DNA of 64,000 bases from Oceanobacillus kimchii X50. Lineage in GTDB: Bacteria; Bacillota; Bacilli; Bacillales; Amphibacillaceae. The stretch spans positions 2,670,921-2,734,920 of the forward strand of contig NZ_CM001792.1 in assembly GCF_000340475.1 (NCBI RefSeq), in the 5' to 3' direction. The notes beneath the pieces were generated by a model that did not search any database, was not told where the DNA came from, and worked only from the letters and a program-made list of their open reading frames with translations. Below, piece by piece: positions 1 to 64,000 of the stretch; position 1 is the stretch's first letter, and each line of letters begins with the position of its first letter. Made by a program: the position numbers and the translations under genes.

Positions 1-1895
1 CCACATGAACGATCCTGGCATACTAATTTTTTTCCGTGTTTATTTTTAATCTCTAGCATAAGTTTTCCACACTTCGGACATTTAGTTCCAGTCATGTTAT
101 CATGCTTGAAAGTTTCATTACTTTGCTTAATTTCTGAAACTGCTTCTTTAGTGTATGATTTAATTTCTTTGATAAACTGGTCTTTCTTTAATTTCCCTTC
201 CGCAATAAGAGATAATTTTTGTTCCCATTCTGCAGTTAACAAAGGAGAGCGCAATTCTTCTGGTGCGAGATCTAAAAGTTGACGGCCCGTTTGTGTTAAA
301 TGAATATTTCTTCCTTTTAATTCAATATAGCTATTCATAAATAGTTTCTCAATAATATCTGCACGGGTTGCTACAGTACCTATTCCACCCGTTTCTTTAA
401 TTGTATCTACCAATTCTTTTTTATTTGTACCCATATAACGAGTCGGGTTTTCCATTGCTTGCAAAATAGTACCTTCAGTAAAGCGTTCAGGTGGCTTTGT
501 TTCTCCTTCTTTCACCTCAACTTTTAGTGATAATTTGCTACCTTTTGAAATGTTTAATGGTTGTAGCTCGTCTTCCTCATCACTGTGTTTATAAATTTCT
601 TTCCACCCTAGTCTTTTCGTAACTTTACCATTAGCTATAAATTGTTCGCCTGCAATGTCAATGGTAATCGTTGTTTGCTCATATTCCATAGGATCAGACA
701 AAGCTGCCAAAAATCTTTGTACAATTAAGTGATATATCTTTTTTTCCTTCTCATCTAATGCAGTCCAATCAACTGGAACCTCTGTTGGAATAATGGCATG
801 ATGATCCGTTACTTTTGAATTGTCTACAATCGATTTACTCAATCGTAATTCTTTTTTCAAAATAGTATTTGCCGTTTTCGCATACTCATCTACACCACAT
901 GCCTTTACTCGATCTTTTAGTGTAGGTATGATATCGGTCGATAAATGTCTTGAATCTGTTCGGGGATAAGTTACCAATTTATGCTGTTCGTATAGTTTTT
1001 GCATAACAGATAATGTTTGTTTACCTGAAAATTGAAATATTCGGTTTGCATCACGTTGTAAATCCGTTAAATCGTATAGCCCTTGAGCGTGTTTCTTTTT
1101 CAGTTTTTTATCTACATGAATGACTGTAGCTTGTTTATTACTTAATTGTTCTTCTAACTTAAATGCGTGTTTTTTTGAAAAGATTCGGTTTTGGTTCTTA
1201 TCATCTTTCCACAAAAAGCGGTGTCCTTTGTTTGTTTTGGCTTCTAATTGATAGAACTTTTGCGGTTGAAAATTTTTGATTTCTTGTTCTCGTAACGCCA
1301 CCATTTCCAATGTAGGAGTCTGCACACGTCCACTAGATAATTGAGCATTATGTTTCGTTGTTAATGCTCTTGTAGCATTAAGTCCTACATACCAATCAGC
1401 CTCTGAACGTGCTACAGCAGATTGGTATAAATTCCAATAATTCTTTCCAGGCTTCAAATGTTTAAATCCATCTTTTATTGCTTTATCTGTCACGGAACTA
1501 ATCCAAAGTCGTTTAATCGGTTTTTTTACTCTGGCTTTTTCAATAATCCAACGTGCTACCAACTCACCTTCTCTACCTGCATCTGTAGCGATAACAATAT
1601 CGGCAACATCTTGACGGTTTAGTTGGGTTTTTACCGACTGGAATTGCTTACTTGTCTTTTTCATTACCACAAGCTTCAAGTGGTCTGGAAGCATAGGTAA
1701 ATCTTCCATACGCCATGTTTTATATTTACTGTCATACATATCTGGATCTGCCAATGTTACTAAGTGTCCTAAAGCCCACGTTACAATATACTTTGATCCC
1801 TCTAAGTATCCATTTCCTTTTTTATGGCATCCGAGTACTTTCGCTATATCTCGACCAACGGATGGCTTTTCTGCTAAAACTACTGTTTTACTCAT
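1..1895 (-). CDS. topB: DNA topoisomerase III, C-terminal end cut by window edge
   Basis: Type IA topoisomerase that relaxes and decatenates DNA through a 5'-phosphotyrosine intermediate. The reading frame opens at an ATG at 1895 behind GAGGAGT and stays open to the left edge (631 codons present), so the 3' end is missing. The N-terminus MSKTVVLAEKPSVGRDIAKV is the Toprim start. The active-site context LVTYPRTDSRHL puts the catalytic tyrosine near residue 310 (codon at 966-968). Near the edge a zinc-ribbon pair CPKCGK...C is visible, as in the C-terminal tail of TopB proteins. The family is usually about 700-730 residues, so roughly 100 are lost. It is transcribed away from ytaF. Confidence 0.96.
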   Translation of the reverse strand, partial: MSKTVVLAEKPSVGRDIAKVLGCHKKGNGYLEGSKYIVTWALGHLVTLADPDMYDSKYKTWRMEDLPMLPDHLKLVVMKKTSKQFQSVKTQLNRQDVADIVIATDAGREGELVARWIIEKARVKKPIKRLWISSVTDKAIKDGFKHLKPGKNYWNLYQSAVARSEADWYVGLNATRALTTKHNAQLSSGRVQTPTLEMVALREQEIKNFQPQKFYQLEAKTNKGHRFLWKDDKNQNRIFSKKHAFKLEEQLSNKQATVIHVDKKLKKKHAQGLYDLTDLQRDANRIFQFSGKQTLSVMQKLYEQHKLVTYPRTDSRHLSTDIIPTLKDRVKACGVDEYAKTANTILKKELRLSKSIVDNSKVTDHHAIIPTEVPVDWTALDEKEKKIYHLIVQRFLAALSDPMEYEQTTITIDIAGEQFIANGKVTKRLGWKEIYKHSDEEDELQPLNISKGSKLSLKVEVKEGETKPPERFTEGTILQAMENPTRYMGTNKKELVDTIKETGGIGTVATRADIIEKLFMNSYIELKGRNIHLTQTGRQLLDLAPEELRSPLLTAEWEQKLSLIAEGKLKKDQFIKEIKSYTKEAVSEIKQSNETFKHDNMTGTKCPKCGKLMLEIKNKHGKKLVCQDRSC

Positions 1896-2053
1896 TTATG
1901 ACTCCTCATTTCGAAGATTATCTATATTATTTCAATGTTTACTGTAACATATTTTCATCAAACTGTATGGCATGATGCAATCACAACATCCTCTCTATAA
2001 CCATACTATAAATTACAAAACACCGAGTTTCATTATGAAAGAGGATGTACATC

Positions 2054-2680
2054 ATGCTGATATATGTTGGAATGCTCTTACTTGTTATGGCAGTTAGTTT
2101 AGACGGATTAGGCGTCGGTATCACATATGGAATGCGTAAAATAAGAGTTCCATTTGTTGCAATTTTTATAATCATGATTTGTTCAGGATGCATTGTCTAT
2201 ACTTCGATGACAATTGGAGAGATTATAAGTAATCTTTTATCCACAAAAATTACGAGTATGTTAGGTGGTAGTATATTAATTTTCCTTGGGATTTTTTCTT
2301 TTATTAATATATTTCGTTCTAAAAATGATTCTACACAATCTCAAGAGATGAATGATTTATCGAGACTGGAAAATCTGAAAACTGTTATGTCAACACCAGA
2401 TAATGCAGACCTTGATAAATCAGGAGTGATTTCAATTGGCGAAGCATTCTTGTTAGGCTTAGCGCTTGCATTAGATGCTTTTGGTGCTGGAATTGGTGCG
2501 GCTATGCTTGGTTACCCACCTTTCATAACAGCAATATTAACTGCTGTTATGAGCGGACTATTCTTAAAATGCGGTATCCAATTAGGCAGTTTTATCTCTA
2601 ACAATCCGAGACTCCGCAGGCTTTCATTTTTACCACCAGCTATTTTAATAAGTATTGGAATTTTTAATCTAATTGGGTAA
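2054..2680 (+). CDS. ytaF: sporulation membrane protein YtaF-like (MntP-type fold)
   Basis: Integral membrane protein of about 208 residues with two similar halves, each carrying a conserved D-G/A motif in a helix (SLDGLGVGITYGMR near the N-terminus and ALDAFGAGIGAAM in the second half). This duplicated pattern is typical of YtaF and the related MntP manganese exporters. A charged loop of about 50 residues separates the halves. In Bacillus ytaF is expressed in sporulation, but its substrate is not established. An ATG at 2045 overlaps the AGAGG box at 2040-2044, so I chose the in-frame ATG at 2054, which has a 9-base spacing. A terminator follows directly. Confidence 0.85.
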   Translation: MLIYVGMLLLVMAVSLDGLGVGITYGMRKIRVPFVAIFIIMICSGCIVYTSMTIGEIISNLLSTKITSMLGGSILIFLGIFSFINIFRSKNDSTQSQEMNDLSRLENLKTVMSTPDNADLDKSGVISIGEAFLLGLALALDAFGAGIGAAMLGYPPFITAILTAVMSGLFLKCGIQLGSFISNNPRLRRLSFLPPAILISIGIFNLIG

Positions 2681-2687
2681 CAAATAA

Positions 2688-2732
2688 AAATATCCCAGCA
2701 AAGACGAATGAACGTTCTTAACTGGGATATTT
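2688..2732. terminator. bidirectional rho-independent terminator
   Basis: Arms AAATATCCCAG and CTGGGATATTT are perfectly complementary around a 23-base loop that itself contains GAACGTTC. T-rich sequence lies on both outer flanks. It can end ytaF on the plus strand and the carrier/microprotein transcript on the minus strand. Confidence 0.8.
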
Positions 2733-2743
2733 CTTTGTTTATT

Positions 2744-2812
2744 TTAAATCAACGATATAATAAAGCTGATAACTACAATAGCTCCAATGATCATTAATAT
2801 TGTACGTAACAT
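2744..2812 (-). CDS. putative 22-residue membrane microprotein
   Basis: A tiny open frame encoding MLRTILMIIGAIVVISFIISLI, essentially a single transmembrane helix. AAAGGA lies 9 bases before the ATG at 2812. An in-frame ATG at 2830 with its own AAAGG box would give 28 residues, so the start is uncertain. It lies just downstream of the auxin-efflux-type carrier on the same strand and just before the shared terminator, so it would be on the carrier's mRNA. I know no family for it. Support is the good ribosome site, strong hydrophobicity and position; it could still be chance. Confidence 0.45.
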   Translation of the reverse strand: MLRTILMIIGAIVVISFIISLI

Positions 2813-2878
2813 GACAATCCATCCTTTCATTATGCCTTTGTACGTTACAATACCCAATCATTCAAAAAGAAAAACCTT

Positions 2879-3775
2879 CTATGTAATTATATTTAGAAGT
2901 ATAGTTAATGTGATAACACTTACGATCGTTGATATAAAGGTAATACTGGATACTAATTCTGGTTCCGTATCAAATTCAATAGCATACATAGTCGTCGTTG
3001 CTGCAGTCGGCATTGCTGAAATGATTATAAGTACTGATGCAATTAATGGATCTACATCAATAATAATAACGAATAACCAAGCAATCAAAGGTGCGATAAT
3101 CATTTTTAATGATACCGAAGATAAAACAACTTGCCAGTCTAATTTTAAACCGATTAATGACCCTAGTTGCATCCCTAACATAATCATCATAACTGGAATT
3201 GCCGCATCACCAACCATTGTTAATGTTGAATGAATAAAATCAGGTATAGTTATCGACACCCAAGAACATACAAATGCGAAAACTGCTGCATATGTAGTTG
3301 GCATTTTTAGTACATTTTTTACTGCTTTTTTCATTCCACTCGTACTGCGGGACGCATAATATACACCAAAAAAATTATTCTGTAAGGCTTGAACAACCAT
3401 TATAAAAATCGCATATGGAACCGCTGCTGGCCCTATACTATATAAAACTACAGGTAATCCATAATTTCCAGAATTCATAAATCCTGTTGCTAGAATGGCT
3501 GCACTTTCTTTATTCGAATTCCATCCGAATATTTTTGCTAATAATTTATTTATGAATACCATAATGAAAAATAGCACGAACATATAGATTAATATAATTA
3601 GAAAGCCACTATCGAAGGTTGCATCATATAACGTTACAAAGACTAAAGCTGGCGTTAATATGTATAAACTAACTGCGGAAACAGATTTCACATCTAACAA
3701 TCGAATACGTTGTAATATAAATCCTGATGCAAAAACTGCCATAATCGGCAAAATAACCTCTATAAACAAACTCAT
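2879..3775 (-). CDS. AEC-family transporter (auxin efflux carrier type)
   Basis: A 298-residue polytopic membrane protein. Two blocks of hydrophobic helices are separated by a short polar loop around SRSTSGMKKAVKN. The N-terminal MSLFIEVILPIMAVFASGFIL and the ATGFMNSGNYGLPV motif are characteristic of the auxin efflux carrier family, whose bacterial members export malate, malonate or other small organic acids. The length is normal for the family. The substrate cannot be told from sequence. The gene starts with ATG and is divergent from the cvfB leader; an inverted repeat at 3826-3853 sits between the two promoters. A 22-codon ORF follows on the same strand. Confidence 0.85.
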   Translation of the reverse strand: MSLFIEVILPIMAVFASGFILQRIRLLDVKSVSAVSLYILTPALVFVTLYDATFDSGFLIILIYMFVLFFIMVFINKLLAKIFGWNSNKESAAILATGFMNSGNYGLPVVLYSIGPAAVPYAIFIMVVQALQNNFFGVYYASRSTSGMKKAVKNVLKMPTTYAAVFAFVCSWVSITIPDFIHSTLTMVGDAAIPVMMIMLGMQLGSLIGLKLDWQVVLSSVSLKMIIAPLIAWLFVIIIDVDPLIASVLIIISAMPTAATTTMYAIEFDTEPELVSSITFISTIVSVITLTILLNIIT

Positions 3776-3825
3776 TTAAACATCTCCATCTATCATAGTA
3801 CTCTCATATTAGTTTACCATATACC

Positions 3826-3853
3826 GTCAAGAGTCAGATAAGATACTCTTGAC
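3826..3853. promoter_or_regulatory. inverted repeat between divergent promoters
   Basis: GTCAAGAGT-N10-ACTCTTGAC is a perfect 9-bp inverted repeat. Each arm contains a -35-like hexamer pointing outward: TTGACA (3849-3854, plus strand) followed after 17 bp by CATAAT, and TTGACG on the minus strand followed after 17 bp by a weak ATGAGA. It looks like a shared operator between the carrier and the cvfB leader. No regulator can be named. Confidence 0.45.
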
Positions 3854-4140
3854 AAATCGAATAAGTTAATTCATAATGTATTAGTTAAGAAGTAACATTT
3901 AGTGATGATCTGGCATTCTGCTATGTTTTAGGGAAGATGCTTATTCACACTGGCGCGACTAAGGGGTCGCAAGGATGTAAGAGCAGGTAGGGCTTACATT
4001 GCTTAAGTAGAAACATCAAGTAGGAAAATAACCGCGGTAAATGATATAAAAAATAAGTTTAATCTTAGAATGAAAAAATTATAAAGTGTTACTTTAACTA
4101 TAAAAGGGTACTCTTTTAAAAAGGGTACCCTTTTTCCAAT
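3849..4140 (+). ncRNA. promoter, structured leader and terminator upstream of cvfB (unclassified)
   Basis: A strong sigma-A promoter (TTGACA at 3849, 17-bp spacer, CATAAT at 3872-3877) predicts a transcript starting near 3884. About 250 nt later there is an intrinsic terminator with arms AAAAGGGTAC and GTACCCTTTT plus a T tract (about 4104-4137), before the cvfB ribosome site. The intervening RNA has local hairpins such as GCGAC-TAAGG-GTCGC and ATGTAAG...CTTACAT. This is the layout of a cis-acting attenuator or a stand-alone small RNA. I could not match it to T-box, SAM, purine, lysine, FMN, glycine, GEMM, ydaO or preQ1 consensus motifs by eye. Confidence 0.5.
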
Positions 4141-4177
4141 CCATACATAAAACCAAACGAAGAAAGGATTGTTGTGA

Positions 4178-5038
4178 ATGCAAACAGAATTACCACTAGG
4201 CTCAATTGTAACAATGAAAGTATTACGAAAAATAGATACGGGATATGTACTTACTGCATTTGGAGAAGAAGCTTTACTACACAACAAGGAAACAGAAGAA
4301 CAATTGGAGATTGATCAAGAAGTTGATGTTTTCCTCTATACCGATAAACAAGGGAAGATAATTTCTTCTGCTCGTTTACCATTTATTACAGTTGGTATAT
4401 ATGATTGGGCAGAAGTAGTAGGTGTCATTCCAAGACTAGGTGTATTTGTGTCTATCGGTATCGTGAAAGACATACTTGTATCTAAAGATGACTTACCATT
4501 ATATAGAGATACGTGGCCAAAATCAGGTGACCGTTTATTCATCACCCTTAAAGTAGATAAAAAAGGTCGCTTATTAGCTGTGCCAGCAGAGGAAGACATT
4601 ATTGCAAATGAAGTATTTGCTGCTCCCGAAAACATCATTCATGATAAAGTACGTGGGACGGTTTATCATACTGAAAAAGAAGGGGCTGCCTTACTGACGA
4701 CCGAGGGATATCGGGGATTTATCCATCATACAGAAAGAAAGGAAGAGCCACGAGTCGGACAAGTAGTTGAAGGTAGAGTAATTGCAGTAAAAGAAGATGG
4801 TTCTATCAACATTTCTTTGCGACCATTAAAACAAGATAGTCTCGATGAGGACGCGGACTTAATTCTAAAACATTTAAAAGATAATCATGGTACCATTCCG
4901 TTCCACGATAAAAGTGAACCAGAAGAAATAAGAGCTACTTTTCAAATTAGTAAAGCTGCCTTTAAACGGGCATTAGGAAGATTACTTAAAGAAGGAAAAG
5001 TAAAACAAGAAAATGGACAGACCATTCTATTAGAATAA
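4178..5038 (+). CDS. cvfB: S1-domain RNA-binding protein CvfB (YitL)
   Basis: A 286-residue cytoplasmic protein built from S1-like RNA-binding modules and a C-terminal winged helix, as in Staphylococcus CvfB and Bacillus YitL. Visible parts are an N-terminal S1-like barrel (LGSIVTMKVLRKIDTGYVLTA), a second (GVIPRLGVFVSIG), a third (VRGTVYHTEKEGAALLTTEGYRG...GRVIAVKEDGSINISLRP), and the winged-helix end (FQISKAAFKRALGRLLKEGKV). CvfB affects virulence gene expression in S. aureus through RNA binding. The ATG is preceded by AGAAAGGA at a spacing of 9. The gene lies behind a leader that ends in its own terminator, so read-through control is possible. A strong terminator follows. Confidence 0.92.
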   Translation: MQTELPLGSIVTMKVLRKIDTGYVLTAFGEEALLHNKETEEQLEIDQEVDVFLYTDKQGKIISSARLPFITVGIYDWAEVVGVIPRLGVFVSIGIVKDILVSKDDLPLYRDTWPKSGDRLFITLKVDKKGRLLAVPAEEDIIANEVFAAPENIIHDKVRGTVYHTEKEGAALLTTEGYRGFIHHTERKEEPRVGQVVEGRVIAVKEDGSINISLRPLKQDSLDEDADLILKHLKDNHGTIPFHDKSEPEEIRATFQISKAAFKRALGRLLKEGKVKQENGQTILLE

Positions 5039-5041
5039 TAT

Positions 5042-5077
5042 GAAGAGGCGCTCGCTATCTTATGAGCGCCTCTTTTC
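5042..5077 (+). terminator. terminator of cvfB
   Basis: AAGAGGCGCTC...GAGCGCCTCTT stem with a 10-base loop, followed by TTCTGTTTTTT, starting three bases after the cvfB stop codon. Confidence 0.85.
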
Positions 5078-5227
5078 TGTTTTTTCCCGATTCCTGGTCA
5101 CTCATCTCCTTTATGAATTACCACTTTTACTTTTTTACAGAAATAAGGTAACCCATCTCTATTATGAGTTACCAGTTTGACTTCTTCTCTATATTCTCGG
5201 CACTCATTCTCCCACTCCTTACTCAGA

Positions 5228-5480
5228 ACAAAAGCGGAAGCGCCCATTTAGCTAGTTCGTCCCTATTTTTAGGGGTGCTTCGACAAAGGGCGAACTTCCT
5301 CTTCCTTTAAGATAAAGGAATCGTGGTGAGGGAAGAGCTGATGATGATTATCACCGCAATGGTATAAGTAAGACTAAGCCTCATAAAGAGCATTCGGCAG
5401 TCTTCTTTAACGTATATCAATTTCATGAAGTTTCCTATTTTCTGCGCGCTGTAGCTGGACGGCTATTTCTGTCTACGAAA
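5228..5480. repeat. Bacillaceae intergenic repeat, family C
   Basis: Non-coding stretch whose ends resemble a common Bacillaceae intergenic element: AAAAGCGGAAGCGCCC at the left and GCGCGCTGTAGCTGGACGG at the right. Inside are small hairpins such as CCTTTAAGATAAAGG and GGTGA...TCACC. Only one copy is seen in this window, so the family assignment rests on recognition. It occupies most of the gap between cvfB and the next gene. Confidence 0.5.
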
Positions 5481-5524
5481 ATATGACGTCCAAATATTTA
5501 TACTTTCTTACTTTAAAACAAAGA

Positions 5525-5564
5525 AAAAAGCAGAGTCTGCAATTAAACAGATTCTGCTTTTTTC
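5525..5564. terminator. bidirectional terminator
   Basis: AAAAAAGCAGAGTCTG and CAGATTCTGCTTTTTT pair with an 8-base loop. It sits immediately after the stop of the minus-strand 94-residue membrane protein gene and has T tracts on both sides. Confidence 0.8.
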
Positions 5565-5565
5565 T

Positions 5566-5850
5566 TTAGGCTTCTGCGTTCTTATAAGAATCCATTACGG
5601 ATGAAATTATAAAGCCTAGAGCGGAAGCGAATAAACAAGCGATGCCAAGTCCGCCAAATCCTGCCCCCATAATGTCAACTTTTGGTGCAACTGAAGAGAC
5701 TAGAATTAATAATAAACCTACTATTGCTAATAAAAAGTTCGGATAGTATCCAGCATGCGATTTTTTAGAAGACATTCTAACTAAGAAAATACTCGCAACT
5801 GCTGTTACCGCTGTCAAAATAGCCCCAATCGTAATTACAGATTCGACCAT
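5566..5850 (-). CDS. small membrane protein of unknown function
   Basis: A protein of about 94 residues with three predicted membrane helices: SVITIGAILTAVTAVASIFLV, then FLLAIVGLLLILVSSVA, then a Gly/Ala-rich helix GAGFGGLGIACLFASALGFI. A basic loop with SSKKSHAGYYPN lies between the first two. The first possible start is a GTG at 5859, but GAGGTG spaced 8 bases from the ATG at 5850 favours the latter. I do not recognise the family. It is a single gene with its own terminator, facing the divergent peptidase gene. Confidence 0.65.
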   Translation of the reverse strand: MVESVITIGAILTAVTAVASIFLVRMSSKKSHAGYYPNFLLAIVGLLLILVSSVAPKVDIMGAGFGGLGIACLFASALGFIISSVMDSYKNAEA

Positions 5851-6038
5851 ATCTTTCACCTCATCACAAAAATAAATTACTCTAACTCAAGTCTACAATT
5901 GAATGTTTAGAAAGTCAATTACAGTACCAATATTGTAGGCAGACAATTTCTCTAATACAATTAATTATATCCATAACAAGGAATCTCATTACCCAATGTC
6001 GAAATAAGTTACCATAAAGAAAAGAGGGAGGAAATATA

Positions 6039-7736
6039 ATGCTGACATTTAAAGACTATATATATGAACGTCCGGATATAGAAAAGAGCAAAGATAAATT
6101 CCATCAATTGGTGGACGTTTTTAAAAGTGCACCAGATGTGAAACAAGCTAAAAAAGCTATTGATGAAATTAATCAGTTAAGGAATAACCTTTATACAATG
6201 TATAATCTCGTATATATTCGTGCTTCTATTGACACAAAGGATGAATATTATCAACAAGAACGGGATCACTTTGACTTAATTGAACCCGAAATACAAGAAA
6301 TGGTGACAAGCTTCTATAAAGCATTGTTTGAATCACCATTTGAAAAAGATTTACGAAAAGAGTATGGTTCACAACTTTTTGATTTAGCAGCTTGCAAGGT
6401 AAAAGCTTTTTCAAAAGAAATTATACCTCTGCTTCAACAAGAAAACAAACTTTCTTCGGAGTACTCTAAGTTAATTGCTTCTGCAGATATCGAATTCAAA
6501 GGCAAAACATATACTTTAGCTCAATTAGGTCCTTTTGCACAACATAAAGATCGTAGTGTGCGTAAAGATGCGATGAAGGCAGCTCAGAGTTTCTTTGTTG
6601 AAAATGAAGAAGCATTAGATCGGATCTACGATGATTTAGTTAAAGTCCGACATGAAATTGCCCAAAAGCTAGGATATGATAATTTTATTGAAGTTGGGTA
6701 TCTACGTATGCAGCGAGTAGATTACAATGCAAATATGGTGGAGGTATTCCGACAACAAGTACGTGATGTCATAGTGCCAATAGCTACGAAACTATATAAA
6801 AAACAAGCAAAACGAATTGGTGTCGATAAACTGAAAGCATATGACGAAAGCTTTGTGTTTCCTTCTGGCAATGCTACACCTAAAGGATCTCCAGAATGGA
6901 TTATTGAAAACGGAAAGAAAATGTATCAAGAGTTATCAAAGGAGACAGGTGAGTTCTTTCAATTTATGTTAGATCATGAGCTTATGGATTTAGAAGCAAA
7001 GAAAGGAAAAGAAGCTGGAGGATATTGTACGTTTATTGAGGATTATTCCTCTCCATACATCTTTGCTAATTTCAATGGAACATCGGATGATATTGATGTT
7101 TTAACACACGAAGCTGGTCACGCTTTCCAGGTTTATAGCAGTAGAAATTACAGTGTGCCAGAGTATTATTTTCCAACAAGTGAATCAGCTGAAATACATT
7201 CGATGAGTATGGAGTTCTTTACCTACCCTTGGATGAAAGAATTCTTTGGAGATGAGGTAGAAAAGTATAAATATGCTCATTTATCTGATGCTTTACAATT
7301 TATTCCTTATGGTGTTGCGGTAGATGAATTTCAACATTTAGTTTACGAAAATCCTGAATGGACTCCTATAGAAAGAAAACAAGCGTGGAAAAAACTTGAG
7401 GAAATTTACTTACCACACCGGGATTATGATGGTATTCCAAATCTAGAAGCTGGTGGATTCTGGCAAAAACAAGGTCATATCTATGAAGATCCTTTTTATT
7501 ATATTGATTATACATTAGCACAAATTTGCGCATTCCAATTTTGGAAGAAAGCGCAAGAAGATAATGAATCTGCTTGGGAAGATTATGTAAAATTATGCAA
7601 ACTAGGTGGATCTAAGCCATTTCTCCAACTTTTAAAAGAAGGTAATTTACAATCTCCTTTTGAAGAAGGTACAGTTGCCTCTGTAGTAAAAATAATTAAA
7701 GATTACTTAGAATCCATTGATGATAACAGCTTATAA
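6039..7736 (+). CDS. M3-family oligoendopeptidase
   Basis: Zinc metallopeptidase of 565 residues, cytoplasmic (no signal peptide), that trims oligopeptides. The HEAGH zinc motif is at residues 357-361 (THEAGHAFQVY), with a downstream glutamate in SAEIHSMSMEFF as third ligand. The length fits the M3B / PepF-like group, slightly shorter than typical PepF (about 600). The ATG at 6039 has a very strong GGGAGGAAATATA ribosome site. It is monocistronic, ending in a terminator shared with the signalling locus on the other strand. A role in recycling peptides is possible but not shown. Confidence 0.92.
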   Translation: MLTFKDYIYERPDIEKSKDKFHQLVDVFKSAPDVKQAKKAIDEINQLRNNLYTMYNLVYIRASIDTKDEYYQQERDHFDLIEPEIQEMVTSFYKALFESPFEKDLRKEYGSQLFDLAACKVKAFSKEIIPLLQQENKLSSEYSKLIASADIEFKGKTYTLAQLGPFAQHKDRSVRKDAMKAAQSFFVENEEALDRIYDDLVKVRHEIAQKLGYDNFIEVGYLRMQRVDYNANMVEVFRQQVRDVIVPIATKLYKKQAKRIGVDKLKAYDESFVFPSGNATPKGSPEWIIENGKKMYQELSKETGEFFQFMLDHELMDLEAKKGKEAGGYCTFIEDYSSPYIFANFNGTSDDIDVLTHEAGHAFQVYSSRNYSVPEYYFPTSESAEIHSMSMEFFTYPWMKEFFGDEVEKYKYAHLSDALQFIPYGVAVDEFQHLVYENPEWTPIERKQAWKKLEEIYLPHRDYDGIPNLEAGGFWQKQGHIYEDPFYYIDYTLAQICAFQFWKKAQEDNESAWEDYVKLCKLGGSKPFLQLLKEGNLQSPFEEGTVASVVKIIKDYLESIDDNSL

Positions 7737-7763
7737 AGCTTGATAATTTCTAAAAGAGTTACA

Positions 7764-7818
7764 AAAAAGGTGTTGGTACAAACTATTTCCAAAAAGAACA
7801 GTTTGTCCCAACACTTTT
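7764..7818. terminator. bidirectional terminator between peptidase and signal-peptide gene
   Basis: AAGGTGTTGGTACAAACT and AGTTTGTCCCAACACTT pair with one mismatch, flanked by A and T runs. It ends the peptidase mRNA on the plus strand and the regulator-peptide mRNA on the minus strand (stop codon at 7823). Confidence 0.8.
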
Positions 7819-7822
7819 ATTT

Positions 7823-7990
7823 TTAGCTAGGATCTGGATGTTCTTCTTCGCTTGGATCTGGATGCTCTTCTTCAGTTGGTTGGTAAGTGGATGACATTAA
7901 ATCGAATTTCTCTGCTCCAACGTTCCCAGGAACAATTACCATTACAGTAAGCAGAAAAACGATTCCTAAAAGATAATTGATCTTTTTCAT
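7823..7990 (-). CDS. exported signal-peptide precursor with duplicated C-terminal octapeptide
   Basis: A 55-residue ORF immediately 3' of the HTH-TPR regulator. MKKINYLLGIVFLL...VPGNVGA is a typical signal peptide with probable cleavage after residue 26 (NVGA/EK). The exported part ends with two identical octapeptides, EEEHPDPS at 40-47 and 48-55, encoded by a 24-bp near-perfect tandem repeat. GGGAGGTGA overlaps the regulator stop codon and is spaced 7 bases from the ATG, so translation is probably coupled. Size, signal sequence, C-terminal peptide and position match pheromone precursors of the RNPP group (NprX, PapR, Phr). The mature peptide is inferred to derive from the repeat. Confidence 0.75.
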   Translation of the reverse strand: MKKINYLLGIVFLLTVMVIVPGNVGAEKFDLMSSTYQPTEEEHPDPSEEEHPDPS

Positions 7991-7995
7991 CTTAA

Positions 7996-9285
7996 TCACC
8001 TCCCTTCAACAGCTTTTGTTGTATGGAGTGCATGATTGTAATAGGTAGCTGCTAGTTTGTATTTTCTTTGACCATAATAATGTGTAGCTAATATTTCTAG
8101 ATAAGCAGTTTTCTTCAAATATAATTGTTTCTCATCAGCAAATGGTATAATTTTCTCCAAAATAATTTCTTCTAATTTCGATGATACTTTATTTATTAAT
8201 TGATTATACACGTCTAACTCATACCGATATATCGATTGATCATCTTCTTCCACAATAGCTAGTCCTTTATCTAACCACTCTTTTGCATGAATTAAATCAT
8301 GGATACGATAGTATTCTTTCATCAATCCAATAATTGGGTATAATTGCTTCTCTGGTTCAGCTCTTAGTACAAAACTTTTTTTATAATATTCTATGGCCTG
8401 TTCCGATTGCTTGCATTCAGAAAATAAATATCCAATATTTTGGTAACATTTTGTTTGTAAATTTATATTGTTGATTCGATCAGCAATTTTTTTTGCTTGT
8501 TGGTAGCTGTTCATCGCAGCTTCATAGTCCTGCATTCTAGAATGAGAAATACCCAATAATAAATAACATTGCGCTGTTCGTTTGAAGTTATATTGCTTTT
8601 GATAATAAATTAAGGTTTGTTGAGCATGGATGAGTGTCGTATAGGTTTCTCGAATGTAACTTGCAGATAAGGCAATCATATAGAATACATCGTGTTTCTC
8701 TTCTTTTTTTGATACTTCAATATAAGTTAATCGATCCAACGACTTTTGAAAATAATCAATTGCTTTCTTATATTTCTCTCGTGAAAAATAGTACTGTCCA
8801 ATAAATTTCAACCAATAAAAGGATTCCGCATCTGTAAAATAAGGAGAGAGTAATTGAAGCTTTTGAAATTGCTCCTCTATCTTCTGTTTGTCATTTTGGA
8901 TTAAATAGTACCTTAATTTATGAATTTCAAAGAGATGATTCATATCCTGAACAGTAATAAGTTGTTTATTACTACATAACAGCTTGTATAACATGACTGA
9001 AGAGTTTATATTTCTTAAAAACAAGGATTGAAACCATTTTTGACACAAATCTAAAATAGGGACTTGTCGTAATTGTGTTTCATTGATTCCTAATTTACTA
9101 CAGAGTAATTCTTTTATTTCATCCGGAGGGTCGACATACTTATTCTCAATCTTTGATAAATAAGAAATTGATATAATACCATCGGCGAGTTCGGATTGCG
9201 TCATTTTTTGCTCTTGTCTATAAAATTTAAGCATATAGCCAAAATGCACCAATCGATATTCATCCCCCTCTATATTAATTTTCAT
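7996..9285 (-). CDS. RNPP-like quorum-sensing regulator (Xre HTH + TPR; NprR-like)
   Basis: A 429-residue protein. An N-terminal Xre helix-turn-helix (about residues 12-65, LKFYRQEQKMTQSELADGIISISYLSKIE) is followed by a long array of TPR helices. Clear TPR-like segments include YFSREKYKKAIDYFQKSL, LLGISHSRMQDYEAAMNSYQ and IGYLFSECKQSEQAIEYYK. This architecture and length match NprR and PlcR, which bind an imported oligopeptide in the TPR groove. The ATG at 9285 has no visible ribosome site; AGAGGGGG before an in-frame TTG at 9252 suggests a start 11 codons later, directly before the HTH. The peptide-precursor gene follows after 5 bases, and a secreted protease gene is divergent, as expected for a protease-controlling quorum system. 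Confidence 0.82.
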   Translation of the reverse strand: MKINIEGDEYRLVHFGYMLKFYRQEQKMTQSELADGIISISYLSKIENKYVDPPDEIKELLCSKLGINETQLRQVPILDLCQKWFQSLFLRNINSSVMLYKLLCSNKQLITVQDMNHLFEIHKLRYYLIQNDKQKIEEQFQKLQLLSPYFTDAESFYWLKFIGQYYFSREKYKKAIDYFQKSLDRLTYIEVSKKEEKHDVFYMIALSASYIRETYTTLIHAQQTLIYYQKQYNFKRTAQCYLLLGISHSRMQDYEAAMNSYQQAKKIADRINNINLQTKCYQNIGYLFSECKQSEQAIEYYKKSFVLRAEPEKQLYPIIGLMKEYYRIHDLIHAKEWLDKGLAIVEEDDQSIYRYELDVYNQLINKVSSKLEEIILEKIIPFADEKQLYLKKTAYLEILATHYYGQRKYKLAATYYNHALHTTKAVEGR

Positions 9286-9288
9286 TTA

Positions 9289-9369
9289 TTTTACCATAAA
9301 ATGTAAAAACTCACCATTTATTTTTATCTAAATTTTTTGATTTATCAACCAAATTTATATTTCAATTTG
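9289..9369. promoter_or_regulatory. two inverted repeats next to the regulator start
   Basis: TTTTAC-N8-GTAAAA at 9289-9308 lies just upstream of the regulator gene, and CAAATT-N8-AATTTG at 9350-9369 lies 40 bp further. Both have 6-bp arms with 8-bp centres, i.e. the same 20-bp geometry, suitable for a dimeric HTH regulator. The region is very AT-rich, so chance is not excluded. Confidence 0.35.
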
Positions 9370-9509
9370 TTAGGATAATTTTAAAAGCTGGAAATAAGTC
9401 TTTTACATTATTATTTTCGAAAAAAATAGTTTTACGATGGATTTATCTTCTAACATTCTTATAGTTTTTCCCAACCTTTGATTAGCAGGATTCTCCGAAA
9501 TTTTAAAGA

Positions 9510-9525
9510 ATATGTATAAACATAT
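9510..9525 (+). promoter_or_regulatory. palindrome just upstream of the subtilisin gene
   Basis: ATATGT-ATAA-ACATAT, a perfect 16-bp inverted repeat, lies 16 bases before the protease start codon. It resembles the TATG...CATA ends of PlcR-type boxes (from memory). It could be an operator or a 5'-UTR element. Its closeness to the ribosome site argues against a classical activator site. Confidence 0.35.
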
Positions 9526-9541
9526 CTTAAAAGGAGGAATC

Positions 9542-10759
9542 ATGATGAAAAGCAAAATTTTTGGCGGATTAGCGTTAGCAACTTTATTAATTACTTCACC
9601 ATTGGCCACGGATGCTGCAACGGACAGGAACATCGGGATTGACACAGAAAAAAACCCAAGTATTTCAGACTCTTATAACAAACAAGCCCCTTATGTTGAA
9701 GGAGAAGTTCTCGTTAAGTTCAAAGAGGATATGTCCATGAATATGCAACAAGACGTATTAAGTGATATTAATGCCGAAATTCTTGTTGATGAAAATGTAG
9801 TAGACTCTCCTTTTAATGTTTTAAAAGTAAAGGATGTAGATCAAGTAGTACAAACTTTAAGTAACAATTCTCAAATTGAATATGTCGAACCAAATTATAT
9901 TATGAATGCAACTTACACACCAAATGATCCATTCTTTGATATTAGTTATCAATATGGATTATTTACAACAGAAACAACCTCAGCTTGGGATGTGACAACC
10001 GGTAATTCAAATCAAGTTGTTGCCGTTCTTGACACCGGAGTGGATTATAATCATGAAGATTTAGATGATAAGACGATTCTTGGATATAATTTTGTTAATA
10101 ATAATAACAACCCTATGGATGGTAATGGACATGGTACGCATGTAGCTGGAACAGCAGCTGCAGAAACAAATAACGGGTTAGGAATTGCTGGCGTAGCTCC
10201 AGACACTTCTATATTAGCTGTTCAAGTTCTAGATAGCAGTGGTAGCGGAAGTTTAGCAAATATCGTTGATGGTATTATTTACGCAGCAGATTATGGTGCA
10301 GAAGTTATTAACCTTTCCTTAGGTTGTAATTGTGATACACAAGCAATGGAAGATGCTGTCGATTATGCTTGGGATAGTGGTTCTGTAGTTGTAGCAGCAG
10401 CAGGAAATAGTAGTACGTCTACAACATTTGAACCAGCATCATATGATAATGCTATCGCAGTTGGAGCAGTTGATGAAAATAATAATATAGCTAGCTTTTC
10501 AAACTATGGAAGTTGGGTGGATGTAACTGCACCAGGTGTTGAAATTGCAGGAACATACCCATCAAATAGATATGTCTATTTATCAGGAACTTCAATGGCT
10601 TCTCCACACGTTGCTGGTTTAGCTGCATTACTCGCCTCACAAGGTAAAGATAATAGCGAGGTTCGTCGTTCGATTGAAAATACAGCAACACCAATTAGCG
10701 GAACAGGTTATTACTTCCAACATGGATTAATCAATTCATTTGATGCAGTAAACTATTAA
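9542..10759 (+). CDS. secreted subtilisin-like serine protease (S8)
   Basis: Extracellular protease precursor of 405 residues. The start is the ATG at 9542 behind AAAAGGAGGAATC. The signal peptide is MMKSKIFGGLALATLLITSP...ATDAA. An I9-type propeptide/inhibitor follows (GEVLVKFKEDMS...IEYVEPNY), then the S8 domain with catalytic Asp164 (VLDTGVD), His197 (GHGTHVAGT) and Ser351 (GTSMASPHVAG). The pair CNC in LGCNCDTQAM is unusual for a secreted subtilase. The gene is divergent from the HTH-TPR regulator and peptide gene, which are its likely controllers by analogy to NprR-controlled proteases. A terminator follows. Confidence 0.95.
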   Translation: MMKSKIFGGLALATLLITSPLATDAATDRNIGIDTEKNPSISDSYNKQAPYVEGEVLVKFKEDMSMNMQQDVLSDINAEILVDENVVDSPFNVLKVKDVDQVVQTLSNNSQIEYVEPNYIMNATYTPNDPFFDISYQYGLFTTETTSAWDVTTGNSNQVVAVLDTGVDYNHEDLDDKTILGYNFVNNNNNPMDGNGHGTHVAGTAAAETNNGLGIAGVAPDTSILAVQVLDSSGSGSLANIVDGIIYAADYGAEVINLSLGCNCDTQAMEDAVDYAWDSGSVVVAAAGNSSTSTTFEPASYDNAIAVGAVDENNNIASFSNYGSWVDVTAPGVEIAGTYPSNRYVYLSGTSMASPHVAGLAALLASQGKDNSEVRRSIENTATPISGTGYYFQHGLINSFDAVNY

Positions 10760-10778
10760 TCTTTGAAAACGTGCCCCC

Positions 10779-10809
10779 TTCCCCTTCACTTTTTGAAGGG
10801 GAATTTTTT
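10779..10809 (+). terminator. terminator of the subtilisin gene
   Basis: TTCCCCTTCA and TGAAGGGGAA form a 10-bp stem with a 5-base loop, followed by six T. Confidence 0.88.
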
Positions 10810-11091
10810 ATGCGCTGAAGTTTGGTCAATAAATTTTGGATATAGGCTGGAAAATAATCAAAATCAGTGAGACTTCTCTGGGAATAAAGTAAAGAGCAAA
10901 TCCCTATAGTTAAACAAAAGCTCATACACCGTAAAATAAGCGGAGGAAATTTTTGAAGGATTGCAAAAAGGCTCATTCAGATTTAACTTAAGTAAATCCT
11001 TGTATTTCACGTTAATTTACAGTAAATATGTGAATACGTGATAGCCAATATGATAAAATAAGTCTAATTACGTTAAGATAAGGAGAATACA
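10810..11091. other. intergenic stretch without a convincing gene
   Basis: 282 bp between the protease terminator and the HAD gene. Open frames here are short and lack ribosome sites. The last 60 bp are AT-rich and contain ATGATAAAAT, a plausible extended -10 for the HAD gene. Nothing else is identified. Confidence 0.5.
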
Positions 11092-11880
11092 ATGAATTAT
11101 CAAGCACTTTTCTTAGATATTGATGGAACTATTTTACGACCGGATCATACATATTCCGAACATACAAAAATAGCAATTGAACAAGTGAAAAAACAAGGAA
11201 TAGAAGTTTTTCTTTGTACGGGAAGACCAATTATTGAAATTGATGATTTAGCAGACGAACTTGGTGTTGAATCATTAATTGGTTACAACGGTGCCTATGC
11301 AAAATATAAAGGAAAAACGATATTAAATGAGCCTATGCCGGAGAATGATGTAGATACGTTTTTAAGTGTAGCTAAAAGTGAAAACCATGAACTTATTTTA
11401 TATACAAAGGATAAAAATCATTTTACAACATTCGAAGATGATTTTGTTCAAACTTTCAAAGAGATCTTTCAGCTACGGAAAAATGAATTATTTGATAAAA
11501 GTCTCAATGACCAAATTCTTGGTATTACTGCATTAAATGTGCACCCTAATGAAGCTAGTCACTATATTATTAATGATAATATTCGTCCTTCTCAAGTAAA
11601 TGTTAATGGAGTTGTATCTGCATTTGATATTATTCGTATTAATATGAATAAAGGAGAAGCAATTAAGCGTGTACTACATGAACTTAATATCCCAATAGAA
11701 AATTCAATTGCTTTCGGTGATGGTATGAATGATAAAGAAATGCTACAAACAGTTGGTGTTGGATTTGCGATGGGGAATGCAGATAGCGAACTGGTTCAAT
11801 ACGCAGATTATCAAACTAAATCATCAGAGGAAGATGGAATTTTTTATGGCTTGAAACAATTAGGAGTCGTTAAAGAATAA
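11092..11880 (+). CDS. Cof-type HAD-IIB phosphatase
   Basis: Cytoplasmic haloacid-dehalogenase phosphatase of 262 residues. Motif I is DIDGTIL (residues 8-14) with the nucleophile Asp8 and acid/base Asp10. Motif II is CTGRP, motif III a Lys before motif IV, and motif IV is FGDGMNDKEML. A type-IIB cap lies between them. The family dephosphorylates sugar phosphates, flavin precursors or similar metabolites; the substrate here is unknown. It resembles Bacillus YkrA-type proteins. The ATG has AAGGAGAA upstream. It is convergent with mtlD and shares its terminator. Confidence 0.9.
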   Translation: MNYQALFLDIDGTILRPDHTYSEHTKIAIEQVKKQGIEVFLCTGRPIIEIDDLADELGVESLIGYNGAYAKYKGKTILNEPMPENDVDTFLSVAKSENHELILYTKDKNHFTTFEDDFVQTFKEIFQLRKNELFDKSLNDQILGITALNVHPNEASHYIINDNIRPSQVNVNGVVSAFDIIRINMNKGEAIKRVLHELNIPIENSIAFGDGMNDKEMLQTVGVGFAMGNADSELVQYADYQTKSSEEDGIFYGLKQLGVVKE

Positions 11881-11941
11881 TTTTATAACGTTATTATCAT
11901 GAGTAAATAACAGTACTAAATGAATATCCCTTACTAATTGA

Positions 11942-11992
11942 AAAGCCTAGAATGATGGCAGCGATTTTGTGCCTTTCTTCATTCTAGGCTTT
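11942..11992. terminator. bidirectional terminator between HAD gene and mtlD
   Basis: AAAGCCTAGAATGA and TCATTCTAGGCTTT are perfectly complementary, with T-rich flanks on both sides. It lies in the convergent gap. Confidence 0.82.
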
Positions 11993-11997
11993 ATTTC

Positions 11998-13158
11998 CTA
12001 CTTCTTATCTTGTAGTAGGCGAAGCTGCTCCATTACTGACTTTGTAAGTATAGAGTCTACATCACAACCACTTACTTCTACAAAAGCTTCTTGGTAACTA
12101 GTATTTGTAATTTTCTTTTGTAATTCTAATGCTTCTCCGTCTTCTTCATTATTAAATAATAAAGCTGCAGCGATTGTCTTCGCTAAATAAACAGGTGTTC
12201 TTCCTGTATATTCAATATACATTAAAGCTGGTTTTACTAAGCGATCCTTTGCACTTAATTTTCGAATAGGCCCACGTGCAACTCGTTTTACATCATCTGA
12301 TATATAAGGATTTTTGAAACGCTGAATGATTTTATCCACATACTCTTGTTGAGTTTCGCGATTGAAACCATATGCTTGAATTAATGCTTCTCCTGATTCA
12401 GATAAGGCACCATGTATAGTATTATCAATAAGTGAATCTTTCATTGCTTCCACAATAGTATCATAGCCTAAATATGTTCCTACGTATGCCGGAATAGCAT
12501 GTCCCGTATTTACTGTAAACAATTTACGTTCAATATAAGGTGCAAGGTCATCTACATAGGTAATCCCAGTAATTGAGGGTAGCTCATCGACGATCGCTTT
12601 TTTCTCAACTACCCACTCATAATAGGGTTCAACCATTACATCTAATATATTCTGATTTGTTTGATTAGGAACGATTCGATCTACTGCAGCATTAGGAAAA
12701 CCATATAATTTTTCAAAGTCGCCTACTTCGTTAGCCTCTATTGATTCATATACATGCTCTTTTAACAATGAACTTCCGCCAACCATATTTTCACAAGCAA
12801 TGATATTTAAGGGTCGTTTATTTTGCTTTGCTCTTTCTTGCAATCCTTTAGAAATTACCTTTGCAATAATTGGAAGAATTGTTGGTCCAACTGCAGTAGT
12901 AACTACATCAGCTTTCACGATAGCTTTTGTAACAGCATCTGGCTCTTCCACACTATTAATCCCAATAATATGACTTACTGTTAATTCTTGTTTTTCTTCA
13001 CCTGCAAGGTAAACATGATATGATTTTTGTTTATTAATTTCTTCAATAACTCGACTATTTACATCGATAAAAATGGTTTGGTAATCTGATTGATCAAGTA
13101 AAAGTCCGATAAAACCTCGGCCAATATTTCCTGCTCCAAAATGGACTGCTGTTTTCAT
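11998..13158 (-). CDS. mtlD: mannitol-1-phosphate 5-dehydrogenase
   Basis: Oxidises mannitol 1-phosphate to fructose 6-phosphate with NAD. 386 residues, normal for the family. The N-terminal Rossmann fingerprint is FGAGNIGRGFIG (residues 7-18). A catalytic-region motif KLFTVNTGHA and the C-terminal helical domain with ALLFNNEEDGEA follow. It is the last gene of mtlA-mtlR-mtlF-mtlD, separated from mtlF by one base, so probably translationally coupled. Confidence 0.97.
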   Translation of the reverse strand: MKTAVHFGAGNIGRGFIGLLLDQSDYQTIFIDVNSRVIEEINKQKSYHVYLAGEEKQELTVSHIIGINSVEEPDAVTKAIVKADVVTTAVGPTILPIIAKVISKGLQERAKQNKRPLNIIACENMVGGSSLLKEHVYESIEANEVGDFEKLYGFPNAAVDRIVPNQTNQNILDVMVEPYYEWVVEKKAIVDELPSITGITYVDDLAPYIERKLFTVNTGHAIPAYVGTYLGYDTIVEAMKDSLIDNTIHGALSESGEALIQAYGFNRETQQEYVDKIIQRFKNPYISDDVKRVARGPIRKLSAKDRLVKPALMYIEYTGRTPVYLAKTIAAALLFNNEEDGEALELQKKITNTSYQEAFVEVSGCDVDSILTKSVMEQLRLLQDKK

Positions 13159-13159
13159 A

Positions 13160-13597
13160 TTAGTTCACCTCTCGAAGGAGTCCTAAAATTTCTTCTTTAG
13201 TACTTGCAGCTACTAATTTCTCGACATTTTCAACTTCAGAACAAATAATCGCAATTTGAGACAGAATTTCCAAATGTTCATCACCTTTACCCGCAATTCC
13301 AATTAAAATTTGCACTTCATTTCCATCTCCAAAATCTACACCTTTTGGCACAGTTACAACAGATAACCCTGTTTCATTTACCATTTCTCTTGCATCTTCT
13401 GTTCCATGAGGAATCGCTAGTGCATTTCCCATAAATGTTGAAGTTAATTCTTCTCGTTCAAGCATTTTTTCAATATACGTTTTCTCTACATAACCATTAC
13501 GGAATAAAATTTCTCCAGTATAACGAATTGCTTCTTCTTTTGATGAAATTTCAACACCTAATTGAATATTTTCTTTGCTTAAAATTTCTTTTGCCAT
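13160..13597 (-). CDS. mtlF: PTS mannitol-specific EIIA component
   Basis: A 145-residue soluble EIIA that passes phosphate from HPr to the EIIB domain of MtlA. The active histidine is His64 in the motif ALAIPHGT, conserved in fructose/mannitol EIIA proteins. Full length. It lies between mtlR and mtlD in the mannitol operon. Confidence 0.96.
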   Translation of the reverse strand: MAKEILSKENIQLGVEISSKEEAIRYTGEILFRNGYVEKTYIEKMLEREELTSTFMGNALAIPHGTEDAREMVNETGLSVVTVPKGVDFGDGNEVQILIGIAGKGDEHLEILSQIAIICSEVENVEKLVAASTKEEILGLLREVN

Positions 13598-13610
13598 GAT
13601 GTATGCACTC

Positions 13611-15707
13611 CTACTCGTGAAATTTTTCGTTCATAAAATTTTGAAACTCATTTGCCAGAAATTGATGAATATCTTCCTCTGTTCCATATTCAAAAATTCG
13701 AATATTCTCTTCTTTTTGTATAAATAAGCCACTAATAAAACTTAAAATATTTAACACTTCTGAATCAGATGATTGTGGAGCCAACATTAGTAGAATTCGT
13801 TTTATCATCATCGGAGTATTATCCATTCCTTTTAAATAAATCGGTTGTTCCAATTCATATACCCGAAGATACGGCCCCTGAACCCATTCTGAACGAGTGT
13901 GGAACAATGCAAGCTGAGATAAAGGTATTCCTAACCCTCCCTGTTGTTCGCGTTCCACTAGTTTTTCTAAAATAAAATCGGCTTGTGTAACTATTTCTGC
14001 TTGTTCTATTTCTTTGCCAATTAACTGTAAATAAGACAGCATATCTGTATTCTTTGCTAAAGTAGTGACTTTCAAATTATTAATTAATTGAATCATAGCT
14101 TTTGAATAAAGTTGCATAGAATAAAGTTTGGCAACAAAATCATCCTGACTATTTCTTCTTTCCATTTGCTGCTTTTTAATTGGAGCTGTAATTTTACTTT
14201 TTCTCAATTCTACTTTTATTTTCCTTGCTTCTTCGTCCGTTAGCAATGGAGATATTAATACATAACTTCGATTAATATCTTCCAAAGCAACCGTTGATAC
14301 AATAACATCATATCCTGACAATGTCTCTTCATTCAAGTCAAATAGAGATTGATGATTTGCGATACTTATCTCAGGAAATGTATTCTTCAATTTAGAAGCT
14401 AACATTTTTGAAGTCCCAATCCCACTTGAACAAATAACAAGAACCTTTATATCTGATTGTGAATCAGTCTGTAAAAACGTGGCTGCAAAATGAAGCACGA
14501 TATAACCTATTTCTTCATCCGGAAACGCAATATTTGGGAATACATGTTGAATAGCTTTATCGACTACTTCAAACAGTTCAACATAATCTTTTTTAATTTC
14601 ATCAATCATTGGGTTATTAATATTCATTTGTTGCTTTAGGCGATATACAGCTGGTTTTAAATGTGTCGTTAAATCATTTAAAAACCGATTGTTAGTTGTA
14701 ACATCAATATTCATTTCATTGCTTACAAAGCGTATTAATTCTTTTGCTTTATAAGCTATATCCATACTCGATTCCTCTAAAAGATAATTTTGGTTCTCTC
14801 TTAACTTAGCTCCCATTAAATGCATCGTAATATAGCCTATTTCATCTTCTGGGATAGATAAAGAGAAAGCTTCTTCTAAATGGTCTATAATCTCTGCAGC
14901 AATTTTATATTCTTGTTTATCTTTGATTTGTTCTTTGTATCCATCATCGAAATGAATGGTATCTCCTTTTTGTAATCGTTCAATTGCTAAAGCAAGATGA
15001 ACGACTAAACCTATATATGCACTATCAGCAAGATCATAAGGCAGTTGGTGTCGCATACGTTGAATTTGCTCTTCAATTTTATCCAGTTTATCGGCATCAA
15101 CCAGTCCAAGTAAACGAGCTGAAATGGTATCTGATTTAGCTACATCCTCTTGAATTCTTTCTTTTAACTTCTCTACATATTGAAAAGGGTCAATATGACG
15201 GGAAATAAGGTGACTGAGCACGGATCTTTTCCGTGCTTCGTCCCCTTCAATTCGAACGCCATATCCTTTTTTTCTAATTAAACTAAGCCCGAAAGATTTC
15301 ACTTGAGATTCTAACTTGTTTAAATCTTGACTTACCATGGCAATCGTCACATTTAGCTCGGTTGCCAAGTGAAATAATTTCACGGGATCCCGAAATTGCA
15401 ATAATGTATATAACAATATCACCTGTCTTTCTTCTTCGGTTAATTCCGCAGAAGACAACTCTTCAATAGCTTGTTGTAAGACATTTTTATTTTCCAAAGA
15501 ACCTTGGATTATAATACCTGTTCCTGTCTTTTTAGTAAGATTCAGTTGATAATCTTCAAGCACTTTCTCCGTCTTTTTTATTTCACGGTGAATGGTCCGA
15601 ATACTTACGCCAAGTTGACCGGCAATATCTTTTACTGGCATTTCCTTTTCCGCCTCTAAAAGAATCTTCAGTATATGTCGCTCACGACTAGAAAGATACA
15701 AGACCAT
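13611..15707 (-). CDS. mtlR: mannitol operon activator MtlR (PRD-containing)
   Basis: A DeoR/BglG-like transcription activator of 698 residues that senses PTS phosphorylation. Domains in order are an N-terminal winged HTH (LSSRERHILKILLEAEKEMPVKDIA), a second HTH, two PTS regulation domains (about 190-400; conserved His in IGLVVHLALA, ITMHLMGA and YIVLHFAA), an EIIB-Gat-like domain with VLVICSSGIGTS, and a C-terminal EIIA-like domain with LALFHTRS. Phosphorylation of these His/Cys residues by HPr and MtlA/F tunes activity in Bacillus and Geobacillus. Its place between mtlA and mtlF follows the Geobacillus stearothermophilus order rather than that of B. subtilis. Confidence 0.96.
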   Translation of the reverse strand: MVLYLSSRERHILKILLEAEKEMPVKDIAGQLGVSIRTIHREIKKTEKVLEDYQLNLTKKTGTGIIIQGSLENKNVLQQAIEELSSAELTEEERQVILLYTLLQFRDPVKLFHLATELNVTIAMVSQDLNKLESQVKSFGLSLIRKKGYGVRIEGDEARKRSVLSHLISRHIDPFQYVEKLKERIQEDVAKSDTISARLLGLVDADKLDKIEEQIQRMRHQLPYDLADSAYIGLVVHLALAIERLQKGDTIHFDDGYKEQIKDKQEYKIAAEIIDHLEEAFSLSIPEDEIGYITMHLMGAKLRENQNYLLEESSMDIAYKAKELIRFVSNEMNIDVTTNNRFLNDLTTHLKPAVYRLKQQMNINNPMIDEIKKDYVELFEVVDKAIQHVFPNIAFPDEEIGYIVLHFAATFLQTDSQSDIKVLVICSSGIGTSKMLASKLKNTFPEISIANHQSLFDLNEETLSGYDVIVSTVALEDINRSYVLISPLLTDEEARKIKVELRKSKITAPIKKQQMERRNSQDDFVAKLYSMQLYSKAMIQLINNLKVTTLAKNTDMLSYLQLIGKEIEQAEIVTQADFILEKLVEREQQGGLGIPLSQLALFHTRSEWVQGPYLRVYELEQPIYLKGMDNTPMMIKRILLMLAPQSSDSEVLNILSFISGLFIQKEENIRIFEYGTEEDIHQFLANEFQNFMNEKFHE

Positions 15708-15723
15708 TCACCTCCAATAATAA

Positions 15724-17190
15724 TTATTTATTTTTCAAACGTTCTACAAGCTCATCATATTTAGGACTGTTTAAGAAGTTCTCTACAGAAATATGCTCTG
15801 CAGTCGGCAATTTAGCCTTCGCGCGATTTGTTAACGTTTTTTGAGTAATTACAATATCGGCATCATCAGGTATTTCATTAATCGCTTTGTTCGTGACATC
15901 GATATTGATATCGTTCTTCTTAAATTTATTCTTTAATAATGATGCACCCATAGCACTTGAGCCCATTCCAGCATCACATGCAAAGATTATTTTATCTACT
16001 TGTGATACATCTTTTACAGGTGTTTCTGGTACAGCATCTTCGCCATTTACTTCAGAAGTATTCTCATTATTCTGATTCCCTTTCAATGTATCTGCTACAC
16101 TACTTTCTTTTCCTTTCATTGCTTCCATTTTTTCTGTAGAAGCACTTAAATCCCCTTCGTCATCCGACTTCGATGATTTCAAGATAACTGCAGCAATAAT
16201 AAAGGAAACAGCAGTTGCTAAAATAACACTTAAAATAACTCCAATATAACTATCAGAAGCTGTCATAGCTAATACTGCAAAAATACTACCTGGAGATGCT
16301 GCCGCACGTAACCCTGCATCAAATAATTGTAGTGTGAATACTCCTGTGACTCCACCCCCAATTGCAGCTAAGATAAGCATTGGTTTCATAAGAACATACG
16401 GGAAATAAATCTCATGAATACCACCTAAAAATTGAATTATTGCAGCACCTGGTGCAGATGCTTTGGAAACCCCTTTACCAAAAATAGCAAACGCTAGTAA
16501 AATTCCAAGTCCAGGACCAGGGTTTGCTTCCATAAGGAATAAAATTGATTTTCCAATCTCTGAAGCCTGATCAGCACCTAATGGAGTTAATATCCCATGG
16601 TTAATTGCATTATTAAGAAATAAGATTTTTGCTGGTTCAATAATGATATTTGCCAATGGCAATAATCCCGCATTAACAATTACTTCTACTCCAGCAGCAA
16701 GTGCGGTGTTTAATCCTGATACAATTGGACCAATTGCTTTTAGTGCAATAATCGCCATGATTGCCGCTAGTATACCTGCTGAAAAGTTATTATATAACAT
16801 TTCAAAACCTTGACGAATTCTGTGTTGGAACACACCGTCAAATTTCTTCATCAAGTAAGCAGCTAATGGACCCATTAACATTGCTCCTAAAAACATTGGT
16901 GCATCTGCTCCAACGATTACTCCCATTGTTGCAGTCGCACCTACGACTCCTCCACGAATATCGTAAACCATACGTCCACCAGTAAAACCAATTAATAATG
17001 GCAATAGATATAGGATCATTGGATCTACTAATCCTGCCAAGTCTTCATTCGGCCACCAACCGTCTGGTATAAATAAAGCTGTAATTATTCCCCATGCGAT
17101 AAAAGCACCGATGTTTGGCATAATCATTCCACTTAGATAACTACCAAATTTCTGTACTTTTGCACGAAAGCCAGATTGTTTTTCAGACAT
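15724..17190 (-). CDS. mtlA: PTS mannitol transporter EIICB
   Basis: Membrane permease and EIIB in one chain of 488 residues. The N-terminal EIIC domain (about 1-350) has multiple helices and the motif GGIHEIYFPYVLMKP, typical of mannitol EIIC. An acidic, Ser/Asn-rich linker follows, then a C-terminal EIIB domain with the phosphocysteine loop FACDAGMGSSAMG. EIIA is separate (MtlF). It is the first gene of the operon, with a promoter, a cre-like site and an operator palindrome upstream. Confidence 0.96.
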   Translation of the reverse strand: MSEKQSGFRAKVQKFGSYLSGMIMPNIGAFIAWGIITALFIPDGWWPNEDLAGLVDPMILYLLPLLIGFTGGRMVYDIRGGVVGATATMGVIVGADAPMFLGAMLMGPLAAYLMKKFDGVFQHRIRQGFEMLYNNFSAGILAAIMAIIALKAIGPIVSGLNTALAAGVEVIVNAGLLPLANIIIEPAKILFLNNAINHGILTPLGADQASEIGKSILFLMEANPGPGLGILLAFAIFGKGVSKASAPGAAIIQFLGGIHEIYFPYVLMKPMLILAAIGGGVTGVFTLQLFDAGLRAAASPGSIFAVLAMTASDSYIGVILSVILATAVSFIIAAVILKSSKSDDEGDLSASTEKMEAMKGKESSVADTLKGNQNNENTSEVNGEDAVPETPVKDVSQVDKIIFACDAGMGSSAMGASLLKNKFKKNDINIDVTNKAINEIPDDADIVITQKTLTNRAKAKLPTAEHISVENFLNSPKYDELVERLKNK

Positions 17191-17231
17191 AACAAACTCC
17201 CCTTTTTTCTATATTTATTGTATCTACCTTT

Positions 17232-17301
17232 ATTTTATGGTATTCAGGAATCCGCTTACAACACTATCTTAATGTGAATTTGGCAATTAATTGTTGCCAA
17301 A
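17232..17301 (-). promoter_or_regulatory. mtl operon promoter with cre-like site and operator palindrome
   Basis: On the minus strand TTGTAA (17261-17256) and TAAAAT (17237-17232) are separated by 18 bp. TGTAAGCGGATTCC (17260-17247) overlaps the -35 and spacer and matches a CcpA cre at 12 of 14 positions. Upstream, TTTGGCAA-N7-TTGCCAAA (17279-17301) is a perfect inverted repeat at the place expected for the activator MtlR. Confidence 0.6.
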
Positions 17302-18034
17302 TATAAATTTGTGCTTATAGTAAATAACTTTCTGTTCCCAGTTACGATTGAAAAAACGTTGTTAACATCTTATAAATTTGGACAAAATGTCGCCCTTACA
17401 TGTAAATATCATCACAATCTTTAATCTGGACCATAATGAGCTGATTGAATAGTAACCGCTGTATATTCCAATGATTCAGAGTGTATATTCTTGTGAAATA
17501 TGATTCAGGGAAGGTTTAATGACAGTGGGGAGTTGTTGTAGGTATGAGCGTAAGTTTTATGCGGATTTAGCTACTTTTTTAGCTTTTTTATGCTTTTGTG
17601 GTTTTGAGAAAAAAGCTTACAATCATTGAATATTTCGTTTTTCCCTCCACTGATTGTAAGATAGTAACAGACATTTAATCCCAAAATAACTTATTTCGCA
17701 AAGATTATTGTCTAGGAAATTTAGAATAGGTATTACTGATCGTTATGTGTAGGATCACAAGTAAACACCCAGGAAAACATCATAATTAGTTTTAATGAGA
17801 GTCATATTTCATTTACTTGTAAAATGAGTTTTGTATTGTGAAATGGCGACCTAGGTGACCTTAACTAAAGATCACCAATTGTATATTACTGTTGAATAAA
17901 CGTAGTATATTTTGGAAGCTTTTTAAACCCAATTCATTCGGATTTATATTTTGAATACATAATTTGGTCCACTGTCATAATTACTATTCTTTTTTTGAAA
18001 AGCAATCTAGATTACAACTTTTCCAAAAACGGAT
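17302..18034. other. gene-poor 730-bp stretch with terminator-like repeat
   Basis: No convincing gene. CTTACAATCA (17616-17625) and TGATTGTAAG (17651-17660) form a perfect 10-bp inverted repeat; read on the minus strand it is followed by CTTTTTTC, so it could terminate the chromate-transporter transcript. Just beyond it a minus-strand frame reads FFSKPQKHKKAKKVAKSA then stop, basic like the tail of some transposases, but it is closed upstream by a stop. This may be degenerate mobile-element DNA; evidence is weak. Confidence 0.35.
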
Positions 18035-18562
18035 TTACAGGAAAAAACCGCCATATAATAACGCTCCTGCAATAATAAATGCTGGATGAACATTTTTTCT
18101 CTCAATTAAATAATAACTTATAACTACAATAATTGCTGTTTGCCAAAACCCAATTCCTATGTACGCTTCATTCCAAAAATTCCAAGCTAATACACCTAAC
18201 AATATTGCAATTACAGGTTGTACAAATAGAGTAAGTCTTTTAACACGTGGAGATTTCTTATATTTTATTAAAATTCCTCCAAGTAAAATCATCAATATTA
18301 ATGAAGGAGCCAAGCTAGCAAATAGCCCAATTCCAGCACCTAAATAACCACCTACTTCAAATCCAATATATCCTGCTAATTTTGTAGCAATCGGACCTGG
18401 TAAAGAATTAGCAAATGCAAGTAGTTCACCAAATTCTTGTGTAGTCATCCATTCAAAATTTCGTACTACCTCATTTTCCACAAGCGGAATAGATGCTGGT
18501 CCTCCACCGTATCCGAGTATCCCAGGAACAAAGAAAGCTACAAAAATTTCCCAATATATCAA
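18035..18562 (-). CDS. chromate transporter half-subunit (second of pair)
   Basis: A 175-residue integral membrane protein with about five helices, a single-domain CHR protein. The signature GYGGGPASIPLVENEVV followed by FANSLPGPIATKLAGYIGF is the CHR motif. Short CHR proteins work as pairs of homologous, inversely oriented subunits and export chromate by proton exchange. Its ATG overlaps the stop of the upstream paralogue by 4 bases, which implies coupled translation. Comparable B. subtilis genes are ywrA/ywrB. The physiological substrate may differ from chromate. Confidence 0.9.
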   Translation of the reverse strand: MIYWEIFVAFFVPGILGYGGGPASIPLVENEVVRNFEWMTTQEFGELLAFANSLPGPIATKLAGYIGFEVGGYLGAGIGLFASLAPSLILMILLGGILIKYKKSPRVKRLTLFVQPVIAILLGVLAWNFWNEAYIGIGFWQTAIIVVISYYLIERKNVHPAFIIAGALLYGGFFL

Positions 18563-19122
18563 GAGGGATCACCTTCTTTTCCTTGCTTTTTCACAGGTAG
18601 TGCGAGTGCTAAAATAAGTAGCACTGCAATGACAATTCCCGGATGTATATGGATAACCTGAAGCAATATAAACATAATAATAATCATTATTATTGTTATA
18701 ATCCAGCCTAAACCTTTTCCTGCTTTTTGTATAAATTGCCATGTCAAAACAGCCATCATCATACCTACAACTGCTATAACTGCTGCTGTCATCCCTTTCA
18801 CCCAATCAAATTCACTAATTCCCGAAAGGGTACGTAATAAAATAATGAGTAAAATTACTGTAGGTATAACAGAAGCAATCAAAGAATTAAGCATACCTAT
18901 CCAACCAGAGACTCGATAACCGATATATCCTGCAAGTTTGGTTGCAACAGGGCCTGGTAATGTATTTGCAATCGCTAATATATCACTAAACTCTTCATCA
19001 TCCATCCAATGATATTTCTGGACTACCTCTTTTTGAATTAATGGTATAGAGGCTGGACCTCCCCCAAATCCAAGCATCCCTACTCGAAAAAATGCAATAA
19101 AAATATGCCAATGTTTTTTCAT
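18559..19122 (-). CDS. chromate transporter half-subunit (first of pair)
   Basis: A 187-residue membrane protein of the short CHR family, paralogous to the next gene. The motifs GFGGGPASIPLIQKEVV and IANTLPGPVATKLAGYIGY are shared with it. The C-terminus ends in a basic tail (LPVKKQGKEGDPS). GAAGGAAATGGCGTA precedes the ATG. A promoter and a 14-bp palindrome lie upstream. The pair presumably forms a heterodimeric exporter. Confidence 0.9.
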   Translation of the reverse strand: MKKHWHIFIAFFRVGMLGFGGGPASIPLIQKEVVQKYHWMDDEEFSDILAIANTLPGPVATKLAGYIGYRVSGWIGMLNSLIASVIPTVILLIILLRTLSGISEFDWVKGMTAAVIAVVGMMMAVLTWQFIQKAGKGLGWIITIIMIIIMFILLQVIHIHPGIVIAVLLILALALPVKKQGKEGDPS

Positions 19123-19150
19123 TACGCCATTTCCTTCTTAGTTCAAATAA

Positions 19151-19209
19151 TTACTTATAAGTAAAGAATACCATATTTGCTCTATATCAGTTACCTATAG
19201 TTTGTGCAA
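19151..19209 (-). promoter_or_regulatory. promoter and palindrome of the chromate-transporter pair
   Basis: Minus-strand TTGCAC (19209-19204) and TATAGA (19186-19181) are 17 bp apart. Between promoter and gene, TTACTTATAAGTAA (19151-19164) is a perfect palindrome near the expected transcript start, a likely repressor site. Confidence 0.45.
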
Positions 19210-19313
19210 CCAGTTGAAATTCATTATGGTGAAGGAATGTACTTATTGATTCTTTAAAAAGTATTAATGAAAAAATGAATATTTTAATGTCTCTATTGCA
19301 TCACACGGGGTCA

Positions 19314-19994
19314 TTAGTGGAGTGATTCGAAATTGGATGGAGTAGCCCAATGCGCATGTAAATGTTCCATCATCATTTGTTTCGCATTGGTTTCTTGATG
19401 TGTTTTTATCGCTTCATAAATTTTCACATGTTCTTCAAAGCACTTATCCGAATCTACTGTATCCCATTTCTGATAAAGTGTATCTTGTACTAAATCATGA
19501 AGACTTTGATAAACATGCTTAATAACATGATTATTTGATGCTACTATAATTGCTTGGTGAAATAATTCATCCGCTTGGATAAATGATGTCTTCTGATCGA
19601 TTGCTTTTTGATGTAAATAAATTGCTTCCTCCATTTGTATGAGATCTTGTTTACTCGCAAAACAAGCTGCTCTTCCAGCCATTTCCACTTCTAAAATAAA
19701 ACGAAAATCCAGTAGTTCTCTTGAACAATGATTATCTAATAAGGAAGCAACTACATACGCATCAGCAAGTTGGTTCACTCTCAATTGTTTGACAAACACG
19801 CCAATTCCCATTCTTTTTTCTACAACCCCCATATCTTCTAATGTGTTCAAAGATTCACGTATGGATGAACGACCAACATGAAGTAATTCCATAAATTCTC
19901 TCTCTGATGGTAATTTATCACCAATCTTATATCGTTCATTTTTTAATTGCTGAACAATATATTCTGTTACGGTAGCACTTATTTTCTTAGACAT
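19314..19994 (-). CDS. GntR-family regulator, FadR/FCD subgroup
   Basis: A 226-residue DNA-binding regulator. The N-terminal GntR winged helix (residues 1-70) contains KIGDKLPSEREFMELLHVGRSSIRESLNTLEDMGVVEKR. The C-terminal all-helical FCD domain carries metal/ligand-type residues (DFRFILEVEMA, ADELFHQAIIVASNN, FEEHVKIYEAI). FCD regulators respond to organic acids or sugar acids; the ligand is unknown. GGGAGGGG precedes the ATG. No obvious target is adjacent. The nearest same-strand genes are the chromate pair downstream, which have their own promoter. Confidence 0.88.
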   Translation of the reverse strand: MSKKISATVTEYIVQQLKNERYKIGDKLPSEREFMELLHVGRSSIRESLNTLEDMGVVEKRMGIGVFVKQLRVNQLADAYVVASLLDNHCSRELLDFRFILEVEMAGRAACFASKQDLIQMEEAIYLHQKAIDQKTSFIQADELFHQAIIVASNNHVIKHVYQSLHDLVQDTLYQKWDTVDSDKCFEEHVKIYEAIKTHQETNAKQMMMEHLHAHWATPSNFESLH

Positions 19995-20179
19995 TCAAGC
20001 CCCTCCCTATGCAAACCAATTACCATTATAAATTAGCTTCCTTATTCTGTTATTTATATTTACTTTCTATGTTAGGTAATATAACATATATTTTAAAAGG
20101 AATTTTCAAAAAAATCAATCCAACTTCTGACTTATAACAGAAAGGAAAAGCAATGCCTCAATTTAATTAAGATGTATCC

Positions 20180-20222
20180 GCACAAAAAAAATAGAGCCAA
20201 TCACTTATAAAGTAATTGGCTC
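20180..20222 (-). terminator. terminator of the yciI-like gene
   Basis: On the minus strand GAGCCAATTACTT...AAGTGATTGGCTC forms a stem-loop followed by TATTTTTTTTG, 15 bases after the stop codon. Confidence 0.85.
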
Positions 20223-20236
20223 AAATTTATAATATT

Positions 20237-20515
20237 TTATTCTGGTAAAATAGCTCTTGTTGTCATTTCCCACTCATGAATCTCATAAGTACGTGCTCCT
20301 TTAACAACATACGGATCTTCTTTTGCTATTGACTCAGCATTAGCTAAATCTTCCGCTATGTAAATGACCATACCGCCAAAACCATCAGCAAATCTTCCCT
20401 TAGCAAAAACATGACCTTCTGCGTCTTTTTTTGCTATAAAATCAAGATGATCTTGACGATATTGTTTACTTTTCTCTTCATCTAACATTGGTAAAAGCAC
20501 TACAAAATATTTCAT
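20237..20515 (-). CDS. YciI-like protein
   Basis: A 92-residue soluble protein of the YCII ferredoxin-like family. The family's conserved His-Asp pair appears as DHLDFIAKKDAEGHVFAKGRF, and the end KGARTYEIHEWEM matches the usual C-terminal strand. Some members take part in chlorinated-aromatic or muconolactone chemistry, but most, including this one, have unknown roles. GAGGGAGGGATAAG gives a strong ATG start. It is monocistronic with its own terminator. Confidence 0.85.
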   Translation of the reverse strand: MKYFVVLLPMLDEEKSKQYRQDHLDFIAKKDAEGHVFAKGRFADGFGGMVIYIAEDLANAESIAKEDPYVVKGARTYEIHEWEMTTRAILPE

Positions 20516-20579
20516 CTTATCCCTCCCTCAGCTAGTATTATACTATACTTCTTGTCCAAATAAAGCTTAAAAAATTCGT

Positions 20580-20720
20580 TCAAAAAGAATTTCAATTGGC
20601 TTTGAAAAGGCGATGCAGGTATAAACTCGCATATCCAACAGGTGGCTGGTGAACCTCCGTAAATTAGTAAATCCGCAGGCTCACCTAAATATTCCTCCTG
20701 CAAGAATCTAATTATATTAA
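20580..20720. repeat. intergenic repeat family B, degenerate copy
   Basis: Contains GTGGCTGGTGAACCTCC...GCAGGCTCACCTAA...CTCCTGCA, matching the order GTGACTGATGAGCCTCC...GGGTCTCACCTAGG...CTCCCACAGGA in the longer copy at 61991-62281. An open frame across it (20512-20724, minus) has no ribosome site and is regarded as spurious. Confidence 0.55.
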
Positions 20721-20748
20721 TCAATCGTTGGTGTTTTAAACCCCTAAA

Positions 20749-22593
20749 TCAATCAACTACTTCTACTTCATACTGGCGTAACCAATGATCAATTTGACAA
20801 AGATGCGCGATCAGTTGTGGGCCACGCATTAATTGTCCGTACCAAGGATCTTTAAATTCCTTCCCTTCACTTTTTACAATCGCTTCTACTTTATCTTTTT
20901 TCATATATTCAAATAATCTCGCATTCGGATCAACGAGTATTCGATTCATCCATTGACTTACTTGTTCTGTATATTCTGGTTGGAAAGTTCGCGGATAAGG
21001 GCTCTTCTTTCGATAAAGCACCTCGTTTGGAAGAATACCTTCCATCGCTTTACGTAAAATTCCTTTTTCATGACCATTTATCATTTTGATATCCCACGGA
21101 ACGTTCCAAACGTATTCTACTAGACGATGGTCTGCATATGGCACACGTACTTCCAAACTCGCTCCCATACTCATTCTGTCCTTACGATCTAACAACTGAG
21201 ACATAAACCATTGCATATTTAAATAAAATAACTCTCTACGCCTTGCATCTACTTTATTTTCTCCATCCAATCGAGGTGTTTCAGCTATTGTAGATTGATA
21301 TTGTTCTTGTACATAACTCTCTAAATCTAGTTTTTTCTTCCAATCTCCATGCAATAAATCAATTCTAGAATCCAAGGAACGTATCCAAGGGAAATTATCA
21401 CCAACTGCAGTTGGATCATGGAACCATGGATACCCACCAAATATCTCATCTGCACATTCTCCAGATAAAGCTACTGTAGTATGCTGTTTAATTTGGCGAC
21501 AAAACCAAAGTAGCGAAGAATCAATATCTGCTTGCCCTGGCTGATCACGAACTTCCACTGCCTCTTTAAGTAAAACTGCAAGTTCTTGGCCCGCAATTAT
21601 CTCATCATGATGATCTGTGGAAAAACCTTCTACCATTTTTTCAATCCAAGCACGATCACTGGAAGGCTGAAATTTACTTTGTTGAAAGTGCTGTTCATTT
21701 CCAAGATAATCAATGGAAAATGTCGTTAATGGTCCATAGCCTTTTTCTCTATAGTAATTTGCTGCAATTGCAGTTATCGCACTTGAATCCAGTCCTCCCG
21801 ATAAAAAAGCAGAAACTGGAACATCCGCTACAAGCTGCCGTTGTACTGCATCTACAAATAGCTCCCTCACTTTTTCTGCAGTTTCTTCTTCTGTATCTGT
21901 ATGATGGTCACTTACCATATTCCAATATCTCCATACTTTTAGACCCTGCTTTGAGAAAGTTAAAGAATGTGCTGCTCTTAGTTCATCGATGTCTTTAAAT
22001 AGTCCATGACCAGGTGTACGAGATGGTCCCAGACCAAATATTTCTGACAGTCCCGTACGGTCTACTTTTGTAGAAATATCCGGATGAGCTAAAATTGCTT
22101 TTAACTCCGAACCAAAAATAAATCCTTTTCCCTTTTCGGAATAAAATAAAGGTTTCACCCCTAATCGATCACGCGACATAAAGAGTTGTTCTTTCTCCTC
22201 ATCCCAAATTCCAAATGCAAAAATTCCATTAAAATGGTCCACACATGCTTCTTTCCATTCTATATAACTTGTTAATAATACTTCAGTGTCTGATGTTGTA
22301 GAAAATATATATCCTCTTTTCAGAAGCTCTTTACGAAGATCTTCCGTATTATATAGTTCTCCGTTATAACAAATTGTATATGTTATCCCATCCACTGTCT
22401 TACTCATTGGTTGCTTTCCGCCCTCTAAGTCTACAACCGACAAACGCTTATGGCCGAAACCTGTATGCCCCTTCGTCCAAAGTTGTGTATCATCTGGACC
22501 GCGTAGTGATAACGTATCCGTCATTTTTTCTAATACAGACCGCTGATTGTCTGCTATTTTACCCCAATTCACAAAACCTGTAATTCCACACAA
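20749..22593 (-). CDS. asnO: asparagine synthetase (glutamine-hydrolysing)
   Basis: Makes asparagine from aspartate, glutamine and ATP. The N-terminal class II glutaminase domain begins with Cys (CGITGFVNWG, then RGPDD) and is followed by an ATP-pyrophosphatase domain with SGGLDSSAITAI and ECADEIFGGYPWFHDP. A TTG at 22599 is in frame, but AAAGGGTG is spaced 8 bases from the TTG at 22593; this start makes the essential nucleophile Cys residue 2, exposed after Met removal. About 614 residues, the length of B. subtilis AsnO, its best match; AsnO there is sporulation-associated. The symbol is by similarity. Confidence 0.9.
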   Translation of the reverse strand: MCGITGFVNWGKIADNQRSVLEKMTDTLSLRGPDDTQLWTKGHTGFGHKRLSVVDLEGGKQPMSKTVDGITYTICYNGELYNTEDLRKELLKRGYIFSTTSDTEVLLTSYIEWKEACVDHFNGIFAFGIWDEEKEQLFMSRDRLGVKPLFYSEKGKGFIFGSELKAILAHPDISTKVDRTGLSEIFGLGPSRTPGHGLFKDIDELRAAHSLTFSKQGLKVWRYWNMVSDHHTDTEEETAEKVRELFVDAVQRQLVADVPVSAFLSGGLDSSAITAIAANYYREKGYGPLTTFSIDYLGNEQHFQQSKFQPSSDRAWIEKMVEGFSTDHHDEIIAGQELAVLLKEAVEVRDQPGQADIDSSLLWFCRQIKQHTTVALSGECADEIFGGYPWFHDPTAVGDNFPWIRSLDSRIDLLHGDWKKKLDLESYVQEQYQSTIAETPRLDGENKVDARRRELFYLNMQWFMSQLLDRKDRMSMGASLEVRVPYADHRLVEYVWNVPWDIKMINGHEKGILRKAMEGILPNEVLYRKKSPYPRTFQPEYTEQVSQWMNRILVDPNARLFEYMKKDKVEAIVKSEGKEFKDPWYGQLMRGPQLIAHLCQIDHWLRQYEVEVVD

Positions 22594-22729
22594 ATCCAAT
22601 CACCCTTTCTAATGGACCTAAGGCCTCCTACACATTTTATGCATAAGTGCCCATGAAGTGATTAGAAATCCATTCTTACTTTGGAATAAATTTCATAATA
22701 TGATAATTTGTATAAAATCCGAATGCACT

Positions 22730-22870
22730 GTTGTTTGATCTCCATTGCAGACGGCACTTTCTAGCAGGCACCGGTTTTAGCTTAACTTGGAAAAGAAGAA
22801 CGCTTTTTTAAATAGGCTTCAAGTTCCGTCTTCCTAGTAAGAGGCTTCGTCTTTTTTTAATCAAAATCAT
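22730..22870 (-). repeat. repeat family A, copy in reverse orientation
   Basis: Reverse-complemented, it reads TTTGATT...GAAGACG...AAGCGTTCTTCTTTTCCAAG...GTGCCTG...CCGTCTGCAATGG, in the same order as the copy at 54435-54570. It lies in the asnO-rpiA gap and is diverged. Confidence 0.6.
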
Positions 22871-22946
22871 GTTATGTTTTAATCCAAAATTATGTAACTA
22901 TCACTAAAATAATCGTTTCGAAATTGACTTAATTATGAGTCTATAC

Positions 22947-22979
22947 ACAAAAAAACAGGAAAAATCCAATGATTTTTCC
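22947..22979 (-). terminator. terminator of rpiA
   Basis: Minus strand GGAAAAATC-ATTG-GATTTTTCC stem followed by TGTTTTTTTG, 25 bases after the rpiA stop. Confidence 0.85.
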
Positions 22980-23003
22980 CGCCATTCAAATAATATATAG
23001 AAA

Positions 23004-23678
23004 TTACTTTATATTAATATTATCTTTTTCTCCAACAATTACAGTTGTGACCATATCAATAAATAACCCCGTTTCAATTACTCCAACGATCGATTTAATC
23101 TCTTTATTTAATTTATCAGGAAACGGGATGACTTTAAATGGACAATCCAAAATATAATTTCCATTATCGGTAACTAACGGTTCCTCTTCATTAACTCGAA
23201 GCGTTGGAACACAACCTAATTTAGAAATTTCATTTGCAGTTCGGTGCCAGGAAAATGGAAGAACTTCAACAGGAAGAGAAAATTCTCCTAATGTATCCAC
23301 TATTTTTGACTGATCAACAATAATCACAAACTCTTTTGCCGCTTGTGCTATTACCTTTTCACGAAAAAGCGCTGCTCCTCCTCCTTTAATCAAATGATTA
23401 TTAGCATCTACTTCATCTGCTCCATCGATTGTTATGTCTAATTCTTTCACATGCGAGAAATCGGTTAGTGGAATACCCGCTTCTTCCGCCCATATTGCTG
23501 TTTGATTTGAAGATGGAATTCCTTCGATTTTCAATCCATCTTTCTGAATACGTTCGCCTAGTGAACGTATCATCCAATATACCGTGGTTCCTGATCCTAA
23601 TCCTACTTTCATTCCGTCCTTCACCATAGTGGCTGCTTTTTCTCCAACTGCTTTTTTTAATTTATCTTGCTCATTCAC
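23004..23678 (-). CDS. rpiA: ribose-5-phosphate isomerase A
   Basis: Interconverts ribose 5-phosphate and ribulose 5-phosphate in the pentose phosphate pathway. 224 residues, full length. Visible family motifs are the phosphate-binding GLGSGTTVYWMI, the active-site DGADEVD with catalytic Asp residues, and KGGGAALFREK with the catalytic Glu/Lys region. It starts at GTG (23678) with GAGGAGGT upstream. It is monocistronic, flanked by repeat family A copies on both sides. Confidence 0.96.
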   Translation of the reverse strand: MNEQDKLKKAVGEKAATMVKDGMKVGLGSGTTVYWMIRSLGERIQKDGLKIEGIPSSNQTAIWAEEAGIPLTDFSHVKELDITIDGADEVDANNHLIKGGGAALFREKVIAQAAKEFVIIVDQSKIVDTLGEFSLPVEVLPFSWHRTANEISKLGCVPTLRVNEEEPLVTDNGNYILDCPFKVIPFPDKLNKEIKSIVGVIETGLFIDMVTTVIVGEKDNINIK

Positions 23679-23844
23679 CGATAGCTACCTCCTCATTATG
23701 TATACGTAACCATTATAGCTTAAAAGGTGAAGAAGTTAAATTTGTAAATAAATGAACCAATTTCATAAGTACTAGGTATAATGTAAATAAATAAACATTG
23801 TAGTGGGCTTATATATTAATGTTCGTATTATAATAATAACTTGG

Positions 23845-23935
23845 CTTTGCTCGGTATGAAAGAACTCCTGCTCAGAATAACAGAGTTTGAAGATTCACTT
23901 GAAAAACGCTCTTCTTTTCAAGTTAGCTATAAATC
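23845..23935 (+). repeat. repeat family A, truncated copy overlapping a gene end
   Basis: Reads GAACTCCTGC...GAAGATTCACTTGAAAAACG...CTTCTTTTCAAGTTAGCT, aligning to the first two thirds of the copy at 40653-40790. Homology stops inside the 3' end of the acetyltransferase gene and contains that gene's stop codon. Confidence 0.65.
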
Positions 23936-24378
23936 GGTGCCTCTTGAAAAACAAAGTCACGCGCTTCATAAAACGGAATTCCTTTCATGTTTCCTTTTTG
24001 GACAGTCACATATTGCACCTTGGCACCTAATCGTTTTTGTTGCTCTGTCACCGCTTCAAGTATCTTCGTACCAATCCCTTCATTTCTACGAGCAGGATTC
24101 AAGTAGAGAACGTATAGCCAGCCTGTTTGGTCTGTCGTCATGCCACCACCTCCTGCACCAACGACGATATCACCCTCAAGCGCAACATAATAACCCCCCC
24201 ATGAATGACTAAATTGTGTTACTTCTTTGCTTATACGTTCTTCATTATAATATTCATCACATTTTTCTTCGATAAGTTCGTCAGACAAGATTCCTTTTGA
24301 TACGTCACGATATCCAGCTCTACATACTGAGATAATTCCTTGAACATGGTCTTCATTTGCAAGTTTGATACGAATCAT
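23923..24378 (-). CDS. GNAT-family N-acetyltransferase
   Basis: A 151-residue acyltransferase. The acetyl-CoA-binding motif A is LYLNPARRNEGIGTKILEAV (R/Q-x-x-G-x-G/A variant RRNEGIG). N-terminal MIRIKLANEDHV and the C-terminal GIPFYEARDFVFQE (FYE..GF equivalent) fit the fold. The substrate is unknown. AGGTG precedes the ATG. The last three codons and the stop (ATAGCTAA) lie within the end of a family A repeat, so the C-terminus may have been reset by the element. Confidence 0.85.
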   Translation of the reverse strand: MIRIKLANEDHVQGIISVCRAGYRDVSKGILSDELIEEKCDEYYNEERISKEVTQFSHSWGGYYVALEGDIVVGAGGGGMTTDQTGWLYVLYLNPARRNEGIGTKILEAVTEQQKRLGAKVQYVTVQKGNMKGIPFYEARDFVFQEAPIYS

Positions 24379-24418
24379 TTTTTCACCTACTAGTTTAGTC
24401 TTTTATCTATATCCAATA

Positions 24419-24456
24419 TAACGAAAAAACCCCACCAACGTAGGGTTTTTTCGTTA
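24419..24456. terminator. bidirectional terminator
   Basis: TAACGAAAAAACCC and GGGTTTTTTCGTTA pair perfectly around a 10-base loop, just after the stop of the oligopeptide-binding protein gene on the minus strand. It mainly serves the oligopeptide transporter operon. Confidence 0.85.
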
Positions 24457-24461
24457 TATTA

Positions 24462-26309
24462 TTATTCCACAGTTTGTGGAGTGTCTTCTGTTACTCCAAC
24501 TTCATGCCAAGCATAATTCCAATCAGTTGCTATCGAATATCCAACTACACGCTCATTAGCGGGAGAAAGAACAGCACGATAAACAGTCGGAAATACTGGA
24601 ATGTCTTTTACCATTAATTCTTGCCACTCTTTATACACTTCTTGGCGATGTGCAACGTCTATTGACTCAGGTGAATTTCCTTCCGTAATTAAAGCTGTGC
24701 TTTCTTCGCTCTCATAACGAGGGTAGTTAAATGGCGCTTCTGCTCCATATAATCCTGATGGATCAACATCAGACCCAGTAGACCATGCACCTTGGTAAAT
24801 ATCAATGTCTGGATCATCTGCTTCTACACGATCATAGAAAGAATTAAATTCATGTAAACGACCTTCTAATAATTGAACTTTCAAACCAACTTGTTCCCAA
24901 GCTTGGATATAGTAGTTTGCAATTGGTTCAGCAGTATCTCCACCTGACATAGAAGCAAAATTAATTACTAACTCTTCTCCATCAGGAGTCTCACGGAAAC
25001 CATCATCATTTGTATCTTTATAACCAGCATCTTCAAGAATTTGTTTTGCCTGTTCTGGATCGTATGCCGGTACTTCGATTTCTGCATTATGATAGTCTGG
25101 GTATGCCGGACCAATTAATGTAGTAGCTTTCCAGCGCAAGCCATTATAGAAACGCTCCCCAACTGCATCGTTATCAACTGCATGCCACATTGCTCTGCGC
25201 AATTCTACATCTGCCATTTTTGCATCAGGATCCATTTGAACTTTCCCTGCATCTGCATCCCATTTTCCTAATTTAAATCCAATATAAGTATATGCATTAT
25301 CAATTTTTCCTAAAAATTCCACATTTGTCATTGTCTCAGCAACATCTGGATATTGATCAGTCGGGAACGAATCCACTATATCTACTTCACCAGTCTCTAA
25401 AGCTTGAGCAACTGTTGTAGGTGCTACTACTTTTAACGTTAATTCATCAAGTTTTGGTGCACCTTGCCAATAATCTTCGTTAGCTGTGTATGATACAGAC
25501 TCACCAGGTACAATAGACTCTACTTTAAATGGTCCCATTCCAATTGGGTTTTTGCGTACTGCGTCAGCTTCTTCCATCTCTGCCACTGGAATGTCTTCAA
25601 AGATATGCTTTGGAGTAGCATATGCCCAAATACCACCAGCTAATAATGATGGAGAAGCTACTTTATAATTGATTTCTAATGTTTTCTCATCGATTACTTC
25701 AATTCCTGAAATTGTATCTGACTCACCAGCATGATATTCTTGCATACCTTCAATATTTTGGAAGCTTGAATCATAGCGAATACCTGTATAATCAGGGTGC
25801 CCGATTATTTCATAAGAGTATGCCCAATCCTCTGCTGTTACCGGCTCACCATCATGCCAATTTACGTTATCACCAATCGTGAAAGTAAATGTTTTATTTT
25901 CATTACTGGTTTCAAATGTTGCCGCTCCATCTTGAGTATAACTATAATTCTCATCAATACTTAATAAAGATTCGTCAAATATTTGAAGGATTTCTGCGTC
26001 AGGAGCACCCGAGTATAGGTTCCAGCTTAATGTACCTTCAAATACAGTATCTGTTACTAAACCATATGTTAAAGAACCACCATCCATTGCTTCTCCTTCA
26101 TCTGTTTTAGCTGCAGAGAAGTCTTCAATGGAATAAATGCCATCTTCAGCACCACTCTCATCTTCACCTTCAGATCCTTCTTCTGTACCTTCTCCAGAGT
26201 CACTTCCTTCTGATCCTTCATCAGAACCTCCACTATTACAAGCAGCTAATACCAAAAGAAGCATTAACATGATAGCGAGCAATAGCTTACTTAAATTTAC
26301 TTTCTTCAT
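24462..26309 (-). CDS. oligopeptide ABC transporter substrate-binding lipoprotein
   Basis: SBP_bac_5 family lipoprotein that captures peptides outside the membrane. The signal peptide ends in the lipobox LVLAAC. A low-complexity linker rich in Glu, Asp, Ser and Gly of about 35 residues follows, then the binding domain with the family start GGSLTYGLVTDT and the block NVNWHDGEPVTAEDWAYSYE. AGGGAGG is spaced 8 bases from the ATG at 26309; an ATG two codons earlier is too close to it. It is the last gene of a five-gene operon and about 615 residues, long because of the acidic linker. Confidence 0.93.
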   Translation of the reverse strand: MKKVNLSKLLLAIMLMLLLVLAACNSGGSDEGSEGSDSGEGTEEGSEGEDESGAEDGIYSIEDFSAAKTDEGEAMDGGSLTYGLVTDTVFEGTLSWNLYSGAPDAEILQIFDESLLSIDENYSYTQDGAATFETSNENKTFTFTIGDNVNWHDGEPVTAEDWAYSYEIIGHPDYTGIRYDSSFQNIEGMQEYHAGESDTISGIEVIDEKTLEINYKVASPSLLAGGIWAYATPKHIFEDIPVAEMEEADAVRKNPIGMGPFKVESIVPGESVSYTANEDYWQGAPKLDELTLKVVAPTTVAQALETGEVDIVDSFPTDQYPDVAETMTNVEFLGKIDNAYTYIGFKLGKWDADAGKVQMDPDAKMADVELRRAMWHAVDNDAVGERFYNGLRWKATTLIGPAYPDYHNAEIEVPAYDPEQAKQILEDAGYKDTNDDGFRETPDGEELVINFASMSGGDTAEPIANYYIQAWEQVGLKVQLLEGRLHEFNSFYDRVEADDPDIDIYQGAWSTGSDVDPSGLYGAEAPFNYPRYESEESTALITEGNSPESIDVAHRQEVYKEWQELMVKDIPVFPTVYRAVLSPANERVVGYSIATDWNYAWHEVGVTEDTPQTVE

Positions 26310-26416
26310 CCTCATAACCTCCCTTTTTTTATCCCTTACCGCGTCGGATTTTAAATTTTCCGACTTATATACTAAACATCAATCTAATAAATGATTGATG
26401 TAAGTAACAAAATTAT

Positions 26417-27313
26417 CTACCCTCGTCGTTGCCGAGCATCAGCAGCTCTTTTTAATGCTTCACCCACATTTCTTACAGAAAGCATTAATAGAAAAATTAA
26501 TACTGCTGGCGGAACCCAAATCCACCATCTAAATTCAAGTGTTTGTGGATTTGTAGCATAACTTAGTAAAGTACCTAAACTAGGTGTACTTTCAGGAAAT
26601 CCAAAGCCTAAAAAGGATAGACCGGATTCCAGACCTATGTTAGATGCTAGATTTAACGTCATTGTAACAATAATCAAAGAAGCTATATTAGGCAATACTT
26701 GCTTGAATATGATATTAAGATTCGATGTTGCTAACGTCTTTGAAGCTTGAGCATAATCTAATTCTTTTTCTTGTAAAGCCTTCGACCGTATCAGCCTTGC
26801 AATGCCCATCCACGAAAATGCTGCCATGATTAATGAAAATGTGATGGTATTATAATCTGGAACAATCGCAACAAATACGATAATAATAAATAAGAATGGT
26901 AGTACATTAAAGAAATCTAAAATACGCATCATAATGTTATCTACATGACCACCGAAGTAACCAGATACAAGACCGTACGTAATACCAAACACACCACTAA
27001 TAAGTGTTACTAAAAAACCAATTGCCAATGAGTTTCTTGTACCAATAATTAATTGTCCAAACACGTCTCTCCCACCATAATCGGTACCTAATATAAATTG
27101 ATCACTTGGTGGCTCATGAATAGCAAACAAATCAACTTTAACAATCTCACTTTGATCAAGAAATAAAGATAGTCCAAATACAAATAATGTTACTAACGTA
27201 AAGAATATTAAAGACACAAGCGCTAATTTATCGCGATATAGTTCTTTTATTAATATGTTTATCGTTGAAGGACTTTTTGTTTGTTCGATCTCCTTCATAT
27301 TCTGAATTTCCAT
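26417..27313 (-). CDS. oligopeptide ABC transporter permease, OppC type
   Basis: A 298-residue inner-membrane permease. The OppC-type N-terminal extension with one helix (LALVSLIFFTLVTLFVFGLSL) precedes the periplasm-like segment FILGTDYGGRDVFGQLIIGTR. The EAA coupling motif DYAQASKTLATSNLNIIFKQVLPN faces the ATPases. It pairs with the OppB-type permease encoded just upstream in the same operon. Confidence 0.93.
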   Translation of the reverse strand: MEIQNMKEIEQTKSPSTINILIKELYRDKLALVSLIFFTLVTLFVFGLSLFLDQSEIVKVDLFAIHEPPSDQFILGTDYGGRDVFGQLIIGTRNSLAIGFLVTLISGVFGITYGLVSGYFGGHVDNIMMRILDFFNVLPFLFIIIVFVAIVPDYNTITFSLIMAAFSWMGIARLIRSKALQEKELDYAQASKTLATSNLNIIFKQVLPNIASLIIVTMTLNLASNIGLESGLSFLGFGFPESTPSLGTLLSYATNPQTLEFRWWIWVPPAVLIFLLMLSVRNVGEALKRAADARQRRG

Positions 27314-27339
27314 CTTTTTTCACCTCAGTGTGATCAAGT

Positions 27340-28302
27340 TTACTTAATACGAATTCGTGGATCGACTATACTTAAAATAATATCCGATAATAATGCACCT
27401 AAGATATTAGCTACTCCAAAGAGTAAAACAATTGTATTGGCCACACTAAAATCACGTTGTGTAATTGATTCTAAGAATAGTACACCCATTCCAGGATAAC
27501 TAAAAATTCTCTCCACAAAGACCGTACCAGTAATTAATAACGTTATTTCCCATCCAAAGAATGCCGCGATCGGTAATAATGAATTACGGAAAATATGCTT
27601 GTTATATACTCTTCTTTCAGTTGCTCCTTTTGCTCTTGCGGTTATAATAAAATCTTTCTGCTTCGTATCTATAATCTCACTTCGCAAATATTGAACAGTG
27701 GATACAACTTGAATGAGAGCCATTGATAAACCAGGTAAGAAAGCATGATGGAACTTACTAACATAGTATTGGAATGATCCAGGTTCTAGACCAGGTTGAA
27801 CACTTCCGCTTGTCGGTAACCAACCTAAGTAATAACCAAAAACCCATAACATGACGAGCGCAAAAATAAATAATGGTGTCGCAAAGCCTACATACGTGTA
27901 ACCGGATATACCCTGATCTAATAAACTATCATTGTAACGCCCACTTATAATGCCCAATGGTAATGCAATTAAATATGTAAATATTAATGTAACGACAGAA
28001 AGAATAATTGTATTCTCCATTCGTTGCCCAATTAATTCAGTAACTGGCATCTTAAATCGGAAAGATTGCCCAAAGTCACCCTGCATAATTCCAGCTATCC
28101 AATCTTTATATTGAACATACCAAGGATTATTTAACCCTAAACGTTCTCTTTGTTCAGCGATTGTAGCTGGATCGACATTTGGATCTAATAAGCCTGATAA
28201 AGCATCTCCAGGCATCATTTGAGCCATTAAGAAAACTAAAACACTTAGTAGTATGATTTGAGGAATTGTTATAAATAAACGGCGAACTGTAAATTTCCAC
28301 AT
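27340..28302 (-). CDS. oligopeptide ABC transporter permease, OppB type
   Basis: A 320-residue permease with about six helices. MWKFTVRRLFITIPQIILLS is the typical OppB start. The EAA motif DFIITARAKGATERRVYNKHIFRN is clear, and the end IVDPRIRIK matches the usual VDPRxR tail. AAAGG lies 11 bases before the ATG at 28302; an upstream in-frame start at 28335 has no ribosome site and would overlap the ATPase gene further. It overlaps no other gene except the last 7 bases before the ATPase stop at 28310. Confidence 0.92.
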   Translation of the reverse strand: MWKFTVRRLFITIPQIILLSVLVFLMAQMMPGDALSGLLDPNVDPATIAEQRERLGLNNPWYVQYKDWIAGIMQGDFGQSFRFKMPVTELIGQRMENTIILSVVTLIFTYLIALPLGIISGRYNDSLLDQGISGYTYVGFATPLFIFALVMLWVFGYYLGWLPTSGSVQPGLEPGSFQYYVSKFHHAFLPGLSMALIQVVSTVQYLRSEIIDTKQKDFIITARAKGATERRVYNKHIFRNSLLPIAAFFGWEITLLITGTVFVERIFSYPGMGVLFLESITQRDFSVANTIVLLFGVANILGALLSDIILSIVDPRIRIK

Positions 28303-28309
28303 AGATGAA

Positions 28310-29245
28310 TCAACCTTTCTGTTGTGGCAGAGCAACTTTATGACTTTCAGAGATAGACTGTAAATTGAACGCTAATCCCGCTTGATCAAAATAATCATTA
28401 TATGCGTTGTTATACTCGTCTAAAATTTTATTACGATAGTTGAATTGCTCTTCTCGATTTCTTGGATTAATATCAGGTATTGCTGCAATCAATCGTTTAG
28501 TATAAATATGCTGGGGACTTTCAAAAATATCATTTCTAGTCCCTTGCTCTACATACCTACCTTTGTACATAATTGAGATATCATCACACATATGTTTTAC
28601 AATCCCTAAATCATGACTGATAAACAAATAGGTCAGGTTGAGTTCACTTTGAATATCTTTCAAAAAGTTTAATACTTGTGCTTGTACAGACACATCAAGA
28701 GCAGATACAGGTTCATCCGCTATGATTAACTTTGGTTTTAAAGCGATTGCTCTTGCAACTCCAATCCGTTGTCTTTGCCCCCCAGAAAATTCATGAGGAT
28801 ACTTATAAATACTATCCGGGCTAATTCCTACAATTTCCAATAAACTTTGTACTCGCATTATTTCTTCTTTTTTTGTTAGTTTCTCAAAATTTCTAATTGG
28901 CTCAGCAATAATATCAATAACCCGTTTTCTAGGATTTAAAGATGAGTACGGATCCTGAAAAATCATTTGTACATCTTTCCTAAATGCTTTATCTTTACTT
29001 TTTTGACTTGTAATATCTTTTCCATTAAAGAAAATTTGTCCACCGGTAACTTCCTCTAACCCGATAATCGCTCTACCTGTAGTAGATTTGCCTGATCCTG
29101 ATTCACCGACTAGTCCATAGGTTTTTCCTTCTTCTAATTCAAAAGAGACCCCATCAACCGCTTTTATATGATCTACTGTGCGGTTAAATATCCCACCTTT
29201 AATAGGAAAATAGACTTTTAGATCTTTGACCTCAAGAAATGCCAT
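28310..29245 (-). CDS. oligopeptide ABC transporter ATPase, OppF/AppF type
   Basis: A 311-residue ATPase with Walker A GESGSGKSTTGR, signature FSGGQRQRIG, Walker B LIIADEPVSALDVS and switch His in LFISHDLG. The start is the ATG at 29245, preceded by AAGGAGGAACAATCC. This gives the standard N-terminus MAFLEVKDLKVYFPIKGG; the longer frame to 29308 has no ribosome site. It overlaps the end of the OppD-type gene by 14 bases. Confidence 0.94.
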   Translation of the reverse strand: MAFLEVKDLKVYFPIKGGIFNRTVDHIKAVDGVSFELEEGKTYGLVGESGSGKSTTGRAIIGLEEVTGGQIFFNGKDITSQKSKDKAFRKDVQMIFQDPYSSLNPRKRVIDIIAEPIRNFEKLTKKEEIMRVQSLLEIVGISPDSIYKYPHEFSGGQRQRIGVARAIALKPKLIIADEPVSALDVSVQAQVLNFLKDIQSELNLTYLFISHDLGIVKHMCDDISIMYKGRYVEQGTRNDIFESPQHIYTKRLIAAIPDINPRNREEQFNYRNKILDEYNNAYNDYFDQAGLAFNLQSISESHKVALPQQKG

Positions 29246-30239
29246 TGGATTGTTCCTCCTTGACTTCCTCTGGGAAGTAAAAATTCTCGTAGCAAGTACA
29301 TCTAACAAAGTGACCTGGCTCTACTTCATGTAGATCCGGATTCTCCTCATGTGCAGATTCATCAATCCATGGAATTCGAGCAGCAAAACGACAACCTTTT
29401 CTTGGTAAATTTTTTAAATTCGGCACGATACCTTGTATAACATGAAGTTTATCTTCCCCTTCTTGGGGTACAGAGTGTAATAAAGACTTTGTGTAAGGAT
29501 GTAATGGATTTTCAAACAACGTGTGCACTTCCGCTATTTCAACAATTTGACCTGCATACATAACTGCCACACGGTCAGCCATTTCAGCTACTACACCTAA
29601 GTCATGCGTAATCAATATAATTCCCGCATGGATTTTTTCTTTTAAATCCCGAATCAAGTCTAGTATTTGAGCTTGAATGGTTACATCTAACGCTGTTGTA
29701 GGTTCATCCGCAATCAGTAATTGTGGTTCATTTGCAATTGCAATTGCAATAATAACTCTTTGTCGCATCCCACCAGATAACTCATGAGGAAATTGCTCAT
29801 AAACATTTTTAGGCCTTGGTATGCCAACCATCTCAAGAAGTTCTATCACTTTAATTTTCCGTTCATTTTGTCCCATTTTTTTATGTAGCAAAAGTACTTC
29901 TTCAATTTGTTTTCCTATAGGCATCAGTGGATTTAATGCAGTAAGTGGATCTTGGAAAATCATCGCCATTTCGTCTCCACGCATTTGATCCAAATTAGAC
30001 TTAGACATGTTAACGATATCTTTATTATTTAAAAGAACTTTCCCTTCAATTTTTGCTCGATTATGTAATCGCATAATAGAAAATGCCAGTGCGCTTTTAC
30101 CAGAACCAGATTCACCAACAATTCCTAATACCTCATTTTTATGCAAGGTTAGACTAACATCATCTACCGCTGCATAGTATTCACTTTCAATACGAAAAGA
30201 TGTTTTTAAGTTTTCAATCTTTAACAGTTCTTTACTCAA
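29232..30239 (-). CDS. oligopeptide ABC transporter ATPase, OppD/AppD type
   Basis: A 335-residue ATPase and the first gene of the operon. It shows Walker A GESGSGKSALAF, signature LSGGMRQRV, Walker B LLIADEPTTALDVT and LITHDLGVVAEMADR. The C-terminal peptide-transporter tail contains the cysteines of GCRFAARIPW and RCTCYEN, which in the family can bind an iron-sulfur cluster. The operon order D-F-B-C-A resembles B. subtilis app except that the binding protein is last. Likely roles are peptide nutrition and possibly import of signalling peptides. Confidence 0.94.
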   Translation of the reverse strand: MSKELLKIENLKTSFRIESEYYAAVDDVSLTLHKNEVLGIVGESGSGKSALAFSIMRLHNRAKIEGKVLLNNKDIVNMSKSNLDQMRGDEMAMIFQDPLTALNPLMPIGKQIEEVLLLHKKMGQNERKIKVIELLEMVGIPRPKNVYEQFPHELSGGMRQRVIIAIAIANEPQLLIADEPTTALDVTIQAQILDLIRDLKEKIHAGIILITHDLGVVAEMADRVAVMYAGQIVEIAEVHTLFENPLHPYTKSLLHSVPQEGEDKLHVIQGIVPNLKNLPRKGCRFAARIPWIDESAHEENPDLHEVEPGHFVRCTCYENFYFPEEVKEEQSNGIS

Positions 30240-30770
30240 TCTTAATCTCCCCCTAATGAAATTAATTTATATTATATATGTCTAGAATCTATTGGACGGT
30301 TACAAATTTCATCAGGATAATACCTAACTTAAACGCATGCTCTATTTTTATAAGAACTTACGATATAACCTACTACCCTTTGATTTTTTATTGTTGTGAT
30401 TTTTCTAATAATTAAATGTAAATATAAATTTGTTAAGATAAATACTTTAACTGTATAACGTAGATTTACTTGAGACGATTTATTCAACTAGAAATATAAT
30501 CGTAAACAAATCTTAATATATTAAAAAATTATAGTTCATAATTTTTAGAAAAGCAATAAGTTTTGATAAAAATTAACATTAGTAATTTACAAAAAACTTC
30601 GTTTCACCTTCTAAAATGCTTTAATACCAAGCTGCTTCACAATTTCTTTATGGTGGAAATTTATAATTTTTTTACGACAGAAAAGTGTCGTTTTATGGGT
30701 TTGATTAACCTAAAATGTTACAAAATTCGTCTTAACTGAATCTCACTTTTAAACTTATTTTCTTATACAC
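30240..30770. other. 530-bp AT-rich upstream region of the oligopeptide operon
   Basis: No gene. It must hold the promoter of the oligopeptide operon on the minus strand. AATTTTTAGAAAAGC near 30539 matches a CodY box (AATTTTCWGAAAATT) at 12 of 15 positions, but it is 300 bp from the gene and the DNA is very AT-rich. I could not fix a promoter with confidence. Confidence 0.35.
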
Positions 30771-30816
30771 AGAAAAAGTCCTTTAACCCTTCTTCCTAGG
30801 CCAAAAGACTTTTTCT
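30771..30816 (-). terminator. terminator of the ilv-leu operon
   Basis: AGAAAAAGTC and GACTTTTTCT form the stem with a 26-base loop directly after the ilvA stop codon. Confidence 0.8.
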
Positions 30817-30817
30817 T

Positions 30818-31834
30818 TTACAGAGCAACATAAGCTTTTTCACGATTATTATTGATATGACTGGATAGATGTTGTATTTTTTGCATATTACTGATGTCCA
30901 AGTTTCCTCCACTAACTATAACACCACAATGTCTGGATGAGATGATGTCATTATGTGCAAATAATGCAGCTAAAGCTGCAGCACCAGCACCTTCCATTAA
31001 CGTCTTATTTCTTTCCAACATGTAAATGATCGCTGAAGCGATTTGTTCATCATTTACTGTAACAATATCATCAACATAGGATCGAATAAGTGGCAATGTC
31101 AATTCACCTGGATGTTTTACTGCTATTCCTTCTGCTATTGTCGAAACATTTGATAAAGAATGTACTTTGCTCGAATGATAACTTCGATGTATTGCAGCAG
31201 CACCTTCAGCCTGTACGCCGATTATTTTGATATTCCTATTCACATGTTTAGCAGCAACTGCAATGCCACTTATTAATCCTCCACCACCAATTGGCGCAAT
31301 AATTGTATCAATACGGTCCTCTTGGCGAAGTAATTCCATTGCAATTGTTCCTTGACCAGCCATAATATCATAATCATCAAAAGGGTGGATATAAGTAGCA
31401 CCAGTTACTTTTTGATGTTGAAGTGAAGCTTCATAAGCTTCCTGAAAGCTTTCACCAACAAGGTTTACTGTTGCTCCATAATTTCTTGTCGCATTAATTT
31501 TCGCTAAAGGCGTTCCTTCAGACATAAAGATCGTTGCCTTAATACCTAATTTTGCTGCGGCATGAGCTACACCTTGCGCATGATTTCCAGCTGAAGCTGT
31601 AATTACGCCGTGTTGTAGTTCTTCTTTTGAAAGTTGCATTAATTTATAACTTGCTCCTCGAAATTTAAATGCCCCAGTTTTTTGTTGGTTTTCCATTTTA
31701 CAGTAAACATGTTTTCCAACAATATCATCCGTTGTATGTGATGTTACTAATGGTGTACGATGAACAATCGGTGTTAATTTTTTCATAGCTTGGTATACTT
31801 TTTCACCAGTTAAGCGATCCCCAACACAACTCAC
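30818..31834 (-). CDS. ilvA: threonine dehydratase, short form without regulatory domain
   Basis: PLP enzyme that converts threonine to 2-oxobutanoate, the first committed step to isoleucine. The PLP lysine is in KTGAFKFRGA, followed by SAGNHAQGVA and the glycine loop GGGGLISG. The chain of 338 residues ends with the catalytic domain; the C-terminal ACT-like regulatory part of biosynthetic IlvA (about 420 residues in B. subtilis) is absent. The start is uncertain: the GTG at 31834 lies only a base or so after AAGGAG, and the next in-frame ATG is codon 17. It is the last gene of the ilv-leu operon, which supports a biosynthetic role despite the catabolic-like size. Confidence 0.9.
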   Translation of the reverse strand: MSCVGDRLTGEKVYQAMKKLTPIVHRTPLVTSHTTDDIVGKHVYCKMENQQKTGAFKFRGASYKLMQLSKEELQHGVITASAGNHAQGVAHAAAKLGIKATIFMSEGTPLAKINATRNYGATVNLVGESFQEAYEASLQHQKVTGATYIHPFDDYDIMAGQGTIAMELLRQEDRIDTIIAPIGGGGLISGIAVAAKHVNRNIKIIGVQAEGAAAIHRSYHSSKVHSLSNVSTIAEGIAVKHPGELTLPLIRSYVDDIVTVNDEQIASAIIYMLERNKTLMEGAGAAALAALFAHNDIISSRHCGVIVSGGNLDISNMQKIQHLSSHINNNREKAYVAL

Positions 31835-31886
31835 TCTCCTTCTATTCTGTAACGATAAAATAAAATCTCATTCAGCGGAATATACC

Positions 31887-32465
31887 TTATTTTGCAGATT
31901 CATAAGCTGCAATCTTTTCTTCTTTTAATAAAGTTAAGGCAATATCATCCCAACCATTGATTAATTTCTCACGTTGGTATGGTGTAATTTCAAATGAAGT
32001 TGTCGTTCCATCAGAGGCTTGGATAGTTTGTTGTTTTAAATCAACATCTAATGTTAACCCATCTTCTGCCTTATGCATCCATGACTTCACTTGCTGCTCA
32101 TCCATCTTAATAACTAATATGCCATTTTTTAACGCATTATTATAAAAAATATCCGCAAAGTCTGGAGCAATAATGACTTTAAACCCATAATCGGCAAGTG
32201 CCCACGGGGCATGTTCACGACTCGACCCACACCCAAAATTATCGCCAGCAACTAAAATAGTAGCATCTTGATAGTTAGGATCATTTAAGACAAAATCACT
32301 TCGCTCTGTTCCATCATCATTGAACCTCCAATGAAAAAATAGAAACTGCCCAAAACCAGTTCGTTCAATTCGTTTTAGAAATTGTTTTGGAATGATTTGA
32401 TCCGTGTCTACATTAGCTCTATTTAATGGACAAACCTTTCCACGATGAAATTCCAATGGATCCAT
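31887..32465 (-). CDS. leuD: 3-isopropylmalate dehydratase small subunit
   Basis: A 192-residue swivelling subunit of isopropylmalate isomerase in leucine synthesis. The family motifs NVDTDQIIPKQFL and GDNFGCGSSREHAPWAL are present. It is full length and 13 bases downstream of leuC. Confidence 0.97.
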   Translation of the reverse strand: MDPLEFHRGKVCPLNRANVDTDQIIPKQFLKRIERTGFGQFLFFHWRFNDDGTERSDFVLNDPNYQDATILVAGDNFGCGSSREHAPWALADYGFKVIIAPDFADIFYNNALKNGILVIKMDEQQVKSWMHKAEDGLTLDVDLKQQTIQASDGTTTSFEITPYQREKLINGWDDIALTLLKEEKIAAYESAK

Positions 32466-32478
32466 TTAAGATCTCCTC

Positions 32479-33885
32479 CTAACTCGGGACGCTTGCATAG
32501 GTTCTCACATCAACAAAGTGCCCTTCTATTGCTGCTGCTGCAGCCATTTCTGGACTCACGAGATGTGTTCTAGCCCCGTTTCCTTGTCTTCCTTCAAAAT
32601 TTCGGTTGGAAGTGGAAGCACATCTACCTCCAGCTGGCACTATATCATCATTCATCCCTAGACACATACTACATCCGGAATTTCTCCATTCAAAACCAGC
32701 GTCCATAAAAATTTGATCTAACCCAATTTCTTCGGCTTTTTGTTTCACAAGAAAAGATCCAGGCACTACCATCGCACGAATACCAGATTTCACCTTTTTT
32801 CCTTTCACAATCGCTGCGGCTTTTTTCAAATCACTTAGTCTTGAGTTCGTACATGAACCAATAAATACATGGTCTACTTCAATAGAAGTCATTAATTGAT
32901 TTTCTTTTAATCCCATATATTCAAGTGCACGTTCTACTTCGTCTGGGTACGTTGCTTTTTCAATAGATGGTGTAGTCGAGCTTATAGGTACACACATACC
33001 CGGATTTGTCCCCCATGTAACCTGGGGTTCAATTTCATTTGCATGAATAATAACCGTGTGATCGTAGACAGCATCTTCATCCGTAGCTAATTGTAACCAT
33101 TCAGCTGCTAATTTATCATATGCGTCTCCATCTGGAACCATTTCACGTCCTCGTAGGTAATCTACAGTAGTTTGATCTGGACTAATTAAGCCCGCTCTAG
33201 CACCTGCTTCAATAGACATATTACAGATTGTCATTCTTTCTTCCATAGACATTTTACGAATAAGCTCACCTGTATATTCTATTACATAACCAGTACCAAA
33301 TTGAACACCAAACTTTGCAATAATCGCTAAAATTAAATCTTTTGCAGTTACCCCTATTCCTAGTTCACCTATAACTTTGACATTTAATGTTTTTGGTTTG
33401 TCTTGCCAAATGGTTTGTGTGGCTAAAACATGTTCTACTTCACTTGTACCTATCCCAAATGCCAAAGCACCAAATGCTCCATGTGTTGAAGTATGACTGT
33501 CTCCGCAAACAATTGTTTTTCCTGGTTGCGTTAAACCAAGCTGTGGCCCAATGACGTGTACAATTCCTTGATCTGGATGGTACATATCAGCAAGTTTTAT
33601 TCCAAATTCTTCACAATTTTTCTTCAGTGCTTCCATTTGCTTTTTGGATATTTCATCTTTAAATGATTCCCTATTCACAGTTGGAACATTATGGTCCATA
33701 GTTGCAAAGGTTAAGTCAGGTCGACGAACCTTACGATTATTTAAACGAAGTCCCTCAAAAGCTTGCGGAGAAGTTACTTCATGAACTAAATGTTGATCAA
33801 TATAAAGAAGACTTGGTTTCCCTTCTTCCTCATGAACAATATGATTTTGCCATATCTTTTCGAAAATAGTTTGTGGTTTTTGCAC
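32479..33885 (-). CDS. leuC: 3-isopropylmalate dehydratase large subunit
   Basis: A 468-residue aconitase-family protein that binds the [4Fe-4S] cluster. Cluster cysteines are in IGSCTNSR and in the [10 protein letters not shown] pair. [27 protein letters not shown] is the usual substrate region (given in part: GDSHTSTHG). It begins at GTG (33885) with GGAGGTGTAAGAC upstream. It forms the isomerase with LeuD. Confidence 0.97.
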
Positions 33886-33901
33886 GTCTTACACCTCCAT
33901 C

Positions 33902-35002
33902 CTATACATACGATTTACATATAGAATCTGAAATACTTTTTGTTGTTACATTTTCTAAAACTGCTTCTGTCATTTGCTTTGTACCAACTTGAACTCCGCC
34001 TGGTATATGGATATCCGCTGTATGAAAACCTTGTAATAAACAATCATTTACCGCTCGCTCTATTTCTTTAGCTTCATCTACTAAACCAAAAGAATGCTCT
34101 AGCATTAATGCAGCAGATAAGATCATCGCTAATGGATTAGCAATTCCTTTTCCCGCAATATCAGGAGCTGAACCGTGAACAGGCTCATATAAACCAAGTC
34201 CATCAGAACGTAAACTCGCTGATGGAAGCATTCCTAAAGATCCAGTAAGCACTGACGCTTCATCACTCAATATATCTCCGAACAAATTCTCCGTTACGAT
34301 TACATCAAAGAAACTTGGCTGTGTGACAAGCTTCATTGCAGCTGCATCAACAAGAAGATGGGTTACTGATACATCAGGATATTGTTTAGACTTTTCCTCA
34401 ACGATTTCTCTCCATAGCTTGCTAGACTCTAAAACATTTGCCTTATCAACGGATGTAAGATGTTTTCTTCGAATTCTTGCAGCTTCAAATCCACGCTCGA
34501 CAATTCGTTCTATTTCTTCTCGCGTGTAACGAAGCGTATCGACTACACCATTAGGGGTCCGTTCACTAGGTGTGCCAAAATAAATTCCTCCAGTTAGCTC
34601 TCGAATGATTAACATATCTGCCTGATTTACAATTTCTTCTTTTAATGGTGATGCATATAATAAGGAAGAAATTGTTTTAACTGGTCGTAAATTGGCAAAA
34701 AGTTCAAGTTGTTTTCGAATCCCTAATAATCCTTTTTCTGGTCGTAAATGAGATGGGTTGGCGTCCCATTTAGGACCACCAACAGCTCCCATTAAAATTG
34801 CGTCTGCTTTTGAACAGGCATCTACTGTTTTATCGGGCAATGGTGTATTATAATCATCTATGGCATTTCCACCAATCGCATGTTCTTCAAATGTAAATCG
34901 GTGGTTATATTCGCTTGCTATCGCTGTTAATACTTGTTTAGCAGAATCAATAATCTCTCTACCTATTCCATCACCAGGAAGCAAAATGATATGTTTCTCC
35001 AT
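33902..35002 (-). CDS. leuB: 3-isopropylmalate dehydrogenase
   Basis: NAD-dependent oxidative decarboxylase of leucine synthesis, 366 residues. LLPGDGIGREI at the N-terminus, RELTGGIYFG, and the NAD loop GSAPDIAGKGIANP are diagnostic. It lies 15 bases downstream of leuA with a good GGAGGAAAAAG ribosome site. Confidence 0.97.
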   Translation of the reverse strand: MEKHIILLPGDGIGREIIDSAKQVLTAIASEYNHRFTFEEHAIGGNAIDDYNTPLPDKTVDACSKADAILMGAVGGPKWDANPSHLRPEKGLLGIRKQLELFANLRPVKTISSLLYASPLKEEIVNQADMLIIRELTGGIYFGTPSERTPNGVVDTLRYTREEIERIVERGFEAARIRRKHLTSVDKANVLESSKLWREIVEEKSKQYPDVSVTHLLVDAAAMKLVTQPSFFDVIVTENLFGDILSDEASVLTGSLGMLPSASLRSDGLGLYEPVHGSAPDIAGKGIANPLAMILSAALMLEHSFGLVDEAKEIERAVNDCLLQGFHTADIHIPGGVQVGTKQMTEAVLENVTTKSISDSICKSYV

Positions 35003-35017
35003 TTCTTTTTCCTCCTT

Positions 35018-37604
<2,587 letters not shown>

Positions 37605-37637
37605 TTATCATTATTTTTAATTTGTGTTCAAAAGTAA

Positions 37638-38162
37638 TTAACCTTTTGCCACTAGATTGAAATCACTGATCGATTGTTCCGGCTGCTGCCCTCTCAAGAA
37701 AGCAGTTAAGCCTGTTTTTGTAAGTTCCTTAATTCCATATGGTCTTAACAGAGCAATTAAAGCATCCACCTTATCTGGTTTACCTGTTACTTGAATAATT
37801 AGGCTATCTTTACTTACATCAATCACCGCTGCTCGAAATGGTGTAATAATACTTTGGATTTCAGCTCTTGTTTGATTGGTTCCAACCACTTTTATAAGAG
37901 CTAACTCTCTTGCAACTAAGGCTTTATCAGTTACATCCATCACTTTTAATACGTCGATTTGTTTATTTAATTGTTTAGTTAGTTGTTCTAGTTTTTGTTT
38001 GTCATTAATTTCAACAACGAATGTCATTTTGGATATACCTTCTGTTTCTGATGCTCCTACAGAAATACTTTCAATATTGAATTGCCTTTTATGAAGCATC
38101 CCTGTAATGCGATTCAGCACTCCTCCTCTATCCTGTACAGTAGCGATGATAATTCTCTTCAT
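37638..38162 (-). CDS. ilvH: acetolactate synthase small (regulatory) subunit
   Basis: A 174-residue ACT-domain protein that controls IlvB and binds valine in the family. N-terminal ACT motif [16 protein letters not shown](QF) with NIESISVG, and a C-terminal ferredoxin-like domain. The ATG at 38162 overlaps the ilvB stop (ATGA) and follows GGGGTGAGAAG. An open frame extends upstream inside ilvB but is not used. Confidence 0.95.
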
Positions 38163-39880
38163 CTTCTCACCCCAATCATTTCTTGGATTCCTGTACCTGG
38201 AGCAATCATTGGATAAACTGATGTTTTTTGAACCACTCTGCAATCAATAACTACTGGGCCATCATACGCAAATACTTCAGATAAGATATCGGGTACATCC
38301 GCTTCCTTTTCTACCCTCATCCCTCTCACGCCATAACTTTCTGCTAATTTCACAAAGTCTGGGTTTTCTGAAAACAAAGAGTGTGAATATCTTTCTTCGT
38401 AAAAACTTTCCTGCCATTGACGAACCATCCCAAGTGCTTCATTGTTTAAAATTATTACTTTTACTGGGAGATTCTGCGATTTCAAAATGGACAATTCTTG
38501 TAAAGTCATTTGAAAACCACCATCTCCAACTACTGCTAATACTAAACTGTTTGGTTTAGCAATTTGAGCTCCAATTGCTGCAGGAAAACCAAATCCCATC
38601 GTCCCTAACCCACCAGATGTCACCCAATTATGGGGATCCTTAAATGAATAATATTGTGCCGCCCACATCTGATGCTGACCTACATCTGTTGTTACAACAG
38701 CTTCTCCATTGGATAATTCATATATTTGCTCCATTAACCATTGGGGAGAGATTAATTCATCCGAACGATCGTACCATAACGGGAAATCCAACTGATTATG
38801 TTTCAATTGATGCAGCCAATTTTGATGATTGCATTTTTCTGTTTTATTTTTTAAAAGAGCTGTTAACGCTCGTTTTGCATCAGCAACTACCGGAATATTC
38901 GTCTTGATATTTTTACCAATTTCTGCAGGATCGATATCAATGTGCACGATTTTCGCATTTGGTGCAAAATGTTTAATATTTCCTGTCAGTCGGTCATCAA
39001 ATCGTGCTCCAATATTTATTAACAAATCACATTCATATATCGCCATATTCGCTGCATATGTTCCATGCATCCCAGCCATTCCTAGAGATAATGATTCCTT
39101 TCCAGGATAGCTTCCTAACCCAAGTAAGGTTGTAACTACCGGCAGTTGATAGTGATCAGCAAATTGTTTTAATTCATTGGAGGCATCGGAGATAAGAATC
39201 CCCGCTCCAGCTAATAGTACCGGCTTCTCCGCTCGTTTTAATGCTTCATTTACTTTTGTAATTTGTAAAGGATTCGGTGTGATTGTTGGCTGATAACCAG
39301 GTAAATGAAAATCCGCTTCATAATCATTCACTGTCACTGTTGAAGAAATATTCTTAGGAATATCAACAACGACTGGTCCTGGTCTACCTGTTGTCGCAAT
39401 ATGAAATGCTTCATTTACAATACGAGGCAGGTCAGCTATTTCACTCACTTGGTAGTTATACTTGGTAATAGGTGTGGTGATTCCCATTACATCTGCTTCT
39501 TGAAACGCATCTGTTCCAATAACTCCTTTTGCAACTTGACCAGTAAATATGACAAGAGGAATAGAGTCCATCATCGCATCCGTTATCCCAGTAATTAAAT
39601 TTGTCGCCCCTGGTCCTGAAGTAGCTATCACAACTCCGGGTTTGCCAGAGACCCTCGCATAACCTTCTGCTGCATGAATAGATCCTTGCTCATGTCGCGA
39701 AAGCACATGCTCAAAAGATGTTTGATTTCGATGTAACGCATCGTAAATCGGTAATACAGCACCTCCAGGATAACCAAAAACTACTTCGACATTTGCTCTT
39801 TCCAATGCTTGCACAAACAAATCAGCACCCGTCACTAAATTACTTTTAACCTCTACCTGCTGGTTTGCATCTACTTTCAC
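38159..39880 (-). CDS. ilvB: acetolactate synthase large subunit
   Basis: Thiamine-diphosphate and FAD enzyme, 573 residues, catalysing the first common step of branched-chain synthesis. It has the ThDP glutamate context [15 protein letters not shown]...[19 protein letters not shown], and the ThDP-binding GDGGFQM...NNEALGMV motif. It begins at GTG (39880), 9 bases after GAAGGAGGGTAC. It is the first gene of the operon downstream of a T-box leader. Confidence 0.97.
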
Positions 39881-39915
39881 AACAGTACCCTCCTTCAGTT
39901 AATTTATCTGCTAAC

Positions 39916-40256
39916 AAAAAGACCCTTCTCACCCACATACATGTTCTCTATCATGCATGGGATGAAAAGAGTCTTCTTTTCACGGTACCACCCAGTTTCA
40001 CAGAATCCTCACGAATCCTGTCTCATCAGCTGCATATCAGCTGTTGGATAACAGGTACACGTTTATGTGCACCCGGCCACATCTACTTAGATAAAAACTA
40101 TTCAAGTCTAGCTATTGTAAGAAGCAGCTAAACATGAAAAATCTGTTCCATATGGCACTCAGGGACGATGTCAGATCAAAGCACATTTCTGGGCTTCCAG
40201 CAACCCCAGCTCTCTGTGAATGCAACTCTTTTGATCCTTTATTCCCGTCAACGAAT
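39916..40256 (-). promoter_or_regulatory. T-box leader of the ilv-leu operon
   Basis: The T-box core reads CTGGGTGGTACCGTG (minus strand, 39995-39981). It is followed by a terminator whose arms AGACTCTTTTCATCCCA and TGGGTGAGAAGGGTCT end in a T tract (39976-39916). Upstream, GATCAAA...TTTGATC and GGGA...TCCC close stem I. Between them the 3' side is TGACATCG, so the specifier is best read as AUC (40169-40167) followed by a purine, i.e. isoleucine. CUG of the adjacent bases is an alternative. Uncharged cognate tRNA should promote antitermination. Confidence 0.9.
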
Positions 40257-40261
40257 TAACG

Positions 40262-40290
40262 ATATTAAATTCACATTATGCAGATGTCAG
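40262..40290 (-). promoter_or_regulatory. ilv-leu operon promoter
   Basis: Minus-strand CTGACA (40290-40285) and TAATAT (40267-40262) with a 17-bp spacer, immediately before the T-box leader. Confidence 0.6.
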
Positions 40291-40652
40291 AATAATTATT
40301 CTTGTTAGTTAATTGTTATATTGCGGTTAATCATATCTGGTTTTTTTTATGTCGTCAATAGGTTTTCGAAAGTTTTTTAATTATTCCGGATTGTCAGATT
40401 TTATGAATGCGTTTACATCATTAACGTGATTAGGTATAGAGTTTTTTATTACATTTATGTAATAAAGTGAAAAAGAACTGACTTTGTTAGATGGAATATA
40501 TGTCAGAAAACCTTACATATAAGTGATTCTAGGTATTAGGGACGAAAAAAATTGCATTCTTGATAGAAAAATTACTCAATGTGGAATGTCAATTATTAAA
40601 GAAACAATTTATTTGTCAATTTGAAAATTAATGTTCGGGTTATAAAAAATAA

Positions 40653-40790
40653 TTGCTTTGATTGTAATGGAAGACGGCGACTCCAGCAGGAATAGTACGA
40701 GCTGAAGATCCACTTGAAAAGTGTTTTTCTTTTCAAGTTAGCTGAAGCCGTAGCTGCGGAAAGCGTCCGTCTGTAATGAAAATCAAATCA
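40653..40790 (+). repeat. repeat family A, best-preserved copy
   Basis: Ends are inverted: TTTGATTGTAATGGAAGACG at the left and CGTCTGTAATGAAAATCAAA at the right. The centre is a perfect hairpin CTTGAAAAG-N7-CTTTTCAAG. It carries no ORF. The rest of the gap 40291-40820 is AT-rich without a gene. Confidence 0.7.
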
Positions 40791-40824
40791 GCACTTAACA
40801 ATCAGTATATTGAATAATCAAAAG

Positions 40825-40872
40825 AAAAAAGCTACCAATGAAGTCTGATTTGACCTCACTGACAGCTTTTGG
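40825..40872 (-). terminator. terminator of ilvD
   Basis: Minus strand AAAAGCTGTCAGTGAGG pairs imperfectly with TTCATTGGTAGCTTTT, followed by a T tract, directly after the ilvD stop. Confidence 0.78.
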
Positions 40873-40873
40873 T

Positions 40874-42559
40874 TTAGTCTCGATGTAAATAATCTGTTAC
40901 CGCGCCTTTGGATGAGCAAGTTACATTATGCACGTACTTTCCAAGAATCCCTTTCTTATGTAGTTCAGGGGCTTTCCATTTTCCTTGACGTAGTTTAATT
41001 TCATCTGCTGAAACGTCCATGAAAATCTCTCTTTTATCAGAATCTATAGTCACCATATCCCCTTCTTGCAGGAATGCAATCGGTCCACCATCTTGTGCTT
41101 CGGGACTTATATGCCCCACGACAAGTCCATGTGTACCACCAGAGAATCTACCATCCGTCAATAAAGCTACCGATTCTCCCATTCCTTTACCTACAAGAAT
41201 ACTAGAAACAGACAACATCTCCGGCATTCCCGGACCACCTTTTGGTCCAACATAGCGAATAACTAATACATCTCCCTCTTTTATTTTGTTATCCAAAATT
41301 GCTTGGGTTGCCTCTTTTTCTGTATTAAAAACACGCGCAGGACCTGTGTGTCTTTTCACTTTAACTCCAGATACTTTCGCCACTGCTCCCGTTGGAGATA
41401 AATTTCCCTTTAAGACAATCAGAGGACCATCTTCTCTTTTTGGATTATCAAATGGCATAATCACTTGTTGGTTTTCTTTAAGATTAGGAGCTTCTGCTAG
41501 ATTTTCTGCGATAGTCTTCCCTGTTACGGTTAGACAGTCGCCATGTAAGTAACCATTTTCATATAACAATTTCATTACTGCTTGTACCCCACCAACTCGA
41601 TGAAGATCTTGCATAACGAAACGCCCGCTTGGTTTTAAGTCTGCTAAATGAGGAACTTTTTTCTGAATACGATTAAAATCATCAATCGTTAAGTCCACTT
41701 CTGCTGCATGAGAAACTGCAAGTAAATGCAAAATCGCATTTGTAGAACCACCCAATGCCATAACGACTGTAATAGCATTTTCAAAAGCTTTTTTTGTAAG
41801 TATATCTTTTGGATAAATGTCTTTTTCTAATAAATTCTTAATCGCTTCTCCAGCTGCCTCCACATCGGCTCGCTTTTCTTCTGATTCAGCTGGGTTAGAA
41901 GAGCTTCCAGGTAAACTGATTCCTAAAGCTTCCGCTGCAGATGCCATTGTATTTGCAGTATACATTCCTCCACATGCACCTGCGCCTGGACAAGCATGAC
42001 ATTCTACTCTTCTTAATTGACCATCGTCAATAGTACCTGCATTATGTTGTCCTACACCTTCAAAAACAGAAACAATATCTATATCTTTCCCATCAATATT
42101 TCCTGGTGCAATGGTGCCACCGTATACGAATACAGACGGAACCCCTGCATTAGCAATCGCAATTAAGCACCCTGGTATATTCTTGTCGCATGCTCCAATT
42201 GCTACTAATCCATCTAAATTTTCCGCTCCAACAACGGTTTCGATAGAATCAGCAATGATATCTCTACTTGGCAAAGAATAATTCATACCTTGCGTACCCA
42301 TGGAGATTCCATCTGAAACTGTTATCGTATTAAAGATTAATGGAACAGCATCAGAATGCCGTACTCCTTTTTTTGCAAGAAGAGCTAAATCATTTAAATG
42401 TATGTTACACGGGGTTACTTCTGCCCATGTACTCGCTACACCAATCATCGGCTTTTTAAAATCTTCATCTGTTACACCGACCGCACGAAGCATCGCTCTA
42501 TTTGGAGCTCGCATTGTACCGTCAAATGCTTTACTTTTTATCCGCAAATCTTTTCCCAT
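40874..42559 (-). CDS. ilvD: dihydroxy-acid dehydratase
   Basis: Iron-sulfur dehydratase, 561 residues, that forms the 2-oxo acids of valine and isoleucine. Cluster cysteines appear in [20 protein letters not shown] and [16 protein letters not shown]. The C-terminal [16 protein letters not shown] is conserved. It is transcribed alone, next to but separate from the ilv-leu operon, and divergent from the aminotransferase-serA pair. CodY-like boxes lie upstream. Confidence 0.97.
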
Positions 42560-42634
42560 AAATATTCCACCCTTCTTTTCGGACTATTATATGACTAATA
42601 TTTTTATAGTTCAATGAATTTCGTCTTTTTAATT

Positions 42635-42649
42635 TATTTTCTGATAATC
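42635..42649. promoter_or_regulatory. CodY-like box upstream of ilvD
   Basis: TATTTTCTGATAATC matches AATTTTCWGAAAATT at 12 of 15 positions and lies 76 bp upstream of the ilvD start. CodY control of ilvD is known in B. subtilis. Confidence 0.45.
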
Positions 42650-42678
42650 AAGCACCTTAAAACTATCGTTGTGTTTTT

Positions 42679-42722
42679 GAATTTCAGAAATATATTGACA
42701 ATGGTTTTCAGATTGCTATATT
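42679..42722 (+). promoter_or_regulatory. promoter and CodY-like box of the aminotransferase-serA operon
   Basis: TTGACA (42695-42700) and TATATT (42717-42722), 16-bp spacer. GAATTTCAGAAATAT (42679-42693) matches the CodY consensus at 11 of 15, with the full core TTTCAGAAA, and abuts the -35. Confidence 0.45.
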
Positions 42723-42778
42723 GATAACAACACATCAAATACTTTGCTGATTTACAGCATTAAAAAGGAGTAATAATT

Positions 42779-43936
42779 ATGCTTACTGACCAACACCTCC
42801 TTCGTATACCTGGTCCAAGTCCAATACCACCTAGTGTACAACAAGCTATGAATGGCACGATGATTGGACACAGAGGTAAGGAAACAAAAGAACTATTGCA
42901 ACGTATATTACCTAGATTAAAACCAATTTTTGGCACAAAACAGGATGTAATTCCAATTGCTGGCAGTGGTACTGCAGGGCTGGAAATGGCAGTTACAAAT
43001 GCTGCAAAACCGGGTGACCATGTACTAGTTATAGTTACTGGGGCATTTGGCGATCGCTTTACAAAGATTTGTAACGCATATAACTTACATGTAAACCGAA
43101 TTGATGTACCATGGGGAGAGCCAATTGATCCATCTTACATAGAATCATATTTACAAGATCATCCAGAAATTAGTGTAGTTTTTGCAACATTTTGTGAAAC
43201 TTCTACAGGAGTTTTAAATCCTATTCAAGCTTTAGGGAAAGTAATTCATCATAAATCTAATGCTTTATTGGTTGTAGACGGTGTCTCATGTGTAGCTGGA
43301 GTAGAAACAAAAATGGATGAATGGGGAGTAGATATCCTCGTAACTGGTTCTCAAAAAGCATTTATGCTACCAGCTGGTCTAATGTTTATCAGTGCTAGTG
43401 AACGTGCCTGGGAAGTCATTGAGAACAATCCACAACAGCGTTTCTATCTTGACATGCGAACCTATAAAAAAAGCTTAGCGGATACTTCTACTCCATTTAC
43501 ACCTGCTTTGTCTTTATTATTTGGTTTGGATCAAGTATTGAACTTAATTGATCAAGAAGGATTAAGTAATGTGTTTAGACGACATCTTCTTGTACGCGAT
43601 ATGACGAGAGAGGCTTTTAAGGCATTAGATATTCCGCTTTTAACCACAGACGAATCAGCTTCACCGACTGTTACTGCTGTTCAACCAAGTGATTTTAATT
43701 CTGAAGAACTCAGACAAACATTAAAATCACATTTTAATCTATCACTTGCAGGAGGTCAGCAACATCTAAAAGGAAAAATATTTCGGATAGGACATATGGG
43801 ATATTGTTCCCCAGCAGATACTTTGCAAACAATCAGTTTAATTGAAATTGGTTTACAACTGATCGGAAAGAATATTGAATTAGGACAAGGCACAGCTGCA
43901 GCTCAGCAAATTTATATACAGCAGGAGGTAAGATAA
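42779..43936 (+). CDS. class V aminotransferase, probable serine-pathway or alanine-glyoxylate type
   Basis: A 385-residue PLP aminotransferase. RIPGPSPIPP at the N-terminus, GSGTAGLEMA for PLP phosphate, VVDGVSCVAG, and Lys193 in GSQKAFMLPAG as PLP lysine. This is the serine-pyruvate/alanine-glyoxylate subgroup (PucG-like), not the SerC subgroup. It lies only 3 bases before serA, sharing its promoter, so it may supply the phosphoserine aminotransferase step or make serine/glycine from oxo acids. The assignment of substrate is inference. Confidence 0.88.
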   Translation: MLTDQHLLRIPGPSPIPPSVQQAMNGTMIGHRGKETKELLQRILPRLKPIFGTKQDVIPIAGSGTAGLEMAVTNAAKPGDHVLVIVTGAFGDRFTKICNAYNLHVNRIDVPWGEPIDPSYIESYLQDHPEISVVFATFCETSTGVLNPIQALGKVIHHKSNALLVVDGVSCVAGVETKMDEWGVDILVTGSQKAFMLPAGLMFISASERAWEVIENNPQQRFYLDMRTYKKSLADTSTPFTPALSLLFGLDQVLNLIDQEGLSNVFRRHLLVRDMTREAFKALDIPLLTTDESASPTVTAVQPSDFNSEELRQTLKSHFNLSLAGGQQHLKGKIFRIGHMGYCSPADTLQTISLIEIGLQLIGKNIELGQGTAAAQQIYIQQEVR

Positions 43937-43939
43937 ATT

Positions 43940-45526
43940 ATGGCTTTTCAAGTACTTATTAGTGACCCATTAAGTGAAGATGGACTCAAACCACTTCAAG
44001 AGGCTGAAAATATTGAACTCGTGATTAATCCGGGATGGAATGAAGAAGAATTATTAGACCAAATTGATGCTTTTGATGCCATATTAGTTCGAAGCCAGAC
44101 GCAAATTACCCGTTCCTTAATTGAACAAGCGAGTAATTTAAAAATTATAGGTCGCGCTGGTGTTGGTGTCGATAATATAGATCTAGACGCTGCTACAGAG
44201 AATGGAGTTATTGTCGTTAATGCTCCAAATGGTAATACAAATTCTGCAGCAGAGCATACAATGGCAATGATTATGGCCTTATCACGAAATATCCCACAAG
44301 CTTACCATGCGTTAAAACAAAAACAATGGGATCGAAAACGTTTTGTAGGCGTTGAGTTAAAGCAAAAGACTTTAGGTATTGTCGGGTTAGGAAGAATCGG
44401 TGCTGAAGTAGCTGCACGAGCAAAAGGTCAGCGAATGAACGTCATTGCCTACGATCCATTCTTCACAGAAGAAAAAGCAGAGCAGATGGGAGTTCAATAT
44501 GGGACACTAGAAGATGTATTACGTGCAGGAGATTTTATCACCGTGCATACACCACTGCTTAAGGAAACAAAGCATTTGATTAACAAAGATGCTTTTCACC
44601 TAATGAAAGATGGTGTACAAATTATTAATTGCGCTCGTGGCGGAATTATCGACGAAGACGCATTATACGATGCAATTCAGTCAGGAAAAGTAGCAGGTGC
44701 TGCACTTGATGTCTTTGAACAAGAACCTTTTACAGATCATAAGTTATTAACTCTACCTGAAGTGGTTGCTACACCTCACTTAGGTGCAAGTACGGTAGAA
44801 GCACAAGAAGTGGTTGCTATCGATGTTAGTCATGATGTACTTCGGTTCTCTCAAGGGAAAGCAGTTCGTAACCCAGTAAATATGCCATCAGTTCCAAGCG
44901 AGATTATGTATAAAATTGAACCATACTTCCACCTCGCTGAAAAACTTGGTACATTTATTACGGATTTAACAAAAGAAGTGGTAAGCGAAGTGAAAATTAC
45001 GTATGCTGGTGATTTAGCGGATATCGAAATTGCACCATTAACGCGAAACGCTGTTAAAGGACTTCTAAAGCGCTACTTAGGAAGTAGGATCAATGATGTA
45101 AATGCACTGTTCCTAGCTGATCGAAAGGGTATTGAAGTTAGTGAGAGTAAAACGTCGTCTAAAAAAGGGTTTACAAACCTAATCACAATCGAAGTTTCAG
45201 GAAAGTTTGGGACTAGAAAAGCAGCAGGGACATTATTAAACGGATTAGGTCCACGCTTAGTTCGTGTAGATGAATATCGTGTAGATATAACACCAGAAGG
45301 TCATATGGTCGTTATCCAACATCGTGACCAGCCAGGAGTAATTGGTAGAATGGGGAGTACCATCGCAAAACATAATATTAATATTGCTACGATGCAAGTG
45401 GATCGATCAGATATTGGTGGTGACGCTATTATGATTCTTACCATAGATCGACATCTAGCGGATGAAGCATTAAACGAGATTGAAAGCCTAGATGAAATTA
45501 AATCCGTTACTGCGATTGATTTATAA
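43940..45526 (+). CDS. serA: D-3-phosphoglycerate dehydrogenase
   Basis: First enzyme of serine synthesis, 528 residues, the long form. The split catalytic domain surrounds an NAD-binding fold with [26 protein letters not shown] contains the substrate arginine region, and TPHLGAST the catalytic His. An allosteric substrate-binding domain follows, then a C-terminal ACT domain ([23 protein letters not shown]) for serine feedback. GGAGGTAAGATAAATT gives the ATG start. Confidence 0.97.
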
Positions 45527-45549
45527 ATAGTCTTAACCTAATTTCCCAA

Positions 45550-45652
45550 GAAACTATGGGCGCCTTTTGCGGACACGATTCAACTAACTTGGCTATTTCC
45601 AAGTAGATTTTAAATTTGTGCTGTTTCCGCTGGAGTCGCCCATTTTCTTTTT
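45550..45652 (-). repeat. repeat family A, diverged reverse copy
   Basis: Reverse-complemented it reads GGGCGACTCCAGCGGAAACAG...TCTACTTGGAAATAGCCAAGTTAG...TGTCCGC...GCGCCCA, following the layout of the family A copies with altered sequence. It lies between convergent serA and a HAD gene and may act as a terminator-like hairpin. Confidence 0.5.
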
Positions 45653-45702
45653 TTATAGTATTAAATCTACTTCCTACACATATTGCATTAATTCAGATGA
45701 AT

Positions 45703-46482
45703 TTATAAAATTTGCGTTAATAATTCGTCTAAAGATTTTATTTCATACGTAGGTTGAATATCCGTTTCATTGTTTTGATTAAATCGATTTAGCCATACAG
45801 AAGGAATTCCTTGATGATTCGCTCCAATAATGTCTGTATGCAAATTATCTCCAACCATCAACACATCTTGAGACCGTAACTCTAGTGTTGATAATGCTAG
45901 ATTAAATATCACTGTATCAGGTTTACCTACACCCACATCACCTGAAATAATAATATGTTCAAAATAAGGTACTAATTCCGGCGATAAATCCAATTTTAGA
46001 TTTTGTAAGCTAGGCGAACCATTTGTCAAAAGTAACAGTGGTAACTTCTTTTGTAACTTTTCCAGTACTTCTATTGCATCAGAAAATACACAGGCTGTTT
46101 GTTTTCTATTTTCACGAAAAGCATTTGCAAGCTGATTTGCATAGTTCTCATCTTCAATTCCAAAATCTCGTAGGCCTTGATTCCAAGATTCTTTTTGATA
46201 ATGCGGAGCAATTTCTTTTAAATTTTCAAAGCTGCTTCCTTTATCATCAAACGTAGCCCATAGACCTTCAAAAGGATTTATACCAATTTTTTTAGTGAAT
46301 TCATAGGTTTCGTATGATGCATACAGGTTTCGAGCATGCTTTCTTACACTATCCTCTAGACTTTTAGCATCAACACCTTTAGCTTGATTTGCCTTTTGAC
46401 ATGTGAGATCAAATGCATCTTGTACACTTTTTTTATCCCACAGCAATGTATCATCTAAATCAAACATGATTGCTTTAACCAA
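45703..46482 (-). CDS. HAD-family hydrolase (YjjG/YfnB-like)
   Basis: A 259-residue HAD phosphatase with a C1 helical cap. Motif I FDLDDTLLW, motif II LLTNGSP, motif III lysine in SGDVGVGKPDTVIF, and motif IV MVGDNLHTDIIGA. Related enzymes are nucleotide 5'-phosphatases or general house-cleaning phosphatases. AAGGGAGG spaced 7 bases from a TTG at 46482 sets the start (VKAIMFDLDD); the longer frame to 46503 has no ribosome site. Confidence 0.88.
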   Translation of the reverse strand: MVKAIMFDLDDTLLWDKKSVQDAFDLTCQKANQAKGVDAKSLEDSVRKHARNLYASYETYEFTKKIGINPFEGLWATFDDKGSSFENLKEIAPHYQKESWNQGLRDFGIEDENYANQLANAFRENRKQTACVFSDAIEVLEKLQKKLPLLLLTNGSPSLQNLKLDLSPELVPYFEHIIISGDVGVGKPDTVIFNLALSTLELRSQDVLMVGDNLHTDIIGANHQGIPSVWLNRFNQNNETDIQPTYEIKSLDELLTQIL

Positions 46483-46562
46483 AATATATCCTCCCTTATC
46501 CAATAATTCTCTTTAATAAACAATATATTACTAATTTAACATAATTAATTTAAAATTTAGGC

Positions 46563-46591
46563 TTGATAAAATCTTTTTTATGTCTTATGAT
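46563..46591 (+). promoter_or_regulatory. ilvE promoter
   Basis: TTGATA (46563-46568), 17-bp spacer, TATGAT (46586-46591), 38 bp before the start codon. Confidence 0.6.
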
Positions 46592-46628
46592 AAATAGAAA
46601 TTTACCAACAGCAAGGGAGACGTTTGAT

Positions 46629-47723
46629 ATGGAAGAACAAACAATTCGCGTACAACGAAGTGAAACAAAGAAAGAGAAACCTCAGTCCGATCAGTTGATT
46701 TTTGGAAGATCTTTTACGGATCATATGTTTGTCATGGATTACTCTGATCCTTTGGGATGGCATAATGCGAGTATTGTACCATATCAACCACTAACGATTG
46801 ACCCTTCTTCAATGATTTTTCATTATGGTCAATCTGTTTTTGAAGGATTAAAGGCATTCCGTACCGATAGCGGAGATATTCAATTATTCCGTGCGGAGAA
46901 AAACCTAGAGCGTTTAAATCGGTCAAATGATCGTCTATGTATTCCGCAAATCGATGAAGAGTTCACACTAAAAGCAATAAAACAGTTAATCTCCATCGAT
47001 AAGGATTGGGTTCCGAGCGCAGAAGGAACATCCCTATATATTCGTCCGTTTATTATTTCAACAGAGGCTTATATTGGGGTAGCACCATCGATGAGTTATA
47101 AGTTAATCGTCATTTTATCTCCAGTAGGTGCTTATTACAAAGAAGGAATAAACCCGGTCAAAATTGCTGTTGAAGATCACTATGTACGAACGGTGAAAGG
47201 TGGTACTGGTGAAGCAAAAACTGGTGGAAACTATGCATCAAGTCTAAAAGCACAAGAAATTGTAGCTAAACAAGGGTTTGCACAAGTTCTTTGGTTAGAT
47301 GGTGTTGAGAAAAAGTATGTTGAAGAAGTTGGAAGTATGAATGTCTTCTTCAAAATTAATGGAGAAGTTTTCACTCCTCAATTGAACGGAAGCATTCTTT
47401 CAGGAGTGACTCGTAGTTCTGTTATTGAACTATTAAAACATTGGGGCGTTCCTGTATCTGAAAAACGAATTTCAATTCAGGATTTATATCAAGCTTATTT
47501 AGACGGCGAGCTAGAAGAAGCTTTTGGATCAGGTACAGCTGCTGTTATTTCACCAATCGGTCAACTTACTTGGGAAGGTAAAGATATGATTATCAATAAT
47601 GGTGAAACCGGCGAACTTTCTAAACGCATTTACGATACAATTACTGGTATTCAATATGGCGATTTAGATGATCCATTCCAATGGGTTCAAGGCATTGAAG
47701 CAAAGAGTCCAGTGAAACATTGA
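46629..47723 (+). CDS. ilvE: branched-chain amino acid aminotransferase
   Basis: Class IV PLP aminotransferase, 364 residues, final step for Ile, Val and Leu. FHYGQSVFEGLKAFR, RSNDRLCIP, and PLP Lys197 in GTGEAKTGGNYASS; EVGSMNVFF and SGVTRSSVIEL complete the family pattern. AAGGGAGACG precedes the ATG at 46629; an upstream in-frame ATG at 46563 overlaps the promoter -35 and is rejected. B. subtilis equivalents are YbgE and YwaA. Confidence 0.95.
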   Translation: MEEQTIRVQRSETKKEKPQSDQLIFGRSFTDHMFVMDYSDPLGWHNASIVPYQPLTIDPSSMIFHYGQSVFEGLKAFRTDSGDIQLFRAEKNLERLNRSNDRLCIPQIDEEFTLKAIKQLISIDKDWVPSAEGTSLYIRPFIISTEAYIGVAPSMSYKLIVILSPVGAYYKEGINPVKIAVEDHYVRTVKGGTGEAKTGGNYASSLKAQEIVAKQGFAQVLWLDGVEKKYVEEVGSMNVFFKINGEVFTPQLNGSILSGVTRSSVIELLKHWGVPVSEKRISIQDLYQAYLDGELEEAFGSGTAAVISPIGQLTWEGKDMIINNGETGELSKRIYDTITGIQYGDLDDPFQWVQGIEAKSPVKH

Positions 47724-47750
47724 AAAAACCGTAATAAATATTAATATGAT

Positions 47751-47786
47751 AAATCCCCCTTATAATTGTATCAAAAGGGGGATTTT
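47751..47786 (+). terminator. terminator of ilvE
   Basis: AAATCCCCCTT and AAGGGGGATTT form an 11-bp stem followed by TTG. Confidence 0.85.
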
Positions 47787-48048
47787 GTTCATTAATACTA
47801 TATTGGTTACAATTATCATATAGACTTGTTCTACTTACCCTAAAAGTTTCAATTTTGTATTGCTTTTCTGCATCCATTACTACTTCTTCAATCTTCCTTT
47901 CTTTCTCATCATTTTTCTCATCCTGTCCGATTTTCTGTCTTTCTTCTAATTCTATATTACGAATATAGAGTGGTAATGATGTTATAAAATAGTATTATCT
48001 TTAAATAGACGTGATTTTATAAACAACATAATCATGTCCTCTACTCTT

Positions 48049-48963
48049 TTATAGTAATTTATTACCTGCAGCTTGCCATAATCCATACCATTCTTGCCTA
48101 GTTAAATCTATTTCCGATGCTTTTACAATATTTGTAAGACGAATTGGTGTCATAGTACCAATAATTGTTAGTATATTTGCAGGATGGCGTAAAATCCATG
48201 CTACTGCAATTGCTGACTTACTTACATCATACTTATCCGCCAACTGTTGTAGTTCTGCATTTAACTCTGGATAGTCATCACTATCAACAAATAACCCATC
48301 AAAGAAACCATGACGGAAGGGTGACCACGCTTGTATGGTAATATCATTCAAACGACTATAGTCTAAAATACTACCATCACGATCTGATGCTTGCTCAAAG
48401 TTCGTATTTACGAAAAGTCCCTGATTCATCAATCCTGAATTAGTAAGACTTAATTGGAGTTGATTCGTTAGAATAGGTTGTTTTAAGTACTTTTCCAATA
48501 ATTTAATTTGCATCGAATTATGATTACTTACACCAAAGAAACGCACCTTGCCACTTTCATGAAGTGCTGAAAATGCTTCAGCTACTTCTTCTGGTTCCAT
48601 TAGAGCATCTGGACGATGTAGTAAAAATACATCTAAATAATCCGTATTCAATCTTTGTAAACTTTCCTCTGCTGATTTAATGATATGTTGTTTTGAAAAA
48701 TCATAATACCCATTTCTAATACCTGTTTTCGATTGAATGATGATATCTTCTCGTCGTACTTCACGAGGGAGACCTTCTGCAAAAATTTCCTCCGATTTAC
48801 CTTTCCCATAAATATCTGCATGATCAAAGAAATTTACACCATGCTCTATTGAATTTGAAATAACTCTTTCAACTTCGGCTTTTGTTAGTTTGTTCATACT
48901 CATACAACCTAAAGCAATAGCAGGTACTTCTAATCCACTTTTACCTAATTCCATTTTTTTCAT
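48049..48963 (-). CDS. aldo/keto reductase (YdhF-like)
   Basis: A 304-residue NADPH-dependent oxidoreductase with a TIM barrel. The catalytic tetrad is visible as Asp in FFDHADIYGKGKSE (with Tyr), Lys in IQSKTGIRN and His in VFLLHRPDALMEP. The strand-8 cofactor site is near IIGTMTPIRLTNI. The sequence style fits the E. coli YdhF subgroup. The substrate is unknown. It is monocistronic, with a short start region; the first two codons are ATGAAAAAA. Confidence 0.9.
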   Translation of the reverse strand: MKKMELGKSGLEVPAIALGCMSMNKLTKAEVERVISNSIEHGVNFFDHADIYGKGKSEEIFAEGLPREVRREDIIIQSKTGIRNGYYDFSKQHIIKSAEESLQRLNTDYLDVFLLHRPDALMEPEEVAEAFSALHESGKVRFFGVSNHNSMQIKLLEKYLKQPILTNQLQLSLTNSGLMNQGLFVNTNFEQASDRDGSILDYSRLNDITIQAWSPFRHGFFDGLFVDSDDYPELNAELQQLADKYDVSKSAIAVAWILRHPANILTIIGTMTPIRLTNIVKASEIDLTRQEWYGLWQAAGNKLL

Positions 48964-49096
48964 CTGATCACCTCTAAAACTACTATATCATTTAATAGAG
49001 CATTTAAGGTGATGTTTAGTAATCGTGCAACTGTCTTTTGAAAGAGAATTATTAAAGAACTACAGTCCAAAAGCATTTATCCTATCTTTTGGATTG

Positions 49097-49230
49097 CTTT
49101 TATTTTGGGAACATATATGAAATTTACTTTACCTATTTGATTTGTTACCTTTACCTTTGGAAATATATCGAGATTTATTTTACTTTTTTGATTTATTTCT
49201 TTTACTTCTGGGAACATAAACAAATTTCTC
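49097..49230. repeat. three imperfect tandem repeats of about 51 bp
   Basis: Copies begin near 49097, 49149 and 49199. Each starts with CTTTTA/CTTTAC, then a TGGGAAC-like segment, and ends with TTTACTTTA...TTTGATTT. The third is truncated. Spacing is 52 and 50 bp. In one plus-strand frame they spell a 17-residue repeat rich in Tyr, Phe and Ile (FYFGNIYEIYFTYLICY), but there is no ribosome site, so I do not call a gene. Confidence 0.65.
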
Positions 49231-49274
49231 TATGCACTCCATATAATTACTATTCGAATTTTCAACCTATGATA

Positions 49275-49310
49275 GAGAAGGACCGTGCTAAATAGCACAG
49301 CCCTCTTAGA
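49275..49310 (-). terminator. possible terminator of the SASP gene
   Basis: Minus strand AGAGGGCTGTGCT-ATTT-AGCACGGTCCTTCT forms a hairpin using some G-U pairs, about 30 bases after the SASP stop. The T tract is weak. Confidence 0.45.
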
Positions 49311-49341
49311 TCATCAATGTTCTGTTACTCAGATTGACGAT

Positions 49342-49551
49342 CTAGTGCTGGTCATCATTTCGATAAGCCATGCTATCTTCAGCAATGCTTATCATTCTTT
49401 TGACCATCTCGCCACCCACCGATCCGTTTTCCCGTGCTGTGGTATCAGCACCTAATTGAACGTGCATCTCACTCGCGATTTCTTCTTTCATTTGGTTTAA
49501 TGCACGATCTGCCTGCGGTACTAACAACTTATTTCTACGTCTGTCAGCCAC
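49342..49551 (-). CDS. small acid-soluble spore protein, alpha/beta type
   Basis: A 69-residue DNA-saturating protein of the spore core that protects DNA from UV and heat. Signature parts are the germination-protease site EIASE, LGADTTARENGSVGGEMVKRMI, and the N-terminal RRRNKLLVPQADRALNQMK. GAGGAG spaced 7 bases from a GTG at 49551 decides the start; the frame extends to an ATG at 49590 with no ribosome site. The C-terminus (SMAYRNDDQH) is slightly longer than usual. Confidence 0.93.
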   Translation of the reverse strand: MADRRRNKLLVPQADRALNQMKEEIASEMHVQLGADTTARENGSVGGEMVKRMISIAEDSMAYRNDDQH

Positions 49552-49759
49552 ATGATCACTCCTCGGTGTAATTGAACAGCAGTTATACACACTGTTCTTT
49601 CATCATTTTTTGTCAATTTATCTTTTTTATGCTCGGAAAACACTTCCAGCCTAACTGTTATCTTATTTTCACAGTAAAGGAAAAATTATCGTTCTAATCC
49701 TACATTTAATTTCATACATTACCCATGTGCGATTTTTTAGTACTGGGAGGAAATAGTAA

Positions 49760-50239
49760 ATGGTAAAGTGTTATCATGAAGTTAAATTAAACAGTAATAG
49801 TATACAGGTTTGGGAATTTATTGAAGACTGGTCCAATTGGGTAGAAATTGTTCCCGGCTATCAAAGTCATCAAATCGTATCTAATGAAGAATCGATTTGG
49901 AAAATACATGGCGAATTTGGCTCTTTAAAAAAGGACACACACATCCATGTACGCATTTTAGAAATAAAAGCTCCTTCATCCATTCTTTTTAAGGTTGATG
50001 CTTTAAAAGAACAATGTATTGGTGAAGGTAGCTTCCATGTAAAATCATTTAATCAGAATGACACCATAGTTTCTGTAAATATGAAATTAACAATAAAAGG
50101 CTGGAAAGGTACGATGCTTTATCCCGTCGTAAAGCAATTACTCCCAAAAATATTAGAAGATTTCATGGAAAAAATTTCGACAAAAATAAAAACACCAAAT
50201 AAACAACAACGTTCCATGAGAGTGAATATTCCAATATAA
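49760..50239 (+). CDS. SRPBCC/CoxG-like lipid-fold protein
   Basis: A 159-residue soluble protein with the START/SRPBCC pattern: an N-terminal strand MVKCYHEVKLNSNSIQVWEFIED, VEIVPGYQSHQIV, and a long C-terminal helix around YPVVKQLLPKILEDFMEKISTKI. This resembles CoxG-like proteins (CO dehydrogenase subunit G family), which bind hydrophobic ligands. No CO dehydrogenase genes are nearby, so the role is unknown. GGGAGGAAATAGTAA gives a clear start. Confidence 0.7.
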   Translation: MVKCYHEVKLNSNSIQVWEFIEDWSNWVEIVPGYQSHQIVSNEESIWKIHGEFGSLKKDTHIHVRILEIKAPSSILFKVDALKEQCIGEGSFHVKSFNQNDTIVSVNMKLTIKGWKGTMLYPVVKQLLPKILEDFMEKISTKIKTPNKQQRSMRVNIPI

Positions 50240-50316
50240 ATAAAGATAGTATTTACTCCTTTCCCCTCCAGTGATACAGTATAAGAGGTATGTTTGAGGG
50301 AAAGGATACAGTTTAC

Positions 50317-51183
50317 ATGGATAAATTAAAACAAAACAAAGTTATAAGAGAATATTTGTATATTATTGTCGGAGCAACACTTGTAGGACTTTCTTATAAT
50401 ATCTTCTTTTTACCTGCAAGGCTTGCTGCAGGCGGTATTTCTGGCATTAGTACAATTTTATTTGAATTATATGAACTAAGTCCTGCATTAACACAATTGG
50501 TTATTAATATTCCAATTTTTATTATTGGTTGGATTGCATTAGGAAAAGACTTTAGTTTCAAAACATTGGTTGGAACATTCTGGGTTCCTTTTATTATATT
50601 TTTAAGTGCTGAAATACCTGTTACAGTGACGAATCCACTTTTGGGTGCGTTATATGGTGGTTTATTACTTGGTGTAGGGTTAGGTATTGTATATAAAGGA
50701 AATGGATCTACTGGTGGAACAGCAGCAATTGCCCAGATTGTTAAAAAGTTCACCGGTATATCTAGCGGATACTCCCAGTTTATTGTTGATGGACTTGTCG
50801 TAATAGGTTCCATTATTGTATTTAGTGTCGAGCTTACTTTATTTGCACTAATGGCTATTTATATTTCTGGAAAAGCAATTGATTTCGTACAATTGCGTAC
50901 TTCGTCCACTAAATTAATTATGATCATTACCGAAGATGAAGAAGGCGTTCAAAAACTGATCCAAAATGGAATCGATCGTGGACTTACAAAAATCCGTTCC
51001 GTAGGTGGTTACTCCAAACTTGATAAAACCATGATACTTTGTGTTGCAGAACAAACTGAAGCAGTAAAATTAAAAAGACTCTTACAGACTGAATCTCCAG
51101 AGTCCTTTGTCATATTTATAAATGCATCTGAAATTCTTGGAAAAGGATTTTCACTCGATCGTTATTCTGGACAAAAATTATAA
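50317..51183 (+). CDS. YitT-family membrane protein (DUF161/DUF2179)
   Basis: A 288-residue protein with five or six membrane helices followed by a soluble DUF2179 domain. Typical segments are LPARLAAGGISGIST and YKGNGSTGGTAAIAQI. The C-terminal domain has ITEDEEGVQKLIQNGIDRGLTKI and DKTMILCVAEQTEAVKLKR. The family (YitT, YpjC, YvjA) is widespread in Firmicutes; its function is not established. The start is the ATG at 50317 after AAAGGA; an earlier in-frame ATG at 50290 follows AAGAGG by only one base. Confidence 0.88.
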   Translation: MDKLKQNKVIREYLYIIVGATLVGLSYNIFFLPARLAAGGISGISTILFELYELSPALTQLVINIPIFIIGWIALGKDFSFKTLVGTFWVPFIIFLSAEIPVTVTNPLLGALYGGLLLGVGLGIVYKGNGSTGGTAAIAQIVKKFTGISSGYSQFIVDGLVVIGSIIVFSVELTLFALMAIYISGKAIDFVQLRTSSTKLIMIITEDEEGVQKLIQNGIDRGLTKIRSVGGYSKLDKTMILCVAEQTEAVKLKRLLQTESPESFVIFINASEILGKGFSLDRYSGQKL

Positions 51184-51195
51184 GGTTTTATTATA

Positions 51196-51232
51196 CAGAA
51201 CTACAATTCAAGAGATTGTAGTTCTGGTTTTG
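51196..51232 (+). terminator. terminator of the yitT-like gene
   Basis: CAGAACTACAAT and ATTGTAGTTCTG form a 12-bp perfect stem with a 7-base loop, followed by GTTTTG. Confidence 0.85.
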
Positions 51233-51362
51233 TCTTACTTGGTTTTTTAACGTTGAATAACTTAATTCTGGTAGCGATAATTGAATGTCCTCTCAGTGTA
51301 TTCGTGCACTTCTTGTTAAAAGAATTCGTATTACCTGTTCTTACGGATCGTGCCATCTCAAA

Positions 51363-52658
51363 TTACCCCCTACTTTTTTGAAGAGCTTGATGAATATCGC
51401 TTTTTATATCCTCCACATCTTCTAATCCAACTGATATACGAATCTGATCTGGTGTCACACCCGTCCTTTTTTGTTGTTCTGGGGTTAATCTTGCGTGTGT
51501 CGTACTTGCAGGATGAATTACCAGCGTCTTCGAATCGCCAATATTTGCAACGTGTGATAATAAATTTAACGATTGAATAAACGTTTTCGCTGCTTCATGC
51601 CCTCCTTCTATTCCAAATGTAAAAATCGCTCCGGCCCCTTGAGGTAAATAGGTTTTTGCAAGTTCATATTGATGATTTCCTGATAATCCAGGGTAATTTA
51701 CCCAGGTTACTCTTTCATGTTCACTTAAATACGTAGCAATTTGTCTCGTATTTATTACGTGTTGCTTCATTCGTAATGGTAGTGATTCTAATCCTTGAAT
51801 AAATAACCACCCATTAAACGGAGATAATGCTGTCCCAATGTCATGTCCTAATTCAAATCGCGCTTTTGAAATAAATGCATTGGCATTTTTTAGTTCGATA
51901 TAAGATTGATTGTTTAAAGAACTTTTAGGTGTTGTAAATTCAGGGAAATTTCCGTTTGCCCAGTTAAATTCCCCTGAATCAACGATAATCCCACCGATAG
52001 ATGTTCCATGTCCTCCTATAAACTTTGTAGTTGAATGGACTACAATATCTGCACCAAATGTAAATGGCCGTTGTAAATATGGAGTAGTAAATGTAGAATC
52101 AACGACTAAAGGTATTCCATGATTATGCGCTATAGTGCTTAACGCTTTGATATCAGCTATTTGCAATCCAGGATTACCAATTGTTTCCGTAAAGATTGCC
52201 TTCGTATTCTCATTAATGGATGAGGATATTTCCGAGAAGTTTGTGCCATCGACAAAACGGACCGTTACACCAAAGCGTTTAAACGTCTCAGAAAATAGAT
52301 TATAAGTACCACCATACAACTCATTTGTTGCCACAATTTCATCGCCTACTTTCGCAAGTGTTAATAAAGCAATGGTAATAGCGGATTGTCCAGAAGAAAC
52401 TGCAAATGCATCAATTCCTCCCTCTAATTCTGCTATGCGCTTTTCCAGAACTCGGTTTGTTGGATTTGCATTACGAGAATAAATGTAGCCAGCTTCTTGC
52501 ATTTGAAAAAGAGACGCAGCTTGTTCCGGACTTTCGAACCCATAGGATGTAGTTTGATAAATAGGTACCGCCCTAGCATTCGTTTCCTTATCAAACTCCT
52601 GTCCTCCATGTTGAGCAATCGTATTAAAATTTAAAGTTCCATCAGATTTATTAGTCAA
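51363..52658 (-). CDS. metY: O-acetylhomoserine sulfhydrylase (homocysteine synthase)
   Basis: Cys/Met-metabolism PLP enzyme of 431 residues that makes homocysteine from O-acetylhomoserine and sulfide. PLP lysine is in VVHSTTKFIGGHGTSIGG; PIYQTTSYGFESPEQAA, YSRNANPTN and the C-terminal HPASTTHARLTPEQ(Q) fit MetY. The start is a TTG at 52658, 7 bases after GGGAGG; the longer frame to 52700 enters the riboswitch terminator and is not used. It is controlled by the SAM-I riboswitch directly upstream. Confidence 0.93.
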   Translation of the reverse strand: MTNKSDGTLNFNTIAQHGGQEFDKETNARAVPIYQTTSYGFESPEQAASLFQMQEAGYIYSRNANPTNRVLEKRIAELEGGIDAFAVSSGQSAITIALLTLAKVGDEIVATNELYGGTYNLFSETFKRFGVTVRFVDGTNFSEISSSINENTKAIFTETIGNPGLQIADIKALSTIAHNHGIPLVVDSTFTTPYLQRPFTFGADIVVHSTTKFIGGHGTSIGGIIVDSGEFNWANGNFPEFTTPKSSLNNQSYIELKNANAFISKARFELGHDIGTALSPFNGWLFIQGLESLPLRMKQHVINTRQIATYLSEHERVTWVNYPGLSGNHQYELAKTYLPQGAGAIFTFGIEGGHEAAKTFIQSLNLLSHVANIGDSKTLVIHPASTTHARLTPEQQKRTGVTPDQIRISVGLEDVEDIKSDIHQALQKSRG

Positions 52659-52683
52659 TATTATTCCTCCCTCTTCATTCAAA

Positions 52684-52842
52684 AAACCTCTATTCTGCAA
52701 TAAGAATAGAGGTTAGCAACTAAAAAGTCATTCTATTCTTATCTTCCAAGCGACTCGCTTGATGGAATTGGCACAGTATCCTATGAAGAACCTGTTGCCG
52801 AGGTTTCTTAGGGCCATATCCCTCCACCTCTCATGATAAGAA
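52684..52842 (-). promoter_or_regulatory. SAM-I (S-box) riboswitch with terminator
   Basis: Minus strand from 52842: TTCTTATCATGAGAGGTGGAG then GGGATATGGCCC, GAAACCTCGGCAACAGG, a variable hairpin, GTGCCAATTCCA, and a closing AGATAAGAA near 52736. These are the conserved S-box elements in the right order. The terminator CCTCTATTCT...AGAATAGAGG plus T6 is at 52713-52684. SAM should switch metY off. Confidence 0.96.
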
Positions 52843-52868
52843 AAAACATATATAAAGTTATTGGTAGA

Positions 52869-52897
52869 ATAATAATGCAAAATGTACGAAATGTCAA
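52869..52897 (-). promoter_or_regulatory. promoter of the SAM-riboswitch/metY transcript
   Basis: Minus strand TTGACA-class hexamer: TTGACA at 52897-52892, 17-bp spacer, TATTAT at 52874-52869, placing the transcript start about 20 bases before the aptamer. Confidence 0.8.
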
Positions 52898-52969
52898 TAA
52901 ATTTTTTCGTATTAATCTTAGTGTGATATGAAAGTAGTATGTCAACCAACGCATCACTTTTATCATTTA

Positions 52970-53278
52970 TTATGAATGATCTTCACTATGTTCAATCTTT
53001 TCTAAAACCGTTTCTACTTTTGTATGTCCATGTATCTCACAATAGTAAACAATAGTACGTATATGATGATAAATTTTACAAGGTCTTGTTTCTTTAATAA
53101 AATTTCGACGATATTCAATATAATGAGTATCTACATGTATTTTTTCTACATGATTTTCGATTTCTTTCCATTCATGTATCGTATTCTTTGGAGTATCCAA
53201 TTCCAAAGGCTCAGCAGAAGTCTCTATATGATTAATACTAAATAATAATACCAGTGTTAAAACGAGGAATCGTAACAT
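52970..53278 (-). CDS. small secreted protein of unknown function
   Basis: A protein of about 102 residues. MLRFLVLTLVLLFSINHIETSAEP is a signal peptide with probable cleavage near TSA/EP. The mature part is polar and rich in His, Glu and Ile, with a Cys pair (ETRPCKIYHH and VYYCEIHGH) that could form a disulfide or bind metal with the nearby histidines. A GTG start at 53287 is also in frame; the ATG at 53278 is preferred although its ribosome site GCAGGTG is weak. I do not recognise a family. Confidence 0.6.
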   Translation of the reverse strand: MLRFLVLTLVLLFSINHIETSAEPLELDTPKNTIHEWKEIENHVEKIHVDTHYIEYRRNFIKETRPCKIYHHIRTIVYYCEIHGHTKVETVLEKIEHSEDHS

Positions 53279-53337
53279 GGAAAGCACCTGCCATTCTTTT
53301 CATTTCTAATGGCTAGTATTAGAAAAATCAAAGCTTC

Positions 53338-54291
53338 TTATACATGAGGTAAATGATTAATAAAGTTTTGATATATAAATCCTCTTACTAAATGCTCAGA
53401 ATAATGCTTTTGTAACTCATCTCGCAATAACTCATACTTAGAAGCATCCTCGAGTCCTTCAATAAAATATGAAATACCATCAAAATCTGATCCAAATCCA
53501 ATGTGTTTCTCACCACCTAACGCACATATATGATCTATATGATGAAAAAGATCCGTTAGTTTAGCAGACTCTGCATTTTTTACAAGAAATGGTGGATACA
53601 ACGCAAGCTGTATTTGTCCGTTGCAATCAATCAACGCCTTAATTTGATCATCATATAAATTTCTTGGATGATCGCAAATTGCGCGAACATTAGAATGTGA
53701 AGCAAAAGGATATTTTGCACTTTTCATTACATCCCAAAAGCCTTCTACGGTTAAATGAGAAACATCCGTAAAGACCATGTGGTTATTGTTCATTTCAACA
53801 ACCGACTTACCTAATCTTGTTAATCCACCACCTCGTGGTTCCTCCGCACCGTCTGCACATAAATTAGCATGATTCCATGTTAACCCAATCGAAAGAACTC
53901 CTAAACGATATAGATATCTCAATTTCACCAAGTCATTACCTATTGCTTCTGCTCCTTCTAACGTTAGGACTGCACCAATTTGATGTTCTTTAAGATTGTT
54001 AATTTCATCCCATTGTTTAATATGTTTTATTTGCGGATGTTTCTCAATAATCTCCGAATAAAACAAATCTATTTGTTCTAAAGCATGTTGCCATTGCTCA
54101 TTTGTCGGTACATCTGGATGTATGAAAACAGCAAAGAACTGTACTTGTACCCCACCTTGCTGCAATCTTTCTAAATTTGTATTTAGTTCATGATCATTTT
54201 CAAAATTCAATACCCTTTTTGGTTGTTGAAAGCCCCTTTTTGCCATCTGCAATTTAAGAAGTGCATCACAATGTGTGTCGATAAATCTCAT
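53338..54291 (-). CDS. M19 membrane-dipeptidase family hydrolase
   Basis: A 317-residue zinc dipeptidase of the renal dipeptidase family, without a signal peptide. The first zinc pair is FIDTHCD (His7, Asp9); the bridging Glu is in VLTLEGAEAIG; the later histidines are in FTDVSHLTVEGF and ASHSNVRAICDHPRN; and HIGFGSDFDGI closes the site. GGAGGG spaced 8 bases from the ATG at 54291 sets the start. It is monocistronic. Confidence 0.94.
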   Translation of the reverse strand: MRFIDTHCDALLKLQMAKRGFQQPKRVLNFENDHELNTNLERLQQGGVQVQFFAVFIHPDVPTNEQWQHALEQIDLFYSEIIEKHPQIKHIKQWDEINNLKEHQIGAVLTLEGAEAIGNDLVKLRYLYRLGVLSIGLTWNHANLCADGAEEPRGGGLTRLGKSVVEMNNNHMVFTDVSHLTVEGFWDVMKSAKYPFASHSNVRAICDHPRNLYDDQIKALIDCNGQIQLALYPPFLVKNAESAKLTDLFHHIDHICALGGEKHIGFGSDFDGISYFIEGLEDASKYELLRDELQKHYSEHLVRGFIYQNFINHLPHV

Positions 54292-54434
54292 TACTTTCAC
54301 CCTCCTTTACATATACAATACATTAAAAACCACCTATATTATTGACTTTGTAAGATGAATCAATTTCATAATTACCAAGTTATATAAATAATTACTGAGA
54401 GTAGATATTAATTTTCGGATTCTAGCAAAAACCT

Positions 54435-54570
54435 GGCTTTGATTGGAATGAAAGATGGTGACTCCTGCAGGAATTGCACGAGCTGAAGATCCACTTAAAA
54501 AGTGTTCTTCTTTTCAAGTTAGCTGAGGCCGTGCCTGTTAAAAAGCGTTCGTCTGCAATGAAATCAAACA
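54435..54570 (+). repeat. repeat family A copy
   Basis: Left end TTTGATTGGAATGAAAGATGG and right end CGTCTGCAATGAAATCAAAC are inverted relatives. The core GACTCCTGCAGGAATTGCACGAGCTGAAGATCCACTT... matches the copy at 40653-40790 closely (core key words CTCCTGCAGGAAT, GAGCTGAAGATCCACTT, CTTTTCAAGTTAGCTGA). Confidence 0.7.
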
Positions 54571-54623
54571 GAGCATTATTCGAGTTTCACACACAATATC
54601 TTGATTATGAAATTGATTCAAGT

Positions 54624-54655
54624 AAAAAACCCGAATTCATTTTCATAAATTCAGG
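54624..54655 (-). terminator. terminator of the acyl-CoA synthetase gene
   Basis: Minus strand CCTGAATT...AATTCGGG stem followed by TTTTTTAC, shortly after the stop codon. Confidence 0.72.
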
Positions 54656-54670
54656 CAACTCTAATCTATT

Positions 54671-56263
54671 CTAACGCTTAATATCATCCATCACGTTTTG
54701 TTTTTCTTTCTGTCTTAGTTCCACTCTCCGTATTTTACCTGAGGTAGTTTTCGGTAATTCAGATACAAATTCTATTTTCCTAGGATATTTGTATGGAGCA
54801 ACACTATTTTTCACATGATCTTGTAATTCTTTTACTACTGCATCATTTCCAATTATATCTTCTTGTAAAATAATAAATGCTTTAACAACATTTCCTCTTT
54901 CCACATCCGGACTTGCTACAACAGCACACTCTTTAACCAAGGAGTGCTTAACTAATGCATCTTCTACCTCAAAGGGTCCGATCGTATATCCCGAAGTAAT
55001 GATAATATCATCACTTCTTCCTTCAAACCAGAAATATCCATCTTCATCAATTCGCGCTTGATCACCAGTTACATAATAATCCCCGCGTCGTGATTTCATT
55101 GTGCGTTCTTCATCCTTATAATATCCGATAAACAGAGCAGGCGTATCTAGCGGTATAGCAATATCTCCTACTATTCCATTTTTAACCGGATTTCCGTCTT
55201 CATCAATTACCAGTACGTTATTGCCCGGTGTTGGTTTCCCCATTGATCCTGGCCTTACTTCCATTCCTTTTAAAAATCCAAGTAATAATGTATTCTCTGT
55301 TTGTCCATATCCATCACGTACGGTAACATTAAAATGGTTGCGAAAACGCTCAATCACTTCTCGATTCAATGGTTCCCCCGCAGATACTGCACTGTGTAAA
55401 GCATCTAACTGGTATTCAGATAAATTTTCCAGTTTTGCCATTAAACGATATTCAGTTGGTGTACAACAAAATACATTTACTTGATGTCTTTCAAGGATTT
55501 CAAGATACCTCTTTGGCTCGAATTTCCCCTGATAAACGAGAGCAGTACCACCCTTATATAACACGGATAAGAATGGACTCCACACCCATTTTTGCCATCC
55601 TGGAGCAGCTGTTGCCCATACTGTATCTCCCTCTTCTATACTAAGCCAATGTTCTGGCGCCGTTTGCATATGAGCATAGCCCCAGCCATGTGTATGCATA
55701 ACTGCTTTTGGATTACCCGTTGTTCCTGATGTATAAGGTAAGAAAGCAATATCATCTTTTTTAGTAATCGTAGTCTCTAATTTGGAAGAAGCTGTTTGTT
55801 TCAAATAATCTAAAGACAACCATTCAGATTTCTCCTCCCCAACAGAAAACTTTATTAAATCATGAAATTCCCCTACATTTTGGAATTCGCTAGTGTACGC
55901 TGAATAACTTACAACACCCTTCACTTCACCATGAGTTATACGATATTGTAAATCCTTTGATCGAAACATTTCAGAACTGGGAATAATAATAATTCCTGTC
56001 TTTAGTGCTGCAAGATAAATTTCATAGGTTTCCATCAATCTCGGAAGCATGACAAGAATCTTATCACCTTTTGATAATCCATTTTCTAGAAATAAGTTCC
56101 CTATTTTGTTGGCATTATCAAATAATTGTTTGTACGTTATCTGTTTAGATTCACCTTTTTCGTCTTCCCATTTCACTGCAATTCTCGTTTGATCTTCTGC
56201 ATATTTCTCAAAATCATTTATAATATTGTACTGCTCTGGTGCAATTAAATCAGATTGCTTCAT
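54671..56263 (-). CDS. AMP-forming acyl-CoA synthetase (YtcI-like)
   Basis: A 530-residue adenylate-forming enzyme activating a carboxylic acid to its CoA thioester. P-loop-like LPYTSGTTGNPKAVMHTH, adenylate motif DGYGQTENTLLLG, hinge GDYYVTGDQARIDEDGYFWFEGRSDDII, and the catalytic Lys in LPKTTSGKIRRVELR. It is of the medium-chain (MACS) or acetate/propionate-like class, close in style to B. subtilis YtcI. The acid is not known. The ATG at 56263 follows GGAGGGGG; a TTG one codon earlier is possible. Confidence 0.92.
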   Translation of the reverse strand: MKQSDLIAPEQYNIINDFEKYAEDQTRIAVKWEDEKGESKQITYKQLFDNANKIGNLFLENGLSKGDKILVMLPRLMETYEIYLAALKTGIIIIPSSEMFRSKDLQYRITHGEVKGVVSYSAYTSEFQNVGEFHDLIKFSVGEEKSEWLSLDYLKQTASSKLETTITKKDDIAFLPYTSGTTGNPKAVMHTHGWGYAHMQTAPEHWLSIEEGDTVWATAAPGWQKWVWSPFLSVLYKGGTALVYQGKFEPKRYLEILERHQVNVFCCTPTEYRLMAKLENLSEYQLDALHSAVSAGEPLNREVIERFRNHFNVTVRDGYGQTENTLLLGFLKGMEVRPGSMGKPTPGNNVLVIDEDGNPVKNGIVGDIAIPLDTPALFIGYYKDEERTMKSRRGDYYVTGDQARIDEDGYFWFEGRSDDIIITSGYTIGPFEVEDALVKHSLVKECAVVASPDVERGNVVKAFIILQEDIIGNDAVVKELQDHVKNSVAPYKYPRKIEFVSELPKTTSGKIRRVELRQKEKQNVMDDIKR

Positions 56264-56445
56264 CAATTATTTCCCCCTCCTCAATTTAGTACCTACTACT
56301 ATGTTCTGATTATTATAGCAGAAACTAACATTAATTCAAAACGATATTAATATTCAGATCATATATCGTACTTACTAGCTAGAATCGAATAACTGGTGTA
56401 TGATTCGATATATTAGGGAATAGTACAGTTAAGGAGTGTGAGAAC

Positions 56446-57450
56446 GTGCAAGAATTTAATGAAAAAGATTTTGAACAGGCTTATAATCAAGAAACTTCTA
56501 AAATAAATAATCAGTTAGATAAAGAGATATTATTTGCAATGATAGGTGATGTAAACACTGGGAAATCTTCTACCATAAACCAATTAATTGGTGATGAAGT
56601 AGCAAAGGTTGGAGCAAAACCAGGAGAAACGACTGGAATTGATAAGTATATTTATCGAGATAAAATTATTTTTGCAGATACTCCAGGTCTAGATGATATT
56701 AATCATAAAAATTCGGAGGAAACTATTTCTTTCTACCAACAAGCAGATGTTGTTTTATTTTTCTTAAACGCTGCAGGTACTGTATTTTCTGATGGGGAAC
56801 GAAAATCCTTCGAACTAATTGAAAAACACAACAAAAATATTGTATTTGTATTAAATAAAATTGATGCTGCAGATGATATTCCGACTCTTGTTCAATATAT
56901 AAAGAAGCATACGAAAAATCGTTACACTGTCGTACCGATATCATCACGTACCGGTGAAAATATTCATCAATTGCGCGATGAAATTTTAAGTATTCTTAAA
57001 AAAAAACATAAAGAAATTCAGTTCGCACGACTAATCAAAGAAAAGTCTGCTACTGCAAACAAATGGATTTTAGCAGCTTCCGGATCTGCAACAGCTGTAG
57101 GCGCTGTTCCATTACCAGGTTCTGATTTCGTTCCGCTTACTGGAATACAAGTTGGTCTAATTGTTCGTTTAGCTGCCCTTTACGAAAAACCTCTCTCCAA
57201 AAAGAAAGCAAGAGAACTTACCATTGCTACCATTACAGGTAATATTGGTAGAACTATCTTTCGACAGGTGACAAAATTTGTTCCAGGTGCAGGCTCTGTT
57301 ATAGGTGGAAGTGTTGCTGGTGGAATGACTTTAGCCTTAGGTTATGCAGTGAAATATGCATTTGAAAATAATATTGAATTAAATGCTGATACATTAAAAT
57401 CGTTATATACGTACTTTCAGGAAAAAGATAAGAAAGCTTCTCGTCAATAG
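56446..57450 (+). CDS. GTPase with C-terminal DUF697 domain
   Basis: A 334-residue protein. The N-terminal Era/YihA-like GTPase domain (about 25-195) has G1 GDVNTGKSS, G3 DTPGLDD, G4 NKID and G5 SSRTG. The C-terminal part (about 205-320) has small-residue-rich hydrophobic helices (WILAASGSATAVGAVPLPG, VIGGSVAGGMTLALGYAV) as in DUF697 proteins, suggesting membrane association. It starts at GTG (56446) after AAGGAGTG. It is monocistronic. The function of this family in Bacillaceae is unknown; stress or membrane-related roles are only guesses. Confidence 0.85.
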   Translation: MQEFNEKDFEQAYNQETSKINNQLDKEILFAMIGDVNTGKSSTINQLIGDEVAKVGAKPGETTGIDKYIYRDKIIFADTPGLDDINHKNSEETISFYQQADVVLFFLNAAGTVFSDGERKSFELIEKHNKNIVFVLNKIDAADDIPTLVQYIKKHTKNRYTVVPISSRTGENIHQLRDEILSILKKKHKEIQFARLIKEKSATANKWILAASGSATAVGAVPLPGSDFVPLTGIQVGLIVRLAALYEKPLSKKKARELTIATITGNIGRTIFRQVTKFVPGAGSVIGGSVAGGMTLALGYAVKYAFENNIELNADTLKSLYTYFQEKDKKASRQ

Positions 57451-57467
57451 CAGCGAGAAGCTTTTTT
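57433..57467 (+). terminator. terminator overlapping the GTPase gene end
   Basis: AAAGCTTCTCG and CGAGAAGCTTT with a 10-base loop, then TTT. The left arm encodes the last residues KKASRQ. Confidence 0.85.
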
Positions 57468-57529
57468 GCACGAATCAGTTTCATAATAACTGAACTAACC
57501 ACGTCAGGCTTTGCTTGCGCCTATGTTAA

Positions 57530-58093
57530 TTACACATATTCATTTCGCAATATAGAGTACATCTTTATATCTTCTTGTTTTCCTTTACGAAACATTGATT
57601 TTCGCAGCGTACCCTCATATGTCATCCCTACTGTTTCCATTAGACGATAAGAAGCAATATTATCCGGTACACACCTTGCTTGAATCCGTTCTAACTCCAT
57701 TTCTTTAAAGCCAAAGTTAATTATTTTCTTTACTGCTTCAGTACCTAGACCTTGCCTCCAAAATTCTCGAGATATTGCATAAGCTAATTCTGCACTGTAA
57801 TGTTTTTTATTCCAAACTAAATCAATTGTTCCAATTACCTGATTTTTTTCTTTCCATACAATTGCCCAAGGACCAACACCATTTTCCTCGTATTGCTTAA
57901 ATGCGAACTGAATAAAAGCATGAGTATCTTGTAACGTTCGATGGGCGTCCCAAGTTAAATGTGTTGTTAACATTGGATCCGATGCATAAGCATGGATATC
58001 ATCTATATCACTTTCCTCCACTTGCCTTAAGATTAATCGATTTGTGTCTAATCTCGGATATGGTGTAAACAAATCCTGTATCAGCAATTTCAT
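57530..58093 (-). CDS. RimJ/RimL-type GNAT acetyltransferase
   Basis: A 187-residue N-acetyltransferase. TPYPRLDTNRLILRQVEESDIDDI and the acetyl-CoA motif AISREFWRQGLGTEAVKKIINFGF are diagnostic. RIQARCVPDNIASYRLMETVGMTYEG completes the RimJ-like fold. Relatives modify ribosomal proteins or small molecules. GGGAGGAGAG immediately precedes the ATG at 58093; four upstream in-frame codons are discounted. Confidence 0.9.
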   Translation of the reverse strand: MKLLIQDLFTPYPRLDTNRLILRQVEESDIDDIHAYASDPMLTTHLTWDAHRTLQDTHAFIQFAFKQYEENGVGPWAIVWKEKNQVIGTIDLVWNKKHYSAELAYAISREFWRQGLGTEAVKKIINFGFKEMELERIQARCVPDNIASYRLMETVGMTYEGTLRKSMFRKGKQEDIKMYSILRNEYV

Positions 58094-58194
58094 CTCTCCT
58101 CCCATTTAAGTGAAAATTATAATTATTATAAAGGATTAGAACTACGATGTCACCAAGAGGAGGGATAAAAGATATTTTTATTTTTCCCCGTTTG

Positions 58195-59604
58195 TTATAT
58201 TTTTCGTTTTAGCATTTCTTTTCCATCATACGTGTATAACATTTCTTTTTCTTCCAAAACGGTCTCTAAATGAATGGTTCTTCCCCATAACTGATAAATA
58301 TATGGCATTACGTGTTCCAAGTATTTTATATCTAACTCAATTCCCTCGTACCCGTGTACAAGATACAGTTCACCATTGCGAAGATAATCTCCATTCTCTA
58401 CCGTAATATACGGAAAACCACCATTAACCCGCATGGAGATAAGTTGATCGCGAATTTGCTGATGATCTTTTTCCGTAATGCGATAATCTCTTCCTTTTTT
58501 CTCAAAAAGATACATATCTTCTTGCGCAACAAGATCTTTTGTTAAGTAATTACGAATAAACGAAATATCCGATTCAATTTCTCTGACTTCAAAGATTTTT
58601 TCTCTTCCACCATTCGGTTTGTAACCATTTTCTATCATTTCTTTTGTAGGATGGTTATATCGATCCTCGATGTCTTCAAATATTTTTATGCCTAAATAAT
58701 ATGGATTTATGGAAGTTCGAGATGGCTGTACTACGCCTGCATTTAATTTAGAGTATTCAATAGTTTCATTCGTTGTTAAATCAAGTTCTCGCATAATACG
58801 TTGGTGCCAATAAGATGCCCAACCTTCATTCATAATTTTTGTTTCCAGTTGTGGCCAAAAGTAAAGCATTTCTTCACGCATCATCGTTAAAATATCCCGT
58901 TGCCAACCTTCAAGTTCACGACTGTATTTTTCAATAAATAGAAGAATATCTTTCTCTGGTTGTGCTGGTATTTTCTTCGTTTTTTTTCTTTTCTTTGGTT
59001 CTTGTTTTAATTGATCTTCATCTAATTTCCATAAATCATCGTACTCAGATACTCTCGATTTTGTAGTATCCTCTATTTCTTCCTCCTCGTTTTGTGGTAA
59101 TTTAGAACGAACGATAGATGGATCAATATGCTCTTGAATCGATAATACTGCATCGAGAAAACTTTCCACTTCGTCTTTACCATAAACCATTTCATAATGA
59201 GCAATTCTCTCTGCAGTAGCAGTCATACTCTCCACCATATCACGACGTGTATTAGAAAAACGAATATTATTTTTAAAGAAATCACAATGAGCAAGAACAT
59301 GTGCAATAATCAATTTGTTTTGCACCAAGCTATTTGTATCTAATAAAAAAGCGTAGCATGGATCTGAATTAATGACTAATTCATAAATTTGGCTTAATCC
59401 TAAATCATATTGAAGTTTCATTTTATGAAATTGTTTTCCAAAACTCCAATGGGTAAACCTGGTAGGCATACCATATGCACCGAATGTATAAATAATATCC
59501 GCTGGGCAAATCTCGTACCTCATCGGATAAAAATCAAGCCCAAATCCCTTTGCCACTTCCGTAATTTCTTCAATTGCATATGATAATTCTTTTGTCTGAT
59601 CCAA
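58195..59604 (-). CDS. spoVR: SpoVR family sporulation protein
   Basis: A 469-residue cytoplasmic protein, full length for SpoVR. Recognisable blocks are [29 protein letters not shown] (in part: [12 protein letters not shown]), [18 protein letters not shown] and [16 protein letters not shown]. SpoVR affects spore cortex formation in B. subtilis, by an unknown mechanism. GGAGGG is spaced 8 bases from a TTG at 59604; the open frame reaches a GTG at 59625. It is encoded downstream of yhbH on the same strand with a terminator between. Confidence 0.95.
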
Positions 59605-59838
59605 CAAATATCCCTCCTCAATCACTTATTAATAGTCTATGATACAGAGCTAAAAAATTTACGTAGAATTGCCAGAGTTTTAAATATCTAGATTTTAAAC
59701 AAGTAAAAAATGCTTGTGAACAATAAAGTGAAACATACAGTCGGTTTTTTACTACTCTCAGGATAAAGGGATTTAATAATCATTAGAGAATAAAAATTAA
59801 CAATGCTTCGCTTATAATCCCTTTCAAAGAAAATATTA

Positions 59839-59878
59839 AAAGGCTCAAAAGCATGTGTTACCTTACTTTTGAGCCTTT
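59839..59878. terminator. terminator of yhbH
   Basis: AAAGGCTCAAAAG and CTTTTGAGCCTTT form a 13-bp perfect stem with a 14-base loop, directly after the yhbH stop on the minus strand. The 213 bp up to spoVR (59626-59838) hold no gene, only the AT-rich presumed spoVR promoter region. Confidence 0.85.
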
Positions 59879-59882
59879 ACCA

Positions 59883-61055
59883 CTATACTTTTTCGGACTG
59901 CTTATGAAAGAAACTTTTCATCGCATGATAGACATCTGCTTTTTCTTTTAATATATAATGCTTAAATTTCGGATCTTCAATATTCTTATAGGCATTCATT
60001 AACGTAGAATAGCGATTATAGCCATTAACCTCGCCATATCCAAACATATTCGATTTTTCCATAATTTCATGGACTAGATCTATACAAGTAGCATTATCTG
60101 AGCTAATATTCTCACCATCAGAAAAATGGAATGGATAAATATTATAGCTTCTTGGATTAAACTTCTCTTCAATAACTTCTAATGCTTTATAATAAGCAGA
60201 AGAACAAATCGTTCCACCACTCTCTCCTTTAGAAAAGAAATCTTTCTCAGAAACAACTTTTGCTTCGGTATGATGCGCTATAAATTCAAATTCTACAGTA
60301 TCATACTTCGTACGCAAAAAACGATTCATCCAAAAGAAAAAGCTTCGTGCCATATACTTCTCAAAAGTCCCCATAGAAGCACTTGTATCCATCATTGCTA
60401 TAACAACTGCTTTAGAGTCTCGCCTAATTACTTCATTCCATGTTTTAAAACGGAGATCATCATTATAAATAGGAGTAATTTGCGCCTTCCCTTCACGTGC
60501 ATTTCGTTTTAATGCAGTTAAAATAGTACGCTTCTTATCAACATTTCCCATTAGACCTTTTTTACGAACATCATTAAATTCAATTTTTTCTGTGGTAATT
60601 TCCGCTTCATCTTTCTGTTCAAGATTTGGTAGCTCTAACTCTTGAAACAATGCTTCTTCAATTTCCGCAATAGATACCTCAGATTCATAAAAATCGGTTC
60701 CTGGCTGATCTCCTGCTTTCTTTCCATTACCCTGCCCTTGTTGTCCTTGTTGGGAAGCATTCGGATCACGAGCTACGACATCTCCAACTTCTGATTCTCC
60801 ATCCCCTTGCCCGACATGTTTTGATTTCTCATAATTATATCGAATTTTATATTCATCTAGTGAACGTATCGGTATCTTCACGACATCGCGACCATTGGAC
60901 ATAATAATATTCTCTTCACTAACCAGATCAGGTAAATTGTTTTTAATCGCATCTTTAACTTTATCATTATGTCGTTGCTGATCTTGATATCCTTTACGAT
61001 GGAGAGACCAGTTTTCCTGGGAAACTACAAAATTATGCTCATGTTCTTCCGGCAT
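59883..61055 (-). CDS. yhbH: YhbH sporulation protein (DUF444, vWA-like)
   Basis: A 390-residue protein of the UPF0229/YeaH-YhbH family. N-terminal [33 protein letters not shown] region (key words WSLHRKG, RHNDKVK), a glycine/glutamine-rich linker, and a vWA-like domain with a MIDAS-type motif [12 protein letters not shown]. In many bacteria it is encoded with the kinase PrkA and SpoVR; here spoVR follows but prkA is not in the window. Sporulation-related, molecular role unknown. Confidence 0.94.
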
Positions 61056-61156
61056 GTTAACCCTCTCCTATTATTATAATTTTCAGTATTTTCAAGCTAT
61101 AAAATACTTTCTTTATCCTATGCAATAGAATACAAGTTATTTCCTAATAATTGAAA

Positions 61157-61181
61157 ATAGGGCTAACAAGTCTAGCCCTAT
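61157..61181 (-). terminator. terminator at the TSUP gene end
   Basis: ATAGGGCTA and TAGCCCTAT pair with a 7-base loop and overlap the stop codon; on the minus strand TTTTC follows. Confidence 0.75.
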
Positions 61182-61966
61182 AAATTAAAAATAATATCTG
61201 TCCATATTTTGATTGCAGTTCCAGTAATTAATATCGCTAGAATCCACTGAAGTAACGATGTATTAACTTTTTGTCCTATCTTCGCTCCAAGTGGTGCTGC
61301 AATTAAACTTGAAATAATCATAATAACAGCTGGAAGCAGCGGGACCTGACCTGTCGAAATCTTACCGATTGTTGAACCAATAGAGGAGATAAAAGTAATT
61401 GCTAAGGATGATGCAATTGTAACTCTCATTGGAATTTTTAAAAGGGTAAGCATAATCGGTACTAATAAAAATGCTCCAGCTGCCCCCACAATCCCTGCTC
61501 CAATTCCAACAATTAATGCCAACACACTCGCTACTACTCTATTAAACTGGATCTGATCAGATTTAGCATTAACCGTTTTTCTTGGAATAAACATCATGAT
61601 TGCTGCTATTATTGCTAATAAACCATAAACAATATTGATGATTCCTTCAGAAAAAGAACTAGACCCGAAACTTCCAATAATACTACCAATTAATACACTC
61701 ACACCCATATATCCAATTAACGAACGGTGTAAATAACCAGTGTTACGATAAGCCCAAACACCACCAATAGTTGCAAAAAATACCTGTACGGCACTAATTC
61801 CTGATACTTCATGCGCAGTGAAAGCAGTTAAACCTAGCATAGACGGGATGTATAACAACAGTGGATATTTTATGATCGATCCACCGATCCCAATCATTCC
61901 GGAAATTAATGATCCAATAAATCCAATCATAAAAACCGTAATCATTAATAAAATATCAAATTCCAC
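61178..61966 (-). CDS. TSUP (TauE/SafE) sulfur-compound exporter, YrkJ-like
   Basis: A 262-residue membrane protein with eight or so helices in two repeats: [24 protein letters not shown] near the N-terminus (motif GMIGIGGS) and [20 protein letters not shown] in the middle (GIVGAAGAF). The family exports sulfite, thiosulfate-like or organosulfur anions. It is on the same strand as TusA, MBL and rhodanese genes upstream, the order of B. subtilis yrkF-H-I-J, separated from them by a family B repeat. Probably the last member of a sulfane-sulfur module. Confidence 0.88.
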
Positions 61967-61990
61967 AATTTTCCCTCCTCACAAAAGAAA

Positions 61991-62281
61991 GGGGTTGAGA
62001 CAAAAATATTTACACAAAAGTTAAATCCGAATGAATAGGTTTTGAAAACCCGCTTCAGAAATATACTTCGCTTTCCGTGGGTGACTGATGAGCCTCCGGT
62101 TGCTTCGCAATCCGGGGTCTCACCTAGGCCTTACTCCCACAGGACAAGGAAGACCTCGACAACATTGCATCGCACGCAGAAAATCGATTTTTGATTTTCA
62201 AGGAGATTCCGTATATTTCTTACGCTTATTCTAGCTATCATTCATTTGACTTTTGAAAAAAACTTTTTGTTATGTCCAATC
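61991..62281. repeat. intergenic repeat family B, long copy with inverted ends
   Basis: Left end GGGGTTGAGACAAAAA and right end TTTTTGTTATGTCCAATCTC are near-inverted. Inside lie GTGACTGATGAGCCTCC, CCGGGGTCTCACCTAGG and CTCCCACAGGA, the core shared with 20580-20720. The element splits the TSUP gene from the tusA-like gene. It carries no ORF. Confidence 0.6.
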
Positions 62282-62282
62282 T

Positions 62283-62522
62283 CTATTGTTTGTCACGAGC
62301 TTTTTTAATCCAAAATTTGAATACACCGTCTTCTTCCCTAGACTCCAGTAGTTCATGACCACCTGATTTAGCCCAAGCAGTCAAATCATTTTTTGCACCT
62401 GGGTCGGTTGCGTGGATTTCGATAATCTCACCTGAATTAATTTTTCCTATTGCTTTCTTTGTTCTTACGATTGGCATTGGGCATGCCAATCCTTTTGCGT
62501 CTAACACTTTTTTTACATTCAT
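62283..62522 (-). CDS. TusA-like sulfur carrier protein (YrkI-like)
   Basis: A 79-residue SirA/TusA-family protein. The conserved CPMP motif (KGLACPMPIVRTKKAI) with Cys near residue 14 carries persulfide sulfur. The length is standard. It lies 31 bases downstream of the MBL-rhodanese gene. It is expected to shuttle sulfane sulfur to or from rhodaneses. Confidence 0.92.
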   Translation of the reverse strand: MNVKKVLDAKGLACPMPIVRTKKAIGKINSGEIIEIHATDPGAKNDLTAWAKSGGHELLESREEDGVFKFWIKKARDKQ

Positions 62523-62553
62523 TTTTTATCCTCCTAATTAGTTAAAGTTTAAG

Positions 62554-63675
62554 TTAGCGAATAGCACATCGGTTTGGACCAATCTCCATTTCACGCTGTT
62601 TTTCTATATCTGGGTTAATTTTACCTATATTGGTTTCACGAATTTGTTGATAAGCATTTGGTTGTGGCGGTAAATTTTTTGTAACAGATCTTGTAAACGC
62701 TTCTTCGTCCATATTCAATCCGTGGTTTTCTTCATATAGCTTGGCTAATTTTTTCGCTACAGTACCATCCTCATTCAACTCTTCCATAATCATAAAGTGT
62801 GCTGGCAATACAATTAATTCACCAGACAGTTCTTTATACTTGTTATACAGGCTATCTCTTAAATTATCACTCCATGATTCAGCTTTTCCGGCTAAGTCTG
62901 GTCTTCCGATGGAATCAATAAATAAAATATCGCCTGTCAATAGATACATATCATCAATAATCAACGATGTTGAACCAATCGTGTGCCCTGGTGTATAAAT
63001 TGCTTTTATATCAACCGTTGAAGAACCAACTGTCAGTTGACTGCCGTCTTCTAGTCTTTCATATTGAAAGGTAACCTCTTCTGCATCCCGTGGTGGTAGC
63101 CAATAAGACCCACTTGTTTGTTCTGCAAGTTTGCGTCCTCCGGAAATATGATCTGCATGTAAGTGCGTATCAATCGCGTGTATAATTTTGACTTCTTTTT
63201 CTTCCGTAAATTTCATATATTTATCTATCATTCTTGTCGAATCGATAATTGCCGCTTCTCCATCTGAGATAATCATATAAGATAAACATCCTTTTCCGAT
63301 TCGTACAAATTGATACAATTCACCTTTACCAATTAAATCACCTAATTTTATTGGCTCTAAATGCTCACTCCATGCTTTCATTCCACCTTCAAGATAGAAA
63401 ACATCAACATCTTTCTCAACAAGCATTTCCGCTACCATCACCGAAGAGCCTTCTTTTGCACAAACCACCAGAATATCTTTATCAGATGGCAGTTCCGTTA
63501 CTAAACCATCGACACCTTCTAATAATTCAAAATAAGGAATGTTCTTGTACGTAAGTTTTTCACCTTCTATTTTCCAATCTTCAAAATCTGATTGATTACG
63601 AACATCCAAAATAAACAATTCTTCTTTTTGCAAAATGCGCTGTGTTAATTCATCTGTGCTCATCTTTGTTATCAT
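62554..63675 (-). CDS. rhodanese-metallo-beta-lactamase fusion, YrkH/persulfide-dioxygenase-like
   Basis: A 373-residue cytoplasmic protein. An N-terminal rhodanese-like domain (1-110) carries [17 protein letters not shown] and a possible active Cys72 in VVCAKEGSS. The metallo-beta-lactamase domain (about 115-330) has the metal motif His171-Leu-His173-Ala-Asp175-His176 ([11 protein letters not shown]), TPGHTIGST and [17 protein letters not shown], as in ETHE1/CstB-type persulfide dioxygenases. GAGGGTATAAAA precedes the ATG at 63675; the longer frame to 63762 has no ribosome site. Likely oxidises or detoxifies persulfides together with the neighbours. Confidence 0.9.
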
Positions 63676-63727
63676 TTTTATACCCTCATCTGTATCTGAA
63701 ATATTAAAAATAAAATGCCTTCTCGGC

Positions 63728-64000
63728 TTAAATATCGCTTTGCATATACCCTGACCATTCACTCATCCCTGGTTTGACATTAACTACATTTCCAAAACCG
63801 CTATCAATGAGCTTTTGAGCTGCCATCCCGCTACGTGTACCAGTTCGGCAAATAATATAGATTGTCTTGTCTTTATCTAGTTCGTCCTTGCGATTATCTA
63901 TTTCTCCTAAAGGAATGGAAATCGCCTGTGGAATATGGCCAAATGCATATTCTGCTTGCTCACGCACGTCTACCAATATTGCTTGATCGGTATGATAGTC
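63728..64000 (-). CDS. rhodanese-domain sulfurtransferase, N-terminus cut by window edge
   Basis: The frame is open to the right edge (90 residues present). It is a rhodanese domain: [25 protein letters not shown], then the active-site loop [10 protein letters not shown] with the persulfide Cys, and the end [13 protein letters not shown]. Given the neighbours it could be the C-terminal half of a TusA-rhodanese fusion such as YrkF. The missing part cannot be judged. It is the most upstream visible gene of the sulfur cluster. Confidence 0.88.

Follow-up and report, generated by a model that had tools for sequence, protein, structure and literature searches.

A putative NprR-like peptide quorum-sensing locus with a tandem-octapeptide precursor and a divergent subtilase gene in Oceanobacillus kimchii X50

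A three-gene locus of Oceanobacillus kimchii X50 is, as read from its sequence, a unit for peptide quorum sensing that belongs to the NprR/Rap branch of RRNPP and has the architecture of NprR-NprX. It was found in a stretch of 64,000 nucleotides (NZ_CM001792.1, positions 2,670,921 to 2,734,920), hereafter the window, and its features are listed in Table 1. The three genes proposed in the first-pass annotation, namely an HTH-TPR receptor, a 55-aa exported propeptide with two EEEHPDPS octapeptides and a divergent S8 protease, were all recovered as open reading frames. The 5-base gap between the first two was confirmed as well, with the ribosome site of the propeptide overlapping the last codons of the receptor gene. 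The propeptide ends in EEEHPDPSEEEHPDPS (EEEHPDPS twice), and the likely start codon of the protease, which is divergent from the receptor, is preceded by AAAGGAGG.

Table 1 Coordinates of the three-gene locus and its candidate operator in the window.
Feature	Position	Strand	Detail
Receptor, HTH (HTH_3) + TPR superhelix, NprR/Rap-like	7996..9252	-	418 aa from TTG 9252
Receptor, alternative frame	7996-9285	-	429 aa from first ATG, 9285
Sec-type pheromone precursor	7823..7990	-	55 aa, ATG 5 nt past receptor stop
First EEEHPDPS copy	7850..7873	-
Second EEEHPDPS copy	7826..7849	-	two silent differences from the first
Left candidate operator half-site, TTTCGAAAA	9415..9423	+	7/9 match to TTGGGAAAA
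Right candidate operator half-site, TTTTCCCAA, exact	9466..9474	+	67 bp before protease start codon
Secreted S8 (subtilase) protease, Fervidolysin-type prodomain	9542..10759	+	likely start ATG 9542; proposed target and possible pheromone-processing enzyme

A regulator of 429 aa had been proposed. That reading frame is present, whereas the protein itself probably starts at the TTG and has 418 aa, because the DNA upstream of the TTG contains indels in the sister species O. iheyensis and because the 418-aa protein of that species begins at the same residue. In O. iheyensis all three genes are present, 88% identical at the DNA level, and the octapeptide occurs three times.

When the receptor was searched against the NprR, PlcR and Rap families, a check suggested in the first-pass annotation, it fell into the NprR/Rap branch, with 26-28% identity to NprR over 77-79% of the query. 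An HTH_3 domain (residues 19-70, E 9.9e-9) precedes the TPR superhelix, the domain order expected of RRNPP(A) receptors other than Rap. Rap proteins lack an HTH domain, and the receptor does not share the absence of a DNA-binding domain that marks them. Its best PDB sequence match was RapF, and in the structure comparison Rap and NprR structures tied in Z; PlcR (3u3w, 280 residues) was a weak Foldseek match at rank 40 with a TM of 0.33. In a phylogenetic tree without Rap rows, from which 16 genus loci had been left out beforehand as duplicates or partial, the two NprR sequences used as the root sat on a long branch. Receptor N283 corresponds to NprR N275 and to RapF N227, to which excerpts of PMC3601957 assign a peptide-binding role; it was invariant in 33 of 33 sequences and Asn in 178 of 189 in the wider set. 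Furthermore, the NprR tetramer residues Y223 and F225, named as such in excerpts of PMC4970707, are kept as Y232 and F234, with Tyr in the first column in 179 and Phe in the second in 95 of the 189 receptors.

Receptor relatives were present in 25 of 28 genomes of the genus (E 1e-40), 115 of 159 of the family and 153 of 397 of the order (1e-35), and a single weak match was obtained among 50,697 phage records. A named scan of the relatives kept 80 of 308, and 80 extra regions were hand-picked from the relative lists for spread over genera. By a fixed rule, a propeptide was assigned to 82 of the 96 receptors of the first set, with a median start 14 nt past the receptor stop, and to 79 of the 93 in the held-out set. 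Conservation of the small ORF beside the regulator, on which the earlier reading depended, was thus found at 161 of 189 related receptors. Thinning of the first set was purely manual, so near-identical pairs remain (L023/L121, L106/L109), and its cores at L012 and L112 were likewise assigned manually; the held-out set, thinned with a 90% identity limit, includes L128, L188 and L189, which had been seen earlier, and L188, L189 and L269, which were reached through or known from the S8 search. The window genome also encodes two receptor paralogues (L003 and L004) lacking an adjacent propeptide by the same rule, in likeness to the 'eavesdroppers' of PMC9765709. In Virgibacillus chiguensis there are at least four pairs of receptor and pheromone, which differ in their cores (L091, L115, L118 and L124).

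The O. iheyensis precursor reads EEEHPDPS-EEEHPEPS-EEEHPDPS. Pooling the two species gives five octapeptide copies, in which seven nucleotide sites vary, six silently and one changing D to E (pS 0.75 versus pN 0.02); six silent sites out of seven have P=1.3e-4 if the silent fraction is 1/6 and 1.3e-3 if it is 1/4. Because the sister species has three copies and six of the seven variable sites are silent, the tandem octapeptide is judged not to be due to chance. Since the copies diverge nearly silently, selection also looks to act on the peptides and not just on the DNA. That the small ORF encodes a short secreted or spurious peptide and no pheromone precursor is extremely improbable: TIGR04429 (Phr_nterm) scored 21.7 bits on the propeptide, below the 25-bit cutoff, and a Pfam search of the 55-aa ORF returned no match, but against this reading stand its conserved place and leader, the near-silent divergence of its copies, the covariation with the receptor groove described below, and an [HE]P core after residue 20 in 68 of the 82 first-set propeptides, compared with a mean of 26.8 and a maximum of 37 in 500 shuffles.

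Tandem copies recur among the relatives, 39 of 161 precursors holding two or more by our own counting rule. Several copies of a mature peptide per precursor are familiar from RRNPPA propeptides (PMC9765709, PMC11343458 and PMC5199041), with up to six copies mentioned in the first and nprX duplications in the last. Unlike these, six relatives reach 8-12 copies by our counting rule (L220, L245, L254, L053, L128 and L231), the window precursor itself having two. The paralogous O. iheyensis precursor at L128 contains ten copies, each with AMDKHPGVL; nine match VAMDKHPGVL, a choice that fixes the amino acids of those nine, and they differ silently (pS 0.32). In the window genome, a paralogous receptor (L002/L130) is followed by a long tandem precursor with the repeat unit NEVASDLVPGVLSSG, of which three complete copies and the beginning of another precede a masked stretch.

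The signal had been described as acidic, containing His and Pro, present twice and distinct from the NprX type SKPDIVG, and E-E-H-P-D-P-S in two copies bore this out. Receptor alignment columns were tested against H or E before the pheromone proline, and the best of the 1525 tests in the first set was residue 210, with Lys in 46 of 47 E-P receptors versus 4 of 21 H-P receptors (p=2.2e-11). The association recurred at held-out loci (17 of 23 versus 1 of 25, p=4.2e-7, the E-P counts including L264, L277 and L282, whose residue before the core proline differs) and without the previously seen or S8-derived loci (p=1.2e-7), giving 63 of 70 versus 5 of 46 in the combined sets. By a rough rule and with many close kin, the receptors of F-P peptides had Arg (8/8) and those of Q-P peptides Lys (6/6) at this position; by the same rule, Y-P receptors had Arg (6) or Gln (4) and L-P receptors were mixed. 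Phylogenetically independent pairs were few, all in one direction where they differed: nine in the first set, 5.5 differing on average (sign test median p 0.03), and 12 in the combined set, five differing (median p 0.06). Among the columns listed, 143, 213 and 280, as printed in a numbering in which residue 210 ran one high, covaried more weakly, with few independent pairs.

In the window receptor this residue is Y210, aligned with NprR H201. According to excerpts of PMC4970707, the K of bound SSKPDIVG, which precedes the proline, stacks on NprR H201 and W167; W167 corresponds to receptor Y172, where 155 of the 189 receptors have Tyr or Phe. RapF Tyr153, a PhrF contact in the excerpted text of PMC3601957, shares the column of residue 210 in the alignment. 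Residue 210 is therefore likely a specificity residue for the receptor's own pheromone; the rule was found blind, held up on held-out pairs and coincides with a described NprR-NprX contact, and it offers a testable account of how an RRNPP receptor distinguishes its own pheromone from other pheromones.

Counting the window and its sister, 27 of the 170 receptors in the thinned sets were flanked by S8 genes. In the surveyed flanks 32 of 206 loci had one, near-duplicates included, where 1.4 would be expected at the density of the window genome (5 matches) and 4.0 if a density of 15 per 4 Mb is assumed. Among the 38 S8 genes listed, with repeats of one locus included, 24 were divergent upstream of the receptor. 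The neighbours match either the window protease (29-64% identity outside the sister species) or a paralogue from the same genome (31-38%), and several S8 types are therefore involved. At G105 the divergent arrangement is repeated with a 62-64% identical protease and no exact half-site of the motif described below. Starting from relatives of the window protease (L131-L187), four of which are only 35-40% identical to it, a receptor lay within 1.5 kb at 3 of 57 loci, one being the sister. Receptor-protease adjacency was shared only with the sister in a 28-genome sample of the genus, and adjacency as a genus-wide rule was rejected. Read from gene order, protease adjacency is a feature of some members of the wider receptor family and is not tied to one protease orthologue.

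S8 neighbours were commoner with H-P peptides, in the first set (5 of 17 versus 1 of 58, p=0.0018) as well as in the held-out set (12 of 25 versus 7 of 54, p=0.0014; p=0.004 without the three loci known from S8). This association would also suit a protease that mainly matures the pheromone and is kept beside its substrate without being a receptor target, and extracellular proteases do mature tandem RRNPP propeptides according to parts of PMC11343458. We nevertheless regard this as distinctly unlikely, because 13 of the 25 held-out H-P loci have no S8 neighbour and because the exact motif pairs described below precede S8 genes, including some whose other tested neighbours are non-receptors (e.g. 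L337, L362, L363 and L364).

Inspection of the receptor-S8 intergenic regions revealed repeated TTTTCCCAA and TTGGGAAAA. The 450 nt preceding each receptor frame were scanned together with the frame's first 60 nt. Exact half-sites turned up at 11 of 15 loci with a divergent S8 gene (shuffles 0.35), at 3 of the 12 where S8 lies elsewhere (shuffles 0.15) and at 43 of the 143 lacking S8 (shuffles 2.35). As it was in the divergent S8 loci that the motif came to light, their figures are no independent test, which is provided by the other two sets and by a scan of 397 genomes. In each of the three sets, the distribution of inverted partners had its peak at an offset of 51-52 bp (z 9.0, 5.9 and 6.7), and a partner of at least 7/9 at 51 or 52 accompanied 22 of 24, 28 of 54 and 5 of 17 sites. 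Exact pairs with 40-45 bases between the halves occurred in 47 of the 397 genomes (117 sites versus 2 for a reversed control), 42 of which carry a receptor, compared with 153 of 397 overall (Fisher 1.9e-14). Relatives of the window protease had an exact half-site in 15 of 53 upstream regions, sister included. Four of the 15 divergent S8 loci had no exact half-site, among them L188, the closest parallel, and among the genomes sampled from the window's own family, 17 with its own included, not one had an exact pair.

The pair in the window is degenerate, with a 7/9 left half and the halves offset by 51 bp; by composition, a 7/9 partner at this offset has a probability of 0.003. O. iheyensis has the same halves at the same offset, also 67 bp from the protease start codon. 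The left part of the pattern TTKSGAAAA-N40-45-TTTTCCCAA was chosen to match the left half in the window. This pattern has a single occurrence in the window genome, at 9415-9474, and its control none. Taken as a sequence signal, the motif pair marks receptor and S8 promoters and is likely the operator of the receptor. It could alternatively belong to another regulator of extracellular proteases and lie near receptors by happenstance. One site from each of 30 of the 47 genomes, several of them close kin, was fetched (the first in each case): the receptor adjoined 10, an S8 gene 15 and either of them 21, four lay inside other genes and five faced other genes. In 20 hand-chosen regions, the pair was associated with S8, Rap-like, DJ-1/PfpI, PhoX and metallo-beta-lactamase-fold protein genes. 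Pairs facing DJ-1/PfpI, PhoX or other genes, and the five of 47 pair genomes without a receptor at E 1e-35, would suit another regulator, which the presence of a receptor in the remaining 42 and the enrichment of half-sites before receptors without S8 neighbours make very unlikely.

Because L367 and L368, the only receptors at 42% to NprR in the 397 genomes, have no such pair, the operator is proposed for NprR-like receptors and not extended to NprR itself; its spacing fits the tetramer idea, since according to PMC4970707 the NprR-NprX tetramer suggests simultaneous binding to two DNA sites. In the literature covered, mostly without subscription papers, no such motif was found tied to NprR; TTGGGAAAA and NprR both occur in PMC9426450, a streptococcal paper. 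An operator of this kind may make the protease regulon predictable from sequence in many non-model bacilli. Genomes of one family (f46, L347-L360) have three to seven exact pairs each, and those inspected adjoin genes for receptors, S8, Rap-like and DJ-1/PfpI proteins and PhoX; together they outline a small regulon amenable to mapping.

We consider it probable that the three genes form a quorum-sensing unit working like NprR-NprX. The first-pass proposal of an RNPP sensing circuit gains support from the architecture, conservation, covariation, operator-like pair and gene neighbourhood seen here; export, maturation, import, binding, tetramer formation and direction of control would follow NprR and Rap. 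The precursor would be exported by Sec, processed extracellularly to a short peptide of about E-E-H-P-D-P-S, each precursor yielding two signals, and returned by oligopeptide permeases (the window genome encodes nine SBP_bac_5 proteins). The peptide would then sit in the TPR groove of the receptor, with its residue before the proline contacting residue 210 and Asn283 holding its backbone, and the peptide-bound receptor would form a tetramer that bridges the inverted half-sites across about 51 bp and activates the divergent S8 protease gene.

The peptide might instead inhibit the receptor, as in Rap and AimR, whose peptides usually inhibit according to excerpts of PMC11343458; the free receptor would hold the protease promoter until the returning peptide releases it. 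The RapF match favours such inhibition, and a repressor could equally occupy the half-sites. It appears unlikely, since an HTH domain is present in the receptor, the residues of the NprR tetramer are retained, the paired sites fit a peptide-induced tetramer, and of the four residues by which NprR contacts Spo0F three differ here (D107, Y118 and E188 align with V112, K123 and K197).

Activation as in NprR-NprX of the Bacillus cereus group remains the preferred reading, with which the locus shares a receptor of an HTH and nine TPRs followed by an exported propeptide, the pheromone core x-P-D, the contact column (H201 = Y210), the tetramer residues and a secreted protease as presumed output. It differs from that system in its peptide and copy number and in having an S8 subtilase where NprA is known for NprR. 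Rap-Phr systems (RapF-PhrF, RapJ-CSF) are unlike it in that Rap proteins act on protein targets, as stated in parts of PMC11343458. The locus can thus be described as an NprR-like circuit with a new pheromone, whose regulation step we infer. In PlcR-PapR, an HTH-TPR receptor and an exported peptide turn on secreted enzymes; the locus resembles it in both components, PlcR being the smaller protein.

More tentatively, and with less than even confidence, the locus may represent a Bacillales-wide NprR-like family with a one-residue pheromone-receptor code (the residue before the proline versus residue 210), a long-range operator whose two inverted half-sites stand five helical turns from each other and would be bridged by the peptide-bound tetramer, and a subtilase as core output that would also mature the multi-copy precursors and so close a positive loop.

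The palindrome ATATGTATAAACATAT before the ribosome site of the protease, which we take to resemble the PlcR box, was dropped, one right-arm base differing in the sister species, and shared 5-mer dyads were not clearly above shuffles (at most 3 of 14 sequences, a number also reached in 10 of 60 shuffles). Positions 5030-5560 of the window contain no direct repeat of 18 nt or more; their counterpart in O. iheyensis (L033:5232-5462) is an intergenic tandem repeat of 51-52 nt upstream of a 579-aa gene.
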